Below are positions 1 through 49,305 of a stretch of DNA of 49,305 bases, one piece after another; positions within the stretch are counted from its first letter, which is position 1; each line of letters begins with the position of its first letter. This stretch comes from a virus: IMG/VR virus record IMGVR_UViG_3300025128_000068, positions 1 to 49,305 of that record, one strand, 5' to 3'. The position numbers and the translations under genes were made by a program. The notes under the pieces are model-generated. The model did not search any database. It saw only the letters and a program-made list of their open reading frames with translations, and had not been told where the DNA came from.

Positions 1-2
1 AA

Positions 3-677
3 GGAGAAATAGGAGACGCTATTGGCGTACCAGGAGCTGAAGGTTTAGCTAAACAACAAATGAGACAATATGTTGGTGGCTCTATCTTTGGTGATGAAGG
101 TTATGCAAACATACCAATGAGAGGCGGCAGTGGAATGCTTGGAGGAGAAGGTATGTCTACAATGTCAGGAGATATATTTAATAATCCTGCAAGAGAATCT
201 ATTATGAAAAGTTTTGGCATGCAGATGGATGACGAAGAAATAATAGAAAAGTATTCTAAAATATTAGATAAACAAAGAAGAAAGAAATCTTTAAATGCTG
301 ATGATATTAGATTCCTTATGATGTTTGAAGCATTGAATAAACCATCAAATCTTCCAACAGATGTGTTTAGCAGAAACACAGGTTTTGAATCAGCAAGAGC
401 AAGACAAGATGTACAAAATCAATTAGGGGGTCAGTTTGAAGTATTAGACTATAACGAACTTTATCCTACTTACGCCCAACCTCAAACACCAATTAATGCA
501 GCTAGTGGTGGAGAGGCAAGCGGTCCTGGAACAGGAACAAGTGATTCTATACCGGCAAGATTATCAGATGGCGAATTTGTTATGACAGCTAAAGCCGTTA
601 AGGGAGCTGGTGACGGAGATAGAAAAGAAGGCATTAGAAAGATGTATGATTTAATGAATAACTTGGAGGGAAGGTAA
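3..677 (+). CDS. Phage virion-associated protein, 5' end cut by window edge
   Basis: The frame is open from base 3, upstream of the first ATG at 60, so the gene enters from the left and about 224 residues are visible. The C-terminal part carries the phage signature TSDSIPARLSDGEFV followed by a Lys/Gly/Asp-rich stretch, a motif that recurs at the ends of tail and internal virion proteins of marine phages. The N-terminal visible part is Gly/Met-rich, the middle is helical and charged. The stop overlaps the ATG of the next gene by one base (TAATG), indicating translational coupling. I infer a structural role from motif and neighbours; the exact role is unknown. Confidence 0.75.
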   Translation, partial: GEIGDAIGVPGAEGLAKQQMRQYVGGSIFGDEGYANIPMRGGSGMLGGEGMSTMSGDIFNNPARESIMKSFGMQMDDEEIIEKYSKILDKQRRKKSLNADDIRFLMMFEALNKPSNLPTDVFSRNTGFESARARQDVQNQLGGQFEVLDYNELYPTYAQPQTPINAASGGEASGPGTGTSDSIPARLSDGEFVMTAKAVKGAGDGDRKEGIRKMYDLMNNLEGR

Positions 678-1954
678 TGACTACACCAGTCAATCAAGGT
701 CAATATACTTTTTCTGGTCAACTACCCAGTGTAACAGATGCTACATACGGTGGCGATGTCAGTTACAATCTTGCTGATCCTTATATAAGAGCTTTAACAG
801 AATTTTTATTTAATCAAGGGTATGCGTTTTCTTCTAAACCACCACCCCTAGAAGCTATAACTACACAAATAGCTCCGTTTAATCCTTTAGAACAAGCAGC
901 ACTTGACTTAACTGCTCAAGGTGTAGGGGCGTATGCTCCTTATTTCCAAAGAGGTATGGAGGCTTATGAGGGTGCATTTCCATTTATAGGAGAAGGTGCA
1001 TCTGTAATGAGAGATGCTTATCCTCTTTATTCCGAAGGTATAATGGGATTAAGAGATGCAGCTAATTTAGCAAGAAGTGGGTTACAACCAACTGAAAGAG
1101 GATATTACGAAGCGATTAACATGCTTAACGCTGGTCTTGGTTCTTTTGATGACAGAGCTGCTAACTTTTACATGAACCCATATGTTAATTCTGTTATAGA
1201 AAATCAACTTGAAGATGTTGATGAATTTTATGATAACAAAATAACAGAGTTAAATTTAAACGCAGCAGGTTCTGGTCTTAGAGGTTCTACACGATTAGGT
1301 ATGATCGAGTTAGAAATGGAAAAACAAAAACAGGAAGCTAGACAAAATGTTATTAATCAAGGTTTAACATCTGCTTATTCTCAAGCTCAAAATCAATTTA
1401 ACATTGAACAACAAGCCTTAAGAGGAGCAGCTCCAACAATGGCTGGTTTAGGACAAGGTTTTGGTAATACTCGTTCTGGACTTGCCGGTCTACTTTCTCA
1501 ACTATCAACAGGTATAGCTTCTGGTGGTCAAAATTTTGCTCAACTAGGAACTGGTTTAGCAGGATTTGCTCCAGCTATGCAAAGTTTAGGTTCTGGATTT
1601 ATAGGTGCTGGAGGTACTCTACAAGGATTACAAGGTGCAGATGTTGCAGCCCTTGCTAATGCTGGTAGAACTGCAAGAGGTTATGAACAATCTGTTTATG
1701 ATACTGCAAGACAAAATGCTTATAACATTTACATGGACCCATATAATAGAACAAGTTATCAACTTGGTTTAGCTCAAGGTATACCAAGTAATCAAATGAT
1801 GATGAGTCAACAACAAGGTGCAGTAGCAAGTCCGATGCAAACAACATTGTCTGGCTATGCTCCTTATGTAAATCCATATCAGATATTACCAAACTTACCT
1901 TCTTTACCAGGTGTTGGTGGCATAGGATTTAATCAAAGAGCTTATGGAGGTTAA
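677..1954 (+). CDS. Virion structural protein, tail or internal (unknown family)
   Basis: A 425-residue protein starting directly on the preceding stop codon. It has no signal peptide or membrane segment. Residues of roughly 135-240 form a charged helical region with a conserved-looking stretch (NPYVNSVIENQLEDV, then AAGSGLRGSTRLGM). This is followed by a Gly/Ala/Gln-rich low-complexity half with many LGxGxxG steps, and a C-terminus rich in Tyr, Pro and Gly ending in AYGG. This composition is usual for podovirus tail or core components. It lies in an uninterrupted run of large plus-strand genes with 0-8 base spacing. Structural role is inferred; no enzymatic motif is seen. Confidence 0.65.
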   Translation: MTTPVNQGQYTFSGQLPSVTDATYGGDVSYNLADPYIRALTEFLFNQGYAFSSKPPPLEAITTQIAPFNPLEQAALDLTAQGVGAYAPYFQRGMEAYEGAFPFIGEGASVMRDAYPLYSEGIMGLRDAANLARSGLQPTERGYYEAINMLNAGLGSFDDRAANFYMNPYVNSVIENQLEDVDEFYDNKITELNLNAAGSGLRGSTRLGMIELEMEKQKQEARQNVINQGLTSAYSQAQNQFNIEQQALRGAAPTMAGLGQGFGNTRSGLAGLLSQLSTGIASGGQNFAQLGTGLAGFAPAMQSLGSGFIGAGGTLQGLQGADVAALANAGRTARGYEQSVYDTARQNAYNIYMDPYNRTSYQLGLAQGIPSNQMMMSQQQGAVASPMQTTLSGYAPYVNPYQILPNLPSLPGVGGIGFNQRAYGG

Positions 1955-1956
1955 TT

Positions 1957-3642
1957 ATGTTTAATCCACCAGTAGTAAAACCAAAAGGATATGCTATAGG
2001 AGGACCTGTTGGAATTGCAACAGGTAACATTGTAGAAGATACATTAATGTCTGATCCAATTATAGCTCAATCTAATGCAAGTAATATTCAAAAAGATTTA
2101 AACTCTTTAACTAACGATTTAAAAAAAGTTTCTAAGAATAATAAAAAACCTAAAAAAGAAACAAAAAGAAACGAAGAAAAAAAAGAATATGAAGATATAG
2201 AAGAATTTAGAGATTGGATTAAAACTAATACAGAAACAGATAACGATACTGGTGAAGTGTTTTTTATTCAACCAAGAACAGGAGAAAAAGTTCCTGTAGA
2301 TAGTTCTCCTGAAGGCAATGTATTATTATATGAAGTTTTTAAAGAACAAACAGGAAGAACTGGTGAAGCATTAGACGCAATTGTTGATATGGATATTAAA
2401 CAATTTCAACAAGCTCCAGAAGGTGTTGTTAATAGTGACTTTTCAAAAGAATTAAAAAAAATAAGAGAAGAACAAAATGTTGGTGATGCTGAGGCAATGG
2501 CAGCTTATAGTTCTGTTCCTTTTGATGGTAGTGTTGTAGGCACTGTACAAAAAAGAATGGGAATGTCTGACTTAGCAAGATCACAAGCACAAGAAGAATC
2601 TGCTCAAGGAAAACAATTTTTAGCTTACAGAGTTCCTGGCCAAAGTAATTATAAGTTAACTCCTGAACCAGTATCAATGGAAGAAATATCTAAATTAGGT
2701 TATGAGTTTGCACCACCTGAAATGGCAGAAGAATCATTTACACAAAAAGCAATATTAGCTGGTAGAATACCAATTGGCGGTGGAGGTATTTCTGAAACAG
2801 AAAGATTACAAAATCAATTACTACAAACAAAAATTGCTAAAAATATTCAGGACCTTGGTGAAGGACCAGACGCAGACCCTATGACACAAAAATCTATTTT
2901 AAAAGTAAAACTTCCTGGTCTTTATAGTAGAGGTAGTCAGGATAATTTACAGTTTCAAGTTCGTTTAAAAGAAGACAGCAAAGGCAATGTAAAGTATGCA
3001 CCTGATGTTGATATCGCTCCAATTATAAGAGACATATATAAAGCAGAAGAATACTCAAAAGACACTCTTGATGAAATTAATATGGTAAAAGAGTTAATTA
3101 GTGCTGATACTGTTGGTTTATCTCAAAGAGTAAATGATTTATCAAGAGGTATATCAGCTCTCGCAGGTATAGATAGAAGTGCCTTTGATCCAGTTACAGG
3201 TAGACAATTAATACCTACACCGGAAATTCTTGCTAGATGGGCTAAAAGATTTACAGCTCAAAACATTACAATATTATTAGGTGAATCAAACAGAACTATT
3301 TCTGATGCTGATAGAAAAAGAGCTGACGACATTGTTAATATTTTAGGAACATTTACAGATGTTGCTTCAGCAAAAGCATCGTTAGAAGAACTTGTAAAAA
3401 TATTTGAAAAACCATCTTACAATGCAAATACTGCATTACAATCACTTTACTCTATGGCAGAAACATCTCCTGGCGGTGGTTATTTAGATGAGATTGAAAG
3501 AGTTGAAAGAAAAGTTGCGGAGAGAATTGCTAAGTCTGGAGGCAAACTAACTATTCCTAGAAGTAGTATTGTAAGTTTTGATGAAGTATCATCACCAGGT
3601 GGAAGGACAGCAGTATCAAGTACGATAGATTTAAGGCAATAA
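1957..3642 (+). CDS. Large hydrophilic virion-module protein, unknown
   Basis: A 561-residue protein two bases after the previous stop. The N-terminus contains GYAIGGPVG, a motif similar to the YAxGG pieces in other proteins of this genome (for example the microprotein at 37274). Residues about 45-75 are a Lys/Glu-rich helical stretch. The rest is charged and mostly helical, with no transmembrane segment, signal peptide or catalytic motif that I recognise. Position between other large virion-type genes argues for a virion component or an ejected protein. The function is not identified. Confidence 0.6.
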   Translation: MFNPPVVKPKGYAIGGPVGIATGNIVEDTLMSDPIIAQSNASNIQKDLNSLTNDLKKVSKNNKKPKKETKRNEEKKEYEDIEEFRDWIKTNTETDNDTGEVFFIQPRTGEKVPVDSSPEGNVLLYEVFKEQTGRTGEALDAIVDMDIKQFQQAPEGVVNSDFSKELKKIREEQNVGDAEAMAAYSSVPFDGSVVGTVQKRMGMSDLARSQAQEESAQGKQFLAYRVPGQSNYKLTPEPVSMEEISKLGYEFAPPEMAEESFTQKAILAGRIPIGGGGISETERLQNQLLQTKIAKNIQDLGEGPDADPMTQKSILKVKLPGLYSRGSQDNLQFQVRLKEDSKGNVKYAPDVDIAPIIRDIYKAEEYSKDTLDEINMVKELISADTVGLSQRVNDLSRGISALAGIDRSAFDPVTGRQLIPTPEILARWAKRFTAQNITILLGESNRTISDADRKRADDIVNILGTFTDVASAKASLEELVKIFEKPSYNANTALQSLYSMAETSPGGGYLDEIERVERKVAERIAKSGGKLTIPRSSIVSFDEVSSPGGRTAVSSTIDLRQ

Positions 3643-3650
3643 GGTGAATT

Positions 3651-6600
3651 GTGGCTGTAAAAAAATATTATAAAACATTTGATGGTAAAGTTATTGAAGC
3701 AATTCAAGAAGCAGAAGAGATGTCTCCAGCAGAAGAAAGTGCTTTACGAAATGCAATTGGTGGAGATTTTACAACGGTAGAATCAAACACTGTTCAACAA
3801 CCTAAAAAAGATATTTCACAAGAAGCTCCAAAGAAAAGTGTTTTTACAAGCACTGGAAGATTTAGAGGTGCTGATTATAAATCAGGTGTAACGAGTAATA
3901 GTTTTAGATTTCGTTTTGGAAACACAAATAATTTTAAAGAAAGAGTAAACTTTTTAGATAAGAATGTTGGCAAAGAAGGTTATGTTGTTGATAAATTAGG
4001 AGATTTTTTATTAACACCAAAAGGCCAGGAAAAATTAGGTATGGAGCCTACTAACAATTTAGTCGCAATAGATTCTACTAAATTTGAAGGTGAAGACATT
4101 ATTGATCTTGCCGGTGAAGTGCTTGGTCCTACAGTAGGTTCAATAGCTGCCTTTACTGCTGCTGCTAAAAAAATACCAAAAACTGCTTTAGGTAGAGCTT
4201 TAGTAACATCACCTTACGGAGGTGCATTTGCTGCATCACTTCTTTTACCTTCAGTCGCAAGTGCCGGTGGAGCATACATAGGAGTGCTTATTGATGAAGC
4301 CCAACAATGGGCAAGAGGAATATCTGATGAAGCAATTAGTAGTATTGATAAAAGAGGAAAAATAGAAGCAACATATGCAGGTGTTGGTGATTTAGTTTTT
4401 GGAGGATTACTTAGAGGACTAGGAAGAGCTTTTAAAGGCAATTCTCAAAAACATTTAGATGCTTTTTATGGTAAAGGAGCAAACGATCCTAATTCAGATG
4501 CTTATTCTAAAATTTGGAAAGAATATGAAGAGACAGGAAAACTTACACCAGAACAAAACAGTATGTTGGCTGATATTGAAAAAGGCATAATGCCAGATTT
4601 TTATGCAAAACAAAATTTAGATATTAACTTAAAACACAGACTACAACTTATGGCAGAAACAATAGCTGGTAAAAGACAAGGAAAGCTATCAAAAAATGTT
4701 GATGTGTTTAGAGAAGAAATGAAAAATGCATTACAGATGACTGATGCAGGTAAAAAAATATTAAAACAGGATGATATAGATGAATATATAAATAGAGCAA
4801 TTAAAGATGCATTTACGACTACTACTGATGATTTTGTAGAATTAACTGATAGATATACTAAAGGGGTTCATACTAATTTAAGAGGTGCTTTAAATACTTT
4901 ATTAAAATTATCAGATGAAACAAATGTTGGTGGTCCAAAAAATATTGATGAAATAGCAGATGTTTATAATCAAATACAGGATGCTTCAGTTAAAACAGCA
5001 ACAGAAGCAATTGATGTTGGACAGAGAATAGCAAAACAAGGTTTTAAAGATATTCAAGATATATTTGAAATTGCTGATGTAGCTCCAGGAACTGTTAAAA
5101 AAACACAGACAAAAACAGTTCCTATAGAATTAAATGATGGTGTAACACCAGCTCAAAGAAAAGAAATTGATGATTTATTTGATAAAGGAATGGATAAAGA
5201 AGCTGATGAATTATACGATTTGTTTTTAGAAAAAAATCTTGAAAAAGGATTAATTAACTCTATAGATAATCCTGTACCTAGTCAAAAATATTTAGACGGC
5301 GAATTTGATGAAGTTGTTGAAGAGGTAGTAGATGTTGTTGATAGCTTGCCTTCTGGCACAATAAAAGCAATTGATGATGAAATAAAAGTATTAGAAAAAA
5401 CACCTAATTTACCAGATCAAGATTTAAACAGATTAAATTATTTAAAAGGTATTAAAGATACAGACGGCCTTTCTATTATAAAAGACAAACAAGGTATTCC
5501 ACAGTTTGTATTAAGATATGGAGAAGATGCAGGTCCACAATTTATAAAAACAGATGATACAATTAAAGCTCTAAAAACTATTTTAAATGATCAAAAAGGT
5601 TCTAAAATGTTTGATAGTTTAGAACCTGGAATTTTAAAAAGTTTAATAACTGTTGCTAAAGGTCAGGCTAATCAGCCTATAAATTTACTTTCTCCAATGC
5701 AACATAATGAATTAGTTCAAACTTTAAGAAAAGTAGTTATTGCTGATGAGAATATTGATTTAGGAACAGTATGGACTGCGGCAATAAAAGATGGAGAAAT
5801 ATCTTACGCACAATTAGGTTCTGCTATGTCATCCGTAAAGAAAAAAGGTTTTGAAGGAATAAAAAAAGGGTCTCCAGAATATAAACAAAAAATGCAAGCT
5901 ATAAAATCTTTGCAAGACATATCTGTTAGGTCTACAAAACTTATGGATGAGCAAAGAATTGGCTATCAACTATTTGAAGAATTTGGAATAGGAAAATTAG
6001 CACAAGATGTAGCAAGGAAAAAACAAAACTCTGATGCTTTAATTAATAAATTATTGAGTAAAGATGCTAATCCAGCATTAATAGATACAGTTTTTAATAC
6101 TTTAGTAGAAACAACACGAAGATCAGACAGAGCAATGAATCAAGCTAAAGCCCAAGCTGAAAAAGTTTTACCTGGATATAAAAAAGCTGTTGATGAGAAT
6201 GTTCCAACTTTGCAAAAAGATGTTCCTCCATTAACAAGTATGGATGAAGGGCAACAAGCAGCAACTAGAGTTACTGAAGAATTAGCAGATGAAGGCGATG
6301 TTTTAGCAAAACAAGCTGTAGATGAAGGAAAACTAGGAGAAAGAGCTAAATCAGAAAGAGCTGTGCAAGCAACAGATGAAATGAATCCAGAGTTAATTGG
6401 TAATGCCTTTAGAAATGTTCTTGTTGATAATTTGTTAAATAAAATAACTGCTAACAAAAATATGTATCAATTTGCTGAAGAAATTCGTGATTACGCAAGT
6501 AATGGTCGAGTAACTGGTAGAGAGGACTTAGGTCCTTCTACTTTAGAAACAATATTAGGAAAAGAAGCAACAGATGATTTAATTAAAATTGCAAACGCAA

Positions 6601-7736
6601 TTGAAAGCATGCCTGTAAGTGCTTCAGATGAAACTAGAAGAGCTGTGCAAGATTTACTTGAACAAAGATTTACTAAATTAGGTGAGTCAATAAGGTCTTA
6701 TGATAATTTAGGGCCGCAGGAAATTAAAGATTTAACAAAAAATATAAATGAATATGCTGATGAAGTTACTAAGTTAAAAGATTTACAAAACCAAGAATTT
6801 GCTAAACGCATTAGTAAAGATGGTTTTAATATAAACAATGAAAACGATATTATTAATCTTGTAAATACTATGTTTGATGAAAAAGCATTTAGCACTACAG
6901 AGCTTGAAAAAATATTTAACAAATTAGATGATGGAACAAAAGAAGTATTAAGAGAAAAATATATTGAAAATCAAATAACACAGGCTTTAGGAGTAAATAT
7001 TGATGAAGCTCCAAGCATTGAACAAATTGGTAAAATATTTAATGCAAAATTTATATCTGATTTATATCAAGACCCTGTAAGATTTAATCTTATATTTGGA
7101 AAAGATGCAGATTCACGATTAAAAAATATTGTTAAAATGGGTAAGAGAGTATTAGATCAAAATGCAACGGGTAATTTTGGTCAATTAGTAGCTGCTACAA
7201 TAGCTGCTGCATTTGCTGGTTTGCCAGTAGCAGTAGCCACTGGAAGTATCCCACTTGGTATGGCAGCAATGGTAGCTGCAAAATATGGTGGAATAAGAAT
7301 TTATGCTAACGCTATGATGAATCCTAATGTCGCTAAAGCAATAGCAGAACCAAGATTTTTTACTCCAGGTTCTTTAAACACATCTGAAAAAATAACTCTT
7401 TATCAAAATGGTATAATGGATGCTGTTACGCAAATGTTTACAGAGTCAGATGATATAGCTTCACAACAGATACAAGCTGGACAAAATAAATTATCTGAAG
7501 AAAAACCAAGAGGGTTGTCAGCTGTGTTAAGCCCAATTACAAGTTTAGGTATAATGCCAAATTCTCGATCTAGAGATGCATTAAAAAACATAACACCTAA
7601 AAAACAAAGTTACACACCTTTACCTAATGTTCAAGACTTTAGACAGACTGAAGATATATTTAGTGAAGTTAACAGAAGAAGAGCGTTAGCAGGTAACAAC
7701 CCTAACACTCAAGCATTAATAGATAGGAATAGATAA
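3651..7736 (+). CDS. Giant internal virion (ejection-type) protein, GTG start
   Basis: A 1361-residue protein, the largest in the window. It begins with GTG at 3651 after an AAGGTGAA ribosome-binding site, eight bases beyond the previous stop. It is highly charged and helical, rich in Lys, Asp, Glu and Asn. Two hydrophobic Ala/Gly-rich patches stand out: near residues 165-215 (containing AAFTAAAKKIP and LLLPSVASAGGAYIG) and near 1180-1225 (ATIAAAFAGLPVAVATG). Very long helical proteins with a few amphipathic or hydrophobic patches are typical of podovirus internal core proteins that are ejected across the cell envelope. I found no lysozyme or transglycosylase signature by eye. Its last codon overlaps the next start. 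Confidence 0.6.
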   Translation: MAVKKYYKTFDGKVIEAIQEAEEMSPAEESALRNAIGGDFTTVESNTVQQPKKDISQEAPKKSVFTSTGRFRGADYKSGVTSNSFRFRFGNTNNFKERVNFLDKNVGKEGYVVDKLGDFLLTPKGQEKLGMEPTNNLVAIDSTKFEGEDIIDLAGEVLGPTVGSIAAFTAAAKKIPKTALGRALVTSPYGGAFAASLLLPSVASAGGAYIGVLIDEAQQWARGISDEAISSIDKRGKIEATYAGVGDLVFGGLLRGLGRAFKGNSQKHLDAFYGKGANDPNSDAYSKIWKEYEETGKLTPEQNSMLADIEKGIMPDFYAKQNLDINLKHRLQLMAETIAGKRQGKLSKNVDVFREEMKNALQMTDAGKKILKQDDIDEYINRAIKDAFTTTTDDFVELTDRYTKGVHTNLRGALNTLLKLSDETNVGGPKNIDEIADVYNQIQDASVKTATEAIDVGQRIAKQGFKDIQDIFEIADVAPGTVKKTQTKTVPIELNDGVTPAQRKEIDDLFDKGMDKEADELYDLFLEKNLEKGLINSIDNPVPSQKYLDGEFDEVVEEVVDVVDSLPSGTIKAIDDEIKVLEKTPNLPDQDLNRLNYLKGIKDTDGLSIIKDKQGIPQFVLRYGEDAGPQFIKTDDTIKALKTILNDQKGSKMFDSLEPGILKSLITVAKGQANQPINLLSPMQHNELVQTLRKVVIADENIDLGTVWTAAIKDGEISYAQLGSAMSSVKKKGFEGIKKGSPEYKQKMQAIKSLQDISVRSTKLMDEQRIGYQLFEEFGIGKLAQDVARKKQNSDALINKLLSKDANPALIDTVFNTLVETTRRSDRAMNQAKAQAEKVLPGYKKAVDENVPTLQKDVPPLTSMDEGQQAATRVTEELADEGDVLAKQAVDEGKLGERAKSERAVQATDEMNPELIGNAFRNVLVDNLLNKITANKNMYQFAEEIRDYASNGRVTGREDLGPSTLETILGKEATDDLIKIANAIESMPVSASDETRRAVQDLLEQRFTKLGESIRSYDNLGPQEIKDLTKNINEYADEVTKLKDLQNQEFAKRISKDGFNINNENDIINLVNTMFDEKAFSTTELEKIFNKLDDGTKEVLREKYIENQITQALGVNIDEAPSIEQIGKIFNAKFISDLYQDPVRFNLIFGKDADSRLKNIVKMGKRVLDQNATGNFGQLVAATIAAAFAGLPVAVATGSIPLGMAAMVAAKYGGIRIYANAMMNPNVAKAIAEPRFFTPGSLNTSEKITLYQNGIMDAVTQMFTESDDIASQQIQAGQNKLSEEKPRGLSAVLSPITSLGIMPNSRSRDALKNITPKKQSYTPLPNVQDFRQTEDIFSEVNRRRALAGNNPNTQALIDRNR

Positions 7737-9562
7737 TGCCAGCTGTCGCCAACCCTATAACATTTGGCAAAGCCTCTAGAAACTATGGTTATAGTTCTCC
7801 TAGTCGCATTGGTTTTGATGATCTTCCTTACCTACAAAGACCAGGAATGACACGAGGTGTACCTACATACACTGTAGGAGGCGGTACAGGTAAACCATTT
7901 AGACCAGGAGTTGGTCAAAGAACAGGAGGCGGTGAAACTGGTGGCACTATTGTTTCTGGTTATAGTCCAATCAGTTACAACCCAAATACTAGAAGCGGTT
8001 CTTTTGATGTCGCTGATGGAGAAATGGGTCCTGTATCTTACGAAGATATTTTAAAAGAAGCTGCCGTAGGAAGTTTAGCTTATGGTGGTCTAGGAACATT
8101 ATCTCAAAAATTATTAGGAACAAATTTAACTGGAGAAACATTAGGTTCTGGATTTTTAGGTCAGATACCATTTCTTGGACAAGGTTTAAGAAATTTAGAT
8201 TATGCTTTTAATCCTTCCTTTAAAACTGCAATGGCAGCAGCTGGTCCATGGGGAGCCACTAAACACGGAATTGGAGAAGCAGGAAAATTTCTTTCTAACA
8301 ATACTTACGCTTTAACACCTGGTCAAGGAAGCCTTTATACTGGTGGCGGTCCTTTTAGTGGGCCTATAGGAACTTTAGCAGGTAACATAGGTTCTGGTAT
8401 TGGAAGTCTTGCTCAAATGGCAGGTCGATCTTTTGTAGACACTGTTAACGCAACGAATACATTTCCTGGTGTCATAGGTAGTAGCCCAATGCCAGTTTAT
8501 GTAGCGACAGATGGAAGCGTTCAACCTTTAGCAAATTTAGGTTATAAAAATTTCTATAATAATACTATTGGTAAATTATTTCCTAACAGTAAATTTGATA
8601 TGTCTTCTGCTGTAAATACTCCAACAACATCACCAACAGCAGAGGTAATTCCAAAACAAGCTGCTGATTTTACAGGTATATCTGGTTTCTTTAACAAGCC
8701 ACGATCTTGGATTCCAGGTGTTACTGGTGCAGAAAACGCCAACGCTACTGGGTTATTTGGAGGTGGACAACCAGGTCAAGGTATAACAAGTGTAGGTAAT
8801 GTTCTTGGAACTATTGGTGGTTTATTATCATTAAGAGATTTTATTAAAGACCCTAATCTTGCATCAGGTCTTGGAACTTTAGCGGGAGCTGGTGCTTCTG
8901 GTATTAGTGCTTTCTCAGGACTTGCAACAGCAGCTCCATGGCTTGCTGGTGCAGCCTTAGTTGCTAGTTTATTGATGAATAAAAAACCTTCTAATAAAAC
9001 TGGTTACACAACAATTGATTTAGATGAGTTTAAGCCTTTAAGTTTTGGCATGGAAGGTAAGAAATATAGCCAAGAAAATGTAGACCAAACATCACAAATA
9101 ATGGAACCAATTATTCCATTAATTCAAGAACTTGAAAAACAATATGGCGTTGATTTAAAGGGTGATATTCAAGTTAACTATGGCGGTAGAGACGGACTTG
9201 CATACAACATAGGTAATAGAGATGTTACAGGATTTAGAAATAGATTAGATTATTTTGATGGTAGAGATCAATCAACACGAGATGGTGGTTCTATATTTAG
9301 AAAAACATTTAAAGGTGAAAATGCTGGTAAAGATTTTTACAATTCTTTGTTAGGTGATTTAGAAACACTAGCTAAACAAAAACAAGCTGAGGGCGGTGGT
9401 GTAATTGATTTATCTGGTTACAGAGGTGCACAAAGACAAACACCACAAGGCGTATTTAGTTATGGATTACCAGGTGGTGGCATGATTCCAGACAATATAA
9501 CAGCTCCTCCAAAACCAAAAGGAGGACCGCAAGGGGTATTTACATATGGATATAATACTTAA
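7736..9562 (+). CDS. Gly-rich virion protein with C-terminal hydrophobic segment
   Basis: A 608-residue protein coupled by a TAATG overlap to the giant gene upstream. The first ~300 residues are Gly/Ser/Pro/Tyr-rich with low complexity. Residues about 375-415 form a hydrophobic Ala/Gly/Leu stretch ending in WLAGAALVASLLMNKK, which could be a membrane-inserting segment. A charged region and Gly/Pro-rich end follow, with a duplicated PQGVFxYG step (TPQGVFSYG, then GPQGVFTYG). Placement after the presumed internal proteins suggests another ejected or tail component. No catalytic motif is visible; function unknown. Confidence 0.6.
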   Translation: MPAVANPITFGKASRNYGYSSPSRIGFDDLPYLQRPGMTRGVPTYTVGGGTGKPFRPGVGQRTGGGETGGTIVSGYSPISYNPNTRSGSFDVADGEMGPVSYEDILKEAAVGSLAYGGLGTLSQKLLGTNLTGETLGSGFLGQIPFLGQGLRNLDYAFNPSFKTAMAAAGPWGATKHGIGEAGKFLSNNTYALTPGQGSLYTGGGPFSGPIGTLAGNIGSGIGSLAQMAGRSFVDTVNATNTFPGVIGSSPMPVYVATDGSVQPLANLGYKNFYNNTIGKLFPNSKFDMSSAVNTPTTSPTAEVIPKQAADFTGISGFFNKPRSWIPGVTGAENANATGLFGGGQPGQGITSVGNVLGTIGGLLSLRDFIKDPNLASGLGTLAGAGASGISAFSGLATAAPWLAGAALVASLLMNKKPSNKTGYTTIDLDEFKPLSFGMEGKKYSQENVDQTSQIMEPIIPLIQELEKQYGVDLKGDIQVNYGGRDGLAYNIGNRDVTGFRNRLDYFDGRDQSTRDGGSIFRKTFKGENAGKDFYNSLLGDLETLAKQKQAEGGGVIDLSGYRGAQRQTPQGVFSYGLPGGGMIPDNITAPPKPKGGPQGVFTYGYNT

Positions 9563-9665
9563 AGAAAAAAAATGTTGTAAAGAAGTACCTTTAGAACAAA
9601 AAACGGTTGACTATAAGTGTCAAGGCGTGTGTAAATCAGAGCAAGAGGAGAGTAAAGAGAAATGA
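9546..9665 (+). CDS. Possible 39-residue Cys-containing microprotein
   Basis: An ATG at 9546, overlapping the end of the preceding gene by 17 bases, opens a 39-codon frame ending at TGA 9663-9665. The product is very charged and has four cysteines (KKCCKE, then YKCQGVC). A possible Shine-Dalgarno AAGGGG lies about ten bases upstream. It would bridge the gap between 9562 and the exported-protein gene at 9669. It is short, so chance is not excluded. Confidence 0.35.
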   Translation: MDIILKEKKCCKEVPLEQKTVDYKCQGVCKSEQEESKEK

Positions 9666-9668
9666 GAA

Positions 9669-10619
9669 ATGAGACAAACTTTACGAGACCTTTTAATTAT
9701 TTTTGCATCAGTAGCAGTTGTTAGTTCTATTGTTATAGCTGAGGACAGCAACATAACAAATACGACTACGACGACTTCTACTGTTACTAGCAATAATACC
9801 AACACCAATAATAATACCAATGTAAATCAAAGCACTAGCAATAACACCAATACCAATTTTAATACCAACAACACAACAATTTCTCAGACTAATAATTCTA
9901 CATCGAACAATACCAATGTGAACACATCAACGGTAACAAGCACAATCAATCAGACACAAAATGTTAACAACACTTCACTAATAACTAACAACTCTACATC
10001 AGAAAATACCAACTTGAATACCAACAATTCAACAAGTTCTAACACAAATACTAACAACAATAACAATGTTAGTTCATCAACTTCTGATGTTACAACGAGC
10101 AACCAAAATGTGAACACAAATAACAATACTTCACAAAATGTGAACACAAATAATTCCACAAGTAATAGTTCACAAAAGGTGACGCAAAGAGTTAAAAGTC
10201 CGCCTCCGTCAGCGGTGGCTCCTTCCATCATGTCCTATTCCCAGGACCTATGCACTTCGGGGGCCTCATCGGCAGTCCAAACACAGTTCTTTGGTATATC
10301 TACCGGTAGAAGTGTACGGGACGAAAACTGCGAACGCTTAAAACTTTCCAAAGGTCTCTATGATATGGGGATGAAGGTTGCAGCCGTTGCATTACTTTGT
10401 GAGGATGCTCGCGTGTGGCGTTCGATGATGCAAGCCGGCAGTCCCTGCCCGTATAAAGGTAAGATAGGTGAAGAGGCAAAAGTTGCATGGGAACAAAATC
10501 CAGAAGACAGACCAGACTGGGACGAAGTAAAAAAAGAACTTACTGGTTATGAAATAAAAGCATATAGAAAAGGAGACTTCTGTAAGAAGTATCCTAAGCA
10601 CAAGATATGTTCCGGCTAA
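9669..10619 (+). CDS. Exported Asn/Thr-rich protein with six-Cys C-terminal domain
   Basis: A 316-residue protein. Residues 1-25 form a signal peptide (charged start, LLIIFASVAVVSSIVI core, likely cleavage near IAED). Residues about 27-165 are almost only Asn, Thr and Ser, with many N-x-T/S steps. A PPPSAVAP linker leads to a folded domain (about 185-316) with FFGISTGRSVRDENCERL and all six cysteines of the protein, which fits a disulfide-bonded extracytoplasmic domain. I recall similar C-terminal domains in marine phage tail regions, without a function. The C-terminal domain's DNA is richer in G and C than the repeat part and the surrounding genes. The gene overlaps the next exported-protein gene by 13 bases. 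Confidence 0.65.
   Translation: MRQTLRDLLIIFASVAVVSSIVIAEDSNITNTTTTTSTVTSNNTNTNNNTNVNQSTSNNTNTNFNTNNTTISQTNNSTSNNTNVNTSTVTSTINQTQNVNNTSLITNNSTSENTNLNTNNSTSSNTNTNNNNNVSSSTSDVTTSNQNVNTNNNTSQNVNTNNSTSNSSQKVTQRVKSPPPSAVAPSIMSYSQDLCTSGASSAVQTQFFGISTGRSVRDENCERLKLSKGLYDMGMKVAAVALLCEDARVWRSMMQAGSPCPYKGKIGEEAKVAWEQNPEDRPDWDEVKKELTGYEIKAYRKGDFCKKYPKHKICSG
9750..10185 (+). repeat. Degenerate AAT/ACC/AAC-rich coding repeat
   Basis: This stretch is built from variants of short units such as AATACCAAC and AACACAAAT, which encode the Asn/Thr/Ser tract. The units vary in codon choice (AAT/AAC, ACC/ACA/ACT), so the protein repeat is kept while the DNA has drifted. It looks like an old slipped-strand expansion rather than a fresh microsatellite. 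Confidence 0.7.
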
Positions 10620-12529
10620 TTACACTATTATTTTTAACGACATCTGCTTGGGCGACAGACCCTGTATTCACAATTGGTTCTGATCCTGTTATTGATATAA
10701 CTGGAACTGGCCAAGGATTAAGCCTCGGCGACGATTCGATGTCTGGGATGAAAAATATCGGTTTCGATTTTACCTTTTATGATCAGACCTTCTCTCAAGT
10801 AAATATATCTATGAACGGATTCTTTACCTTTCAGTCAAATTTTTCTGTGCCTAGAGTAAGAAATTACAGATCGGAAACGCTCCCAGCTACTTCATTTAAT
10901 TATTCTGTATTTCCTGCTTGGTCAGATTATATTAGAAGGTCTAGTGGTAATCAATCTCCCTACATACAGACCTTTGGACAAACAGCAGATACAGATCAAT
11001 ATTTTGTCATCATGTGGGACAATGTTTCTGAATATAGTAACGGATTAAAAAGCACTTTCCAGGCTATATTATATGAAACGACTAATGAAATTGCTTTCCG
11101 CTACGATGAACTTCGTATCCAGAATCACGATTTGACCATTGGAATCCAAGGCAACAATGAGGCTTTAACTTATATGCGGTATGAAGACACTAATAGTACA
11201 ACCTTTATTGAAACAGATGATTTTAGTGTAAGTACAGCTATTGATGAGTCTTTTAGCAACCTTTCTTCTGAATGTTTAATTGATTCTAGCTTTTCCGCAT
11301 TGTGTGATGTGTATGATTTAAGCAACAATTCTCAGGATGATGACTATCTTTATGGGATAAGTGAGGATATAATATATGGATATGATGAAGATACGACATT
11401 TTATGGATTTGATATGGACGAAGATGAACAACCTTTCGCCATTTCAGTTGTTTTTGCGGATGACGGTGATTGGAGTGATGATGGTAGTTATGATGATACT
11501 TTTCTTATCTTTAACGATATTGAACCTGGTCAAGAGTTTGAATTAGAAGATGATACATTATTTATACATCTTGATAGCGAGTATGATATTGAGTTCCTTG
11601 ATCCATTGCCTACTGTGGAAGAAGGATTTTTAGAAATAATCGAAATCGAAGAAGAAGAATTTATCCAACATTTTGAAGAAGTACAAGAAAGAATGGAAGA
11701 AGACTTTCTTGTGTTTATGGAAGAAGAGATATCTGAGGAAGAATTTGTTGAAATTGTAGAAGAATTTTTTGATGAAGAAGAAGCAATAGAGGAAGAGGAA
11801 GAGGCATTAGACGAAGCCATAGAAGAAATAACACCAGAGGAAATAGAGGAAGAGCGAGAAGAAAGAGGAGCTACGAGAAGAAATATAATAACTACACGAA
11901 ACCTTGTCTCTGACCTTGTTACAAGCGTTGTTAGAGGTAGTTACACATCGGCAAATAGCACAAGTAATGACAGTAATAACAGTGGTTCTGTAAGCGTTTC
12001 TGGTACGACAGTAGGGAATGTTAATTCACCTACCGTGTCGAACCAAGTCGCTGCTGATCAAGTGCAGACTAATACTGTATTGCAATCTATTACTGTAATG
12101 CCAATGCCTGGTGTTGATAATACACCATCTGTTGCTATGGCTGAGGTCCAAGTAACAACTATGGAAAACCAAATAGAGAGCGTTACATCTTCTGTTATGA
12201 CTGCATCGGAAGCAGACCAAGTAGCAGACCAAATTGTAGCTCAGAATATACAATCTCAACAGGAAGAAAACGAAAGAAGCCAGAACGAGTCTGGAGAATA
12301 CAGTACGCAAGGGCAAGCTAACTTATTGGCTTATATGGGTTATTCAGCTGGGTTCAATGCTTATCAAAATATGAACATACCAGATGGTTCAAATTGGTAT
12401 GAACCAAGAACTATATATGCAAATGTAATTTTAGATGATAATATAACCGGATATTATAGCTTGGTAGGAACTAACTTAGATCAACAAGCTAATTTGATGC
12501 AAACACAAAACATGGAGTTTTTTAGATAA
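10607..12529 (+). CDS. Exported adhesin-like protein with NIDO-like N-terminus and acidic segment
   Basis: A 640-residue protein. Residues 1-16 are a signal peptide (FRLITLLFLTTSAWA, cleavage after AWA). Residues about 17-200 resemble the beta-rich NIDO-like domain of surface proteins: GFDFTFYDQTFSQVNISMNG, then FPAWSDY, then FVIMWDNV, and a later IGIQGNNEA. A long acidic stretch (about 330-425) is dominated by Glu and Asp. A Ser/Asn/Val-rich beta region follows, then a Gln-rich helical region and a C-terminal part ending in MEFFR. Secreted products are unusual in a phage. It may be carried on the host surface or be an unusual receptor-binding part; neither is shown. It is coupled to the next small gene by TAATG. 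Confidence 0.6.
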   Translation: MFRLITLLFLTTSAWATDPVFTIGSDPVIDITGTGQGLSLGDDSMSGMKNIGFDFTFYDQTFSQVNISMNGFFTFQSNFSVPRVRNYRSETLPATSFNYSVFPAWSDYIRRSSGNQSPYIQTFGQTADTDQYFVIMWDNVSEYSNGLKSTFQAILYETTNEIAFRYDELRIQNHDLTIGIQGNNEALTYMRYEDTNSTTFIETDDFSVSTAIDESFSNLSSECLIDSSFSALCDVYDLSNNSQDDDYLYGISEDIIYGYDEDTTFYGFDMDEDEQPFAISVVFADDGDWSDDGSYDDTFLIFNDIEPGQEFELEDDTLFIHLDSEYDIEFLDPLPTVEEGFLEIIEIEEEEFIQHFEEVQERMEEDFLVFMEEEISEEEFVEIVEEFFDEEEAIEEEEEALDEAIEEITPEEIEEEREERGATRRNIITTRNLVSDLVTSVVRGSYTSANSTSNDSNNSGSVSVSGTTVGNVNSPTVSNQVAADQVQTNTVLQSITVMPMPGVDNTPSVAMAEVQVTTMENQIESVTSSVMTASEADQVADQIVAQNIQSQQEENERSQNESGEYSTQGQANLLAYMGYSAGFNAYQNMNIPDGSNWYEPRTIYANVILDDNITGYYSLVGTNLDQQANLMQTQNMEFFR

Positions 12530-12723
12530 TGGAAAGAATACATAAAACAAATTTAAAAACCTTTAAACATCCTCTGTTTCATAGAGAAAAAGGTCTTGAT
12601 AAAAAATATAGAGGTTTTGAATACCCTAAAATGACAACTACAGTAACAAGTTCTGAATTAGGTAGATATAGAGGTATAGAATATAAAGTAACCTTAAAGT
12701 CTGTTAAGGCTTCAATTGTCTGA
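12529..12723 (+). CDS. Small basic protein, unknown
   Basis: A 64-residue, Lys/Arg-rich protein whose ATG overlaps the preceding stop (TAATG). It contains two similar pieces, KKYRGFEYP and GRYRGIEYKV, suggesting an internal duplication of an [KG]xYRGxEY motif. No membrane segment. It sits between the exported proteins and the two small membrane proteins. Function unknown. Confidence 0.6.
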   Translation: MERIHKTNLKTFKHPLFHREKGLDKKYRGFEYPKMTTTVTSSELGRYRGIEYKVTLKSVKASIV

Positions 12724-12955
12724 GGAAATTAAAATAGTAGAAGTAGAAAAAAAGTCTTGGTATAACAACGCTGAAGGCTTTGACAAGTGGAGAGTTTTTC
12801 CACGAATATTAATAACATTATATGGCGTTATGTTTTATAAAACCTGTGATTGGTTTATGACTTTACCTGATCCGACTAACTCACAATCAGCTTTTGTATC
12901 TATAATTGTAGGTGCTGGGGCTGCTTGGTTTGGTCTGTATATCGGTAAAAAATAA
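12716..12955 (+). CDS. Putative holin, two transmembrane segments (TTG start)
   Basis: A 79-residue protein starting at TTG 12716, overlapping the previous gene by 8 bases; no ATG lies near the N-terminus. After a charged N-terminal ~25 residues there are two hydrophobic segments: ILITLYGVMFYKTCDWFMTL and FVSIIVGAGAAWFGLYIG, joined by a DPTNSQ turn. Size, two-segment topology and a short charged end (GKK) match class II holins, and near-identical architectures are common in marine phages. It would open the inner membrane at lysis. A neighbouring membrane-anchored coiled coil supports a lysis locus, but no endolysin is seen nearby. Confidence 0.6.
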   Translation: MSEEIKIVEVEKKSWYNNAEGFDKWRVFPRILITLYGVMFYKTCDWFMTLPDPTNSQSAFVSIIVGAGAAWFGLYIGKK

Positions 12956-12982
12956 TGTCAAGAAATATATATGGAGTAAACA

Positions 12983-13249
12983 ATGAAAAATATCTTGCCT
13001 AAATTACAACAGTACATCACGATAATAGGGGTGATCACCGCGATAGGCGGGGGTTTCTACACCTGGGGACAGTTTAATTTGCGTCTCGATAATATTGAGA
13101 AGAAGAAAATTAAAGCAGTTAATCTAACTCCGGTTAATACAAGTATTGCTGAACTATCGACAAAGGTCGACAACATAGAACAGAGATTAGATAGAACAGA
13201 AGACAGGATTGATAAGCTCGGCAATAATGATAACCCACTAGCTAGGTAA
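12983..13249 (+). CDS. Membrane-anchored coiled-coil protein (spanin-like or XhlA-like)
   Basis: An 88-residue protein with ATG at 12983 after a GGAGTAAAC site. One N-terminal membrane segment (YITIIGVITAIGGGFYTWG) is followed by a charged heptad-type coiled coil with repeated DNIEQRL/RTEDRID steps. This topology fits an inner-membrane spanin subunit or a small XhlA-type lysis accessory. It is the last plus-strand gene of the left block and ends 8 bases inside the convergent replication operon. Its DNA (GATCACCGCGATAGGCGGGG) is much more GC-rich than its neighbours, hinting at recent acquisition. Confidence 0.5.
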   Translation: MKNILPKLQQYITIIGVITAIGGGFYTWGQFNLRLDNIEKKKIKAVNLTPVNTSIAELSTKVDNIEQRLDRTEDRIDKLGNNDNPLAR

Positions 13250-15317
13250 CTTTACCTGCTCTTAATTCCCCATATCCATGAGCAAATGGTCCTTCAGGTA
13301 CATCAAGGTATTTTGCTTGACCTGTGTTTTCTTTAAGTCTTGCACGGACAATTTTTCTGTCGTCAATAAGTTCTGATACATATCTTCTGAATGTACTTTG
13401 AGATACACCTTTTAACTCAGGAGGCATTTCACCTTCACGAGCTACAAAACCATCTTCGCCTGTAACTGTAAAAGGATTACCTTTTTGAGCTGATAACTTA
13501 ATTATTTGAACAAGGCTTCTAAGTCTTATAACTTTATCCTGCTCGTCTACAACAGATATGTCTTGTGAAGTTCCTTCTAGTAAACCAGACTCTTCATCCC
13601 TAACAAAGATACGAACCTCTCTATTAACAGGACCATTAGATTTAACAACAGCACCATAGATAACTTTATTTCTTTTAAATGGAACCTCCATCTTATGACA
13701 GACTGTCTTAGCCTCACTCTCTGGAGCGGGCCATAAACCAATAGCAAAGCGAACACCGTCAACAAGTGCTGATGTTCCTCTAATTAAATTTCTTGCATGT
13801 TCTGGTGTACGAACAGGATACTTCATATCAATCTTGGTCATATGATGGACCATGAGAAATGTAGCTTTAGTCTTTGTGGCTAAGCTGGCAAAGTATCCTG
13901 TTACGAATGCACCGTGTGAAGGGTCAGCGTTGATATCTGCTAGAACAAAACTAGCAAGAGGATCAACAACAACGAGAGCCAAATTATCCATTTGCAATAA
14001 TTGTCGCTCAATCTGCCGCCACTCATCTGTGATAACAGGTCGACCGTTTTCGATTGCAACGATAGGAGTAACTCCACCGTGGTCTGGGAAAGGGACAGTA
14101 TATAATTCACACCCTGTTTCCCTAAATCTACGACCTTCAGTGTCCAGTTTTTCAATTCGTCTATGTATTTCATCTTTTTCATCCTCTGCGGTTAAAATGA
14201 CGACATTGCCATTATTTACTATTGTAGCATCAAAGGCAGTGTCGATGCCGATATTACCATATGCTATCTTCATACCCAAGTCTAAAGTCAAAAGACCTTT
14301 ACCTGTGTCTCCAGATGCCGCTAAAATACCGGCAACACCTTTGGGTAATGTTGATTCTAATAAATATTCATAAGAAGGTGCTTCTCCTTGCACTAAATTT
14401 TTAACAGATAATGAGCTATTTAAAAGGTTAACAGGCGAAGAACCTTCCGTTCTAAGCAACTCATCAATATCATATCCTTCTTCTATTGCGTCCGCAGCAT
14501 CCCAACCTTTTTTCTTTTCTCTTGGTATATCTATTATTCTGATAGAAGAACATACATCTACAAGGTATTTAGAGAGCTTTTGAGCGTATTTTATGCCAGC
14601 ATCATCATTATCTGGCCATACAATTAAATGTTTACCCGTAAGAACACTCCAATCTGTTTTATCTAAATTAGTATTAGCACCACCCATAGCACTTCCTGCT
14701 GCTATATTTTTCTTAGATAAGTAATCAACACACTTTTCGCCCTCAACGAAGACAACGGTATCAGCGTCTTTTATATTTGGTATGTTATATAAAGGTCTAA
14801 CTTCAGGCATTTTATATTCCCCTGTAACTAAACGAGGTCTAAAAGTCTTTTCTCCATTGCCAGACTCTATTCGCATAACAGTACATATTAAATCATTGTT
14901 ACGATCATAGTATTTGTACTCTAATGTTTGAGATTTTGGTTTTGTAACAGGTGGTGTTTTAAGTGTTGTATTAATTACAGGAATAGAAAATTTTTCTGAT
15001 ATACCTTTAACAGCTTCAGCAAAGTTACATCCATATACTTTTTGCCATACATCAATAAAGTCACTGAAAGATTGACCACCATTAAATTCACTACCAACTC
15101 CATCCTTTTCTAAATTAAAAGAACAGGAGTCACCTGGAGCTCCACCTAAATCGCCTATAATAAATTCGTTTCCTCTCATTTTTCCTTGAGGAAACATGTG
15201 TGTAAATATACTTTTTATTGAGCCTCTTGCTCTATCTTTGAATCCCTTTACATCAAATTTCTCTGGCTTATCACGCCCACTTGGGTTGAAATCCAGTATG
15301 CTCTTCTCTTCGTTCAT
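13242..15317 (-). CDS. Primase-helicase: TOPRIM domain plus RepA/AAA_25-type ATPase
   Basis: A 691-residue fusion. The N-terminal ~115 residues look like a degenerate primase head without a cysteine zinc site. Residues about 185-265 form a TOPRIM domain: VFVEGEK at 189-195 and WPDNDDAG at 234-241 give the acidic metal-binding residues. Residues about 325-500 form a RecA-fold ATPase with Walker A ASGDTGKG at 334-341, Walker B LVVVD near 448-452 and a FLMVHHMTK strand near 487-494. The C-terminus looks like a winged-helix DNA-binding part. Such fusions prime and unwind DNA at the fork. It is the last gene of the minus-strand operon and overlaps the nuclease gene by 47 bases. Confidence 0.85.
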   Translation of the reverse strand: MNEEKSILDFNPSGRDKPEKFDVKGFKDRARGSIKSIFTHMFPQGKMRGNEFIIGDLGGAPGDSCSFNLEKDGVGSEFNGGQSFSDFIDVWQKVYGCNFAEAVKGISEKFSIPVINTTLKTPPVTKPKSQTLEYKYYDRNNDLICTVMRIESGNGEKTFRPRLVTGEYKMPEVRPLYNIPNIKDADTVVFVEGEKCVDYLSKKNIAAGSAMGGANTNLDKTDWSVLTGKHLIVWPDNDDAGIKYAQKLSKYLVDVCSSIRIIDIPREKKKGWDAADAIEEGYDIDELLRTEGSSPVNLLNSSLSVKNLVQGEAPSYEYLLESTLPKGVAGILAASGDTGKGLLTLDLGMKIAYGNIGIDTAFDATIVNNGNVVILTAEDEKDEIHRRIEKLDTEGRRFRETGCELYTVPFPDHGGVTPIVAIENGRPVITDEWRQIERQLLQMDNLALVVVDPLASFVLADINADPSHGAFVTGYFASLATKTKATFLMVHHMTKIDMKYPVRTPEHARNLIRGTSALVDGVRFAIGLWPAPESEAKTVCHKMEVPFKRNKVIYGAVVKSNGPVNREVRIFVRDEESGLLEGTSQDISVVDEQDKVIRLRSLVQIIKLSAQKGNPFTVTGEDGFVAREGEMPPELKGVSQSTFRRYVSELIDDRKIVRARLKENTGQAKYLDVPEGPFAHGYGELRAGKVT

Positions 15318-16071
15318 TTATATTATCCCAACATTTGTTTTTAAACTCGCACCATTTACATAAAAAACTATCACTCTTCGCTGCAACTCTAGGCATCAGT
15401 TCGTTGTTCTCAACGGCTTTTAAAATACTAACTGCTGAATCTGACACTCGCTGAGCCACTTTAGCATCAAACGGTATTTTTTCAAAATATATCTCCTGAG
15501 TATTTTTGTTGACAACTGTAAAAAGAGCAGGGTTATCCATTAGGCCCATGTAAGCCTGGTACAGAACAACCTGAGCGTAATAAACAACATTTGTTTTCTC
15601 TACGCCCTTTGATTGAAACTCTTTAAACTTCCTATCGTTAGCTGATTTACATTCCCAAAGAAAAGGATATTCCCAAGAGACAGGTCCATCTGTAATGATG
15701 CCATCGACATGTCCTTGTATCTCTCCTTCGGCTGTATCAAAGCCAAATTGTCTTCCTTGTTTGTCTTGTGTAAGTAAGTTAAATCCTGCTTGCACAAGCC
15801 ATGCTACGGCAAGCTCTTCAAAATTATGACCGACTTGAAATATTCTTAAAGTCTTTCCGTCAAAATCTTTTCCCTCATCTTTTTCAGTCTTCATATATCT
15901 ATATTGTAATTTTCTTTTGCAAGGTTCACCAAGAGATGATGCACCTAAATATTTTCTTTCCGGTTCCCTCTTGTTCGCTTCAACAAGAGCCTTATCTATA
16001 AAAGGAGTAATAATATCACTCACATCTCCTTTATTTTCCGGAGGATTAAAATCTAATTCATTTGTTACCAT
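15271..16071 (-). CDS. Cas4/RecB-family PD-(D/E)XK exonuclease with Fe-S cluster
   Basis: A 266-residue nuclease with a complete set of family motifs: Cys51, GH at 81-82, catalytic GHVDG with Asp123, ECK with Glu140 and Lys142, QVVLY at 167-171 (the QxxxY motif), and Cys238, Cys241 and Cys247. The four cysteines match the iron-sulfur cluster of Cas4 and AddB-type nucleases. Such enzymes resect DNA ends and feed single strands to recombinases. Together with the Sak4-like ATPase and DUF669-like protein upstream it forms a recombination module. The start overlaps the previous stop by 7 bases. No cas genes or CRISPR arrays are present, so a replication or recombination role is more likely than spacer acquisition. 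Confidence 0.85.
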   Translation of the reverse strand: MVTNELDFNPPENKGDVSDIITPFIDKALVEANKREPERKYLGASSLGEPCKRKLQYRYMKTEKDEGKDFDGKTLRIFQVGHNFEELAVAWLVQAGFNLLTQDKQGRQFGFDTAEGEIQGHVDGIITDGPVSWEYPFLWECKSANDRKFKEFQSKGVEKTNVVYYAQVVLYQAYMGLMDNPALFTVVNKNTQEIYFEKIPFDAKVAQRVSDSAVSILKAVENNELMPRVAAKSDSFLCKWCEFKNKCWDNINERREEHTGFQPKWA

Positions 16072-16541
16072 GGTATATCGTCGTCAAAAGGCTCATGGTA
16101 TTTTTTATTTTTACCAGAACCTGTTACCTTGCCTCTTTCTGTTGGTATTTCTACGCCGTTAACATTAAGAAAATCTTCTACTTTATCCTCAACACCAATA
16201 TGTTCATGGAGGTGATCTCGATAAGAATTTAAAGATGTAATAATAATCTCTTGGATTTGTTCTTTAGTAATAGCAGATAGTGGAGTACTCCAACCTATCT
16301 CTTCTAGTACTACAGCTAAATCCTTTATAGTGTCATCAACTGCTTTTCTTTCTGGTACTAAATCTTGATATGACATTGTTCTTTTTTCCTTATTGTATTT
16401 AGACATTAGCTTCATTGCAGCATAACATCCATAAAAACCGACTACTTCGTCTTGCTTAAAATTAACATTATCAAATAAAATGTAAGGCACAACCCTACTA
16501 TATGAACATAACCCACAGACCCTTCTCCTTTTTAGATTCAT
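16065..16541 (-). CDS. Small helical protein with SSB-type acidic C-terminal tip (DDDIPW)
   Basis: A 158-residue frame from ATG 16541; a second start at 16376 with an AAGGA site would give a 103-residue protein (MSYQDLVPER...). Residues 1-50 contain CGLC and another Cys, possibly metal-binding. The core is helical. The end is EPFDDDIPW, nearly identical to the last residues of bacterial SSB (DDDIPF in E. coli), the peptide that recruits repair and replication proteins. It lies between the DUF669-like gene and the nuclease, whose start it overlaps. I do not recognise the family. A role as an SSB-tip-bearing adaptor or as a competitor for host SSB partners is inference. Confidence 0.6.
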   Translation of the reverse strand: MNLKRRRVCGLCSYSRVVPYILFDNVNFKQDEVVGFYGCYAAMKLMSKYNKEKRTMSYQDLVPERKAVDDTIKDLAVVLEEIGWSTPLSAITKEQIQEIIITSLNSYRDHLHEHIGVEDKVEDFLNVNGVEIPTERGKVTGSGKNKKYHEPFDDDIPW

Positions 16542-16557
16542 TATAAACTACCCTTGG

Positions 16558-16590
16558 TTGTGGAGTTTTTGACAGACAGGCACTCCACAA
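16558..16590 (-). other. 9-bp perfect hairpin inside the replication operon
   Basis: TTGTGGAGT (16558-16566) and ACTCCACAA (16582-16590) form a perfect 9-bp stem with a 15-base loop in the 86-base gap between the ssDNA-binding gene and the SSB-tip gene. There is no T-run beyond it on either strand, so it is not a classic terminator. It could be a processing, attenuation or protein-binding site. Confidence 0.45.
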
Positions 16591-16627
16591 GCCTGCAATA
16601 TAGGTCAATAAAGAAAAGACCTTCTGT

Positions 16628-17248
16628 CTAAGCCCAAGCTGGTTTCTCGCCCCCAGACTGATCGTTAGTTGGTTGTTGTGGGGAGGGTTGTGTATCAGTC
16701 TGTGTAGATGGTGCGGGAGCACTAGCCTTGACTGTTCCATTTGGACCTAATGGTTGTTTATACTCTGGCATGCCAGGTGTTACAACCCTTGATAACCTAT
16801 TATTATCTTTGTCGTTGTAAGTTTCTATACCTACTTCAACTTTTGCTAATAAGCTATTTAAGTCCATATAAGATGATAATGTTCTCGCAGCTTTCGCTGG
16901 CTCGCTCATATCCTTCGGTTCAATGGCATAACAAGACTCTAATAAAGCACGAATAGTTCTTTTAGAAATATTACCTGCTTTACTTTGTCCTTTATCATCA
17001 AGGCTACCACCGGCTACAGTTAAGTTTGACCAGAATTTTCTTCTTTCAAACTCTCCTGATGTCACCGTAAATTCGCATTGCAGATATTGTGCGTCAGATC
17101 GTTGTGATTGTGTTAACGATCCGTCAGGACCTGCTCCGCCTGGTTTAATTGTTAATAGGGCATCAACAATTGTGCCGTCTGGTATTGGTGAAAAATCAGT
17201 TGATGGTCCATCGTACTGTTCTTCGGCTGTGTTAAAATCTAGTGTCAT
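16628..17248 (-). CDS. DUF669-like single-stranded-DNA-binding protein
   Basis: A 206-residue protein whose start overlaps the stop of the Sak4-like gene. The N-terminus MTLDFNTAEEQ, the beta-rich core (LQCEFTVTSGEFERRKFWSN, then VEVGIETYNDKDNNRLSRV) and a Pro/Ser/Gln-rich disordered tail ending GGEKPAWA match the DUF669 pattern, which in other phages is paired with a Sak4-type ATPase. By family knowledge such proteins bind single-stranded DNA and stimulate recombinase-mediated annealing. The tail lacks the acidic tip of SSB; that tip is instead on the next small gene. Confidence 0.7.
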   Translation of the reverse strand: MTLDFNTAEEQYDGPSTDFSPIPDGTIVDALLTIKPGGAGPDGSLTQSQRSDAQYLQCEFTVTSGEFERRKFWSNLTVAGGSLDDKGQSKAGNISKRTIRALLESCYAIEPKDMSEPAKAARTLSSYMDLNSLLAKVEVGIETYNDKDNNRLSRVVTPGMPEYKQPLGPNGTVKASAPAPSTQTDTQPSPQQPTNDQSGGEKPAWA

Positions 17249-18120
17249 TATGCTACCTCTTTCTTTTTAGTTTCTTGTGTTGGAATTGTATGATCAAATT
17301 TTTGCGTTACAGTACCGCTCTTAGTTGGCATTAACTTCGTTAATAACTTACCAAGATGAGGTTCTTCAATCGCATTAAGAAGACCACTTCTATCTTTAGC
17401 TGGATAATTATATTCATTGTCAGTATGACATATAAATTCACGCCATGTTTTACCCTGCTCATCTTTATTTATGTGCATGGTAATAACTTCATCAACAATG
17501 CCTGGTAATTCCCTGCCTGTTTTTGACCCTTCAATCTGTAAAGAATAAACGGTCTGATTAAATTCGTCTTGATATTCATCAAGTATGCCGACGAAAATAA
17601 TATTCTTGTTACGGATGTGCTGTAAATGTGTCAGCCAATCCATCATTTCACGGCCATGTAGACCGTAAACTGCAAAATTATTTATCTTGCCTGTTTTATC
17701 AGCATAAACTTCGTCTTGTTGTTTACACCAACGGAAACATAAACGGCCCGCAACAGTAATTGAATCAATAAACAATGTTGAATATTTACTTATTGCCTCT
17801 GCTGGATCGCCATGCTGCTGAACAAGATGTTTAAAATGTGCCTCTGAATAAGGCTGATTGTCTGCAAGACTTGGGTTAGGACCTCCGTAATAACATGCAA
17901 AGTCTCTAGCTTCTTGCCAAGTCTTAGGACGAATAGTATCACCTTTCCATCCACCGTTCTTTTCAAGGGCTAAATCACCTGCCTCAAAGTCCATAAATAA
18001 TGTCCCCTCGTCTGGTAATGTATAAAGAAGACTAGTTTTACCAACACCGGCTTTACCGGCAATGACAACCTTAGCTCCCTTATCTTCTCTTTGTCTTTCT
18101 GATGCTTTAATTATTTTCAT
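17248..18120 (-). CDS. Sak4/AAA_24-type RecA-fold ATPase, putative recombinase
   Basis: A 290-residue protein with Walker A GKAGVGKTS (22-30), an early acidic strand TLFMDFEAGDL, and Walker B STLFIDS with Asp119. The size and single RecA-fold core match Sak4-type phage recombinases, which catalyse strand annealing together with a DUF669-like SSB. The C-terminal ~40 residues are a disordered Lys/Thr-rich tail. It is followed without spacing by the DUF669-like gene, which supports the assignment. The start ATG at 18120 is preceded by AGAGAGG. Confidence 0.8.
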   Translation of the reverse strand: MKIIKASERQREDKGAKVVIAGKAGVGKTSLLYTLPDEGTLFMDFEAGDLALEKNGGWKGDTIRPKTWQEARDFACYYGGPNPSLADNQPYSEAHFKHLVQQHGDPAEAISKYSTLFIDSITVAGRLCFRWCKQQDEVYADKTGKINNFAVYGLHGREMMDWLTHLQHIRNKNIIFVGILDEYQDEFNQTVYSLQIEGSKTGRELPGIVDEVITMHINKDEQGKTWREFICHTDNEYNYPAKDRSGLLNAIEEPHLGKLLTKLMPTKSGTVTQKFDHTIPTQETKKKEVA

Positions 18121-18132
18121 AGTTTTACCTCT

Positions 18133-18384
18133 CTAATTAATTAAATTTTGATTTATGTTTATTAAATTTTTTTCATCATCTTCTTTAATTGGTTGAATGA
18201 TGATACGAACAGAAGGGAGGTGTATACCAGGTGTAAATTTGTCTTTGTCGAAGACATGCACAACCTCAATAGTTTTTTGCATTTTATTTTGACCAACAAA
18301 AGAACAACCACCCGCAATAAAAGCCTCCCCTAACGCAGAAAGAATATTTTCAATATCTTTCTTAGTCATGAGGTTTCTCCTCAA
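18133..18384 (-). CDS. Small protein of the recombination operon, unknown
   Basis: An 83-residue protein overlapping the end of the upstream gene by 23 bases. It contains an alpha/beta-like core (IENILSALGEAFIAGGCSF, then VEVVHVFDKD). A nearby alternative start is MTKKDIEN (18369), preceded by GAGAAAC. No catalytic motif is recognised. It is co-transcribed with the Sak4-like gene, so a replication accessory role is likely but unproven. Confidence 0.55.
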   Translation of the reverse strand: MRRNLMTKKDIENILSALGEAFIAGGCSFVGQNKMQKTIEVVHVFDKDKFTPGIHLPSVRIIIQPIKEDDEKNLININQNLIN

Positions 18385-18853
18385 TACTTATATAGTAATC
18401 AGGACCTTTAGCCTCAACTGTCCGTGCATCGTCAAGAATAAGACGGACTTTAGTTTCTGCATCCTTATACTTATTCTCTGGGATTTTAACAGTAACATCA
18501 GAAATATTTTTTGCGACTTCTGAGCCAAACTCTTTCGATATCTGGTCCAGTGCTTCCCACAATGTATTCGGTTCCCAAGTTACTGCCTTTCTTACAGTAG
18601 CTTTGACATTAAAACCTTCTTCGTCAAAAACTACTGTGCCTGTATCCTTGTTATCTCCTTTAAGCCGAGATTCAACACGCTGCCCGTATTTACGGTCGCA
18701 TGTTTTCTTCTCTAAGTTACGGAAAAATTCAGATACTCCTTTAAAATATTTACTTTGCTCATGTAAGTCTTTTAAAAGTTTTGGATCGTTTGCAATGTCA
18801 TCAATGTTTTTTGAATCCCAATCACTCACAATACCGTTCGCTAATCTTTTCAT
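18362..18853 (-). CDS. First gene of replication operon, conserved phage protein
   Basis: A 163-residue protein with ATG at 18853 and a GCGAGGTAGAG ribosome-binding site. It has a helical N-terminal half and a beta-rich middle (GTVVFDEEGFNVKATVRKAV), then WEPNTLWEALDQI, and ends in an acidic tail. Proteins of this build often precede Sak4 genes in phage recombination operons; I know of no assigned function. It is expressed from the divergent promoter region at 18908-18935, facing the XRE gene. Confidence 0.6.
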   Translation of the reverse strand: MKRLANGIVSDWDSKNIDDIANDPKLLKDLHEQSKYFKGVSEFFRNLEKKTCDRKYGQRVESRLKGDNKDTGTVVFDEEGFNVKATVRKAVTWEPNTLWEALDQISKEFGSEVAKNISDVTVKIPENKYKDAETKVRLILDDARTVEAKGPDYYISIEEKPHD

Positions 18854-18907
18854 TTCTCTACCTCGCTAATTAATTTATTTATCTAATTTACTTTTTACTT
18901 TATTTAC

Positions 18908-18935
18908 GCTATATATTGTTCCGTTTGTGAAACAA
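18908..18935 (-). promoter_or_regulatory. Leftward promoter of the replication operon
   Basis: On the minus strand TTGTTT (18935-18930) and TATAGC (18913-18908) are spaced 16 bases. This lies about 55 bases upstream of the first replication gene. The -35 overlaps the -35 of the rightward XRE promoter, a layout expected of a genetic switch. Confidence 0.45.
18923..18933. promoter_or_regulatory. Candidate operator palindrome in the switch
   Basis: GTTTGTGAAAC is an 11-bp palindrome centred on one base. It sits exactly across the two overlapping -35 elements, where a bound XRE repressor would affect both promoters. No binding has been shown; the position is the main argument. Confidence 0.45.
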
Positions 18936-18952
18936 CTATGGGAGTTTATACT
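18925..18952 (+). promoter_or_regulatory. Rightward promoter of the XRE gene, leaderless
   Basis: TTGTGA (18925-18930) and TATACT (18947-18952) are spaced 16 bases. The ATG at 18957 begins four bases after the -10, so transcription would start at or within the first codon, as for lambda cI from PRM. The spacer contains an ATGGGA box (18938-18943) shared with other promoters in the window. Confidence 0.5.
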
Positions 18953-18956
18953 ACAC

Positions 18957-19253
18957 ATGATAACCGCAAGTCAACTAAAATTTTCACGAAATATTTTAAG
19001 GTTATCCACAAGAGAGTTATGTGCTCTTTCCGGAGTATCGCCTGCGACTATATCAAGGGCTGAGAATGGAGCCGATGTCAAGTATTCGACTATTAAAAAA
19101 CTTGCCAAAGTTTTCGAGAGTAAGGGGATAACTTACCCGACTAGTAAGTCCTTAAAACACCAAGGAGTGCTCGTTGACTTTGATGATTCTCACAATCAAT
19201 CATGCGAAACCAAAAATTACCTGAGCGAAGGCTCTTATTTGTCACGCTCTTAA
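18957..19253 (+). CDS. XRE-family helix-turn-helix regulator
   Basis: A 98-residue protein from ATG 18957. Residues about 5-60 form the helix-turn-helix (QLKFSRNILRLSTRELCALSG, turn, VSPATISRAENG), followed by STIKKLAKVFESKGITY, a usual XRE layout, and HQGVLVDFDD. A GTG at 18927 would add ten residues but overlaps the promoter and lacks a ribosome-binding site, so I prefer 18957. It faces the replication operon across a 100-base switch region and probably controls both promoters. The recognition helix is intact. No integrase is seen, so it may be a timing regulator rather than a lysogeny repressor. Confidence 0.8.
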   Translation: MITASQLKFSRNILRLSTRELCALSGVSPATISRAENGADVKYSTIKKLAKVFESKGITYPTSKSLKHQGVLVDFDDSHNQSCETKNYLSEGSYLSRS

Positions 19254-19366
19254 TAAACATATTGATTATCTTTTCAAATTACATAACTGACGAAAATCAA
19301 AACCTAGTGTTTTTCGGTCGCCGTCGTGGTATTAATTCTGAAATAAGTTATTTAGTGGAGGATTAA
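19202..19366 (+). CDS. Small single-span membrane protein, possible
   Basis: A 54-residue frame from ATG 19202 to TAA 19366. It has a basic start (NQKLPERR), one hydrophobic segment (LLFVTLLINILIIFSNYI) and a charged tail. It overlaps the last 52 bases of the XRE gene in another frame and meets the convergent minus-strand gene at 19363. The overlap lowers confidence, but the membrane-protein pattern and codon use look genuine. Confidence 0.4.
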   Translation: MRNQKLPERRLLFVTLLINILIIFSNYITDENQNLVFFGRRRGINSEISYLVED

Positions 19367-19713
19367 TTTTCGTCGTCTTGATTAAAATCCATGTAAACAA
19401 CATTGTCTTCTCTTAATAGATCATCTTCCATTTCAAAAACAACATCATTATCATTCTCTGGCATGAAACCAGGCACGCCGGTAACATCAACTTCTTGCTG
19501 ACCATTAGCAATGGCTGCTGTGCATACTTGTAATAATGCAATGCCAGCCGCCTCACCTCTCTCCTCAATGAAGCGACTGATACATATCATTATGTTCATG
19601 ATAGCAACTTGACCAATAGAAAAATCTTCTTGCTGACTGTCTATAAGGTTCCTTGTTTCTATTGCAAGTTTTGTAAGGTCTGTAGGCCCTTTAGGCATTA
19701 GGAAAGACTTCAT
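19363..19713 (-). CDS. Small acidic phage protein, unknown
   Basis: A 116-residue protein if started at ATG 19713 (MKSFLMPKG); other starts are GTG 19746 and ATG 19698. It has a helical core (IGQVAIMNIMICISRFIEERG) with small residues after it (AGIALLQVCTAAIANGQQ) and a strongly acidic C-terminal third. It overlaps the end of the ribbon-helix-helix-like gene upstream, suggesting coupled translation. No family recognised. Confidence 0.6.
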   Translation of the reverse strand: MKSFLMPKGPTDLTKLAIETRNLIDSQQEDFSIGQVAIMNIMICISRFIEERGEAAGIALLQVCTAAIANGQQEVDVTGVPGFMPENDNDVVFEMEDDLLREDNVVYMDFNQDDEN

Positions 19714-19843
19714 CGTGTCTTTTCTCAATAATACCACCGAGCTCACGACCTATAGGTCTGTTTTCTTTTTCAGCAACCTTTTTTAACTTAGAATATAAAT
19801 CTACTCTAAGGGCTACACTTTTATATGATTCTTTATCTGGCAT
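19691..19843 (-). CDS. 50-residue ribbon-helix-helix-like regulator
   Basis: ATG 19843, preceded by GAGAGG at the right distance, opens a 50-codon frame. The protein starts MPDKESYKSVALRVDLYSKL and continues KKVAEKENRPIGRELGGIIE. A short beta strand (SVALRVD) followed by two helices with a Pro-Ile-Gly turn is the ribbon-helix-helix pattern of small DNA-binding repressors and antitoxins. It precedes and overlaps the acidic gene, so a toxin-antitoxin-like or autoregulated pair is possible, though the partner does not resemble a known toxin. Confidence 0.6.
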   Translation of the reverse strand: MPDKESYKSVALRVDLYSKLKKVAEKENRPIGRELGGIIEKRHDEVFPNA

Positions 19844-19898
19844 AATTTTACCTCTCTGTTAAGTTATGGAATATTATATAAACTATTAAATAAGATAA

Positions 19899-20102
19899 TC
19901 AAGCATTATTTGCAGCGTGCTTTAAACCCCAACATTTAAATGGACCGCATTGACCTTCATTGTCTTCAGGTAAACCAGCTCCACAATGCATACAAGTTTT
20001 AGACTCTATAGCAATTTGTCTTCTTTCTTCTTCTTCAGCTAATTCAGCTAGATGATCGTTTTCTGTCATCCAACATTCTTCGTAATCATTTTCATTTATC
20101 AT
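19899..20102 (-). CDS. Small Cys-rich, zinc-ribbon-like protein
   Basis: A 67-residue protein, acidic in its first half (ENDHLAELAEEEERR) with CMHCG and later CGPFKCWG giving two CxxC/CxxxxC pairs spaced by about 13 residues, likely one zinc site. ATG 20102 is preceded by GAAGGA. A well-formed promoter with an ATGGGA box lies just upstream. Function unknown; probably a small regulator or protein-interaction factor. Confidence 0.6.
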   Translation of the reverse strand: MINENDYEECWMTENDHLAELAEEEERRQIAIESKTCMHCGAGLPEDNEGQCGPFKCWGLKHAANNA

Positions 20103-20135
20103 AATTAAAATCCTTCGTTATTTAATTTATATATC

Positions 20136-20164
20136 TATATATATGTTCCCATATAATAAATCAA
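20136..20164 (-). promoter_or_regulatory. Leftward promoter with ATGGGA box in the spacer
   Basis: On the minus strand TTGATT (20164-20159) and TATATA (20141-20136) are 17 bases apart. The spacer holds ATGGGA (plus-strand TCCCAT at 20147-20152). The promoter serves the Cys-rich gene at 19899-20102 and probably the genes beyond it. Confidence 0.5.
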
Positions 20165-20173
20165 GATGTAATG

Positions 20174-20228
20174 TAAAAAAAATGAGGGCCGGCTATATTT
20201 TTAAAGAAGGAAAGGATGTCCGGCCCTC
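20174..20228 (-). terminator. Intrinsic terminator of the GcrA operon
   Basis: On the minus strand GAGGGCCGG (20228-20220) pairs perfectly with CCGGCCCTC (20192-20184), with a 27-base loop, followed by ATTTTTTTT (to 20175). It lies about 70 bases past the GcrA-like gene and just before the next leftward promoter, which is the expected place. Confidence 0.65.
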
Positions 20229-20298
20229 GCAACGAAGGAACCACAATTATATTGGGATACATAATCGTGGGAGCACCCCATATGTAGTATGTTCGCAA

Positions 20299-20529
20299 CT
20301 ATCCGTCAATAGATATTGGAGTTTTTTTCATAAAGTTATATGTAGGCATGGTAACTGTAGTTAAATGTGGTGGTCTGTGGGATGTTAAACCTAGTCTATG
20401 AATTTTTCCTATAACAGAATTTCTAGTAACATCACCAAAAATTATAGCTATTTCTTTAGCTGTTTTGCCTTCTGCCCATAATGTTTTTAATTTTTCAATG
20501 CGTTGATTATCCCAATGTATCCTTGTCAT
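20299..20529 (-). CDS. GcrA-domain cell-cycle-type transcription regulator
   Basis: A 76-residue protein. Residues 1-48 (IHWDNQRIEKLKTLWAEG, then TAKEIAIIF, then TRNSVIGKIHRLGL) match the N-terminal DNA-binding domain of GcrA, including the W...LWAEG...EIA...TRNxVIGKxHRLGL signature. GcrA is a factor of Alphaproteobacteria that binds sigma70 RNA polymerase and acts at methylated GANTC promoters. This version lacks most of the C-terminal sigma-interacting part, so it may compete with host GcrA or act alone. It is a strong clue to the host class. ATG 20529 has AAGGAGTAACG upstream. Confidence 0.8.
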   Translation of the reverse strand: MTRIHWDNQRIEKLKTLWAEGKTAKEIAIIFGDVTRNSVIGKIHRLGLTSHRPPHLTTVTMPTYNFMKKTPISIDG

Positions 20530-20552
20530 CGTTACTCCTTTGTTGCAAACAG

Positions 20553-20747
20553 TTAGTATATATTATTAGAAATGCGTGGACAACCTCTTTCCTCAACTTC
20601 GATTATTCTCATCATTCCATCCTCGTCATAGCCTGTGCCAATGTGAATTGGAACGCAGCCTGGATCATTCGTAGCAGTACAACCCACAAGAAAAGCAATA
20701 AAAAAATAAAAAATTAACACATTAATTATAATCTTTATCGCAAGCAT
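20553..20747 (-). CDS. Small lipoprotein
   Basis: A 64-residue protein with an N-terminal lipoprotein signal: hydrophobic IIINVLIFYFFIAF followed by the lipobox LVGC at residues 20-23. The mature part is short and polar, with three further cysteines. It would be lipidated at Cys23 and anchored in an envelope membrane. Roles to consider are superinfection exclusion or an outer-membrane spanin, but the gene lies among regulators rather than lysis genes. It overlaps the upstream gene by one base. Confidence 0.6.
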   Translation of the reverse strand: MLAIKIIINVLIFYFFIAFLVGCTATNDPGCVPIHIGTGYDEDGMMRIIEVEERGCPRISNNIY

Positions 20748-20917
20748 TATCTCTTCCTTTGGTAGATATCAATGAGCCTGTTAAGAACAAACAATACATC
20801 CTTATCGTTTTTCCAATAATGTCTCATGTTGGTGCCATCGCTCTTGCTAATCATTATATAAAGATCGTTGACCTCAACAATTGTATCATCATCGTTCACT
20901 TTAACTTCTTCTGTCAT
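20747..20917 (-). CDS. Small acidic protein, unknown
   Basis: A 56-residue protein from ATG 20917 (MTEEVKVNDDD); the frame could also start at 20932 with GTG-like context, but a GGGAG site lies upstream of both. It has a predicted strand (IVEVNDLYIMIS) and a helix (VLFVLNRLIDIYQ). No family recognised. Upstream is a GC-rich, structured gap. Confidence 0.5.
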   Translation of the reverse strand: MTEEVKVNDDDTIVEVNDLYIMISKSDGTNMRHYWKNDKDVLFVLNRLIDIYQRKR

Positions 20918-20948
20918 TGCGTAAACTCCCACTTTAAACCTCGCCTTG

Positions 20949-21028
20949 CTGTGCTGTGCTGTGCAACGCTATGCGTGGCAATGGTGGGCAGTGGGTTGCC
21001 GTGATTTGCAGGGCCCCGCCTAGCACAG
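20949..21028. ncRNA. GC-rich structured gap, candidate RNA element
   Basis: This ~80-base stretch is far richer in G and C than its surroundings. CTGTGCT (20954-20960, also 20949-20955) pairs with AGCACAG (21022-21028); inside are GGCAA...TTGCC arms and the palindrome GGGGCCC. CTGTG is repeated in tandem. It has a 7-bp closing stem like a tRNA but no T-arm or anticodon arm that I can draw. It may be an RNA leader of the 20747-20917 gene or a separate small RNA. Confidence 0.35.
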
Positions 21029-21247
21029 TTATATCTTTAATTGTTCCCATTTAAACTCCTTCGCTTTTTTCCTTGCCAGCGATTTTGTTTTCGCTGTACC
21101 TATGCAGACCCATCGACCTGAGTACCAGGACCAATGAGGCCAATCTTCTAATCTTAACTTAACCCAAATATTATATATGTCATCATATGGTCTTTTTCTT
21201 AACTCAATAACTTTTGGCTCTACGAACGCTTTCTTTTTACTTGCCAT
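21029..21247 (-). CDS. Small basic Trp-rich protein, unknown
   Basis: A 72-residue basic protein with five tryptophans, three of them in DWPHWSWYSGRW. It overlaps the upstream gene by 28 bases. The alternation of aromatic and basic residues suggests a compact beta fold with nucleic-acid or protein binding, but no family is recognised. Confidence 0.55.
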   Translation of the reverse strand: MASKKKAFVEPKVIELRKRPYDDIYNIWVKLRLEDWPHWSWYSGRWVCIGTAKTKSLARKKAKEFKWEQLKI

Positions 21248-21795
21248 TTATTTACCTTATACTTTCCAAATGGTCCTTTCCTATCTGGTCTGTAATCGCC
21301 CAAGCCAATTCTTTTTCCTGCGTCGTCTATAATATCCCGCATTAAGTTTACGGAAATAATATCTGTATCAAGTGTTGCATCAAATTCCAACTGCCAATCG
21401 TTAAATTTAGGTCTATATGCCAAGATACGACCTCCTGTTGCCGGTATCCTTACGGGTCTCTCGTCAACTTCCCATCCCTTTGTTTTAATAGGTATCATAA
21501 TACCTTTAATATCAAAACAAGATGGAATCATAGATTTTTGCATTGTTGTTACTGATCTGTTTTTAATTTTATGAAACCGACCGCCCTCTATAATACTTGC
21601 TAATATGTTTGGCTGAGGAATACATGCTTTCTTTTTATCCATGTATAACTTCTCTTCAGCTGTTTCTTGAGGTGTTAAAGGCTCTCCTCTATTGTTAGAG
21701 CTAACTCCGGTGGTTGCAGCAAGAGCTGCTTTATCTGTAAATTTATTGCATATCAATGGTGTAATACCATTAATGGTTATTTTTATATCTAACAT
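21220..21795 (-). CDS. Conserved phage protein with GLGDYRP...GPFGKY signature
   Basis: A 191-residue protein. It starts with a beta strand (LDIKITINGITPLICNKF), has PQPNILASIIEGGR in the middle and ends with GLGDYRPDRKGPFGKYKV followed by a basic tail. I recall phage and mobile-element proteins with the same GISPLL... start and LGDFRP...GPFG end that have no assigned function. The alternating strand/helix pattern with a Gly-rich loop is reminiscent of ferredoxin-like RAMP folds, which is speculation. SD GAGGAGAGAC precedes ATG 21795. Confidence 0.65.
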   Translation of the reverse strand: MLDIKITINGITPLICNKFTDKAALAATTGVSSNNRGEPLTPQETAEEKLYMDKKKACIPQPNILASIIEGGRFHKIKNRSVTTMQKSMIPSCFDIKGIMIPIKTKGWEVDERPVRIPATGGRILAYRPKFNDWQLEFDATLDTDIISVNLMRDIIDDAGKRIGLGDYRPDRKGPFGKYKVNKWQVKRKRS

Positions 21796-21809
21796 GTCTC
21801 TCCTCTACG

Positions 21810-22043
21810 CTAGTGTAGCGTGTCTTTTTTTAGTGATAAAAGAATATACTCGTTTTGAACAACTTTATATAAATTCATAAGGCTCTCTGCTTTTTCTTCA
21901 TTAAAGATACCTCTGCATAGCTCGTTCTCAAGCTCTTTAGAATAAAGCCTTATTGCAGTAGCAAGAGAAGCCATAGCTTCTTCCTCACTAGTTGCAATTG
22001 GTAGAAATTTGATATCATCTGACATTTTCTGCATTATAATCAT
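21810..22043 (-). CDS. Small helical protein, unknown
   Basis: A 77-residue mostly helical protein (SEEEAMASLATAIRLYSKEL). Its ATG overlaps the stop of the upstream gene (ATGA-type) and has AAGGGAC upstream. No membrane segment or motif. Part of the 20.3-23.0 kb leftward operon. Confidence 0.55.
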   Translation of the reverse strand: MIIMQKMSDDIKFLPIATSEEEAMASLATAIRLYSKELENELCRGIFNEEKAESLMNLYKVVQNEYILLSLKKDTLH

Positions 22044-22282
22044 ATTTGTCCCTTTTTCACAAATGTTGGATGAATTAATAGTATTTCGTGATCAATAATT
22101 TCCTTGCCGTATTTTGGATGCCACTCGACTTCCTCTTTAACAAAATCATCAGAGGTGCCGTCGTCGAAGAACGGAGCAAACAACTTTCTATAAGTCGAGC
22201 CGTCGTCCTTTTTAAAAGTTACCAGGACTCCAAAGACTTTATCGTTAGGGTCTGGGTTGATGTCTAGAACTTTTATCGTCAT
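22040..22282 (-). CDS. Small beta-rich protein, unknown
   Basis: An 80-residue protein (MTIKVLDINPDPNDKVFGVL, then VTFKKDDGSTYRKL). It is directly adjacent to the SNase gene stop and overlaps the next gene. The N-terminal sequence looks like a small beta sandwich or ubiquitin-like fold. No family recognised. Confidence 0.55.
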   Translation of the reverse strand: MTIKVLDINPDPNDKVFGVLVTFKKDDGSTYRKLFAPFFDDGTSDDFVKEEVEWHPKYGKEIIDHEILLIHPTFVKKGQI

Positions 22283-22669
22283 TTAATAATCTCCCCATAC
22301 TTTTGTTTTCGTTCCACCGTGATATTCAACAGCATGACCTTCTTTAATAAGAATTTGACAAATATCCTGGCCATCTTCTGTATATGGTATAGCCAATATT
22401 CTGCCGTATTTTCCTTTACCAAATGATTTAATCTTTAATTTTTGTCCGCACAACTCTTTTAATCGTACTGACGCTTTTTTGCCTAACGCTTTTTCAGCTA
22501 GGTCTCTAGTTCTTGATTCTGGTGTATCAATACCAGCTAAACGACATCTCTGTTTGTGCAGCTTAACATTAAAACCAAGATCAATAGTAATATCTATAGT
22601 ATCGCCATCGACTACTCTTTCTAATTCAGCATGATATACAAATGCTTCAACTTTTTGTTTTTTGCTCAT
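22283..22669 (-). CDS. SNase-family (thermonuclease-like) nuclease
   Basis: A 128-residue protein with the staphylococcal nuclease fold signature: RVVDGDTIDI (Asp21 and Asp23 in the calcium-binding loop), RLAGIDTPES with Arg43, Asp48 and Glu51 as expected catalytic or metal positions, KYGR with Arg90, and ICQILIKEGHAVEYHGG at the end. All key positions are present, so it should be active on DNA or RNA. There is no signal peptide, so it acts in the cytoplasm, perhaps in host-DNA degradation or nucleotide salvage. AAGGGAAG precedes ATG 22669. Confidence 0.85.
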   Translation of the reverse strand: MSKKQKVEAFVYHAELERVVDGDTIDITIDLGFNVKLHKQRCRLAGIDTPESRTRDLAEKALGKKASVRLKELCGQKLKIKSFGKGKYGRILAIPYTEDGQDICQILIKEGHAVEYHGGTKTKVWGDY

Positions 22670-22775
22670 TTTCTTCCCTTTGAAAACTATATGTTGGTAA
22701 TGAAACTTTTAAACCTTTTCGTTTAAAGTGTGCCTGTGATATTTTAATCTTTTTTATTAAGTGATAATCTTTCAT
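22647..22775 (-). CDS. Possible 42-residue basic protein, low confidence
   Basis: ATG 22775 to TGA 22647 encodes a 42-residue basic protein (ISQAHFKRKGLKVSLPTYSF) that fills the 74-base gap between two accepted genes, overlapping both. No ribosome-binding site is seen, so it may be read by coupling or be chance. Confidence 0.25.
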   Translation of the reverse strand: MKDYHLIKKIKISQAHFKRKGLKVSLPTYSFQREENEQKTKS

Positions 22776-22971
22776 ATTTTGTGCCATCCTCGCTTTTTAA
22801 AACTGTTTTTCTGCCACATTGTAAAATGTAGTGAGCTTTTAAAGGGTCCATATCGTGAATAAAATCAACTGCCTTGTCTTTTAACTCTTCATTATCTTTT
22901 GCATAAAATGAAGTTACCATTTCAACATTTATTAATAATTTTACACTATATTCTTTATCTTCCTTTACCAT
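22744..22971 (-). CDS. Small protein, probably leaderless, unknown
   Basis: A 75-residue protein from ATG 22971 (MVKEDKEYSVKLLINVEMVT). The frame is open further upstream to GTG 23040, where it would add a hydrophobic segment, but no ribosome-binding site serves that start or the one at 22983. A promoter at 22979-23007 would instead start transcription at the 22971 ATG. The product is alpha/beta with AVDFIHDMDPLKAHYIL. It is the first gene of the leftward 20.3-23.0 kb operon. Confidence 0.55.
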   Translation of the reverse strand: MVKEDKEYSVKLLINVEMVTSFYAKDNEELKDKAVDFIHDMDPLKAHYILQCGRKTVLKSEDGTKYERLSLNKKD

Positions 22972-22978
22972 GAAGAAT

Positions 22979-23007
22979 GTCATAGCATGGGAAAATATCC
23001 AAGTAAA
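22979..23007 (-). promoter_or_regulatory. Leftward promoter with ATGGGA-type box in the spacer
   Basis: On the minus strand TTTACT (23007-23002) and TATGAC (22984-22979) are spaced 17 bases, and the spacer holds TCCCAT in this orientation (ATGGGA on the plus strand, 22987-22992). The first base of the ATG at 22971 is eight bases beyond the -10, predicting a leaderless message. Confidence 0.45.
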
Positions 23008-23027
23008 GAAAAAAATATATTTAATAA

Positions 23028-23215
23028 AGTGCTTGACCACTTGACCACTTGCTCATTGGGCTAGTTGAGCAGTGAGCTAGCACTCTTCTTTATAAGTTGT
23101 TGTTTTATATAGATAAAAAAAAGTGCTTGTCCACTAGCTCAATCAGGGTCTTTTAAGGTGAGCAAGCAGATTAAGTTATTGAAAAACAAGCAAATATTCA
23201 GCTTGTCCAGGTTGC
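23028..23215. repeat. Repeat-rich gap before terS, candidate packaging site
   Basis: This gene-free stretch holds AGTGCTTGACCACT (23028-23041) and a near copy AGTGCTTGTCCACT (from about 23119), a tandem TTGACCAC pair, a third related CTTGTCCA near 23202, and interleaved GCTCA/TGAGC inverted pairs (23051-23085) plus CTAG-type palindromes. It lies directly upstream of the small terminase gene. Small terminases bind repeats near their own gene to mark packaging starts, so a pac or cos function is plausible but unproven. Confidence 0.45.
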
Positions 23216-23235
23216 CTATATAATATATATATGTA

Positions 23236-23258
23236 GGGGTGGGCTAACGCCCCACCCC
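23236..23258. other. Strong GC hairpin in the terS leader
   Basis: GGGGTGGG (23236-23243) and CCCACCCC (23251-23258) form a perfect 8-bp stem with a 7-base loop. There is no T-run beyond it on either strand. It sits 30 bases before the terS start and could limit readthrough, shape the message leader or be part of the packaging site. Confidence 0.55.
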
Positions 23259-23287
23259 CTTACAAACATTAACGCTAGGTGATCAAC

Positions 23288-23803
23288 ATGGAAGAAGAAA
23301 AGATAGAGATAACTGAGGTGGAAGAAGTAGAACAAAATCAACTCGGGCTGTCAGTTAATTTAACACAACAACAACAAAAATTTGTAGAGAATGTCGTTTA
23401 TCAAGATATGTCTCAAACTGAGGCTGCAAGAAAAGCAGGTTATAGTAACCCAGCAGTCCAGGCCCATAGAAACATGAAGTCAAAAAATATCATGATAGCT
23501 ATTGAAGAGTTAAGACATGAGGCTCAACACAGAAACAATGTCACATTAGATCGTTCACTTCGGGATTTAAAATCAATTCGGGATGCAGCTGTATTAGATG
23601 GAAGTTGGGGACCGGCAATTAAAGCCGAAGAATTAAGAATGAAAGCAGTCGGACTTCTTATTGAAAAGAAAGCTGTATTGCATGGTCGGGTTGACGCATT
23701 ATCAAAAGATGAAGTTTTAAAAGAACTTAAAAAGTTACAAGATAAAGCAAAACATCAATCGGGTATTGAAATAGATAAATCGGGTAAATTAATAACTAAT
23801 TAA
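23288..23803 (+). CDS. terS: Terminase small subunit
   Basis: A 171-residue protein from ATG 23288, chosen over GTG 23279 because AGGTGA lies five bases upstream of it. Residues about 25-75 form a helix-turn-helix (QQQKFVENVV, then SQTEAARKAGYS, then AHRNMKSK), the DNA-recognition head of Terminase_2-type small subunits. A helical oligomerisation part (RSLRDLKSIRDAAVLDGSWG, then AIKAEELRMKAVGLL) and a basic tail follow. It marks viral DNA and regulates the large subunit. It is isolated: the flanking genes are on the other strand and TerL lies about 8.7 kb away. Confidence 0.8.
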   Translation: MEEEKIEITEVEEVEQNQLGLSVNLTQQQQKFVENVVYQDMSQTEAARKAGYSNPAVQAHRNMKSKNIMIAIEELRHEAQHRNNVTLDRSLRDLKSIRDAAVLDGSWGPAIKAEELRMKAVGLLIEKKAVLHGRVDALSKDEVLKELKKLQDKAKHQSGIEIDKSGKLITN

Positions 23804-23972
23804 CCTGGCCGTCATGCTCTTCTAAAAATTGATAACATTCTTGTATTTTTTCATCAATTTCGTTTTTTTCCCTAACATTACCTATAATTATTAAAAAAGC
23901 GATAACGACTAAAGCAACAAAATACATCAATATTTTTTCATGCCATTTAAAAATCGGTTCTTTTTTAACCAT
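23796..23972 (-). CDS. 58-residue single-span membrane protein
   Basis: ATG 23972, with AAGGA nine bases upstream, opens a 58-codon frame that ends inside the convergent terS stop. A short basic start (VKKEPIFKWHEK) precedes one membrane helix (ILMYFVALVVIAFLIIIG) and a charged C-terminal tail. It is the last gene of the leftward tiny-gene cluster. It could be a small inhibitor or exclusion protein; the function is unknown. Confidence 0.6.
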   Translation of the reverse strand: MVKKEPIFKWHEKILMYFVALVVIAFLIIIGNVREKNEIDEKIQECYQFLEEHDGQVN

Positions 23973-24162
23973 GTTTGATTTTCCTTCTCTCTTTTTTTGC
24001 TTTCATATTTTCTTTTTTAATTAAAGCCCGAGCCTCAATATCAATTACATATTTTTCCCATTTCGTTCCTCTTAACTTTCCATAATCCATTTCAGGCCTC
24101 CTATGTGATTTAGTTTTACCTTTATCTTTAATTGTTTTACCTGGCAGTAATCTTTTACCCAT
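23965..24162 (-). CDS. 65-residue very basic protein
   Basis: The start at ATG 24162 is chosen because AAGGAG lies seven bases upstream; the frame extends further but without a site. The protein is Lys/Arg-rich throughout (GKRLLPGKTIKDKGKTKSHR) with a helical tail. It overlaps the membrane-protein gene by 8 bases. DNA or RNA binding is likely from charge alone. Confidence 0.55.
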   Translation of the reverse strand: MGKRLLPGKTIKDKGKTKSHRRPEMDYGKLRGTKWEKYVIDIEARALIKKENMKAKKERRKIKHG

Positions 24163-24172
24163 TGTTCTCTCC

Positions 24173-24352
24173 TTATATAAAATTTCTTGATTTATTCGGG
24201 TCTGTTGTTTCTTTTCTAAATTCAACATCTTTCTTTGCCTCTTCAAAGGCTAATTTTTCTTTATCTTCTGAATGAGAAAAATGTTCTAACCAAAATTGAT
24301 ATCTCTCCTGTAAGTAATTCATACTTATCGGGTAATAATTTTTAATTGTCAT
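24173..24352 (-). CDS. 59-residue helical protein
   Basis: ATG 24352 to TAA 24173. The protein begins MTIKNYYPISMNYLQERYQ, continues WLEHFSHSEDKEKLAFEEAK and is charged and helical. It overlaps the preceding gene in the cluster by 11 bases. Its CDS contains an internal AGGAGAG sequence that is probably not a start site. No family recognised. Confidence 0.5.
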   Translation of the reverse strand: MTIKNYYPISMNYLQERYQFWLEHFSHSEDKEKLAFEEAKKDVEFRKETTDPNKSRNFI

Positions 24353-24515
24353 TAGCCCTCTCTCTCGCAGCCATAATTTTATCTATATCATATTTTGAAC
24401 AATATCGGGCAACTTCTTGTTTATTTTTTATGTTTTTAAATCTCTTTAAATAATAATTATATAAAGCCATTCTAAGTTTTAGATCGGGATGCATATATTC
24501 TAAAAAATGTTTCAT
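24342..24515 (-). CDS. 57-residue basic helical protein
   Basis: ATG 24515, preceded by TAGGAGAG at ideal spacing, opens a 57-codon frame (KHFLEYMHPDLKLRMALYNY, then YCSKYDIDKIMAARERAN). The ATG shares bases with the stop of the upstream gene (ATGA). Aromatic and basic; no motif recognised. Confidence 0.55.
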   Translation of the reverse strand: MKHFLEYMHPDLKLRMALYNYYLKRFKNIKNKQEVARYCSKYDIDKIMAARERANDN

Positions 24516-24718
24516 TTTTTCTCTCCTAAATCAACTAATAATCTTTCTATTTCCTCTGATTCTCCACCATTCAAATGAACAGTTATTAATAACTTATTGT
24601 CGGTGTAGTCAGACCTCTCAACTCTAATAGCAATTTTACTATCATAATCAAACCACTTGACATCTTCTTCATCATACCAACCCATTTGATTTTTATGTTC
24701 ATCTATTTCATATCTCAT
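24512..24718 (-). CDS. 68-residue acidic protein, unknown
   Basis: A 68-residue acidic protein (MRYEIDEHKNQMGWYDEEDV) with a beta-rich centre (KIAIRVERSDYTDNKLLITV) and an acidic helix at the end. Coupled to both neighbours by 4-base overlaps. The size and charge resemble phage anti-defence or host-takeover proteins, but no family is recognised. Confidence 0.55.
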   Translation of the reverse strand: MRYEIDEHKNQMGWYDEEDVKWFDYDSKIAIRVERSDYTDNKLLITVHLNGGESEEIERLLVDLGEKK

Positions 24719-24870
24719 TTTTCTTCTCCCTCAACCTTAAACCAATAACAATAGACTAGTGTTTTAGTTCCATTATCTTCTTTTTCTACCCACTCTTCTG
24801 TGCAATCATATTCAAAAGCAGGACAATTAACTATCCAATCTTCAAACTTATCTTGTTTTTTCTCAGCCAT
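24715..24870 (-). CDS. 51-residue acidic protein, unknown
   Basis: ATG 24870 to TGA 24715 encodes MAEKKQDKFEDWIVNCPAFE with a further CTEEWVEKEDNG and TLVYCYWFKVEGEE. Three cysteines and four aromatic positions near the end suggest a small beta-hairpin fold. It overlaps neighbours by 4 and 8 bases. GGGAGAAGAA precedes the start. Confidence 0.5.
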   Translation of the reverse strand: MAEKKQDKFEDWIVNCPAFEYDCTEEWVEKEDNGTKTLVYCYWFKVEGEEK

Positions 24871-25033
24871 TTTCTTCTCCCGATGCTATAATGTCATATT
24901 CCCACCAACCATTAGATTGCTCTACTCCATGATAAAAGGCATCTGCCTCCGCAAAAGTATCAAATCTGTAGGTTTTAGTTTCTTCTCTCTCTGTTCCCCA
25001 AACGATAGTAATAAAATGTTTTTTCTCAGTCAT
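24863..25033 (-). CDS. 56-residue protein, unknown
   Basis: Start at ATG 25033, chosen for the strong GGAGGAAAA site just upstream. The product (MTEKKHFITIVWGTEREETK, then TFAEADAFYHGVEQSNGWWE) reads as beta-alpha-beta, like small ferredoxin-like or KOW-sized phage proteins. It starts eight bases after the methyltransferase-like gene. Confidence 0.55.
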   Translation of the reverse strand: MTEKKHFITIVWGTEREETKTYRFDTFAEADAFYHGVEQSNGWWEYDIIASGEENG

Positions 25034-25041
25034 TTTTCCTC

Positions 25042-25662
25042 CTAAGTCCATTGATCTGCCATAGCTTGAGCAATACTTGGAAAAAATTTACTCCTAAATT
25101 TCCATCTATCCTCACTTGGCGGTGCATTATGAACATCAGAACGAGCAGTAGAGCCGTCTAATGTTCCTGTTTTTTCAAGCAGTGGTAAATTTTTTAACCA
25201 CAAACAAATTCTTTTCTTCTGATTATCCCAAGAATTTTCATCATGGCCAAATTCATATGGCTGAAATGATTGTGCTTGTTTCTCAAAATTCTCAATTCTC
25301 TCTTTTGCATATTTATGCATAACAGGATTTTCAATACAAATTTTAGGAACATCTGCATTCCATAAATCAGAAAACAATTTTGCACCCTCATCTAACTCAG
25401 CCCAAATTTGTTCAAGTGTTTTGTTTGGTGGTGCTTTATGTAACCATCTAACACCTGAATTACATAATCTCGTGCATGGCGGGTGTGCCACCATTAACAT
25501 ATCCCATTCTTCCATAGCTAAAACATTACGAACATCATCCTGGATGTGTCTGTTAGTTTGATCATCTGATGGCAATACATCACATGACCAAGCATCATGA
25601 CCTTTATCTAAAAATGCGTTTCTAACTGTTCCGCTAGTTTCACATGCTACTAAAATCTTCAT
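25042..25662 (-). CDS. C5-cytosine-methyltransferase-like protein, short form
   Basis: A 206-residue protein starting at ATG 25662 (GGAGG eight bases upstream). It carries a Rossmann-type start (MKILVACETSGTVRNAF), a motif IV-like VAHPPCTRL with PPC at 61-63, and a motif VI-like CIENP with ENP at 111-113. These match the catalytic loop and supporting glutamate of cytosine-5 DNA methyltransferases. Length is far below the usual 300-400 residues and no target-recognition domain is seen between the motifs. Short PPC proteins of this kind are common in phages as putative methyltransferases; activity is unproven. It is the promoter-proximal gene of the leftward tiny-gene cluster. Confidence 0.65.
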   Translation of the reverse strand: MKILVACETSGTVRNAFLDKGHDAWSCDVLPSDDQTNRHIQDDVRNVLAMEEWDMLMVAHPPCTRLCNSGVRWLHKAPPNKTLEQIWAELDEGAKLFSDLWNADVPKICIENPVMHKYAKERIENFEKQAQSFQPYEFGHDENSWDNQKKRICLWLKNLPLLEKTGTLDGSTARSDVHNAPPSEDRWKFRSKFFPSIAQAMADQWT

Positions 25663-25728
25663 AATAAAAACCTCCATTAATTTATATTACCCATAACCTA
25701 GCATACATTCCCATAACAAGTCAACACT

Positions 25729-25808
25729 TATAATGAGATAATTTTAGATAATTTAATATGGGATATTTTAACAATAAACTTACCCCCTCAAAGAGAGGGG
25801 TTTTCTTA
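25729..25808 (+). ncRNA. Candidate small RNA unit between divergent operons
   Basis: A perfect -10 TATAAT (25729-25734) is followed within 75 bases by a canonical intrinsic terminator, with no open reading frame between. The only rightward gene further upstream is terS, 1.9 kb away. The likely transcript (about 25741 to 25806) would contain an ATGGGATATT sequence. The -35 is poor, so this is a tentative call. Confidence 0.3.
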
Positions 25809-25819
25809 TTTTTTTCTAT
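25784..25819 (+). terminator. Intrinsic terminator
   Basis: CCCCTC (25784-25789) and GAGGGG (25795-25800) pair around AAAGA, followed by TTTTCTTATTTTTTTC. It points rightward although no rightward gene lies directly upstream, so it either ends a small RNA or blocks transcription arriving from terS. Confidence 0.6.
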
Positions 25820-25850
25820 GAAACAAATTAAGCATAAATGAAACAGGGTT

Positions 25851-25865
25851 ACCTACTATATGTAG
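25851..25865. repeat. 15-base repeat, copy 1 (near-palindrome)
   Basis: ACCTACTATATGTAG is repeated exactly at 32007-32021 just before the HNH-TerL genes. The CTAC...GTAG arms make it an operator-like element. Here it lies between the terminator and the TCGGG repeat array. Confidence 0.45.
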
Positions 25866-25912
25866 TGGGTTTACATTAGTGGTAACATATGGTATAATCT
25901 AGAGGGGTATAG

Positions 25913-25990
25913 TAAGTCGGGACGCGTGTATAAGTCGGGACATGCGTTAAGTCGGGACACGCATTAAGTCGGGTCGCATGTAAAGGTCGG
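25913..25990. repeat. Array of ~17-bp TAAGTCGGG repeats (iteron-like)
   Basis: TAAGTCGGG(A/T)C starts at 25913, 25931, 25948 and 25965, with a weaker fifth copy (AAAGGTCGGG) near 25982. Period is 17-18 bases and the spacers are alternating purine/pyrimidine (CGCGTG, CATGCG, CACGCA, CGCATG). The array lies at the junction of divergent operons, the classic place for an origin or control region. It is not a CRISPR array: the units are too short and have no unique spacers. Confidence 0.6.
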
Positions 25991-26062
25991 GGATCGGGTT
26001 TAGGTTATGGAACTAGAACACTATATAGTATGTAGCATTATTATCACACTATATATAGGTGT

Positions 26063-26091
26063 TTGACAAGTATATTATCCCATGTTATAAC
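26063..26091 (+). promoter_or_regulatory. Strong rightward promoter with TCCCAT box
   Basis: TTGACA (26063-26068) and TATAAC (26086-26091) with a 17-base spacer. The spacer holds TTATCCCAT (26076-26083), the reverse of the ATGGGATAA box seen at other promoters. It drives the genes from 26121. Confidence 0.65.
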
Positions 26092-26120
26092 ATAACTAAT
26101 ATTAACTAATGGAGAAAATT

Positions 26121-26231
26121 GTGAAAAAACCAAATTTTAAAAACCCTAAGCTAATTAATAAAAAAGCTATTAATGATCTTAATAAAGAACAATTAAAACT
26201 TGTTTTAAAAATTTTAGGAAAGGTAAAATAA
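26121..26231 (+). CDS. 36-residue basic microprotein (GTG start)
   Basis: GTG 26121 with AATGGAGA upstream at the same spacing as in later genes of this operon; an ATG at 26109 overlaps that site and is less likely. The product (MKKPNFKNPKLINKKAINDL, then NKEQLKLVLKILGKVK) is basic and helical. The stop overlaps the next ATG (TAATG), so it may mainly serve translational coupling. Confidence 0.5.
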   Translation: MKKPNFKNPKLINKKAINDLNKEQLKLVLKILGKVK

Positions 26232-26944
26232 TGCCTGGTAAAATTATATATAATGGTAAGTCACTTCTTGACAATAAAACGCCAATTATTGCTGTAGCTG
26301 TAAATGGTAATAAGTCCGCACCTAACTCAAAAACCGGTGATATGCTACAGACTTATATCTTAACAAAAGATATTGACCCAAGACTAGCCAATAAGACGGG
26401 CCAAGACTTTGGAATTTGTGGAAATTGTCCGCACCGTGGAATACCATCCACCGATCCAAAAAGAGCGACGGCCGAAAAAAGAAAATGCTATGTTAAAATA
26501 TGGCAAGGCCCGTTAATCGTTTGGCGATCATTTAATAAAGGGCTTTATCCAATTGCGACGAATGAAGAGATTGTATCGATGGGTTCTAATAGGCCAGTAA
26601 GACTTGGCACATATGGCGATCCGGCAGCAGTGCCGCGGAATGTTTGGGACTTGTTAATTTCAGAAAGTACGGGACACACTGGTTACAGTCACCAAAGCAA
26701 AATTAAAGATAGTTATTCCGATATTTGCATGCATTCGGTTGAAGATAAAAAACAAGCAATAGCAGCCTGGAAGGATGGCAAGCGTACTTTTAGAATTATC
26801 CAAAGCGTGGACGAAATAATAAAAGGTAAAGAAGTTTTATGCCCAGCGTCAAAAGAGGCTGGTCGCAAGTCTGTATGCGAATTGTGCAAATTGTGCAGCG
26901 GTTCAGAAATTAAAAAGCGATCGGTCGCAATTGTGCAGCATTAA
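26231..26944 (+). CDS. Conserved Cys-rich phage protein (DUF7227-like), unknown function
   Basis: A 237-residue protein. CGNCPHRG and a further Cys (KRKCYVKIWQGPL) give one metal-type cluster, and a C-terminal CPASKEAGRK...CELCKLC gives a second. Between them a series of strand-like pieces (RLGTYGDPAAVP, TGYSHQ, DICMHSV, RTFRIIQS, EVLCPAS) is spaced by helices, as in a beta/alpha barrel. I recall this family from many phages as a domain of unknown function; the DUF7227 name is from memory. The cysteine clusters could hold zinc or Fe-S. The DNA is more GC-rich than its neighbours. Coupled to the microprotein upstream. Confidence 0.6.
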   Translation: MPGKIIYNGKSLLDNKTPIIAVAVNGNKSAPNSKTGDMLQTYILTKDIDPRLANKTGQDFGICGNCPHRGIPSTDPKRATAEKRKCYVKIWQGPLIVWRSFNKGLYPIATNEEIVSMGSNRPVRLGTYGDPAAVPRNVWDLLISESTGHTGYSHQSKIKDSYSDICMHSVEDKKQAIAAWKDGKRTFRIIQSVDEIIKGKEVLCPASKEAGRKSVCELCKLCSGSEIKKRSVAIVQH

Positions 26945-27015
26945 GTCGGGTTCGCGTATTAAGTCGGCCGTCGGGTCGGGTCGGCTTTATAATCGGGTCG
27001 GGGCCAGGGTAAATA
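26943..27015. repeat. TCGGG-repeat gap element
   Basis: TTAAGTCGGG begins inside the stop codon at 26941-26950, recurs near 26960, and is followed by TCGGGTCGGGTCGG and ATCGGGTCGGGG. It is the same family as the 25913 array. It is G-rich on one strand and could hinder transcription or replication. No reading frame is seen in the 262-base gap to 27207. Confidence 0.55.
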
Positions 27016-27070
27016 AAAAAATGGTGAAGGATAGGTAAACGAATAATTACAAATAAATTATATTTTCCCA

Positions 27071-27097
27071 TTGACTTATATAAGAATATGGGATAAT
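27071..27097 (+). promoter_or_regulatory. Rightward promoter with ATGGGATAAT box
   Basis: TTGACT (27071-27076) followed by an extended -10 TGGGATAAT (27089-27097); spacing of 15 bases is short but helped by the TG extension. TCCCAT also lies on the -35 (27066-27071), so the two boxes form a loose inverted pair around the promoter. Confidence 0.4.
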
Positions 27098-27206
27098 GTA
27101 TAAGAGATGGCTTACTAATGACAATGTATTGCTAAGGCGATATTAAAAATAAATAGCAAAATAAGGTAAGTCATCAAGTTTTTAATATTAACAATGGAGG
27201 AAAAAT

Positions 27207-27653
27207 ATGAAAAAACTAAATAAAACTGAGGCAGAATTATTTGCCGATAGAGTCTATGACAATCAACTTAAAGTAACTTTAGAACAAGCGGAAAATAAAC
27301 CTGAAATTAAAAAAGTAATTGCAGACGCTAATAAACTTCTTCGATTTTGGCAGAAGGCAGATGACAAAGCCAAGCAAGAAGAAAATAATTTTAAGAAATT
27401 TCTTAGCGATAATAAAATTTTAATAGAAGGGGATTTTGGCGATATTATGTTAAATTTCACTTCTGAATGGAATTACGAAATGCAGGAACATGTTCGTAAA
27501 GTTTTTGTGGATATTTCTCAGGGTGTTACAATAAGGCAAAAGTTGTTTAAGGAAATATTACTTGCCCAAATAGACAGTGAAAATCTTCAAGAGTTAGAAG
27601 TAAAAGTATTAGAAGGAATAAGAAAGGAAAACTATGAAAGACTTTTAACTTAA
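27207..27653 (+). CDS. Helical early-region protein, unknown
   Basis: A 148-residue protein with GGAGGAAAAAT directly before ATG 27207. It is helical and charged with a central KAKQEENNFKKFLSDNKI and a more hydrophobic pair of helices towards the end. No motif or membrane segment. It is alone between two gaps with repeats and structure. Confidence 0.6.
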   Translation: MKKLNKTEAELFADRVYDNQLKVTLEQAENKPEIKKVIADANKLLRFWQKADDKAKQEENNFKKFLSDNKILIEGDFGDIMLNFTSEWNYEMQEHVRKVFVDISQGVTIRQKLFKEILLAQIDSENLQELEVKVLEGIRKENYERLLT

Positions 27654-27913
27654 AGAATTATCCTAGCTAGGATACCTAGTAGTAAGGGCACGAAATTTGT
27701 TGGTAATGTGCTTAAAAAGATACTACATCAGCTCATAACTGATATGCAATTTACTTACTATCTAGGAGTTATACTAAACGAATAGGTTGTATCTACATAA
27801 TATATTGCAAACCCTATCGTTTATGTGAGAGAGAGAGTTGGCAGTGAAACCTAACTAATTATTAGGTGGACTAGGAAAGCCATTCAATTGTGTCCTAAAA
27901 AATAGCTTTCTCT
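27654..27913 (+). ncRNA. Structured gap, candidate RNA leader or small RNA
   Basis: No gene fits in this ~300-base gap. It contains a perfect 14-bp palindrome ATCCTAGCTAGGAT (27660-27673), a long imperfect inverted pair TAAACGAATAGGTTG (27775-27789) with CAAACCCTATCGTTTA (27808-27823), ACCTAA/TTAGGT arms (27849-27867) and GAAAGC/GCTTTC arms (27875-27910). The serial hairpins suggest a folded transcript upstream of the 27957 gene. Confidence 0.4.
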
Positions 27914-27953
27914 CGCTAGTTAAATCGGGAGAACGCTAGTTAAATCGGGAGAA
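27914..27953 (+). repeat. 20-bp perfect tandem repeat duplicating a ribosome-binding site
   Basis: Two exact 20-base copies (27914-27933 and 27934-27953), each ending in TTAAATCGGGAGAA. The second provides the GGGAGA site of the gene at 27957. The unit resembles the TTAAGTCGGGA repeats at 25.9 and 26.9 kb. Confidence 0.75.
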
Positions 27954-27956
27954 AAA

Positions 27957-28160
27957 ATGACTGAAGAAAAATTAAAATGGTGGCAAAAAGAATTTCCTAA
28001 CGATAGAGATTTACCTTTGCGAATGTTTGTTAATGGAGAATATCACGCAACCTTTGATAATATATCAACATTAAGTTTTATTGTGGATCAATTTAAAGGA
28101 GCAGGACATACAGTAGAATTAAAATACCCTGAAGGCGTAACAGATTGGAGGAAGGGTTGA
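27957..28160 (+). CDS. Small protein, unknown
   Basis: A 67-residue protein (MTEEKLKWWQKEFPNDRDLP, then MFVNGEYHATFDNISTLSFI, then AGHTVELKYPEGV). The beta-alpha-beta pattern fits a small DUF-type phage protein. The ribosome-binding site lies in the tandem repeat. Its stop overlaps the -35 of the next promoter. Confidence 0.6.
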   Translation: MTEEKLKWWQKEFPNDRDLPLRMFVNGEYHATFDNISTLSFIVDQFKGAGHTVELKYPEGVTDWRKG

Positions 28161-28185
28161 CACTAATAGAATAATATGGGATAGT
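28157..28185 (+). promoter_or_regulatory. Rightward promoter with ATGGGATAGT box
   Basis: TTGACA (28157-28162, using the stop codon of the preceding gene) and GATAGT (28180-28185) spaced 17 bases, preceded by ATGG to form ATGGGATAGT. It drives 28218 onward. Confidence 0.6.
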
Positions 28186-28217
28186 ATATCTTTAATATAA
28201 ATAAATGGAGAAATAAT

Positions 28218-28532
28218 ATGAAATTAATTACTAAAGAAGTTCAAAAGAAACTAGACGATAACATGAAGCTACCGGAGGAAGAAAGACAGCCGGTTGTCAA
28301 ATTCTTTGGCGGAGGTGGATGTAGTTGGTTTATCTCTGAAAGAGATGACAACATCCTCTACGGACTATGCGACCTTGGCGTTGGCTATAGAGAATTTGGA
28401 ACGGTTTATCTGAGCGAGTTGGAAGAGTTAAAATTTCCGCCTTTCGGACTAGGTGTTGAAAGGGACTTGCACTGGACTCCTCAAACTTTTGATGAGCTTC
28501 TAGAAGAACACAAACAAAATGGAGGTTGGTAG
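28218..28532 (+). CDS. DUF2958-family protein
   Basis: A 104-residue protein matching the DUF2958 pattern: KLITKEVQKKL at the start, VVKFFGGGGCSWFISERD in the middle, LYGLCDLGVGYREFGTVYLS and a closing GLGVERDLHWTP. Proteins of this family occur in plasmids, conjugative elements and phages and have no established role. GGAGAAATAAT precedes the start. It is followed by an overlapping gene. Confidence 0.7.
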   Translation: MKLITKEVQKKLDDNMKLPEEERQPVVKFFGGGGCSWFISERDDNILYGLCDLGVGYREFGTVYLSELEELKFPPFGLGVERDLHWTPQTFDELLEEHKQNGGW

Positions 28533-28533
28533 T

Positions 28534-29010
28534 ATGGGTGAATCAGAATTTAAAATTGAAAACATTCATGAGTACTTTGATGACTTTGCTCAAAGCGTTC
28601 CGAGAAAGTTACAGCGTCCGGAACATAAGATAACAATCATCTATTGTATGTTTGAGAATCATATAGATAGTGACGGACGATTCATACAAGCTCAGATTGT
28701 AAGAGATAGTAATCCGGAATATTGGGAAGGTAAAACTCGACTTGGTATCAGGCCTTTTGATAAAGGATACTTACCTCGCACCTTTGGTTCTGGTATTGAA
28801 AGAGCTCGCAAGACTATCCACGAATTAAATGCTGATCACGGTATAGCTAACCGTGACGAATTTCGAGGATGGGTCGGACTGCATATGAGTAATATTAATC
28901 TTCAGAACCTGGATGATATTGTTGACTTTAATTATCCATGTAATGAGGAAGGCCAGCGAATAGTAAAAACTACAAGAGCTAATGGAAAGTACTACGACTT
29001 CGTAGCTTAA
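28534..29010 (+). CDS. Accessory protein, unknown
   Basis: A 158-residue protein from ATG 28534, chosen because GGAGG lies eight bases upstream (the frame opens at 28519 inside that site). It has an alpha/beta look (HKITIIYCMFENHI, then RLGIRPFDKGYLP, then GSGIERARKTIHELN). No family recognised. The message starts overlapping the stop of the DUF2958 gene frame region by design of tight packing. Confidence 0.55.
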   Translation: MGESEFKIENIHEYFDDFAQSVPRKLQRPEHKITIIYCMFENHIDSDGRFIQAQIVRDSNPEYWEGKTRLGIRPFDKGYLPRTFGSGIERARKTIHELNADHGIANRDEFRGWVGLHMSNINLQNLDDIVDFNYPCNEEGQRIVKTTRANGKYYDFVA

Positions 29011-29018
29011 GATCACAT

Positions 29019-29090
29019 CGGGTCGGCTCGGCTGCGGTCGGGCCGAGTCGGGTTACATGTAAAAGAACACTCCTGGCGAGGAGAGGGTCG
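29019..29090. repeat. TCGGG-rich hairpin gap element
   Basis: Repeated TCGG(G/C) units with CTCGGC (29027-29032) facing GCCGAG (29042-29047), then a second hairpin CTCCT-GGCG-AGGAG near 29071-29084. No reading frame of note in the 158-base gap. Same repeat family as 25.9, 26.9 and 29.6 kb. Confidence 0.5.
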
Positions 29091-29134
29091 CAGTCTTTTC
29101 ACTCCATTGTTTGTGACGGCGGCCCATTAATATC

Positions 29135-29162
29135 TTGATTTATGGGATAATATGTTTATATT
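29135..29162 (+). promoter_or_regulatory. Rightward promoter with ATGGGATAAT box, leaderless
   Basis: TTGATT (29135-29140) and TATATT (29157-29162) with a 16-base spacer holding ATGGGATAAT. The ATG at 29169 begins seven bases after the -10, so transcription should start on it. There is no ribosome-binding site before it. Confidence 0.5.
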
Positions 29163-29168
29163 AGAAGC

Positions 29169-29555
29169 ATGGTTAATACATTAAATAAGAAAATAGAGGA
29201 CTTAACTAGCGATTGCGGTCGAGTCTCTAAGGTTAACGCTCAAACTTATAAAGAAGGCAGGGAGTTCATGGAATTTCAAAGCACCTCCAGGGCTATCGAT
29301 GTAGGTTTAGGTTGTTATGTTAATAACGAAGAAACTGTTGCTAGTGTTACAGACACACGGGTTAACGATCTTGCGGATGGCATCTTTAAATTATACATGG
29401 CCGTATGTAAGCTCGACACGCCATATCTTCTTTCCCTCGCCGAGGACGACAGATTTAGATGCATAATTCAGGCTGCGAATTTACTGCCTGAGTTAGAGCA
29501 ATCCATCAACAGTTACGGTAGTAGAGACTTAATCTACTCTGAAGACGACAAATAG
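29169..29555 (+). CDS. Accessory protein, probably leaderless, unknown
   Basis: A 128-residue alpha-helical protein (NTLNKKIEDLTSDCGRVSKV, later NDLADGIFKLYMAVCKLDTP). Four cysteines are scattered. No motif or membrane segment. It lacks a Shine-Dalgarno site, matching its leaderless promoter. It is followed by a strong hairpin. Confidence 0.6.
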   Translation: MVNTLNKKIEDLTSDCGRVSKVNAQTYKEGREFMEFQSTSRAIDVGLGCYVNNEETVASVTDTRVNDLADGIFKLYMAVCKLDTPYLLSLAEDDRFRCIIQAANLLPELEQSINSYGSRDLIYSEDDK

Positions 29556-29561
29556 GGAGAA

Positions 29562-29581
29562 TGGGGGCAGCAATGCCCCCA
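29562..29581. terminator. GC hairpin with GCAA tetraloop after the gene
   Basis: TGGGGGCA (29562-29569) and TGCCCCCA (29574-29581) close a GCAA loop, a GNRA-type tetraloop that is very stable in RNA. It lies six bases after the stop. There is no T-run, so it may be a 3'-end stabiliser or a Rho-independent-like pause rather than a standard terminator. Confidence 0.6.
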
Positions 29582-29595
29582 CTTAATCGGGTCGG

Positions 29596-29621
29596 GTCGG
29601 GTCATCACAAGATGGCCCGAC
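29596..29621. other. 11-bp hairpin made from TCGGG repeats
   Basis: GTCGGGTCATC (29596-29606) and GATGGCCCGAC (29611-29621) pair over 11 positions with one G-T pair and an ACAA loop. The left arm is part of a TCGGG triple repeat, which shows that the repeat family can form complete hairpins. Confidence 0.6.
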
Positions 29622-29672
29622 TTACCTACTAACTTAAGGGTATAGGTATATGCATGAACTAAATCACTCACC

Positions 29673-29701
29673 TTTACATATGGGATAACATGGGTTAAAT
29701 T
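29673..29701 (+). promoter_or_regulatory. Rightward promoter with double ATGGG box
   Basis: TTTACA (29673-29678) and TAAATT (29696-29701), spacer 17. The spacer holds ATGGGATAAC (29680-29689) and ATGGGT (29690-29695), a tandem double copy of the box. Confidence 0.45.
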
Positions 29702-29734
29702 ATATTCATGTTCACAAACACAAGGAGAGAAAAA

Positions 29735-30040
29735 ATGAACAACACTGAAACTAAAATAACTGACAAAGTAGAGATAGAAGATGGTTTAACATCTGAAACT
29801 CTTAGGAAAGTTACTAAGAATAGAGTATGTAACATTGTCTATATGAACTCAAAAGGTTTAGGTCGTTACTCTGTAAGAGTATCAGCTGACGAACATCAAG
29901 TTGAACGAAAAGGTTTTAACCCTGATGAACATATCAGCTTTAGACCAGCATTCACAAAAGAGTTTAGGACTTTCAGAATTGATAAGATATATAGCATTAG
30001 CCAAAAGGGTGAGTTGCTATATGGTTATTTAGAATTTTAA
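29735..30040 (+). CDS. Small beta-rich protein, unknown
   Basis: A 101-residue protein from ATG 29735, chosen for the AAGGAGAG site (the frame also opens at 29708). Strand-rich middle (NRVCNIVYMNSKGLGRYSVR) and an aromatic end (YSISQKGELLYGYLEF). The pattern suggests an SH3-like or WYL-like small beta barrel, which is a guess. Followed by a strong hairpin. Confidence 0.55.
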   Translation: MNNTETKITDKVEIEDGLTSETLRKVTKNRVCNIVYMNSKGLGRYSVRVSADEHQVERKGFNPDEHISFRPAFTKEFRTFRIDKIYSISQKGELLYGYLEF

Positions 30041-30046
30041 AGGGAG

Positions 30047-30068
30047 GGCGGGGCATTACTGCCCCGCC
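30047..30068. terminator. 9-bp GC hairpin after the gene
   Basis: GGCGGGGCA (30047-30055) and TGCCCCGCC (30060-30068) with a TTAC loop, seven bases after the stop at 30040. No T-run follows. It is similar in design to the hairpins at 23236 and 29562. Confidence 0.6.
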
Positions 30069-30077
30069 ATTAACATT

Positions 30078-30194
30078 ATGGAAGATTTATTACTTTTAAT
30101 TGCTTTTATTTCAATAGTAATTTTTGCAGTCGGTTGCTTGTTATTATTAATTCAATTATTTCATTATACTTTTACTGGTCGCTGGATACCATAA
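30078..30194 (+). CDS. 38-residue membrane microprotein
   Basis: ATG 30078 to TAA 30194. Nearly the whole protein is one membrane helix (LLLLIAFISIVIFAVGCLLL) with a short Tyr/Arg/Trp tail. It lies between two hairpins, and the hairpin stem may contain part of its leader. A small toxin-like or holin-like role is possible. Confidence 0.45.
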   Translation: MEDLLLLIAFISIVIFAVGCLLLLIQLFHYTFTGRWIP

Positions 30195-30204
30195 GAAAGC
30201 AGGT

Positions 30205-30241
30205 TCCCTGAGCTTCTAAATTGCTCAGGGAGCTTATTTTT
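30205..30241 (+). terminator. Intrinsic terminator
   Basis: TCCCTGAGC (30205-30213) and GCTCAGGGA (30223-30231) form a perfect 9-bp stem with a 9-base loop, followed by GCTTATTTTTA. It closes the accessory operon. Confidence 0.75.
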
Positions 30242-30267
30242 ACGCCCCCCTACCCCCAAATCCTACA

Positions 30268-30345
30268 CTCGAGCCGCAGAGCGGCGAGACTCGGTTTCTG
30301 CCTAACGAAAATAACTTTTAACTTTTTGGGTCCCTAGAGGGACTC
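30268..30345. other. Two hairpins before the next promoter
   Basis: GCCGC-AGA-GCGGC (30273-30285, extended by CTC/GAG) and GGGTCCC-TAGA-GGGACTC (30328-30345, one G-T pair). The 188-base gap from 30195 to 30382 contains no gene; with the terminator before and a promoter after, it is an insulating region between operons. Confidence 0.5.
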
Positions 30346-30348
30346 CGA

Positions 30349-30376
30349 TTGACTTTTTAAAAAAAAATTATAATAT
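30349..30376 (+). promoter_or_regulatory. Rightward promoter of the morphogenesis operon
   Basis: TTGACT (30349-30354) followed by TAATAT (30371-30376, spacer 16); a TATAAT also overlaps (30369-30374, spacer 14). The ATG at 30383 follows the -10 by six bases and has no ribosome-binding site, so the first message may be leaderless. Confidence 0.45.
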
Positions 30377-30382
30377 ATACCA

Positions 30383-30766
30383 ATGAATTTTAATCCAAAC
30401 ATGCCTAGACAACCTAACATGAACCAACCATTTCAACAGGGTCCCTTAAACCATGCAATGGGCGGGGGGCAGGCTTACAATCCTGGTCGTGGTGGTCAAG
30501 TGTTACAGCAACAACCAAACATGCATCCAGCGACTAGACCTCCTGTACCTCAACAAACTGCTCCGCAACCACAACAACCTACGGCAAGAACTGCTCAGCC
30601 AATAATGCAGCAAGGTCCAATGACACCTATGCAAGAAACAAAAGCTGTTATGCAAATGCCTTTAGATTTAAGTAAGATTAGAGGATTTAGTAACTATGTT
30701 CGTGGATTAAAGAATCCTTCCCCTCAAAACTACCCAGAGATCGATGTCTTTGGAACATATTTTTAA
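30383..30766 (+). CDS. Pro/Gln-rich disordered protein, unknown
   Basis: A 127-residue protein. Residues 1-85 are dominated by Pro, Gln, Asn and Met (QQPNMHPATRPPVPQQTAPQ). The last 40 residues look folded (MPLDLSKIRGFSNYVRGLKN, ending FGTYF). It opens the long rightward block. A virion or scaffold-associated role is possible, but nothing specific is recognised. Confidence 0.55.
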   Translation: MNFNPNMPRQPNMNQPFQQGPLNHAMGGGQAYNPGRGGQVLQQQPNMHPATRPPVPQQTAPQPQQPTARTAQPIMQQGPMTPMQETKAVMQMPLDLSKIRGFSNYVRGLKNPSPQNYPEIDVFGTYF

Positions 30767-30829
30767 CATAATTAACAGTTAACAATCGTTAAATAAAGTT
30801 GTATAAAAATATTATACAAGAGGTTAACA

Positions 30830-30964
30830 ATGAAAAATTTATTTTTAGTTCTTATGGTAGTGGTTTTAGCTGGATGTGCAAGTTCTGCAATTAACATTTC
30901 AGCAAATATTCCAGAGTCACAAGAAATAGACATACAAATTTCTACTAAATCTACCGACGAGTAG
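30830..30964 (+). CDS. 44-residue lipoprotein, possible outer-membrane spanin
   Basis: ATG 30830 (AAGAGG upstream) opens a 44-codon frame. A lipoprotein signal (NLFLVLMVVV) ends in the lipobox LAGC with Cys16; the mature part is about 29 polar residues. Small lipoproteins next to holin genes often act as the outer-membrane spanin subunit. No adjacent inner spanin is certain; the gene at 30968 and the coiled coil at 12983 are candidates. Confidence 0.55.
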   Translation: MKNLFLVLMVVVLAGCASSAINISANIPESQEIDIQISTKSTDE

Positions 30965-30967
30965 ATC

Positions 30968-31153
30968 ATGGATGAAATGACAGGTCACGCTCTTGAGCTT
31001 CTCAAGATAATACTTTACATATGTGGAGTGTTCTCTGTCTATTGTGGTCTTCAATTTATGATTCAACTTGATTGGCCTATGTTCTTTTTTCTCTTGCCAA
31101 TTAATATAATTTTTATCTATTATATAAAACTTAGATTAAAAGGAGAGATTTAA
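30968..31153 (+). CDS. 61-residue membrane protein with two spans
   Basis: ATG 30968, three bases after the lipoprotein. Two hydrophobic segments: LLKIILYICGVFSVYCGLQF and MFFFLLPINIIFIYYI, with a short charged tail. It overlaps the holin gene by one base (TAATG). It may be an antiholin or a small lysis accessory. Confidence 0.55.
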   Translation: MDEMTGHALELLKIILYICGVFSVYCGLQFMIQLDWPMFFFLLPINIIFIYYIKLRLKGEI

Positions 31154-31632
31154 TGCTGTCACTCGTTGGAAGCCTCTTGGGCTTTGGAACTTCTTTTCTC
31201 CCCACGCTCTTAGGATTCTTCGAGCAAGGGCAGAAAAATCGTCACCAATTAAAATTATTGGATGCACAGGCGAAGCACGCTGAAGTTTTAAGTCAATTGA
31301 AACTTGAAGAGCTCGACGCAGCAGCAGATGTAGAAGAATCTCGTTCTATCTACGAACATGCTGCTCAACTTGCTAGAAGTAATAAGTCTTCCTTTATATC
31401 TGCACTACAAGCATCCGTGCGACCCGTCGTCACTTATTTCTTTTTTATACTGTTTGCTACCATTAAAGGGTTAGCTGTCTATGTTGCAGTACAAGAAGGG
31501 GATGATGTCAGCCAGGCTATATTAGCCAGCTGGGACGAGGAAACAAAAATTTTGTTTTCAACCGTGATTTCATTCTGGTTTGGGCAACGCGGCATGAAAT
31601 CAATAAGGAAGGCAAGAAATGGCAAAAGCTAA
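31153..31632 (+). CDS. GTA_holin_3TM-type holin
   Basis: A 159-residue protein with N-terminal amphipathic region (SLVGSLLGFGTSFLPTLLGF), a long charged helix (residues about 30-75), and C-terminal membrane segments (VTYFFFILFATIKGLAVYV, then ILFSTVISFWFGQRGM). The RPVVTYFFF and ISFWFGQR pieces match the 3TM holin family known from gene transfer agents and phages. It is expected to perforate the inner membrane. Its location before the terminase genes is common for this family. No endolysin is seen nearby. Confidence 0.65.
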   Translation: MLSLVGSLLGFGTSFLPTLLGFFEQGQKNRHQLKLLDAQAKHAEVLSQLKLEELDAAADVEESRSIYEHAAQLARSNKSSFISALQASVRPVVTYFFFILFATIKGLAVYVAVQEGDDVSQAILASWDEETKILFSTVISFWFGQRGMKSIRKARNGKS

Positions 31633-31825
31633 AACTAAAAAAACTACGAAAAAAGCACCAGCTAAGAAAAGAGCTCGGACATCTAAAGGCAGATTTGTAG
31701 CCGATGATCCATCTACACCTGGTAATGAGGCTTATGTAACTGAAAAACAACCATTTAATAACAAATGGCTTGTTCCAATATTAGTTGTTGGTGTTTTAAT
31801 AGTAATTTTCGTACTTACTGGTTAA
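31619..31825 (+). CDS. Basic tail-anchored membrane protein
   Basis: A 68-residue protein overlapping the holin by 14 bases. The first ~25 residues are Lys/Arg/Ala-rich (KAKTKKTTKKAPAKKRARTS), followed by KGRFVADDPSTPGNEAYV, a phrase I recall from other marine phage small proteins, and a C-terminal membrane helix (WLVPILVVGVLIVIFVLTG). A histone-like basic head on a membrane anchor is notable. Function unknown. Confidence 0.6.
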   Translation: MAKAKTKKTTKKAPAKKRARTSKGRFVADDPSTPGNEAYVTEKQPFNNKWLVPILVVGVLIVIFVLTG

Positions 31826-31914
31826 ATATTACCAATATAAATAGTATTTATTCATCTTATTCAGTTGATAAATGTAGCTATGGGTATATAACATTACTAA
31901 TTAAAGGGTGTTAA

Positions 31915-31980
31915 ATGCTTAATTTTATTACATTTATTTGTTTTTCAACTATATTTTTATGTGTGTTACAAATCGTATAA
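31915..31980 (+). CDS. Possible 21-residue hydrophobic microprotein
   Basis: ATG 31915, with AAAGGG seven bases upstream, to TAA 31980. The product is one hydrophobic helix (LNFITFICFSTIFLCVLQIV). It is very short; it may be a membrane micropeptide or chance. The rest of the 31826-32027 gap holds no gene. Confidence 0.3.
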   Translation: MLNFITFICFSTIFLCVLQIV

Positions 31981-32006
31981 TCAATATTTAGTTGCATAAA
32001 TATCAA

Positions 32007-32021
32007 ACCTACTATATGTAG
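32007..32021. repeat. 15-base repeat, copy 2 (hairpin before HNH gene)
   Basis: ACCTACTATATGTAG, identical to 25851-25865. Here it extends to CCTAC-TATAT-GTAGG (32008-32022), whose right arm contains the AGG that would serve as ribosome-binding site for the ATG at 32028. It could be an operator or a translation-blocking hairpin. Confidence 0.45.
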
Positions 32022-32027
32022 GAAATT

Positions 32028-32516
32028 ATGGAGAGCTCACGCAAGTGCAATACATGCGAAGTGACGAAACCCATTACAGCATTTGAAAAAATGTTTTCAA
32101 GGAATGGGTCTCCTTGCTACCGACGGCGTTGTCGCAAATGCAATATAAAATTTCGCAATGATAAAACTAATAAAGACCCAATAAAATTTTTAAGAAGAAA
32201 CTTTACACAGTTACGATCTGCTCGAAAAAGAAAAGGAGAAAAAACTTGGGACTTGTCTTGGAAACATATTTTAGATATATGGTTAGAGTGTAAAGGTAAT
32301 TGTCAAGTCAGTGGCATTAAAATGACACACAAAAGAGATGGCACCGGAAAAAAATTATATACAAATATTTCAATAGATAGAATAGATAATGATATAGGTT
32401 ACAAAAAAGAAAATATTCGTTTAGTATGTTGGGCAGTAAATATTATGAAACATAATATGTCAGACACAGAATTAATGTTATGGGTATCGAGAATACATGA
32501 CGCAAGCAGAAGTTGA
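32028..32516 (+). CDS. HNH endonuclease with zinc finger
   Basis: A 162-residue protein. CNTCEVTKPITAFEK and CRKC form a zinc-finger pair. The C-terminal half has HNH-type features: CQVSG, NISIDRIDND as the central strand and GYKKENIRLVCWAVNIMKH with His as the final motif. HNH proteins next to large terminases assist cos cleavage and packaging in other phages, and free-standing HNH homing nucleases are also common; position immediately upstream of TerL favours the packaging role. It overlaps terL by 20 bases. Confidence 0.75.
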   Translation: MESSRKCNTCEVTKPITAFEKMFSRNGSPCYRRRCRKCNIKFRNDKTNKDPIKFLRRNFTQLRSARKRKGEKTWDLSWKHILDIWLECKGNCQVSGIKMTHKRDGTGKKLYTNISIDRIDNDIGYKKENIRLVCWAVNIMKHNMSDTELMLWVSRIHDASRS

Positions 32517-33978
32517 TTATAGTAGTTTAGACGAAGAACAAATTCGTTACGCTCTTCAATTAGAAGAGAGATTAAATTTTTTACAAGAAAAAGATGCAGC
32601 AAAAAATGACTTTCTAACTTATGTAAGAAAAATGTGGCCTGATTTTATTGAAAGTAGTCATCACAAAATTTATGCAAAAAAATTACAAGACATAGCTACA
32701 GGAAAATTAAAAAGATTAATTATTAATATGCCGCCTCGACACACGAAGTCTGAGTTTGCGTCAATCTATTTTCCATCCTATATGTTAGGACTTAATCCTA
32801 AATTAAAAATTATTCAAGCAACACACACAACCGAACTTGCTACAGGTTTCGGTCGTAAGTGCAAAATGCTTGTTGATACTCCAGATTACAAAACCGTATT
32901 TCCAGAAACAAAAGTTTCCCCTGAGTCTAAAGCTGCTGGGCGTTGGGCAACTACACAGGGCGGTGAGTATTTTGCGGCGGGGGTTGGTGCAGCGATTACA
33001 GGTCGTGGTGCTGACCTCCTTATTATTGACGATCCTCATTCTGAGCAAGATGCGTTATCACCATCGGCTATGGAAAATTGTTACGAGTGGTATACATCTG
33101 GTCCAAGACAAAGATTACAGCCAGGTGGGTCTATTGTTGTTGTTATGACGCGTTGGTCTACAAAAGATTTGACGGCAGAGGTGTTAAAGAAACAAGGACA
33201 AGAAAATGCAGATCATTGGGAGGTTGTAGAGTTCCCTGCTATTTTTGATGACGGCAATGTTTTATGGCCCAACTTCTGGTCTGAAGAAGAATTATTAAAA
33301 GTTAAAACTTCCCTACCAATTTCTAAATGGAATGCTCAGTGGTTACAACAACCGACAATGGAAGAAGGTGCCATTATTAAAAGAGAGTGGTGGCAAATGT
33401 GGGAAGATGAAGAACCACCAGAATGTGAATATGTATTACAATCATATGATACTGCATTTTTAAAATCTGAAACTGCTGACTACAGTGCAATAAGTACTTG
33501 GGGTGTATTTTATCCTAATGATGATGATGGTCCTCGTATTATATTATTAGATTGTTGTAAAGGACGATGGGAATTTCCTGAGTTAAAAAAGATAGCCATG
33601 GAATCGTATTCTGATCATAAACCTGATATAGTTTTAATAGAGGCTAAGGCTTCTGGACTTCCTTTAACTCAGGAGTTGAGAAATATGGGGATTCCTGTTA
33701 TAAATTTTACACCAGGTGGACGACGCTCTGGACAAGATAAAGTTTCAAGAGTCCATGCCTGTGCCCCGATGTTTGAATCTGGTCTTGTATGGCGACCTGA
33801 TTTTCAATGGGCGGATGAGATGGCAGAAGAATGTGCCTCTTTTCCATTTGGAGACAATGATGACTTGGTAGATTCGATGTCTCAGGCTATACTACGGTTT
33901 CGTGAAGGTGGATTTGTTAGACACCCGAGCGACGAATTATGGGACGAAGATCGTCCTCGTCAAAAGGAGTATTATTGA
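32497..33978 (+). CDS. terL: Terminase large subunit
   Basis: A 493-residue protein. Walker A MPPRHTKS at about 78-85, Walker B LLIIDDP at about 174-180, and an RNase H-type nuclease with SYDTAF (Asp318), IEAKASG (Glu382) and DDLVDSMSQA (Asp456/Asp459). It powers DNA translocation into the procapsid and cuts the concatemer. All motifs are intact. It begins inside the HNH gene and is followed by a TGATG overlap, so HNH, TerL and the next gene are translationally linked. The length is typical. Confidence 0.9.
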   Translation: MTQAEVDYSSLDEEQIRYALQLEERLNFLQEKDAAKNDFLTYVRKMWPDFIESSHHKIYAKKLQDIATGKLKRLIINMPPRHTKSEFASIYFPSYMLGLNPKLKIIQATHTTELATGFGRKCKMLVDTPDYKTVFPETKVSPESKAAGRWATTQGGEYFAAGVGAAITGRGADLLIIDDPHSEQDALSPSAMENCYEWYTSGPRQRLQPGGSIVVVMTRWSTKDLTAEVLKKQGQENADHWEVVEFPAIFDDGNVLWPNFWSEEELLKVKTSLPISKWNAQWLQQPTMEEGAIIKREWWQMWEDEEPPECEYVLQSYDTAFLKSETADYSAISTWGVFYPNDDDGPRIILLDCCKGRWEFPELKKIAMESYSDHKPDIVLIEAKASGLPLTQELRNMGIPVINFTPGGRRSGQDKVSRVHACAPMFESGLVWRPDFQWADEMAEECASFPFGDNDDLVDSMSQAILRFREGGFVRHPSDELWDEDRPRQKEYY

Positions 33979-34133
33979 TGTCAAAAGAAGTAATAATAGA
34001 AAAACTCAAGACACCTAAAATTCATAAAGAAAAAGGTGAAGTTGAAGTAAAAGTTCCAGAAGGTCCAGGGGGCGGTACTGTACGAGGTATGGGTGCTGCA
34101 ACTAAGGGCGGTAAATTTGAAGGTGCTTTTTAA
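33978..34133 (+). CDS. 51-residue basic/Gly-rich protein, unknown
   Basis: Start at ATG 33978, overlapping the TerL stop (TGATG). The product is KEVIIEKLKTPKIHKEKGEV then GGGTVRGMGAATKGGKFEGAF. Similar Gly-rich MGAAxxGGKF ends occur in small proteins between TerL and portal in marine phages. Function unknown, possibly virion. Confidence 0.6.
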   Translation: MSKEVIIEKLKTPKIHKEKGEVEVKVPEGPGGGTVRGMGAATKGGKFEGAF

Positions 34134-34147
34134 CATAAGGAAATAAC

Positions 34148-36667
34148 ATGGCTGAGAATCCATTCGGACAAGGCGGTCCAGAAGAAGAGGAACTTCCTAT
34201 TGCAGGAAATCCTATTGACACTGCTGAAGTTCCGCCTGCTCTTGCAGAGGCAATAGCAAGTGGTGAAATGACAGAACTAGAAGATGGTTCTGTAGAAGTT
34301 GGTGAATTTGTAGAAGAAGGACTTGCTCCAGAACAAATTCCTTTTGATGCTAATTTAGCAGAGTATGTTGAAGAAGGTGTATTAGGTCCAATATCTTCTG
34401 AATTAACAAGTGCAGTAGAAAATGACATTGACGCTCGTGAAGATTGGGAAAAAATTTACGAGAAAGGTTTAAATCTTTTAGGTGTAGAAGAAGACGAAAG
34501 AAGTGAACCATTCGAGGGAGCATCAGGTGTTACTCATCCTGTTCTAGCTGAAAGTGTTACTCAATTCCAAGCACAAGCCTATAAAGAATTATTACCGGCA
34601 GGTGGGCCTGTTCGTGTAAACATTATGGGCGAACCTAACCCACAATCAGAACAACAAGCACAAAGAGTTCAAGATTATATGAACTATCAGATTTGCTATA
34701 ACATGGAAGAGTACGATCCAGAACTTGACCAGTTGTTATTCTATCTACCTTTAAGTGGATCAGCTTTTAAAAAGGTTTATTACGATGAAACAAAACAAAG
34801 ACCCGTGGCTCGCTTCGTTCCTAGTGAAGACATTATTGTTCCTTACAGTTCTGTTGACCTTGCGAATGCTGTTAGGCTAACACATAGACTGAAGATGACA
34901 GGAAATGAAGTTCGTAAACTTCAAGTTGCTGGTATCTACAGAGATGTTCCCGTCAGACCAACACATGTCTATTCTGATTTAGAAGAGACTATGGAAAAAG
35001 TATCTGGTGAGTCTGCAACAATGACTTACGAAGATGATGAATTAGAAATTTATGAGATACATACTTTCTTAGACTTAGAAGGTTTTGAAGATGTTGGACA
35101 AGACGGAGAACCAACAGGAATTAAATTACCTTACATTATTACTATTGATGTAGGTTCATCTAACATACTTGCTATTAGAAGAAATTATGAAGAGCAAGAC
35201 CCACAAAAAACTCCTAACCAATATTTTGTACATTACAAATTTTTACCTGGTCTAGGATTCTACGGATTTGGTTTACCACATATTATTGGTAACTTATCTC
35301 GTTCTGCTACATCTATTCTGCGTCAGCTTATCGACGCTGGAACATTAGCAAACTTACCAGCTGGTTTTAAAGCTAGAGGTATTAGGGTTAGAGATGAATC
35401 AGACCCATTGCAACCTGGTGAGTTTAGAGATATTGATGCTCCTGGCGGAGACTTGAGAGCGTCTATTATACCACTACCATTTAAAGAACCATCTGGAACT
35501 TTACTACAGTTACTTGGCATTATTGTTGAGAGCGGTAAGAGATTTGCGTCCGTTGCCGACATGCCGTTAGCTGAACAGAATAGTGCACCAGTAGGTTCGA
35601 CTGTTGCTATGCTAGAGCGTGGCACAAAAATTATGTCAGCTATTCATAAAAGATTACATTATGCACAGAAGGTAGAATTTAATCTTCTAGCAAATCTTTT
35701 CCGTGATTACACACCACCAGCATATCCATATGAAGTAAGTGGTGGCGATCCAAATATTAAGCAATCAGACTTTGATGAAAGAATTGATGTTATGCCTGTA
35801 TCAGACCCTAACATCTTTTCAACAGCTCAAAGAATTGCCATTGCTCAAACAAGTTTACAGCTCGTACAATCGAACCCACAAGTTCATGGGCCAGCTGGAA
35901 TGTATGAAGCGTATAAAAGAATGTACGAAGCATTGGGCGTGCGTAATATTGAAAAAGTATTACCACCTCCTCCACAACCTCAACCTCAAGACCCTGCTAT
36001 TGAAAATGCTAAAGCTCTACAAGGGCAGGGACTACAGGCTTTTCCAAAACAAGATCATCAAGCACATATTGAGTCACATTTAACATTTATGCGAACACCT
36101 GCTGTTATGGCTAACATTAATATTATTGGTCTTTTAACTTCACATATATATGAGCATGTTGCTTTACAAGCTAGAGAATTAGTTGAGGCAGAATTTGGAC
36201 CTAAGTTGCAAGAGTTACAACAACAATATCAAGGACAAATTCCAGAAGAAGCTATGCAACAAATACAAATGGAAATAGAAAATGAAGTTGCTCAACGCAT
36301 TGCTGAATTGTCTGCTAACTTGTCTGAGGTTCTTGCCCCAGGTGGTAATGAAGACCCTCTTGTAGAAATACGAAAACAAGAATTAGCATTACAAGGTGCA
36401 CGACTACAACAAGATGCAAAAGAGTTTGAAACAAACACAGTTATAAAAACTCAACAAGATCAAATAAACAATCAATTAACAGCACAGAGAAATGCTATTT
36501 CACAACAAACTGCTGATGAAAGAACAGAAGTTGCGAGAGAAAGAATAGACGCTCAAGAAGAAATGGCAGCGTCAAGAATTGCTGTTGAACTAGAAAAACT
36601 TAATAAAGAAAAAGTTCAAGAAGCAATTGATGTTCAACGATTAAGAGATTTATCTCAAAGAAATTAG
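34148..36667 (+). CDS. Portal protein
   Basis: An 839-residue protein after AAGGAAATAAC. The N-terminal ~85 residues are acidic and disordered. The core has features of large podovirus portals: DAREDWEKIYEKGLNLLG, EPFEGASGVTHPVLAESVTQ, VRVNIMGEPNP, SGSAFKKVYYDETKQRPV and FVPSEDIIVPY. A long Gln/Glu-rich helical C-terminal part (about 620-839) likely forms the barrel extension inside the capsid. The portal dodecamer is the DNA gateway and the docking site of TerL. The order TerL, portal, scaffold, capsid supports this. Confidence 0.85.
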   Translation: MAENPFGQGGPEEEELPIAGNPIDTAEVPPALAEAIASGEMTELEDGSVEVGEFVEEGLAPEQIPFDANLAEYVEEGVLGPISSELTSAVENDIDAREDWEKIYEKGLNLLGVEEDERSEPFEGASGVTHPVLAESVTQFQAQAYKELLPAGGPVRVNIMGEPNPQSEQQAQRVQDYMNYQICYNMEEYDPELDQLLFYLPLSGSAFKKVYYDETKQRPVARFVPSEDIIVPYSSVDLANAVRLTHRLKMTGNEVRKLQVAGIYRDVPVRPTHVYSDLEETMEKVSGESATMTYEDDELEIYEIHTFLDLEGFEDVGQDGEPTGIKLPYIITIDVGSSNILAIRRNYEEQDPQKTPNQYFVHYKFLPGLGFYGFGLPHIIGNLSRSATSILRQLIDAGTLANLPAGFKARGIRVRDESDPLQPGEFRDIDAPGGDLRASIIPLPFKEPSGTLLQLLGIIVESGKRFASVADMPLAEQNSAPVGSTVAMLERGTKIMSAIHKRLHYAQKVEFNLLANLFRDYTPPAYPYEVSGGDPNIKQSDFDERIDVMPVSDPNIFSTAQRIAIAQTSLQLVQSNPQVHGPAGMYEAYKRMYEALGVRNIEKVLPPPPQPQPQDPAIENAKALQGQGLQAFPKQDHQAHIESHLTFMRTPAVMANINIIGLLTSHIYEHVALQARELVEAEFGPKLQELQQQYQGQIPEEAMQQIQMEIENEVAQRIAELSANLSEVLAPGGNEDPLVEIRKQELALQGARLQQDAKEFETNTVIKTQQDQINNQLTAQRNAISQQTADERTEVARERIDAQEEMAASRIAVELEKLNKEKVQEAIDVQRLRDLSQRN

Positions 36668-36676
36668 GAGGCAAAC

Positions 36677-36781
36677 ATGGCTGAAGAAAAGAAAACTAAA
36701 GCTAAGCCAAAAGCAAAAGGCAAAGACCCATTAGGTAGAGTTGGTCTTGTTAGGGCTGTTAGAAAAACATCTAAAAAATAA
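36677..36781 (+). CDS. 34-residue basic microprotein
   Basis: ATG 36677 with AGGAGG upstream. The product is Lys-rich (AEEKKTKAKPKAKGKDPLGR, then VRAVRKTSKK). It is the first of four very basic tiny proteins after the portal; the stop overlaps the next start. A DNA-condensing role is inferred from charge only. Confidence 0.6.
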   Translation: MAEEKKTKAKPKAKGKDPLGRVGLVRAVRKTSKK

Positions 36782-37080
36782 TGGCGGAAAGAAAAAAGGC
36801 AAAACCTATTAGAAAAACCACTGGTAAAGGTGGTAATTACCGATCAACTAAATCTGGTGCCGGTATGACTAAAAAAGGTGTTGCTGCTTATCGTCGAAAG
36901 AATCCTGGCTCTAAATTAAAAACTGCTGTAACTGGTAAAGTTAAAAAAGGTAGTGCTGCTGCAAAAAGACGAAAAAGCTATTGTGCTAGGTCTGCTGGTC
37001 AGCTAAAAAGAAGTAGTGCTAAAACAAGAAACAATCCAAACTCTCGTATTAGACAAGCTCGCAGAAGATGGAAGTGTTAA
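36781..37080 (+). CDS. Very basic protein, DUF6321-like
   Basis: A 99-residue, Lys/Arg-rich protein (KTTGKGGNYRSTKSGAGMTK, KKGVAAYRRKNPGSKLKTAV, then RRKSYCARSAGQLKRSSAK and a C-terminal RQARRRWKC). The phrase YCARSAGQ...NPNSRIRQARRRW is a conserved phage and protein-family signature; DUF6321 is from memory. Its charge suggests binding to packaged DNA or capsid interior. Confidence 0.65.
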   Translation: MAERKKAKPIRKTTGKGGNYRSTKSGAGMTKKGVAAYRRKNPGSKLKTAVTGKVKKGSAAAKRRKSYCARSAGQLKRSSAKTRNNPNSRIRQARRRWKC

Positions 37081-37094
37081 TTAAGGAGTAAGAC

Positions 37095-37271
37095 ATGGCA
37101 ACAAAAAAGAAAAGCTCAGGAAAAAAAAGACCTGGTTTATATGCTAATATCCATGCTAAAAGAAAAAGAATAAAAGCAGGTTCTGGTGAGAAAATGAGAA
37201 AAAAAGGAGCAAAAGGAGCTCCAACTAATAAACAATTTAAAAGAGCTGCAAAAACAGCTAAAAAGAGGTAA
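37095..37271 (+). CDS. 58-residue very basic protein
   Basis: ATG 37095 with AAGGAG upstream. KKRPGLYANIHAKRKRIKAG followed by GEKMRKKGAKGAPTNKQFK is a common small phage protein phrase. Highly basic; likely nucleic-acid binding. It is missing from longer-gene searches because of its length. Confidence 0.65.
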   Translation: MATKKKSSGKKRPGLYANIHAKRKRIKAGSGEKMRKKGAKGAPTNKQFKRAAKTAKKR

Positions 37272-37273
37272 AA

Positions 37274-37384
37274 ATGTATAAGAAAACAAGTGTAAAAGGT
37301 TACTTTGCTGGCGGAATGGTAAAAAAAGCTAAAGGCTACGCTAAAGGCGGTAAAGTAGGCGGTAAAAAGAAAAAGAAAAAATAA
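37274..37384 (+). CDS. 36-residue Lys/Gly-rich microprotein
   Basis: ATG 37274, two bases after the previous stop. The product (YKKTSVKGYFAGGMVKKAKG, then YAKGGKVGGKKKKKK) carries two GYxxGG motifs, similar to the start of the 1957 gene product. AAGAGG upstream. Function unknown; probably part of the same basic set. Confidence 0.55.
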   Translation: MYKKTSVKGYFAGGMVKKAKGYAKGGKVGGKKKKKK

Positions 37385-37404
37385 ATAAATAAGAAAGAGG
37401 AGAG

Positions 37405-38073
37405 ATGTCTTATTTAATATCCAATGTCCCTTACTTTAAGGTGTGGGTCAGAAAAGAATTTACAGCTGGTCATCAAAGATACCATGGTGAGTTTATACAT
37501 GGGTTGGCGGTTGCTGTTAATTGTATTCCAGATAGATCACTATCATTTCAAGTTATATTTACAGGTTGTGAAGATTTAGAAAATAATGTTCATGGTGGTG
37601 CAATGTGGGCTCGCATGCCTATACAAGGTCTTATGGCAGACATACCAGTTGATGAATGGCCAGAAAGAATGGAAAATCATTTATGTCAACCTTGGGATTG
37701 TATGTCTCATCATCACTCAGTTATATCAATAGATAGAGCATCATCCTCACCTTGGTACGCTAAGATAGATGGTAAATTTTATTTAGCTAAATACATTTTT
37801 ACAGTTGATTACACTGAACATGAAATAGCTGATAGCCCAGATCAACATAAACAAAGTCATGTTTTATATCTTACTGAAGGTAAATGGAAAGGTAACTTAG
37901 TTGCTTTACCAAATAATAGAGTAAGAGTAACAAATCCAGCTCTTTGGGTAACAGGAGAAGGACCTCCAGATTTTATACCTAGTCAATGGATTCATAGTAG
38001 TGAAGAACATGAAAGTTATACTGATCCAAATATAACTTTTGACAATTTATACAGTAAAGGAGAAAAAAAATGA
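37405..38073 (+). CDS. Conserved marine-phage protein of the head region, unknown
   Basis: A 222-residue protein (MSYLISNVPYFKVWVRKEFT at the start, then HGEFIHGLAVAVNC, MWARMPIQGLMADIPVDEWP, WDCMSHHHSVISIDRASSSP). I recall similarly starting proteins (SYLISNVPYF..WVRKEF) near the capsid genes of marine phages, without function. The His-rich WDCMSHHHSV piece could bind metal. It overlaps the next gene by 4 bases. Confidence 0.6.
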   Translation: MSYLISNVPYFKVWVRKEFTAGHQRYHGEFIHGLAVAVNCIPDRSLSFQVIFTGCEDLENNVHGGAMWARMPIQGLMADIPVDEWPERMENHLCQPWDCMSHHHSVISIDRASSSPWYAKIDGKFYLAKYIFTVDYTEHEIADSPDQHKQSHVLYLTEGKWKGNLVALPNNRVRVTNPALWVTGEGPPDFIPSQWIHSSEEHESYTDPNITFDNLYSKGEKK

Positions 38074-38270
38074 TGGATGGGGTTGAATTAATACAAAAAA
38101 TACTACATATTATTCGTGAACAAAAGGAGAGTGTTCACGAAAAAGTAACTTCAGGGAACTGCAAAGATTGGGAAGCATATCGGTCGTGCATAGGTCAATT
38201 ACAGAGTCTGGCTTATGTGGAGCAAGAGATAATCGCTCTGGTGTCACAGGAGGACAGTGACGATGGCTAA
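38070..38270 (+). CDS. Small helical protein upstream of the co-chaperonin
   Basis: A 66-residue helical protein (MMDGVELIQKILHIIREQKE, then LAYVEQEIIALVSQEDSDDG). It ends in an acidic tail that overlaps the co-chaperonin start by 8 bases. Similar small helical proteins occur before GroES-like genes in phage head modules. No function recognised. Confidence 0.55.
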   Translation: MMDGVELIQKILHIIREQKESVHEKVTSGNCKDWEAYRSCIGQLQSLAYVEQEIIALVSQEDSDDG

Positions 38271-38751
38271 AACAAAGCTGTATGTACCTGATAGGTACGC
38301 CGATAAAAAAGTGGAGAAGAAAGTAGAAAAGGAAGAGAAGCCTGATTTACAAGTATCCGATGCTTACACCGAAGAAAATAAAAGAGTACTTGATCCAAGT
38401 CTTCTTAAAAAATCCGCAAAAGAAAGAATACCGCAACCCACAGGATATCGTGTGGTCGTTATGCCTTTCCAAGGATTTGAAAAATCTAAAGGTGGCATTG
38501 TTATTCCCGACGAGACACGAGAAAGAGAATCTTTAGCTACAGTCGTAGCTTATGTGGTCACTTTAGGACCTGATGCTTACAAAGATAAAAAGAAATTTCC
38601 TCACGGAGCTTACTGTAAAGAAGGCGAGTGGGTAATTATTAGTAAGTACGCTGGAACAAGAATTAAACTTGCTGATGGCGAAATTAGGATTTTAAATGAC
38701 GACGAGATTCTTGGAACTATCTTGGAACCAACTGATGTTTTTACAATATAG
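38263..38751 (+). CDS. GroES-like co-chaperonin (Cpn10 fold)
   Basis: A 162-residue protein from ATG 38263 (AGGAGG nine bases upstream; the in-frame GTG at 38257 is too close). Residues about 58-155 match the Cpn10 fold: GYRVVVMPFQ, the mobile loop KSKGGIVIPDETRERES with the IVI tripeptide (79-81) that docks GroES onto GroEL, then VIISKYAGTRIKLADGE and ILNDDEILGTIL. The first ~57 residues are a Lys/Glu-rich extension absent from bacterial GroES. It should cap host GroEL, replacing GroES for capsid folding like T4 gp31, and it sits directly before scaffold and capsid genes. Confidence 0.85.
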   Translation: MAKTKLYVPDRYADKKVEKKVEKEEKPDLQVSDAYTEENKRVLDPSLLKKSAKERIPQPTGYRVVVMPFQGFEKSKGGIVIPDETRERESLATVVAYVVTLGPDAYKDKKKFPHGAYCKEGEWVIISKYAGTRIKLADGEIRILNDDEILGTILEPTDVFTI

Positions 38752-38760
38752 GAGTGTCTA

Positions 38761-39702
38761 ATGAATGATGAAACAGAAGAAGCAAAAATAGTTGAAGTTG
38801 AAGAAGATGTTATTATTGATGAAAGCCAACCGGCTATTGTTGATGTAACTGGCAATGAAACTGAAGCTACTGGTGAGCCCGTCTCTCAAGGATTAAGTGA
38901 AGAAGAACTTGATAAAAGAAGAGATAAAACTCAAAAACGAATTAACAAACTTGTTGCTCAACGAAAAGAGTCCGAAGAAAGAGAAGCTGCTGCATTACAA
39001 TTTGCTCAACAGCAAAAAACGGAAGCTGACGCTTTAAGAGGACAACTTTCTAGTTTAAATACAGGTTACAGTGCAGAAGCATCTAGCAGAATTGATTCTC
39101 AAGAATCTCAAGCTAAAGCTGCTTTTAAAGAAGCATATGAAGCTGGTGAAGTTGATAAAATGGCTGATGCTCAGCAAGTAATGGCTAAGATTGCAATTGA
39201 AAAAGAAAGATTAAGAATTTTCAAAGGTAATCAAGAAAAACAACAACAAGTAAGACAGGCACAACAACAATATCAACAACAGCCTGGTGCTCAACAACAA
39301 GTACAGCAACAACAAGAATATGCTCCTCCACCTCAACCAGATGCAAAAGCAACTGATTGGGCAGAAAGAGATGAGAATAGTTGGTTTGGACAAGATCGTG
39401 CTATGACAGCTACGGCTTTTACCATTCACCAACAGCTTGTTGAGGAAGAAGGTTTTGATCCTCAATCTGATGATTATTATTCAGAAATTGACAAAAGAAT
39501 TAGAACTGAATTTCCGCATAAATTTGAAGGGAAAACTACCCGTACTCAAACAGTCGCTCCAGTATCACAAGGAAAGACTAGCCAAAAGAGTAAAAAAAGT
39601 GTTAAATTAACCCCAGCACAAATTTCTGTAGCTAAAAAACTTGGTGTACCGCTAGATGCATACGCTAAAGAAGTTGCAAAAATTGATGCAAGAAATTCAT
39701 AG
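38761..39702 (+). CDS. Capsid scaffolding protein
   Basis: A 313-residue protein. N-terminus acidic, then a long coiled-coil region (about 45-160) with Gln/Glu/Ala/Lys content, a Gln/Pro-rich linker (QQQQEYAPPPQPDAKATDW) and a folded C-terminal part (WFGQDRAMTATAFTIHQQLV, then EEGFDPQSDDYYSEIDKRIR). This is the design of podovirus scaffolds that assemble the capsid shell and leave it before or during packaging. The basic end (KLTPAQISVAKKLGVP) would bind the capsid protein. Its place between portal/co-chaperonin and capsid supports the call. Confidence 0.75.
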   Translation: MNDETEEAKIVEVEEDVIIDESQPAIVDVTGNETEATGEPVSQGLSEEELDKRRDKTQKRINKLVAQRKESEEREAAALQFAQQQKTEADALRGQLSSLNTGYSAEASSRIDSQESQAKAAFKEAYEAGEVDKMADAQQVMAKIAIEKERLRIFKGNQEKQQQVRQAQQQYQQQPGAQQQVQQQQEYAPPPQPDAKATDWAERDENSWFGQDRAMTATAFTIHQQLVEEEGFDPQSDDYYSEIDKRIRTEFPHKFEGKTTRTQTVAPVSQGKTSQKSKKSVKLTPAQISVAKKLGVPLDAYAKEVAKIDARNS

Positions 39703-39711
39703 AGGTATATG

Positions 39712-40218
39712 ATGTCAGAAGAAAATAACGAATACGAATTTATAGATGCAGAAGCTAAAGAAGCTCCTGCTATAGATAGAAACGCTCGGTCAAACAACAC
39801 ACGAGCCTCTAGCGAACGCCCAGTGCAATGGCGACCACCCAATAAATTGCACGCCCCAACCCCACCCGCTGGTTATGTCCATAGATGGATAAGAGCAGAA
39901 GTTCTAGGTTTTGATGATAAAAACAATGTTCATTCAAGATTGAATGAAGGTTATGAACTTGTGCGTGCAGATGAGTATGAGGGTAGCGTCTTTCCAACTG
40001 TCGAGGATGGTAAATATACCGGAGTCATTGGTGTAGGCGGTTTACTTCTGGCAAGAATACCAGAAGAGTTCGTTGAACAACGCAAACAATATTACGCTGA
40101 TCGTGCTAAACAGCAGATGCAAGCGGTTGATAACGATTGGATGCGTGACAACAATCCCGCAATGCCTAAATTTCAGGCAGAGCGGAGTTCAAAAGTAACC
40201 TTTGGTTCTAATAAATAG
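39712..40218 (+). CDS. Head-region protein between scaffold and capsid, unknown
   Basis: A 168-residue protein (start 39712, better placed for the AGAGG site than 39709). It has PPAGYVHRWIRAEVLGFDDK, then VHSRLNEGYELVRADEYEGS, then IGVGGLLLARIPEEFVEQRK. The RWIRxxxLG...N..SRLxxGYExV phrase recurs in marine phage head genes of unknown function. Possibly a capsid assembly or decoration factor. Confidence 0.6.
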   Translation: MSEENNEYEFIDAEAKEAPAIDRNARSNNTRASSERPVQWRPPNKLHAPTPPAGYVHRWIRAEVLGFDDKNNVHSRLNEGYELVRADEYEGSVFPTVEDGKYTGVIGVGGLLLARIPEEFVEQRKQYYADRAKQQMQAVDNDWMRDNNPAMPKFQAERSSKVTFGSNK

Positions 40219-40243
40219 AATCAAAATCTAATAGGAGTAGCTA

Positions 40244-40831
40244 ATGGCTAACAAAGATGCTCCATTTGGGTTAAGACCCGCTGCCTTACTTGGCGGTGGT
40301 GCTTACACTGGCGGTCAAAGAGAATATGAAATATCAAATGCTAATACCACTAAGATTTATCAAGGTGATATTGTAAAAGGCCTAGCGGCTGGATATATCG
40401 ATCGAATGGCTGCCGGAGATGGTGGACTTGTAGTGGGCGTATTTAATGGGTGCCAATTTACAGATTCATCAACAGGTAAACCTAAATGGTCAAACTATTG
40501 GACTGGTGATAGTGCAGTGACTAGCACTGTTAAGGCTTATGTCGTGGACGATCCTAATATCATTTGTGAAGTGCAAGCAGACGCTGCATTCACTATAGCT
40601 GGCGTTTTCGCTAACTATGATATTGTGGATGGTGCAGGTACAGGAAGTGCAAACAGTGGTATTTCATATGCAGAGTTAGATGTAGGAACAGGAGCAACAA
40701 CTGCTTCCCTTCCTCTGAAGGCTCTTGCAGTATCTACCAATCCTGACAATGATGATACAGGTTCTACAAACACTAATGTTGTAGTCCTTATCAACAACCA
40801 TTTCGCTTCTGCTGGTACAACTGGCGTATAA
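40244..40831 (+). CDS. Putative capsid decoration or vertex protein
   Basis: A 195-residue protein starting MANKDAPFGLRPAALLGGGA, a phrase found just before capsid genes in many marine phages. It is Gly/Ala/Thr/Asp-rich and beta-type with little charge. It lies 16 bases before the capsid gene. Decoration of the capsid is the usual interpretation of the position. Confidence 0.6.
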   Translation: MANKDAPFGLRPAALLGGGAYTGGQREYEISNANTTKIYQGDIVKGLAAGYIDRMAAGDGGLVVGVFNGCQFTDSSTGKPKWSNYWTGDSAVTSTVKAYVVDDPNIICEVQADAAFTIAGVFANYDIVDGAGTGSANSGISYAELDVGTGATTASLPLKALAVSTNPDNDDTGSTNTNVVVLINNHFASAGTTGV

Positions 40832-40847
40832 TTAGGGAGATAAAACA

Positions 40848-41756
40848 ATGGCTATATCAAGAGCACAACTTGCTAAAGAACTAGAGCCTGGTCTAAACGC
40901 TCTCTTTGGCTTAGAGTACAGCAAATACGGAGACGAAGCTGCGGAAATTTTTGAAAGTGAATCATCAGATAGAGCTTTCGAAGAAGAAGTAATGCTTTCC
41001 GGATTTGGAGCGGCCCCGACAAAATCAGAAGGTGCAGGAGTTGAATACGACTCAGCAACTGAAGTTTATACAGCTCGATACACACACGAGACTGTAGCAA
41101 TGGCATTTGCCTTAACTGAAGAAGCTGTCGAAGACAACCTCTACGACCGTCTGTCAAATCGCTATACTCGTGCATTAGCACGATCAATGGCACATAGTAA
41201 GCAAGTAAAAGGTGCTTCCATTTTAAATAATGGATTCAACAATAATTTTACTGGTGGTGACGGCAAGGAATTACTTGCAACAGACCATCCGCTTTCTGTT
41301 GGGGGGACCTTTTCTAACGAACCAACCACAGCAACCGATCTAAACGAAACTGCTTTAGAGAACGGTCTCATTACAATCAGTCAATTTACTGATGAAAGAG
41401 GCTTAATCGTAGCACTTCGTGGCAGAAAACTTGTTATCCCTGCGGAACTTCAATTCGTAGCTGAAAGATTAATGAAATCTGAAGGCCGAGTTGGAACTGC
41501 TGATAACGATATTAATGCACTTAGATCATCGGGTGCGATTCCAGAAGGGTACACTGTTAATCATTTCTTAACAGACCCTGACGCATTCTTCATTCTTACA
41601 GATGCACCAAACGGGCTAAAACACTTTACCCGTGCACCTTTAAGAACTGCAATGGAAGGTGAGTTTAACACAGGTAACATGAGATTTAAGGCTAGGGAGC
41701 GTTACAGCTTCGGATGGTCTGATCCTCGTGGAATCTATGGGTCACCAGGTGCTTAA
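40848..41756 (+). CDS. Major capsid protein, HK97-like fold
   Basis: A 302-residue protein. MAISRAQLAKELEPGLNALF at the start (N-arm), then YTARYTHETVAMAFALTEEA and SILNNGFNNNFTGGDGKELL, with AELQFVAERLMKSEGRVG and DPDAFFILTDAPNGLKHFTR late in the sequence. I recall this pattern from phage capsid proteins of comparable length. It is followed by the strongest terminator in the block, as expected of a highly expressed gene, and preceded by scaffold and decoration genes. Confidence 0.8.
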   Translation: MAISRAQLAKELEPGLNALFGLEYSKYGDEAAEIFESESSDRAFEEEVMLSGFGAAPTKSEGAGVEYDSATEVYTARYTHETVAMAFALTEEAVEDNLYDRLSNRYTRALARSMAHSKQVKGASILNNGFNNNFTGGDGKELLATDHPLSVGGTFSNEPTTATDLNETALENGLITISQFTDERGLIVALRGRKLVIPAELQFVAERLMKSEGRVGTADNDINALRSSGAIPEGYTVNHFLTDPDAFFILTDAPNGLKHFTRAPLRTAMEGEFNTGNMRFKARERYSFGWSDPRGIYGSPGA

Positions 41757-41780
41757 TTAATTAAGTATCAATTCTTTAAA

Positions 41781-41810
41781 GGGGCTAGGGATGCTTAGCC
41801 CCTTTTTTTT
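41781..41810 (+). terminator. Strong intrinsic terminator after the capsid gene
   Basis: GGGGCTA (41781-41787) pairs with TAGCCCC (41796-41802) around an eight-base loop, followed by eight T bases. It closes the head operon. The next gene at 41898 therefore needs its own promoter or readthrough. Confidence 0.9.
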
Positions 41811-41897
41811 ATTTGCATTATCCTTTTTTTTTCTGTATTTTATAGATATCCCTAGACGACCAATTAAGGTCGACTTTAACGACTAAGGAGAAAAACA

Positions 41898-42353
41898 ATG
41901 GGTCAAACAACTTTTTCCGGACCTATCAAGGCCGGCACAATCAAAGATACCACAGGTACAACGGTTGGCAATGATGTTGCTAATGTTGGTTCTGTCTTAA
42001 TGGCACAATCAATAGTTATCGACATTATTGGAGCTTCTGCACTAGATCAAGCTGTTGCAGTAGTTCCTGCTAATTCACAGGTGGTAGATGTAATATTAAA
42101 TGTAACAACTGTTAACAATGATGGTGGCACTGCTACTGTTGCTCTTGGAACAGCTACTGACGCTGACGCTTTCTTACCTGCAACTAATGTTAAAGCTCTT
42201 GGAACAACACATGGAACTTTAGATACTGAAGCTACTGATGTTGGTACAACTGATTTAAGAATTTTTGCAGATTTTGTAGCAGGCACTGGTAATGGTGCAA
42301 CAGGTGCTGCGACTGTAACAGTACTTTACATACAAAATAACAACCTATCTTAG
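41898..42353 (+). CDS. Small virion protein, head-tail region
   Basis: A 151-residue beta-rich protein (GQTTFSGPIKAGTIKDTTGT, later VVPANSQVVDVILNVTTVNN and ADFVAGTGNGATGAATVTVL). AAGGAGAA precedes the start. Sequences of this type follow the capsid gene in marine phages and are annotated as structural. Perhaps a capsid-stabilising protein. Confidence 0.6.
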   Translation: MGQTTFSGPIKAGTIKDTTGTTVGNDVANVGSVLMAQSIVIDIIGASALDQAVAVVPANSQVVDVILNVTTVNNDGGTATVALGTATDADAFLPATNVKALGTTHGTLDTEATDVGTTDLRIFADFVAGTGNGATGAATVTVLYIQNNNLS

Positions 42354-42362
42354 GAGGTATAA

Positions 42363-42692
42363 ATGGCAGGGTCTTACTTAAGACATCAGCAAGGTACAAA
42401 TGCAACTACAATAGTTGTTGCGGGTGATACCAATAATGCTAATACTGCTGCTAAAGGTACAAACCAAGTTGTTTACTTTAGAGGTATATATTTAGAAGCC
42501 GATTCTTCAGATGGCACGGTTGATATTCAATCAAAAAACGCCGCTGGAACATGGACTACTGATAGTACCTTTAAGGTGAATAGCGGAGGTAGTGATAGCT
42601 TTTATGCAGATGCAGGTTATAAATTAAAAAGAGGTATGAGGGTAATATCTAGTGCTGGTATTACTAATTGCGTAATATCTTACACAGCCTAA
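42363..42692 (+). CDS. Small virion protein, unknown
   Basis: A 109-residue beta-rich protein (AGSYLRHQQGTNATTIVVAG, then VVYFRGIYLEADSSDGTVDI). GGAGGTATAA precedes the start. The strand-rich pattern and position suggest a virion component. Confidence 0.55.
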   Translation: MAGSYLRHQQGTNATTIVVAGDTNNANTAAKGTNQVVYFRGIYLEADSSDGTVDIQSKNAAGTWTTDSTFKVNSGGSDSFYADAGYKLKRGMRVISSAGITNCVISYTA

Positions 42693-42701
42693 GGAGAAGA
42701 A

Positions 42702-43700
42702 ATGGCTATTTTTAAAGAAGCATTAAATCCTTTTGGTAAAGCATTTGGCGATATGTCTGCATCCGGCAGAAACAATCCATACGCTAATTCAATAATGTTT
42801 AATGCAATGGGTAATAGATTAGCCGAAGGTAGACAACTAGCAGCTGCAAATAATTTAAGTTATGGCGGTGTTGATGATAATGGTGAGCATATTTTTGCTC
42901 CAGCTGGTGTTTATCAACCAACAAAAGCACAAGAAGCAGCACAAGGAATTGCAGGATTACTTGATTCAAGACCACTGCCACCTGATATGGGATTAACGCA
43001 ACAAGAAGGACCTAGAATTTTTCCACCTACACATGGCGATCCTTTACCACCAGAAATGTTACCAATACCACCTATCGATCCTAATCTTGAAATGATAGGC
43101 GGTCCTTTACCAGGACCTCCTTCTTTACCTAATTTTGATTTTGATTATCCTGATCCAGTTCCTGTTGATCCTTATATTCAACAACCAATAACAGATGATC
43201 CTTTTCAATATGCTCAATCAGATACTAGAATACCTGATGTTCAAGAAGAACCTCCTATATTTTATGAAGACCCTATAATACCTGACCCTCCAAAGGTTGT
43301 TCAAGGTGAAGTACCTGTTGCTGGGTATATTGAACCACCAGTAGCAGTAATGCCTCCAGTAGCAGTAAATGAACCAATTGGTCAACCAATAGATACAGAA
43401 ACTAATCCATTTTACACTGGAGCAACAAATGTTGCACAACCACCAAGCATGACTCCAGTAGCACCAAGTTTTAGTTTAGATGTAGGTGTGGGTGGTTACA
43501 ATACACCGACAAACAATGTAGGTAATATAGGTATGGGTGGTATGGGTGGTTTTAATGTACCGACACCGCCAACAAATAGATTAGATTATTTTGATAATAA
43601 AGCAGCTACTACAGCCGCACCTCAAACAACTGCAACACCACTTCCAACTGTTAATTCATTTGCTGGATTTAACGGCTTTGGTGGTTTTGGAGGATTTTAA
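42702..43700 (+). CDS. Pro-rich virion-module protein with Phe-Gly C-terminus
   Basis: A 332-residue protein. After a short folded N-terminus (ALNPFGKAFGDMSASGRNNP) it is Pro-rich (PPDMGLTQQEGPRIFPPTHG, PPVAVMPPVAVN) and ends in Gly/Phe repeats (FAGFNGFGGFGGF). Largely disordered. It overlaps the next gene by one base. A virion fibre or surface component is likely; the role is unknown. Confidence 0.55.
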   Translation: MAIFKEALNPFGKAFGDMSASGRNNPYANSIMFNAMGNRLAEGRQLAAANNLSYGGVDDNGEHIFAPAGVYQPTKAQEAAQGIAGLLDSRPLPPDMGLTQQEGPRIFPPTHGDPLPPEMLPIPPIDPNLEMIGGPLPGPPSLPNFDFDYPDPVPVDPYIQQPITDDPFQYAQSDTRIPDVQEEPPIFYEDPIIPDPPKVVQGEVPVAGYIEPPVAVMPPVAVNEPIGQPIDTETNPFYTGATNVAQPPSMTPVAPSFSLDVGVGGYNTPTNNVGNIGMGGMGGFNVPTPPTNRLDYFDNKAATTAAPQTTATPLPTVNSFAGFNGFGGFGGF

Positions 43701-45232
43701 TGGTAGATATACCTCTTAATTTTTTACCAAACATTACTTATGACGCAAATGGTAACATTTTAGTTAACGGAGCTCCTATTCCTGGAACTGGTCCAGTTAA
43801 TTTAGACCCTCCACCTGGAGATGTTTTAACAAATGCAGCTGGTGCTGCTTATGTTCCATCTGGAAATGCAACTGATTTTGCTGTAGATAGATCAGATGCT
43901 GAGGCTGTATTAAATAGTCCTTTTGCACAAACAAATTTATTTAGTGATTCAGATTTAGATGGTTATGCGGATGATACTGGTGATCCTAATTTATTTGAAG
44001 ATTTACTTTTACAAGGTGCCGATACAAGAAAAGGTTTAAATGATACAGGTGAAGCAATGTATGCTGACCCAAATACAGGTGAGTTATTATCAGAAGAGGA
44101 TTATTTCGCACTTTATCCTCCTAGTCCGATAACACCCCCTAATGTAACTATTAATGATGATGGAACTAGAGTTAATACTGATCCAGTAGATGGTGTAAAG
44201 TATCACTTTGCAGCTGACGGAACTCTTACAGGAGTAACAGATGCAGATGGTGTATTTACAAGTTATGTAGATAATAATGATCCGCCTCCGCCTCCTCCAC
44301 CACCAGCAACAATAACAACAATGGATGATATTGCTAATTTTTTAACTGAAGGTGGTTTAGGAAGTACAGCTAATTTTTTTAGAGAAGGAAGTGCAACAGC
44401 TGATCAAGTAAGAGATTACTTAAGTGGCGATAGATTAGATGAATTTAATGCTCTTATGGCAGGATTTGATCCAAGCACATATACTTATGAAGGAAATTAT
44501 TCTTTTAATCCTAATAATCCAGCTTTTGGTGCAGGTTCTGGAAGAGAAACAGTATATGCATATAATCCAATAACTGGTGAAGCTACAATGATGAATGCAG
44601 CTGAAGCAGCTGAACTAGGTTATCAAACCTTTACTACTGCTAGAGATTTATTGACAGCTTATCCTCAACTTAGTCCTAACAATACAGAACCCGAACCAAC
44701 TCCTACAGATACTATTAATTATCAAGATTTATATACAAATCTTTTAAATCAAATAACTAACAACCAACCAACACAAACCACACAAACAACTGACATGTCT
44801 GGTTTAATGGGTTTACTTAACTCAATCTACAGACAACCTAGCTATGGTTACGGTGGCGGTATGGGTTATGGTAATCCTTTCTTTGGCGGATATGGTTACG
44901 GTTATGGCATGAATCCTTATGCAGGTGGCATTGGTTCTTTCTACGGCAACATGGGTAGTGGATACTCACCTTCAATGTATGGTTCACCTTTCTACGGTAT
45001 GTATGGTGGTCAAAACTATAATCAAAGACCAATGTATTCAATGCCTTACAACCCTTATTCAACATTGTATAATCAATATTCTTCACCTGGATTTGGCGGA
45101 GATATGTATACAACAGATTATCAAAGTTATTTAGATACACCTTTTGAAGGACAAAAATATTCACAGGATTATCAAGATTATCTGAGCACTAATAATCCTT
45201 CAGTGTATAACAATCTATTCGGAACAGCATAA
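43700..45232 (+). CDS. Gly/Tyr-rich virion-module protein
   Basis: A 510-residue protein. The N-terminal half is acidic with Pro runs (DNNDPPPPPPPPATITTMDD) and DLDGYADDTGD. From about 375 to 470 it is dominated by Gly, Tyr, Met, Ser and Asn (GYGGGMGYGNPFFGGYGYGY). The end is DYQSYLDTPFEGQKYSQDYQ. Such aromatic/Gly low-complexity tracts are adhesive or phase-separating in other proteins. The stop overlaps the next gene's start (TAATG). Confidence 0.6.
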   Translation: MVDIPLNFLPNITYDANGNILVNGAPIPGTGPVNLDPPPGDVLTNAAGAAYVPSGNATDFAVDRSDAEAVLNSPFAQTNLFSDSDLDGYADDTGDPNLFEDLLLQGADTRKGLNDTGEAMYADPNTGELLSEEDYFALYPPSPITPPNVTINDDGTRVNTDPVDGVKYHFAADGTLTGVTDADGVFTSYVDNNDPPPPPPPPATITTMDDIANFLTEGGLGSTANFFREGSATADQVRDYLSGDRLDEFNALMAGFDPSTYTYEGNYSFNPNNPAFGAGSGRETVYAYNPITGEATMMNAAEAAELGYQTFTTARDLLTAYPQLSPNNTEPEPTPTDTINYQDLYTNLLNQITNNQPTQTTQTTDMSGLMGLLNSIYRQPSYGYGGGMGYGNPFFGGYGYGYGMNPYAGGIGSFYGNMGSGYSPSMYGSPFYGMYGGQNYNQRPMYSMPYNPYSTLYNQYSSPGFGGDMYTTDYQSYLDTPFEGQKYSQDYQDYLSTNNPSVYNNLFGTA

Positions 45233-45399
45233 TGCCTAAACCTACAGCAGCTTCAGTAGATCAAAAAATTGAATCTCATGTTGATGCTTGTAGTGAAAGA
45301 TATGATGCAATAGACAAAAGACTTTATAGAATAGAATTTATTTTAATAGCAGCATCTTCGAGTGTAATAGGTTTATTATTAAAGTTAGTATTGGTGTGA
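45232..45399 (+). CDS. 55-residue XhlA-like coiled-coil membrane protein
   Basis: ATG 45232 (TAATG overlap) to TGA 45399. A cytosolic coiled coil (SVDQKIESHVDACSERYDAI, then DKRLYRIEF) precedes one C-terminal membrane helix (ILIAASSSVIGLLLKLVLV). This is the topology of haemolysin XhlA-type lysis accessories. It is unexpectedly placed among virion genes. Confidence 0.6.
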   Translation: MPKPTAASVDQKIESHVDACSERYDAIDKRLYRIEFILIAASSSVIGLLLKLVLV

Positions 45400-45401
45400 T
45401 A

Positions 45402-45581
45402 ATGCCTATATCACGCTCTCAAATGAATAAACAAATACAAGACTCAACTAGAGTAAAAAAATTTAACACAGGTGGATTAGTAAGTTATAATGGTAAAACT
45501 ATACAACCAGGCACAAGGTCTGGAAATATAGGATGTGGTGCAATAGCTCCTGGTAAAAGAAAATTTACTAAAATAGGATAA
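45402..45581 (+). CDS. 59-residue Gly/basic protein, unknown
   Basis: Start at ATG 45402, two bases after the previous stop (the frame also opens at 45396 GTG). The C-terminal RSGNIGCGAIAPGKRKFTK phrase recurs in small phage proteins near neck genes. Basic and Gly-rich. Function unknown. Confidence 0.55.
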   Translation: MPISRSQMNKQIQDSTRVKKFNTGGLVSYNGKTIQPGTRSGNIGCGAIAPGKRKFTKIG

Positions 45582-45585
45582 TGAA

Positions 45586-46269
45586 ATGGCAGTTAGTAAT
45601 AGTAAAGATTTTGAATTAGATGTTGCTGAATATGTTGAAGAGGCATTTGAAAGATGTGGCTTACAACTACGAACTGGTTATGATCTAAAAACAGCTCAAA
45701 GAAGTATAAATCTTATGTTAGCTGATTGGGCTAACAGAGGTCTTAATCAATGGACTGTAAAAGAAAAAATTCAAACACTTACAAAAGGTCAAACAACTTA
45801 TGATTTACCAGAAGGTGCAATTGATGTTTTAGGTGTTGCAAGCCGTAAAGTTGTAAATGGTAAAGACACAGATACAATTATACAATCAATTGGTCGCAAA
45901 GAATATTTACAAATTCCAGATAAAACTGATGAAAGCACACCAAGTCAATATTTTGTAGATAAACAAATTACTCCAAAAATAAAAATATGGCCGACATCAG
46001 ATAATAATAGCGACAAAATTGTTTATAATTATTTAGAAAGAATTGACGATGCTGATCATGGTCCAAACACCATGCAAGTTCCGTTTAGATTTTATCCATG
46101 TCTAGCTAGTGGTCTTGCTTATTATTTATCTATAAAAAGAGCACCAGATAGAACACAATTTTTAAAAGTTATTTATGAAGAAGAATTTAAAAGAGCAGCA
46201 GAACAAGATGAAGTAAGAGAAAGTTATCAGATACGACCTTCTATGCGTAGTTACAGGAGGCTAACATAA
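45586..46269 (+). CDS. Neck adaptor, gp4/gp11-like (first copy)
   Basis: A 227-residue protein. ELDVAEYVEEAFERCGLQLR, then TGYDLKTAQRSINLMLADWA and NRGLNQWTV match the helical start of podovirus head-tail adaptors. A beta domain follows (TTYDLPEGAIDVLG, IKIWPTSDN, IVYNYLERIDDAD), then a helical end. Adaptors bind under the portal ring to connect the tail and seal DNA. It overlaps the zinc-finger gene by one base. Confidence 0.7.
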   Translation: MAVSNSKDFELDVAEYVEEAFERCGLQLRTGYDLKTAQRSINLMLADWANRGLNQWTVKEKIQTLTKGQTTYDLPEGAIDVLGVASRKVVNGKDTDTIIQSIGRKEYLQIPDKTDESTPSQYFVDKQITPKIKIWPTSDNNSDKIVYNYLERIDDADHGPNTMQVPFRFYPCLASGLAYYLSIKRAPDRTQFLKVIYEEEFKRAAEQDEVRESYQIRPSMRSYRRLT

Positions 46270-46604
46270 TGTCTTATGCTGCGGGAAAAAATGCTCTTGG
46301 TCAATGTGATAGATGCGGACAACGCTATTACTTAAAACAGCTACATAAAGAGTGGAATGGACTAAAAACATGTCCTAGTTGTTGGGAACCAAAACAACCA
46401 CAGCTAGAATTACGAGTTAATGTAGTAGACCCAGAAGCCTTGTGGGAACCTAGACCAGATAAAGATACGCCTGCGGGCGAGGGTGTAGTAAAAACTACTA
46501 AAGTAAATGCTTTTACAGATAAAACTCTTGATCCAATAGGTTATGCATTTTCTGTATCGCAAATCGAATCAAATGTTGGTACAGTCACGGTGGTGATAAC
46601 ATGA
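46269..46604 (+). CDS. Zinc-ribbon protein of the neck region
   Basis: A 111-residue protein with CDRCG and CPSCW (Cx2C pairs 20 residues apart) giving a zinc ribbon; KEWNGLKTCPSCWEPKQPQL is a well-known phage phrase. A beta-rich second half follows. It sits between the two adaptors and overlaps the second by 4 bases. Possibly an assembly factor; the role is not known. Confidence 0.65.
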   Translation: MSYAAGKNALGQCDRCGQRYYLKQLHKEWNGLKTCPSCWEPKQPQLELRVNVVDPEALWEPRPDKDTPAGEGVVKTTKVNAFTDKTLDPIGYAFSVSQIESNVGTVTVVIT

Positions 46605-47272
46605 CATTAGATGAACTAAAAACATTAATACAAAATTACACGCAAAACGATGAATCTGTTTTTGTAGGCACAATAAATGATTTTATTAAAAATGCTGAAG
46701 AAAGATTATTAGAGCTTGTGCAAATAAATGTATTTAGAAAAACATCTACTGGTACTTCTACATCTGGTAATAGGTTTTTAAAAGGCCCAGAAGATTATCT
46801 TGCATCATTTTCACTAGCTGCAATTGATGCAAATGGTGATTATCATTATCTTGATAAAAAACATCCATCATTTATTCAAGCCTATGATTATGATCCAACA
46901 CAAACAAATTTAATGGGTAGACCAAAATATTACGCAGAATTTGATGCTGGTAGTAATACAGAAAATGAAGATAATACATTTTTATTATCACCGACTCCAG
47001 ATGTTGATTACACAATGGAATTAAATTATTTGTATAGACCTCCAAGTTTAACAGTAAATACAGCTGGTACTTATTTATCAGAAAATGCAAGAAATGCTCT
47101 TTTATATGGAACATTAGTTGAAGCATATATTTTTATGAAGGGAGAACCTACCTTACAGCAAGAATACGAAAAAAGGTTCGCAGAGGAAATATCAAGACAG
47201 AAAAACCTATTTGAAGGTAGAGATAGGCGTGATGAATATCGTTTTGATAGTTTAAGAATAGAGGTAACTTAA
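46601..47272 (+). CDS. Neck adaptor, gp11-like (second copy)
   Basis: A 223-residue protein. TLDELKTLIQNYTQNDESVF, then FIKNAEERLLELVQINVF at the start, RFLKGPEDYLASFSLAAI as the beta domain, and a helical end with LVEAYIFMKGEPTLQQEY. This is the tail tubular or nozzle adaptor pattern of T7 gp11 and relatives. With the previous adaptor it forms the portal-tail joint. It overlaps the next gene by one base. Confidence 0.7.
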   Translation: MTLDELKTLIQNYTQNDESVFVGTINDFIKNAEERLLELVQINVFRKTSTGTSTSGNRFLKGPEDYLASFSLAAIDANGDYHYLDKKHPSFIQAYDYDPTQTNLMGRPKYYAEFDAGSNTENEDNTFLLSPTPDVDYTMELNYLYRPPSLTVNTAGTYLSENARNALLYGTLVEAYIFMKGEPTLQQEYEKRFAEEISRQKNLFEGRDRRDEYRFDSLRIEVT

Positions 47273-47562
47273 TGTTTACAGAAGAAATTGGTATAAAAAC
47301 TGGAACGGTTAATGTAGTAACAACCGATAATAAGGGACTAGATAGTGATCATTGGGCTGATAGAGCAACTAATCACATTATCTCAGTTTCCCAAGATGCT
47401 CCGCCTGCAATACGAGACCAGGCAGAAGCATTTAAAGAAAATGTCCACAAAGTGTTGAGATATTATATTAAACAAGCTATATTATCTGAGCGTACGACTA
47501 TTTGTGGTACATTGTCCCAACAGGGACATGATGACCTCGCTGAAATTATAAGGAGAATGTAA
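47272..47562 (+). CDS. Small conserved phage protein of the neck-tail region
   Basis: A 96-residue protein. Its helical half includes RDQAEAFKENVHKVLRYYIK and ends HDDLAEIIRRM. I recall very similar proteins immediately after the gp11-like adaptor in many marine podoviruses. Structural or assembly role is inferred. Confidence 0.6.
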   Translation: MFTEEIGIKTGTVNVVTTDNKGLDSDHWADRATNHIISVSQDAPPAIRDQAEAFKENVHKVLRYYIKQAILSERTTICGTLSQQGHDDLAEIIRRM

Positions 47563-47563
47563 T

Positions 47564-48013
47564 ATGGCTATAACACAAGCAATGTGCACAAGTTTTAAGA
47601 CTGAACTTTTACAAGGTGTACATAACTTTTATAATGGATCAGGAGGTGGATCAGCTGGAACAGGTGCAACATTTAAAATTGCATTGTATACTTCCTCAGC
47701 TACATTAGGTGCTACGACTACTGCGTATGCAACAACTAATGAAACAACAGGCACAGCTTATAACGCTGGAGGAAATTCATTAACAAATGTGACACCAACC
47801 TCTTCAGGAACAACAGCTTTTACAGATTTTGCTGATACAACTTGGAGTACTTCTACTATTACAGCTAGAGGTGCTTTAATTTATAACTCAACACAATCTA
47901 ACAAAGCAGTTGCAGTTCTTGATTTTGGTTCTGATAAATCATCAAGTTCTGGAGATTTCACTATCCAATTCCCTACTGCCGATTCAAGTAATGCTATTAT
48001 CAGGATTGCTTAA
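47564..48013 (+). CDS. Tail-associated structural protein
   Basis: A 149-residue beta-rich protein (MCTSFKTELLQGVHNF at the start, FKIALYTSSATLGATTTAYA, later STSTITARGALIYNSTQSNK). The FKxELLxGxHxF...FKIALYTSSA phrase recurs in marine phage tail clusters. Low charge. Possibly a tail or baseplate component. Confidence 0.6.
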   Translation: MAITQAMCTSFKTELLQGVHNFYNGSGGGSAGTGATFKIALYTSSATLGATTTAYATTNETTGTAYNAGGNSLTNVTPTSSGTTAFTDFADTTWSTSTITARGALIYNSTQSNKAVAVLDFGSDKSSSSGDFTIQFPTADSSNAIIRIA

Positions 48014-48691
48014 ATGCCACACTTTAGTCTTGAAATAGGTGATAGAGTTAAAGAGACTACGACAACCACGGGCACAGGTACAGTAACACTTGGCGGTGCC
48101 TCTCCTGGTTTTCAAGCATTTTCTGCTCTTGGCGATGGAGCAAGAGCACCATATGCTATAGTAGATACCACTAACAATACTTGGGAAACAGGTATTGGAA
48201 CATATACTTTATCAGGGACAACATTTTCAAGAGACTTTGTTTATGAATCATCTAATTCTGATAATTTAGTAAATTTTGGAAGCGGAGAAAAAGAAGTTTT
48301 TGTAACAATGCCAGCTGAAAGAGCGGGAGTTTTATCTGCTGTAGATATTTCATCTGCATCTGGAAATATACGAGGTGTTCAAAAAATTATACCTGAAACA
48401 ACAGGTGGATTTACATTAGGTGCAATTTGGTTAGGTAAAAATGGAACAGAAATATCAGGCAATGGTCAAGTTTATGTTTTTGACGGAGGTACATATACAA
48501 TTACTGAAACAGCTTACACTAATGAAATTTGTCCATTTCAAGCAGACTTAACTTTGTCAGGGTCTAGTGTTACATTAGGTGAATTAAATATAGTAGGCAC
48601 AGTTGTAGTGCCTAATGATTTAGAGGTTATTGATGCTGAACAACACGCTACATTAGAAATGGGTAGCAGTTTAACTTTAAATTCAGCGTAG
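48014..48691 (+). CDS. Tail-fibre-type protein
   Basis: A 225-residue protein. GDRVKETTTTTGTGTVTLGG, then APYAIVDTTNNTWETGIGTY and TTFSRDFVYESSNSDNLVNF form a beta domain that recurs in phage tail fibre or adhesin genes. The second half is Gly/Thr/Ser-rich beta structure. It would bind the host surface or link the fibre to the tail. GGATTGCTTAA context gives a coupled start. Confidence 0.6.
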   Translation: MPHFSLEIGDRVKETTTTTGTGTVTLGGASPGFQAFSALGDGARAPYAIVDTTNNTWETGIGTYTLSGTTFSRDFVYESSNSDNLVNFGSGEKEVFVTMPAERAGVLSAVDISSASGNIRGVQKIIPETTGGFTLGAIWLGKNGTEISGNGQVYVFDGGTYTITETAYTNEICPFQADLTLSGSSVTLGELNIVGTVVVPNDLEVIDAEQHATLEMGSSLTLNSA

Positions 48692-48700
48692 GAGTATAAA

Positions 48701-49305
48701 ATGTCAAAATTAGTAGTAAATCAAGTTCAATACAATGGAGGTCAAGTATTTACTTTACCGACTACTGCACCCGCTGCTGGTGATCTTGTAAAAACAGATG
48801 GATCAGGTGCGTTAGGATGGACAAGTGGTAATAATCAGATTAAAAGTGCAGACGGAAGTTCTAAAACTTACACAATGCCAGCTAATAGTGGTAGTTCAGG
48901 ACAAATTATAAAAACAGATGGTAATGCACAGTTAAGTTATGCAGCACCTGCTGGACAAAATCCTATGGCTCGAGGAACTAATGATGGAATGGTATTAATA
49001 GGAAATTCTGGTGATGAATTTGCTGCCGGTAATTTTAGTTCTCATACAATAACTTGTCCTACTGAATACACAACTACACCAAGCGATATAATTGGGTGGA
49101 AGATTGATATGCACGGCGTTAGAACTGGTGGCTCAGCAGCGTATTATTTTAGTGCTACTGATCAAGCAGGAAATGTAATAAACCAAGTTACTAACAATAC
49201 TATAAGAGTAGGTATAGTAGAATCTGGTGCTAGTTATCAAACTGGTATTGGTGCTCAGGGCGGTTACTTTAATATGTCCTCTACTCAAGGTCAGATGATG
49301 ATAGG
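48701..49305 (+). CDS. Tail fibre or adhesin, 3' end cut by window edge
   Basis: ATG 48701 (AGGAGTATAAA upstream) opens a frame with no stop before the end, so at least 201 residues are visible. It begins MSKLVVNQVQYNGGQVFTLP and has Gly/Ser-rich repeats (GDLVKTDGSGALGW, then GQIIKTDGNAQLSY), typical of phage tail fibre N-termini in which xxKTDGxGxLxW repeats link beta units. It continues past the window. Confidence 0.65.
   Translation, partial: MSKLVVNQVQYNGGQVFTLPTTAPAAGDLVKTDGSGALGWTSGNNQIKSADGSSKTYTMPANSGSSGQIIKTDGNAQLSYAAPAGQNPMARGTNDGMVLIGNSGDEFAAGNFSSHTITCPTEYTTTPSDIIGWKIDMHGVRTGGSAAYYFSATDQAGNVINQVTNNTIRVGIVESGASYQTGIGAQGGYFNMSSTQGQMMI

Follow-up and report, generated by a model that had tools for sequence, protein, structure and literature searches.

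What is the function of the TCGGG repeats that fill gaps between small accessory genes ahead of the large terminase gene of an uncultured phage? The window, that is the whole 49,305-nt stretch of viral DNA analysed here, is a record without known ends, and its gene calls are mechanical. It groups with the HTVC023P/HTVC027P-type pelagiphages and their kin, with a TerL at most 63% identical to those of cultured members, and has the gene order of this group in common: terS, gap-rich small genes, terL. The large terminase gene terL (32497..33978, +; phrog_38, E = 9.5e-105; PF17289) is coded on the same strand as the repeats. When the repeat region was used as query, no cultured phage matched at the DNA level. 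An initial annotation of the letters had described the repeats as filling gaps of the accessory region, and had offered a mobile repeat, a recombination hotspot or binding sites as explanations.

TCGGG clusters in the gaps of the accessory region

All five gaps named in the initial annotation were found to contain TCGGG units, read on the + strand. Cluster 1 (25913..25998) holds six TCGGG in TAAGTCGGG units at 17-18 nt spacing, with alternating purine-pyrimidine spacers, and is located just downstream of a sigma-70-like promoter, TTTACA-17-TATAAT (25870..25898, +; 11/12 matches). Its position is unchanged in relatives and the number of units differs. Cluster 2 (26942..27002, five TCGGG) overlaps the stop codon of the preceding accessory gene (26231..26944, +; phrog_2554, unknown function), the TAA of which is provided by TTAAGTCGGG; the overlap with stop codons, already reported from the letters, recurs with TTAAGTCGGG in relatives L007-L014, L042, L043, L045 and L046. 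Cluster 3 (27914..27953) consists of two exact copies of the 20-nt unit CGCTAGTTAAATCGGGAGAA, and the following ORF has its ribosome-binding site within it. Cluster 4 (29018..29052) has three TCGGG with a hairpin, and cluster 5 (29587-29620) has three TCGGG and one in reverse; a G-rich hairpin comes first, and then the cluster and its complementary arm (29561..29620). The two-unit pattern was also matched in L044, L051 and L052; these are outside the clade, the L044 match being an 18-nt tandem repeat, and were rejected.

In total, 40 TCGGG were counted on both strands of the window, compared with a mean of 23 and a maximum of 34 in 100 dinucleotide shuffles. Within 25.7-29.8 kb, gaps of at least 30 nt contained 20 TCGGG in 1,363 nt, whereas such gaps elsewhere (2,175 nt) had none, so the claimed absence from other gaps holds. 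The gap 28161-28217, inside the region, also had no TCGGG.

RNA folding agreed with the initial count of two strong hairpins, which were obtained at 29008-29066 (z -4.1) and 29556-29626 (z -6.1), and at these two clusters only. A weak RNA hairpin was detected at 27908-27958 (z -2.2), and 25908-26005 and 26938-27012 folded no better than shuffles. The search for intrinsic terminators (hairpin and T-run) at the clusters gave one weak + strand match at 26970-26985 and none at the two strong hairpins.

Gene exchange between the gaps

The accessory ORFs at 27207..27653 (no family match), 27957..28160, 28218..28532 (DUF2958) and 29169..29555, all on the + strand, had been taken for exchangeable cassettes, and the comparison with relatives supports this. 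L078 replaces the ORF at 29169-29555 from start to stop codon, L055 inserts an additional ORF just before 29587, and in L007 nothing is alignable between 27771 and 28157. Of the alignment breaks against relatives, 65% were located in gaps versus 32% after rotation (p = 0.02), and 13% were no more than 40 nt away from a TCGGG cluster, with 14% expected. Breaks in gene content thus coincide with gene and gap borders in general, with the TCGGG clusters not singled out. These figures lend no support to a recombination hotspot at the repeats; nor is a mobile repeat supported, copies persisting at corresponding gaps in relatives.

The exchange of genes recalls the PeSL elements of T4-type phages, reportedly described by Arbiol et al. 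2010, which are likewise repeats that reside in gaps close to promoters, where genes are swapped. By analogy, each gap would combine a TCGGG stem-loop or terminator with a promoter, and the shared gap sequence would permit small genes to be swapped by homologous recombination. Promoter-like sequences do follow several clusters, two window clusters, L012 and L059 have hairpins, that of L012 with a T-run, and relatives have swapped ORFs between gaps, where breaks are enriched. Stem-loops are not general, however: three of the five clusters are without a strong hairpin, so that a promoter and stem-loop in every gap is not the pattern found. With no concentration of breaks at the clusters, with copies within terS and opposite minus-strand genes left unexplained, and with an orientation in relatives that is independent of the direction of transcription, we regard PeSL-like cassettes as unlikely. 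Arbiol et al. 2010 is cited for PeSL elements in PMC4177764.

TCGGG in terS and opposite minus-strand genes

The description as a gap-filling family was correct for the gaps and incomplete for the full pattern, in that copies in terS and at 24.2-24.5 kb had been missed. TCGGG copies run from 23343, inside terS, to 29601. On the + strand, 23279-30211 contained 29 TCGGG versus 0.8 expected from the remaining genome, a clustering that far outweighs the overall excess over shuffles; these 29 lie inside the interval from terS through the accessory region, with 2 + strand copies outside it. Within the interval, 29 copies have one orientation relative to terL and 3 have the other.

The small terminase gene terS (23288..23803, +; PF03592, E = 9.6e-9), homologous to the annotated TerS of HTVC027P and DSL-LC04, carries six TCGGG on the + strand, at 23343, 23560, 23578, 23686, 23759 and 23780. 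The expected number was 0.10, and 0 of 20,000 synonymous back-translations (same protein, phage codon usage) reached six. This was the most extreme 5-mer excess among 43 genes tested (log10 p -7.5; next -4.1), and TCGGG was the top word in pooled relatives (63 versus 1.35); the p-values of the scan are uncorrected for all words and windows, the main effects far exceed any such correction, and relatedness among the sequences inflates the counts.

Across 23 distinct terS sequences TCGGG sites were kept, with turnover at four positions. The sites are found in different reading frames (CGG-GAT, GGT-CGG-GTT, TCG-GGT), and at alignment columns 52/53 TCGGG was retained or re-created in a shifted frame. 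Some gains alter the protein, as from IAI to IGI at column 206 and from N to R at column 246. Wobble bases within shared sites were invariant in 6/8 cases versus 23/108 elsewhere, counts that are not independent since the sequences are related. A structure prediction for TerS was unusable (pLDDT 49).

Between terS and cluster 1, + strand TCGGG at 24196, 24328, 24405 and 24484 (24196..24488) face minus-strand genes (four versus 0.14 expected given the encoded proteins), and two of these copies are also present in L153, L011 and L140. When this stretch was summed over the relatives, 64 TCGGG were on the + strand versus 7, including copies opposite minus-strand genes. The 51.6-kb relative G001 has 32 of its 39 + strand TCGGG in the corresponding interval and 7 outside.

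Since the copies keep to the + strand regardless of gene direction, and since those in terS are kept in several frames, TCGGG is a strand-oriented DNA signal extending from terS to 29.6 kb and goes beyond mere gap filler. Among the explanations first offered, that of putative binding sites is favoured, because a word that is conserved at codon level in terS and fixed in its orientation implies recognition of the sequence itself; in sum, binding sites are favoured, cassettes are supported, and hotspot and mobile repeat are not. The GC clusters of yeast mitochondrial DNA and the REP/BIME elements likewise place GC-rich repeats near stop codons in AT-rich genomes. TCGGG differs in its strict orientation and in being under selection within a gene.

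An oriented element in uncultured kin

Many uncultured kin carry (AGAGAAGAGC)WTGTGGGCGGGNCCCACCC. A scan of a viral collection detected at least 244 copies of the TGTGGGCGGGNCCCACCC element in at least 80 contigs. Among the matches listed, 0/80 contigs had mixed orientation, 55 contigs having two or more copies, and the element was on the terL strand in 57/57 terL-bearing contigs, with 163/163 copies in these contigs upstream of terL. Also among the matches listed, terS was on the strand opposite the element in 35/35, and the last copy was positioned 154-189 bp before terL in 42/53 contigs (L178-L256). Gap contexts among the matches listed were co-directional (62+10), divergent (44) and convergent (17), counts that are rough because a simple ORF caller put at least 65 further copies inside ORFs of at least 70 aa. 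As the element is found in all three contexts, its orientation is independent of transcription.

An RNA-level signal in a rightward transcript, acting in antitermination or translational control, would suit cluster 1, which a strong promoter-like sequence precedes by about 15 nt, and one long transcript could include all + strand copies. We consider it improbable because the orientation of the kin elements is kept in convergent gaps, as it also is between minus-strand genes; an Rfam search gave no match.

A replication origin or oriented replication signal in the terS-terL interval (iterons, primase or strand-switch sites) accords with direct repeats of fixed orientation and phage-specific sequence. 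The interval is located at a point of divergent transcription where the cumulative GC skew turns, and lambda, the ori of which lies inside gene O, offers a precedent for an origin within a gene. The copies are nevertheless spread over 6 kb with one group per gap, and the signal is tied to terS and terL and not to replication genes, a primase/helicase-like gene being at 13242. The distance of 154-189 bp between the last kin element and terL, in 42/53 contigs among the matches listed, is a further argument against it, and we judge a replication signal doubtful, somewhat more so than PeSL-like cassettes and less so than an RNA-level signal.

Local words in related phages

In the genome of HTVC027P another word, GCTTG, was enriched in the terS-terL interval (n = 25, versus 6 elsewhere on that strand), and in 023Pt_psg01 it was GCTCG (14 inside, 3 outside). 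The gaps of DSL-LC04 were rich in GGCCG, and HTVC023P displayed no clear oriented word. The terS genes of HTVC027P, 023Pt_psg01 and DSL-LC04 were not enriched for their respective local word. GGTGG clusters in HTVC023P and 023Pt_psg01 were set aside, being in the structural-gene region. From place, orientation and confinement only, we infer that the different words of different lineages may do the same job.

The GTGGGCGGG element goes with TerS proteins that are up to 73% identical, and yet HTVC027P lacks it. The set of elements tracks TerS identity only loosely, and coevolution of TerS and word is not claimed.

The short, asymmetric, one-strand motif is also reminiscent of Chi sites, which would be read by a host recombination nuclease. 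TCGGG is limited to one interval and not genome-wide (29 in and 2 out on the + strand), and the word is not set by the host, as HTVC027P and HTVC023P infect the same host, HTCC1062, and differ in the word. This confinement and the difference in word despite a common host largely refute host Chi, which we reject as very improbable.

Two local arrays in these phages were observed separately. In HTVC027P (L158), 13 GCTTG, mostly at 7-nt spacing, run through the annotated minus-strand gene gp32 at 16506-16627. In HTVC023P (L160), terS is immediately followed at 12373-12566 by a direct repeat of about 34 nt in three copies, a possible counterpart of the TCGGG arrays.

A proposed distributed packaging signal

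An orientation fixed relative to the genome, confinement between terS and terL, selection on terS codons and differing words within one host indicate a directional process on DNA, with a reader that the phage itself encodes. Our preferred reading, with a probability of roughly 0.45, is that the TCGGG copies make up a pac-like signal for packaging, distributed over the interval, with TerS as its possible reader. Many copies would be bound jointly by a protein of the phage, in the simplest case a ring of TerS, and the reader so bound would set the terminase to begin packaging towards terL. The hairpins at some gaps and the swapping of genes between gaps would be secondary. We infer TerS as the possible reader and packaging as the process that the repeats may serve.

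The pac site of P1 is a cluster of hexamers. Initiation of packaging fits best because the 22-bp pac of P22 lies inside terS (PMC9611059) and because direct repeats in SPP1 span promoters and the start of the small terminase gene (PMC4737164). As in the pac sites of P22, SPP1 and P1, the repeats are in or next to the small terminase gene, with six conserved TCGGG in terS, and are direct repeats in a single orientation towards terL (29 versus 3 in the window). They differ in number and extent, with tens of copies in several gaps along about 6 kb, and in that the word varies by lineage. Known pac sites are far smaller than a putative signal of about 29 copies over more than 6 kb, and the spread from 23343 to 29601 does not agree with a single compact pac site that measures a few hundred bp at the most. 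Owing to the 6-kb spread, to terS genes without copies in other lineages and to a word that follows the TerS type only loosely, the signal is described as pac-like and not as a member of the pac family.

Genomes of the kin circularize via overlaps (PMC9599517); 023Pt_psg01 and DSL-LC04 were deposited as circular, and HTVC027P and HTVC023P as linear. A headful mode of packaging is at most suggested by the circular genomes.

The oriented, family-wide word pattern appears to be undescribed. More tentatively than for the window itself, an abundant marine phage family may mark its whole terS-terL interval with tens of lineage-specific, orientation-locked words, a distributed packaging address placed partly in terS codons and read by a phage protein. 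The recognition of viral DNA by TerS has been described as unclear and controversial, and TerS binding in vitro in other phages as mostly weak and sequence-independent (PMC9611059). A short, strongly conserved, multi-copy word that differs between related phages would allow a direct test of this recognition.

Other features of the region

Two genes outside the repeat interval were noted. A lone + strand gene of the Cro/C1 HTH type (PF01381), at 18927-19253 within a minus-strand block, is a candidate regulator, and a Staphylococcal-nuclease-like gene (PF00565) was found at 22283-22669.

A second repeat, TATGGGATA, is present at 25757, 27087, 28175, 29141 and 29680 (+) and at 26073 (-), with five exact copies versus 0.05 expected. 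It lies after the TCGGG clusters in the downstream direction, within or next to the -10 regions of promoters. The similar sequence ATGGGATA was detected in gaps of HTVC023P and 023Pt_psg01, and TATGGGATA and ATGGGATA are possibly a shared operator.
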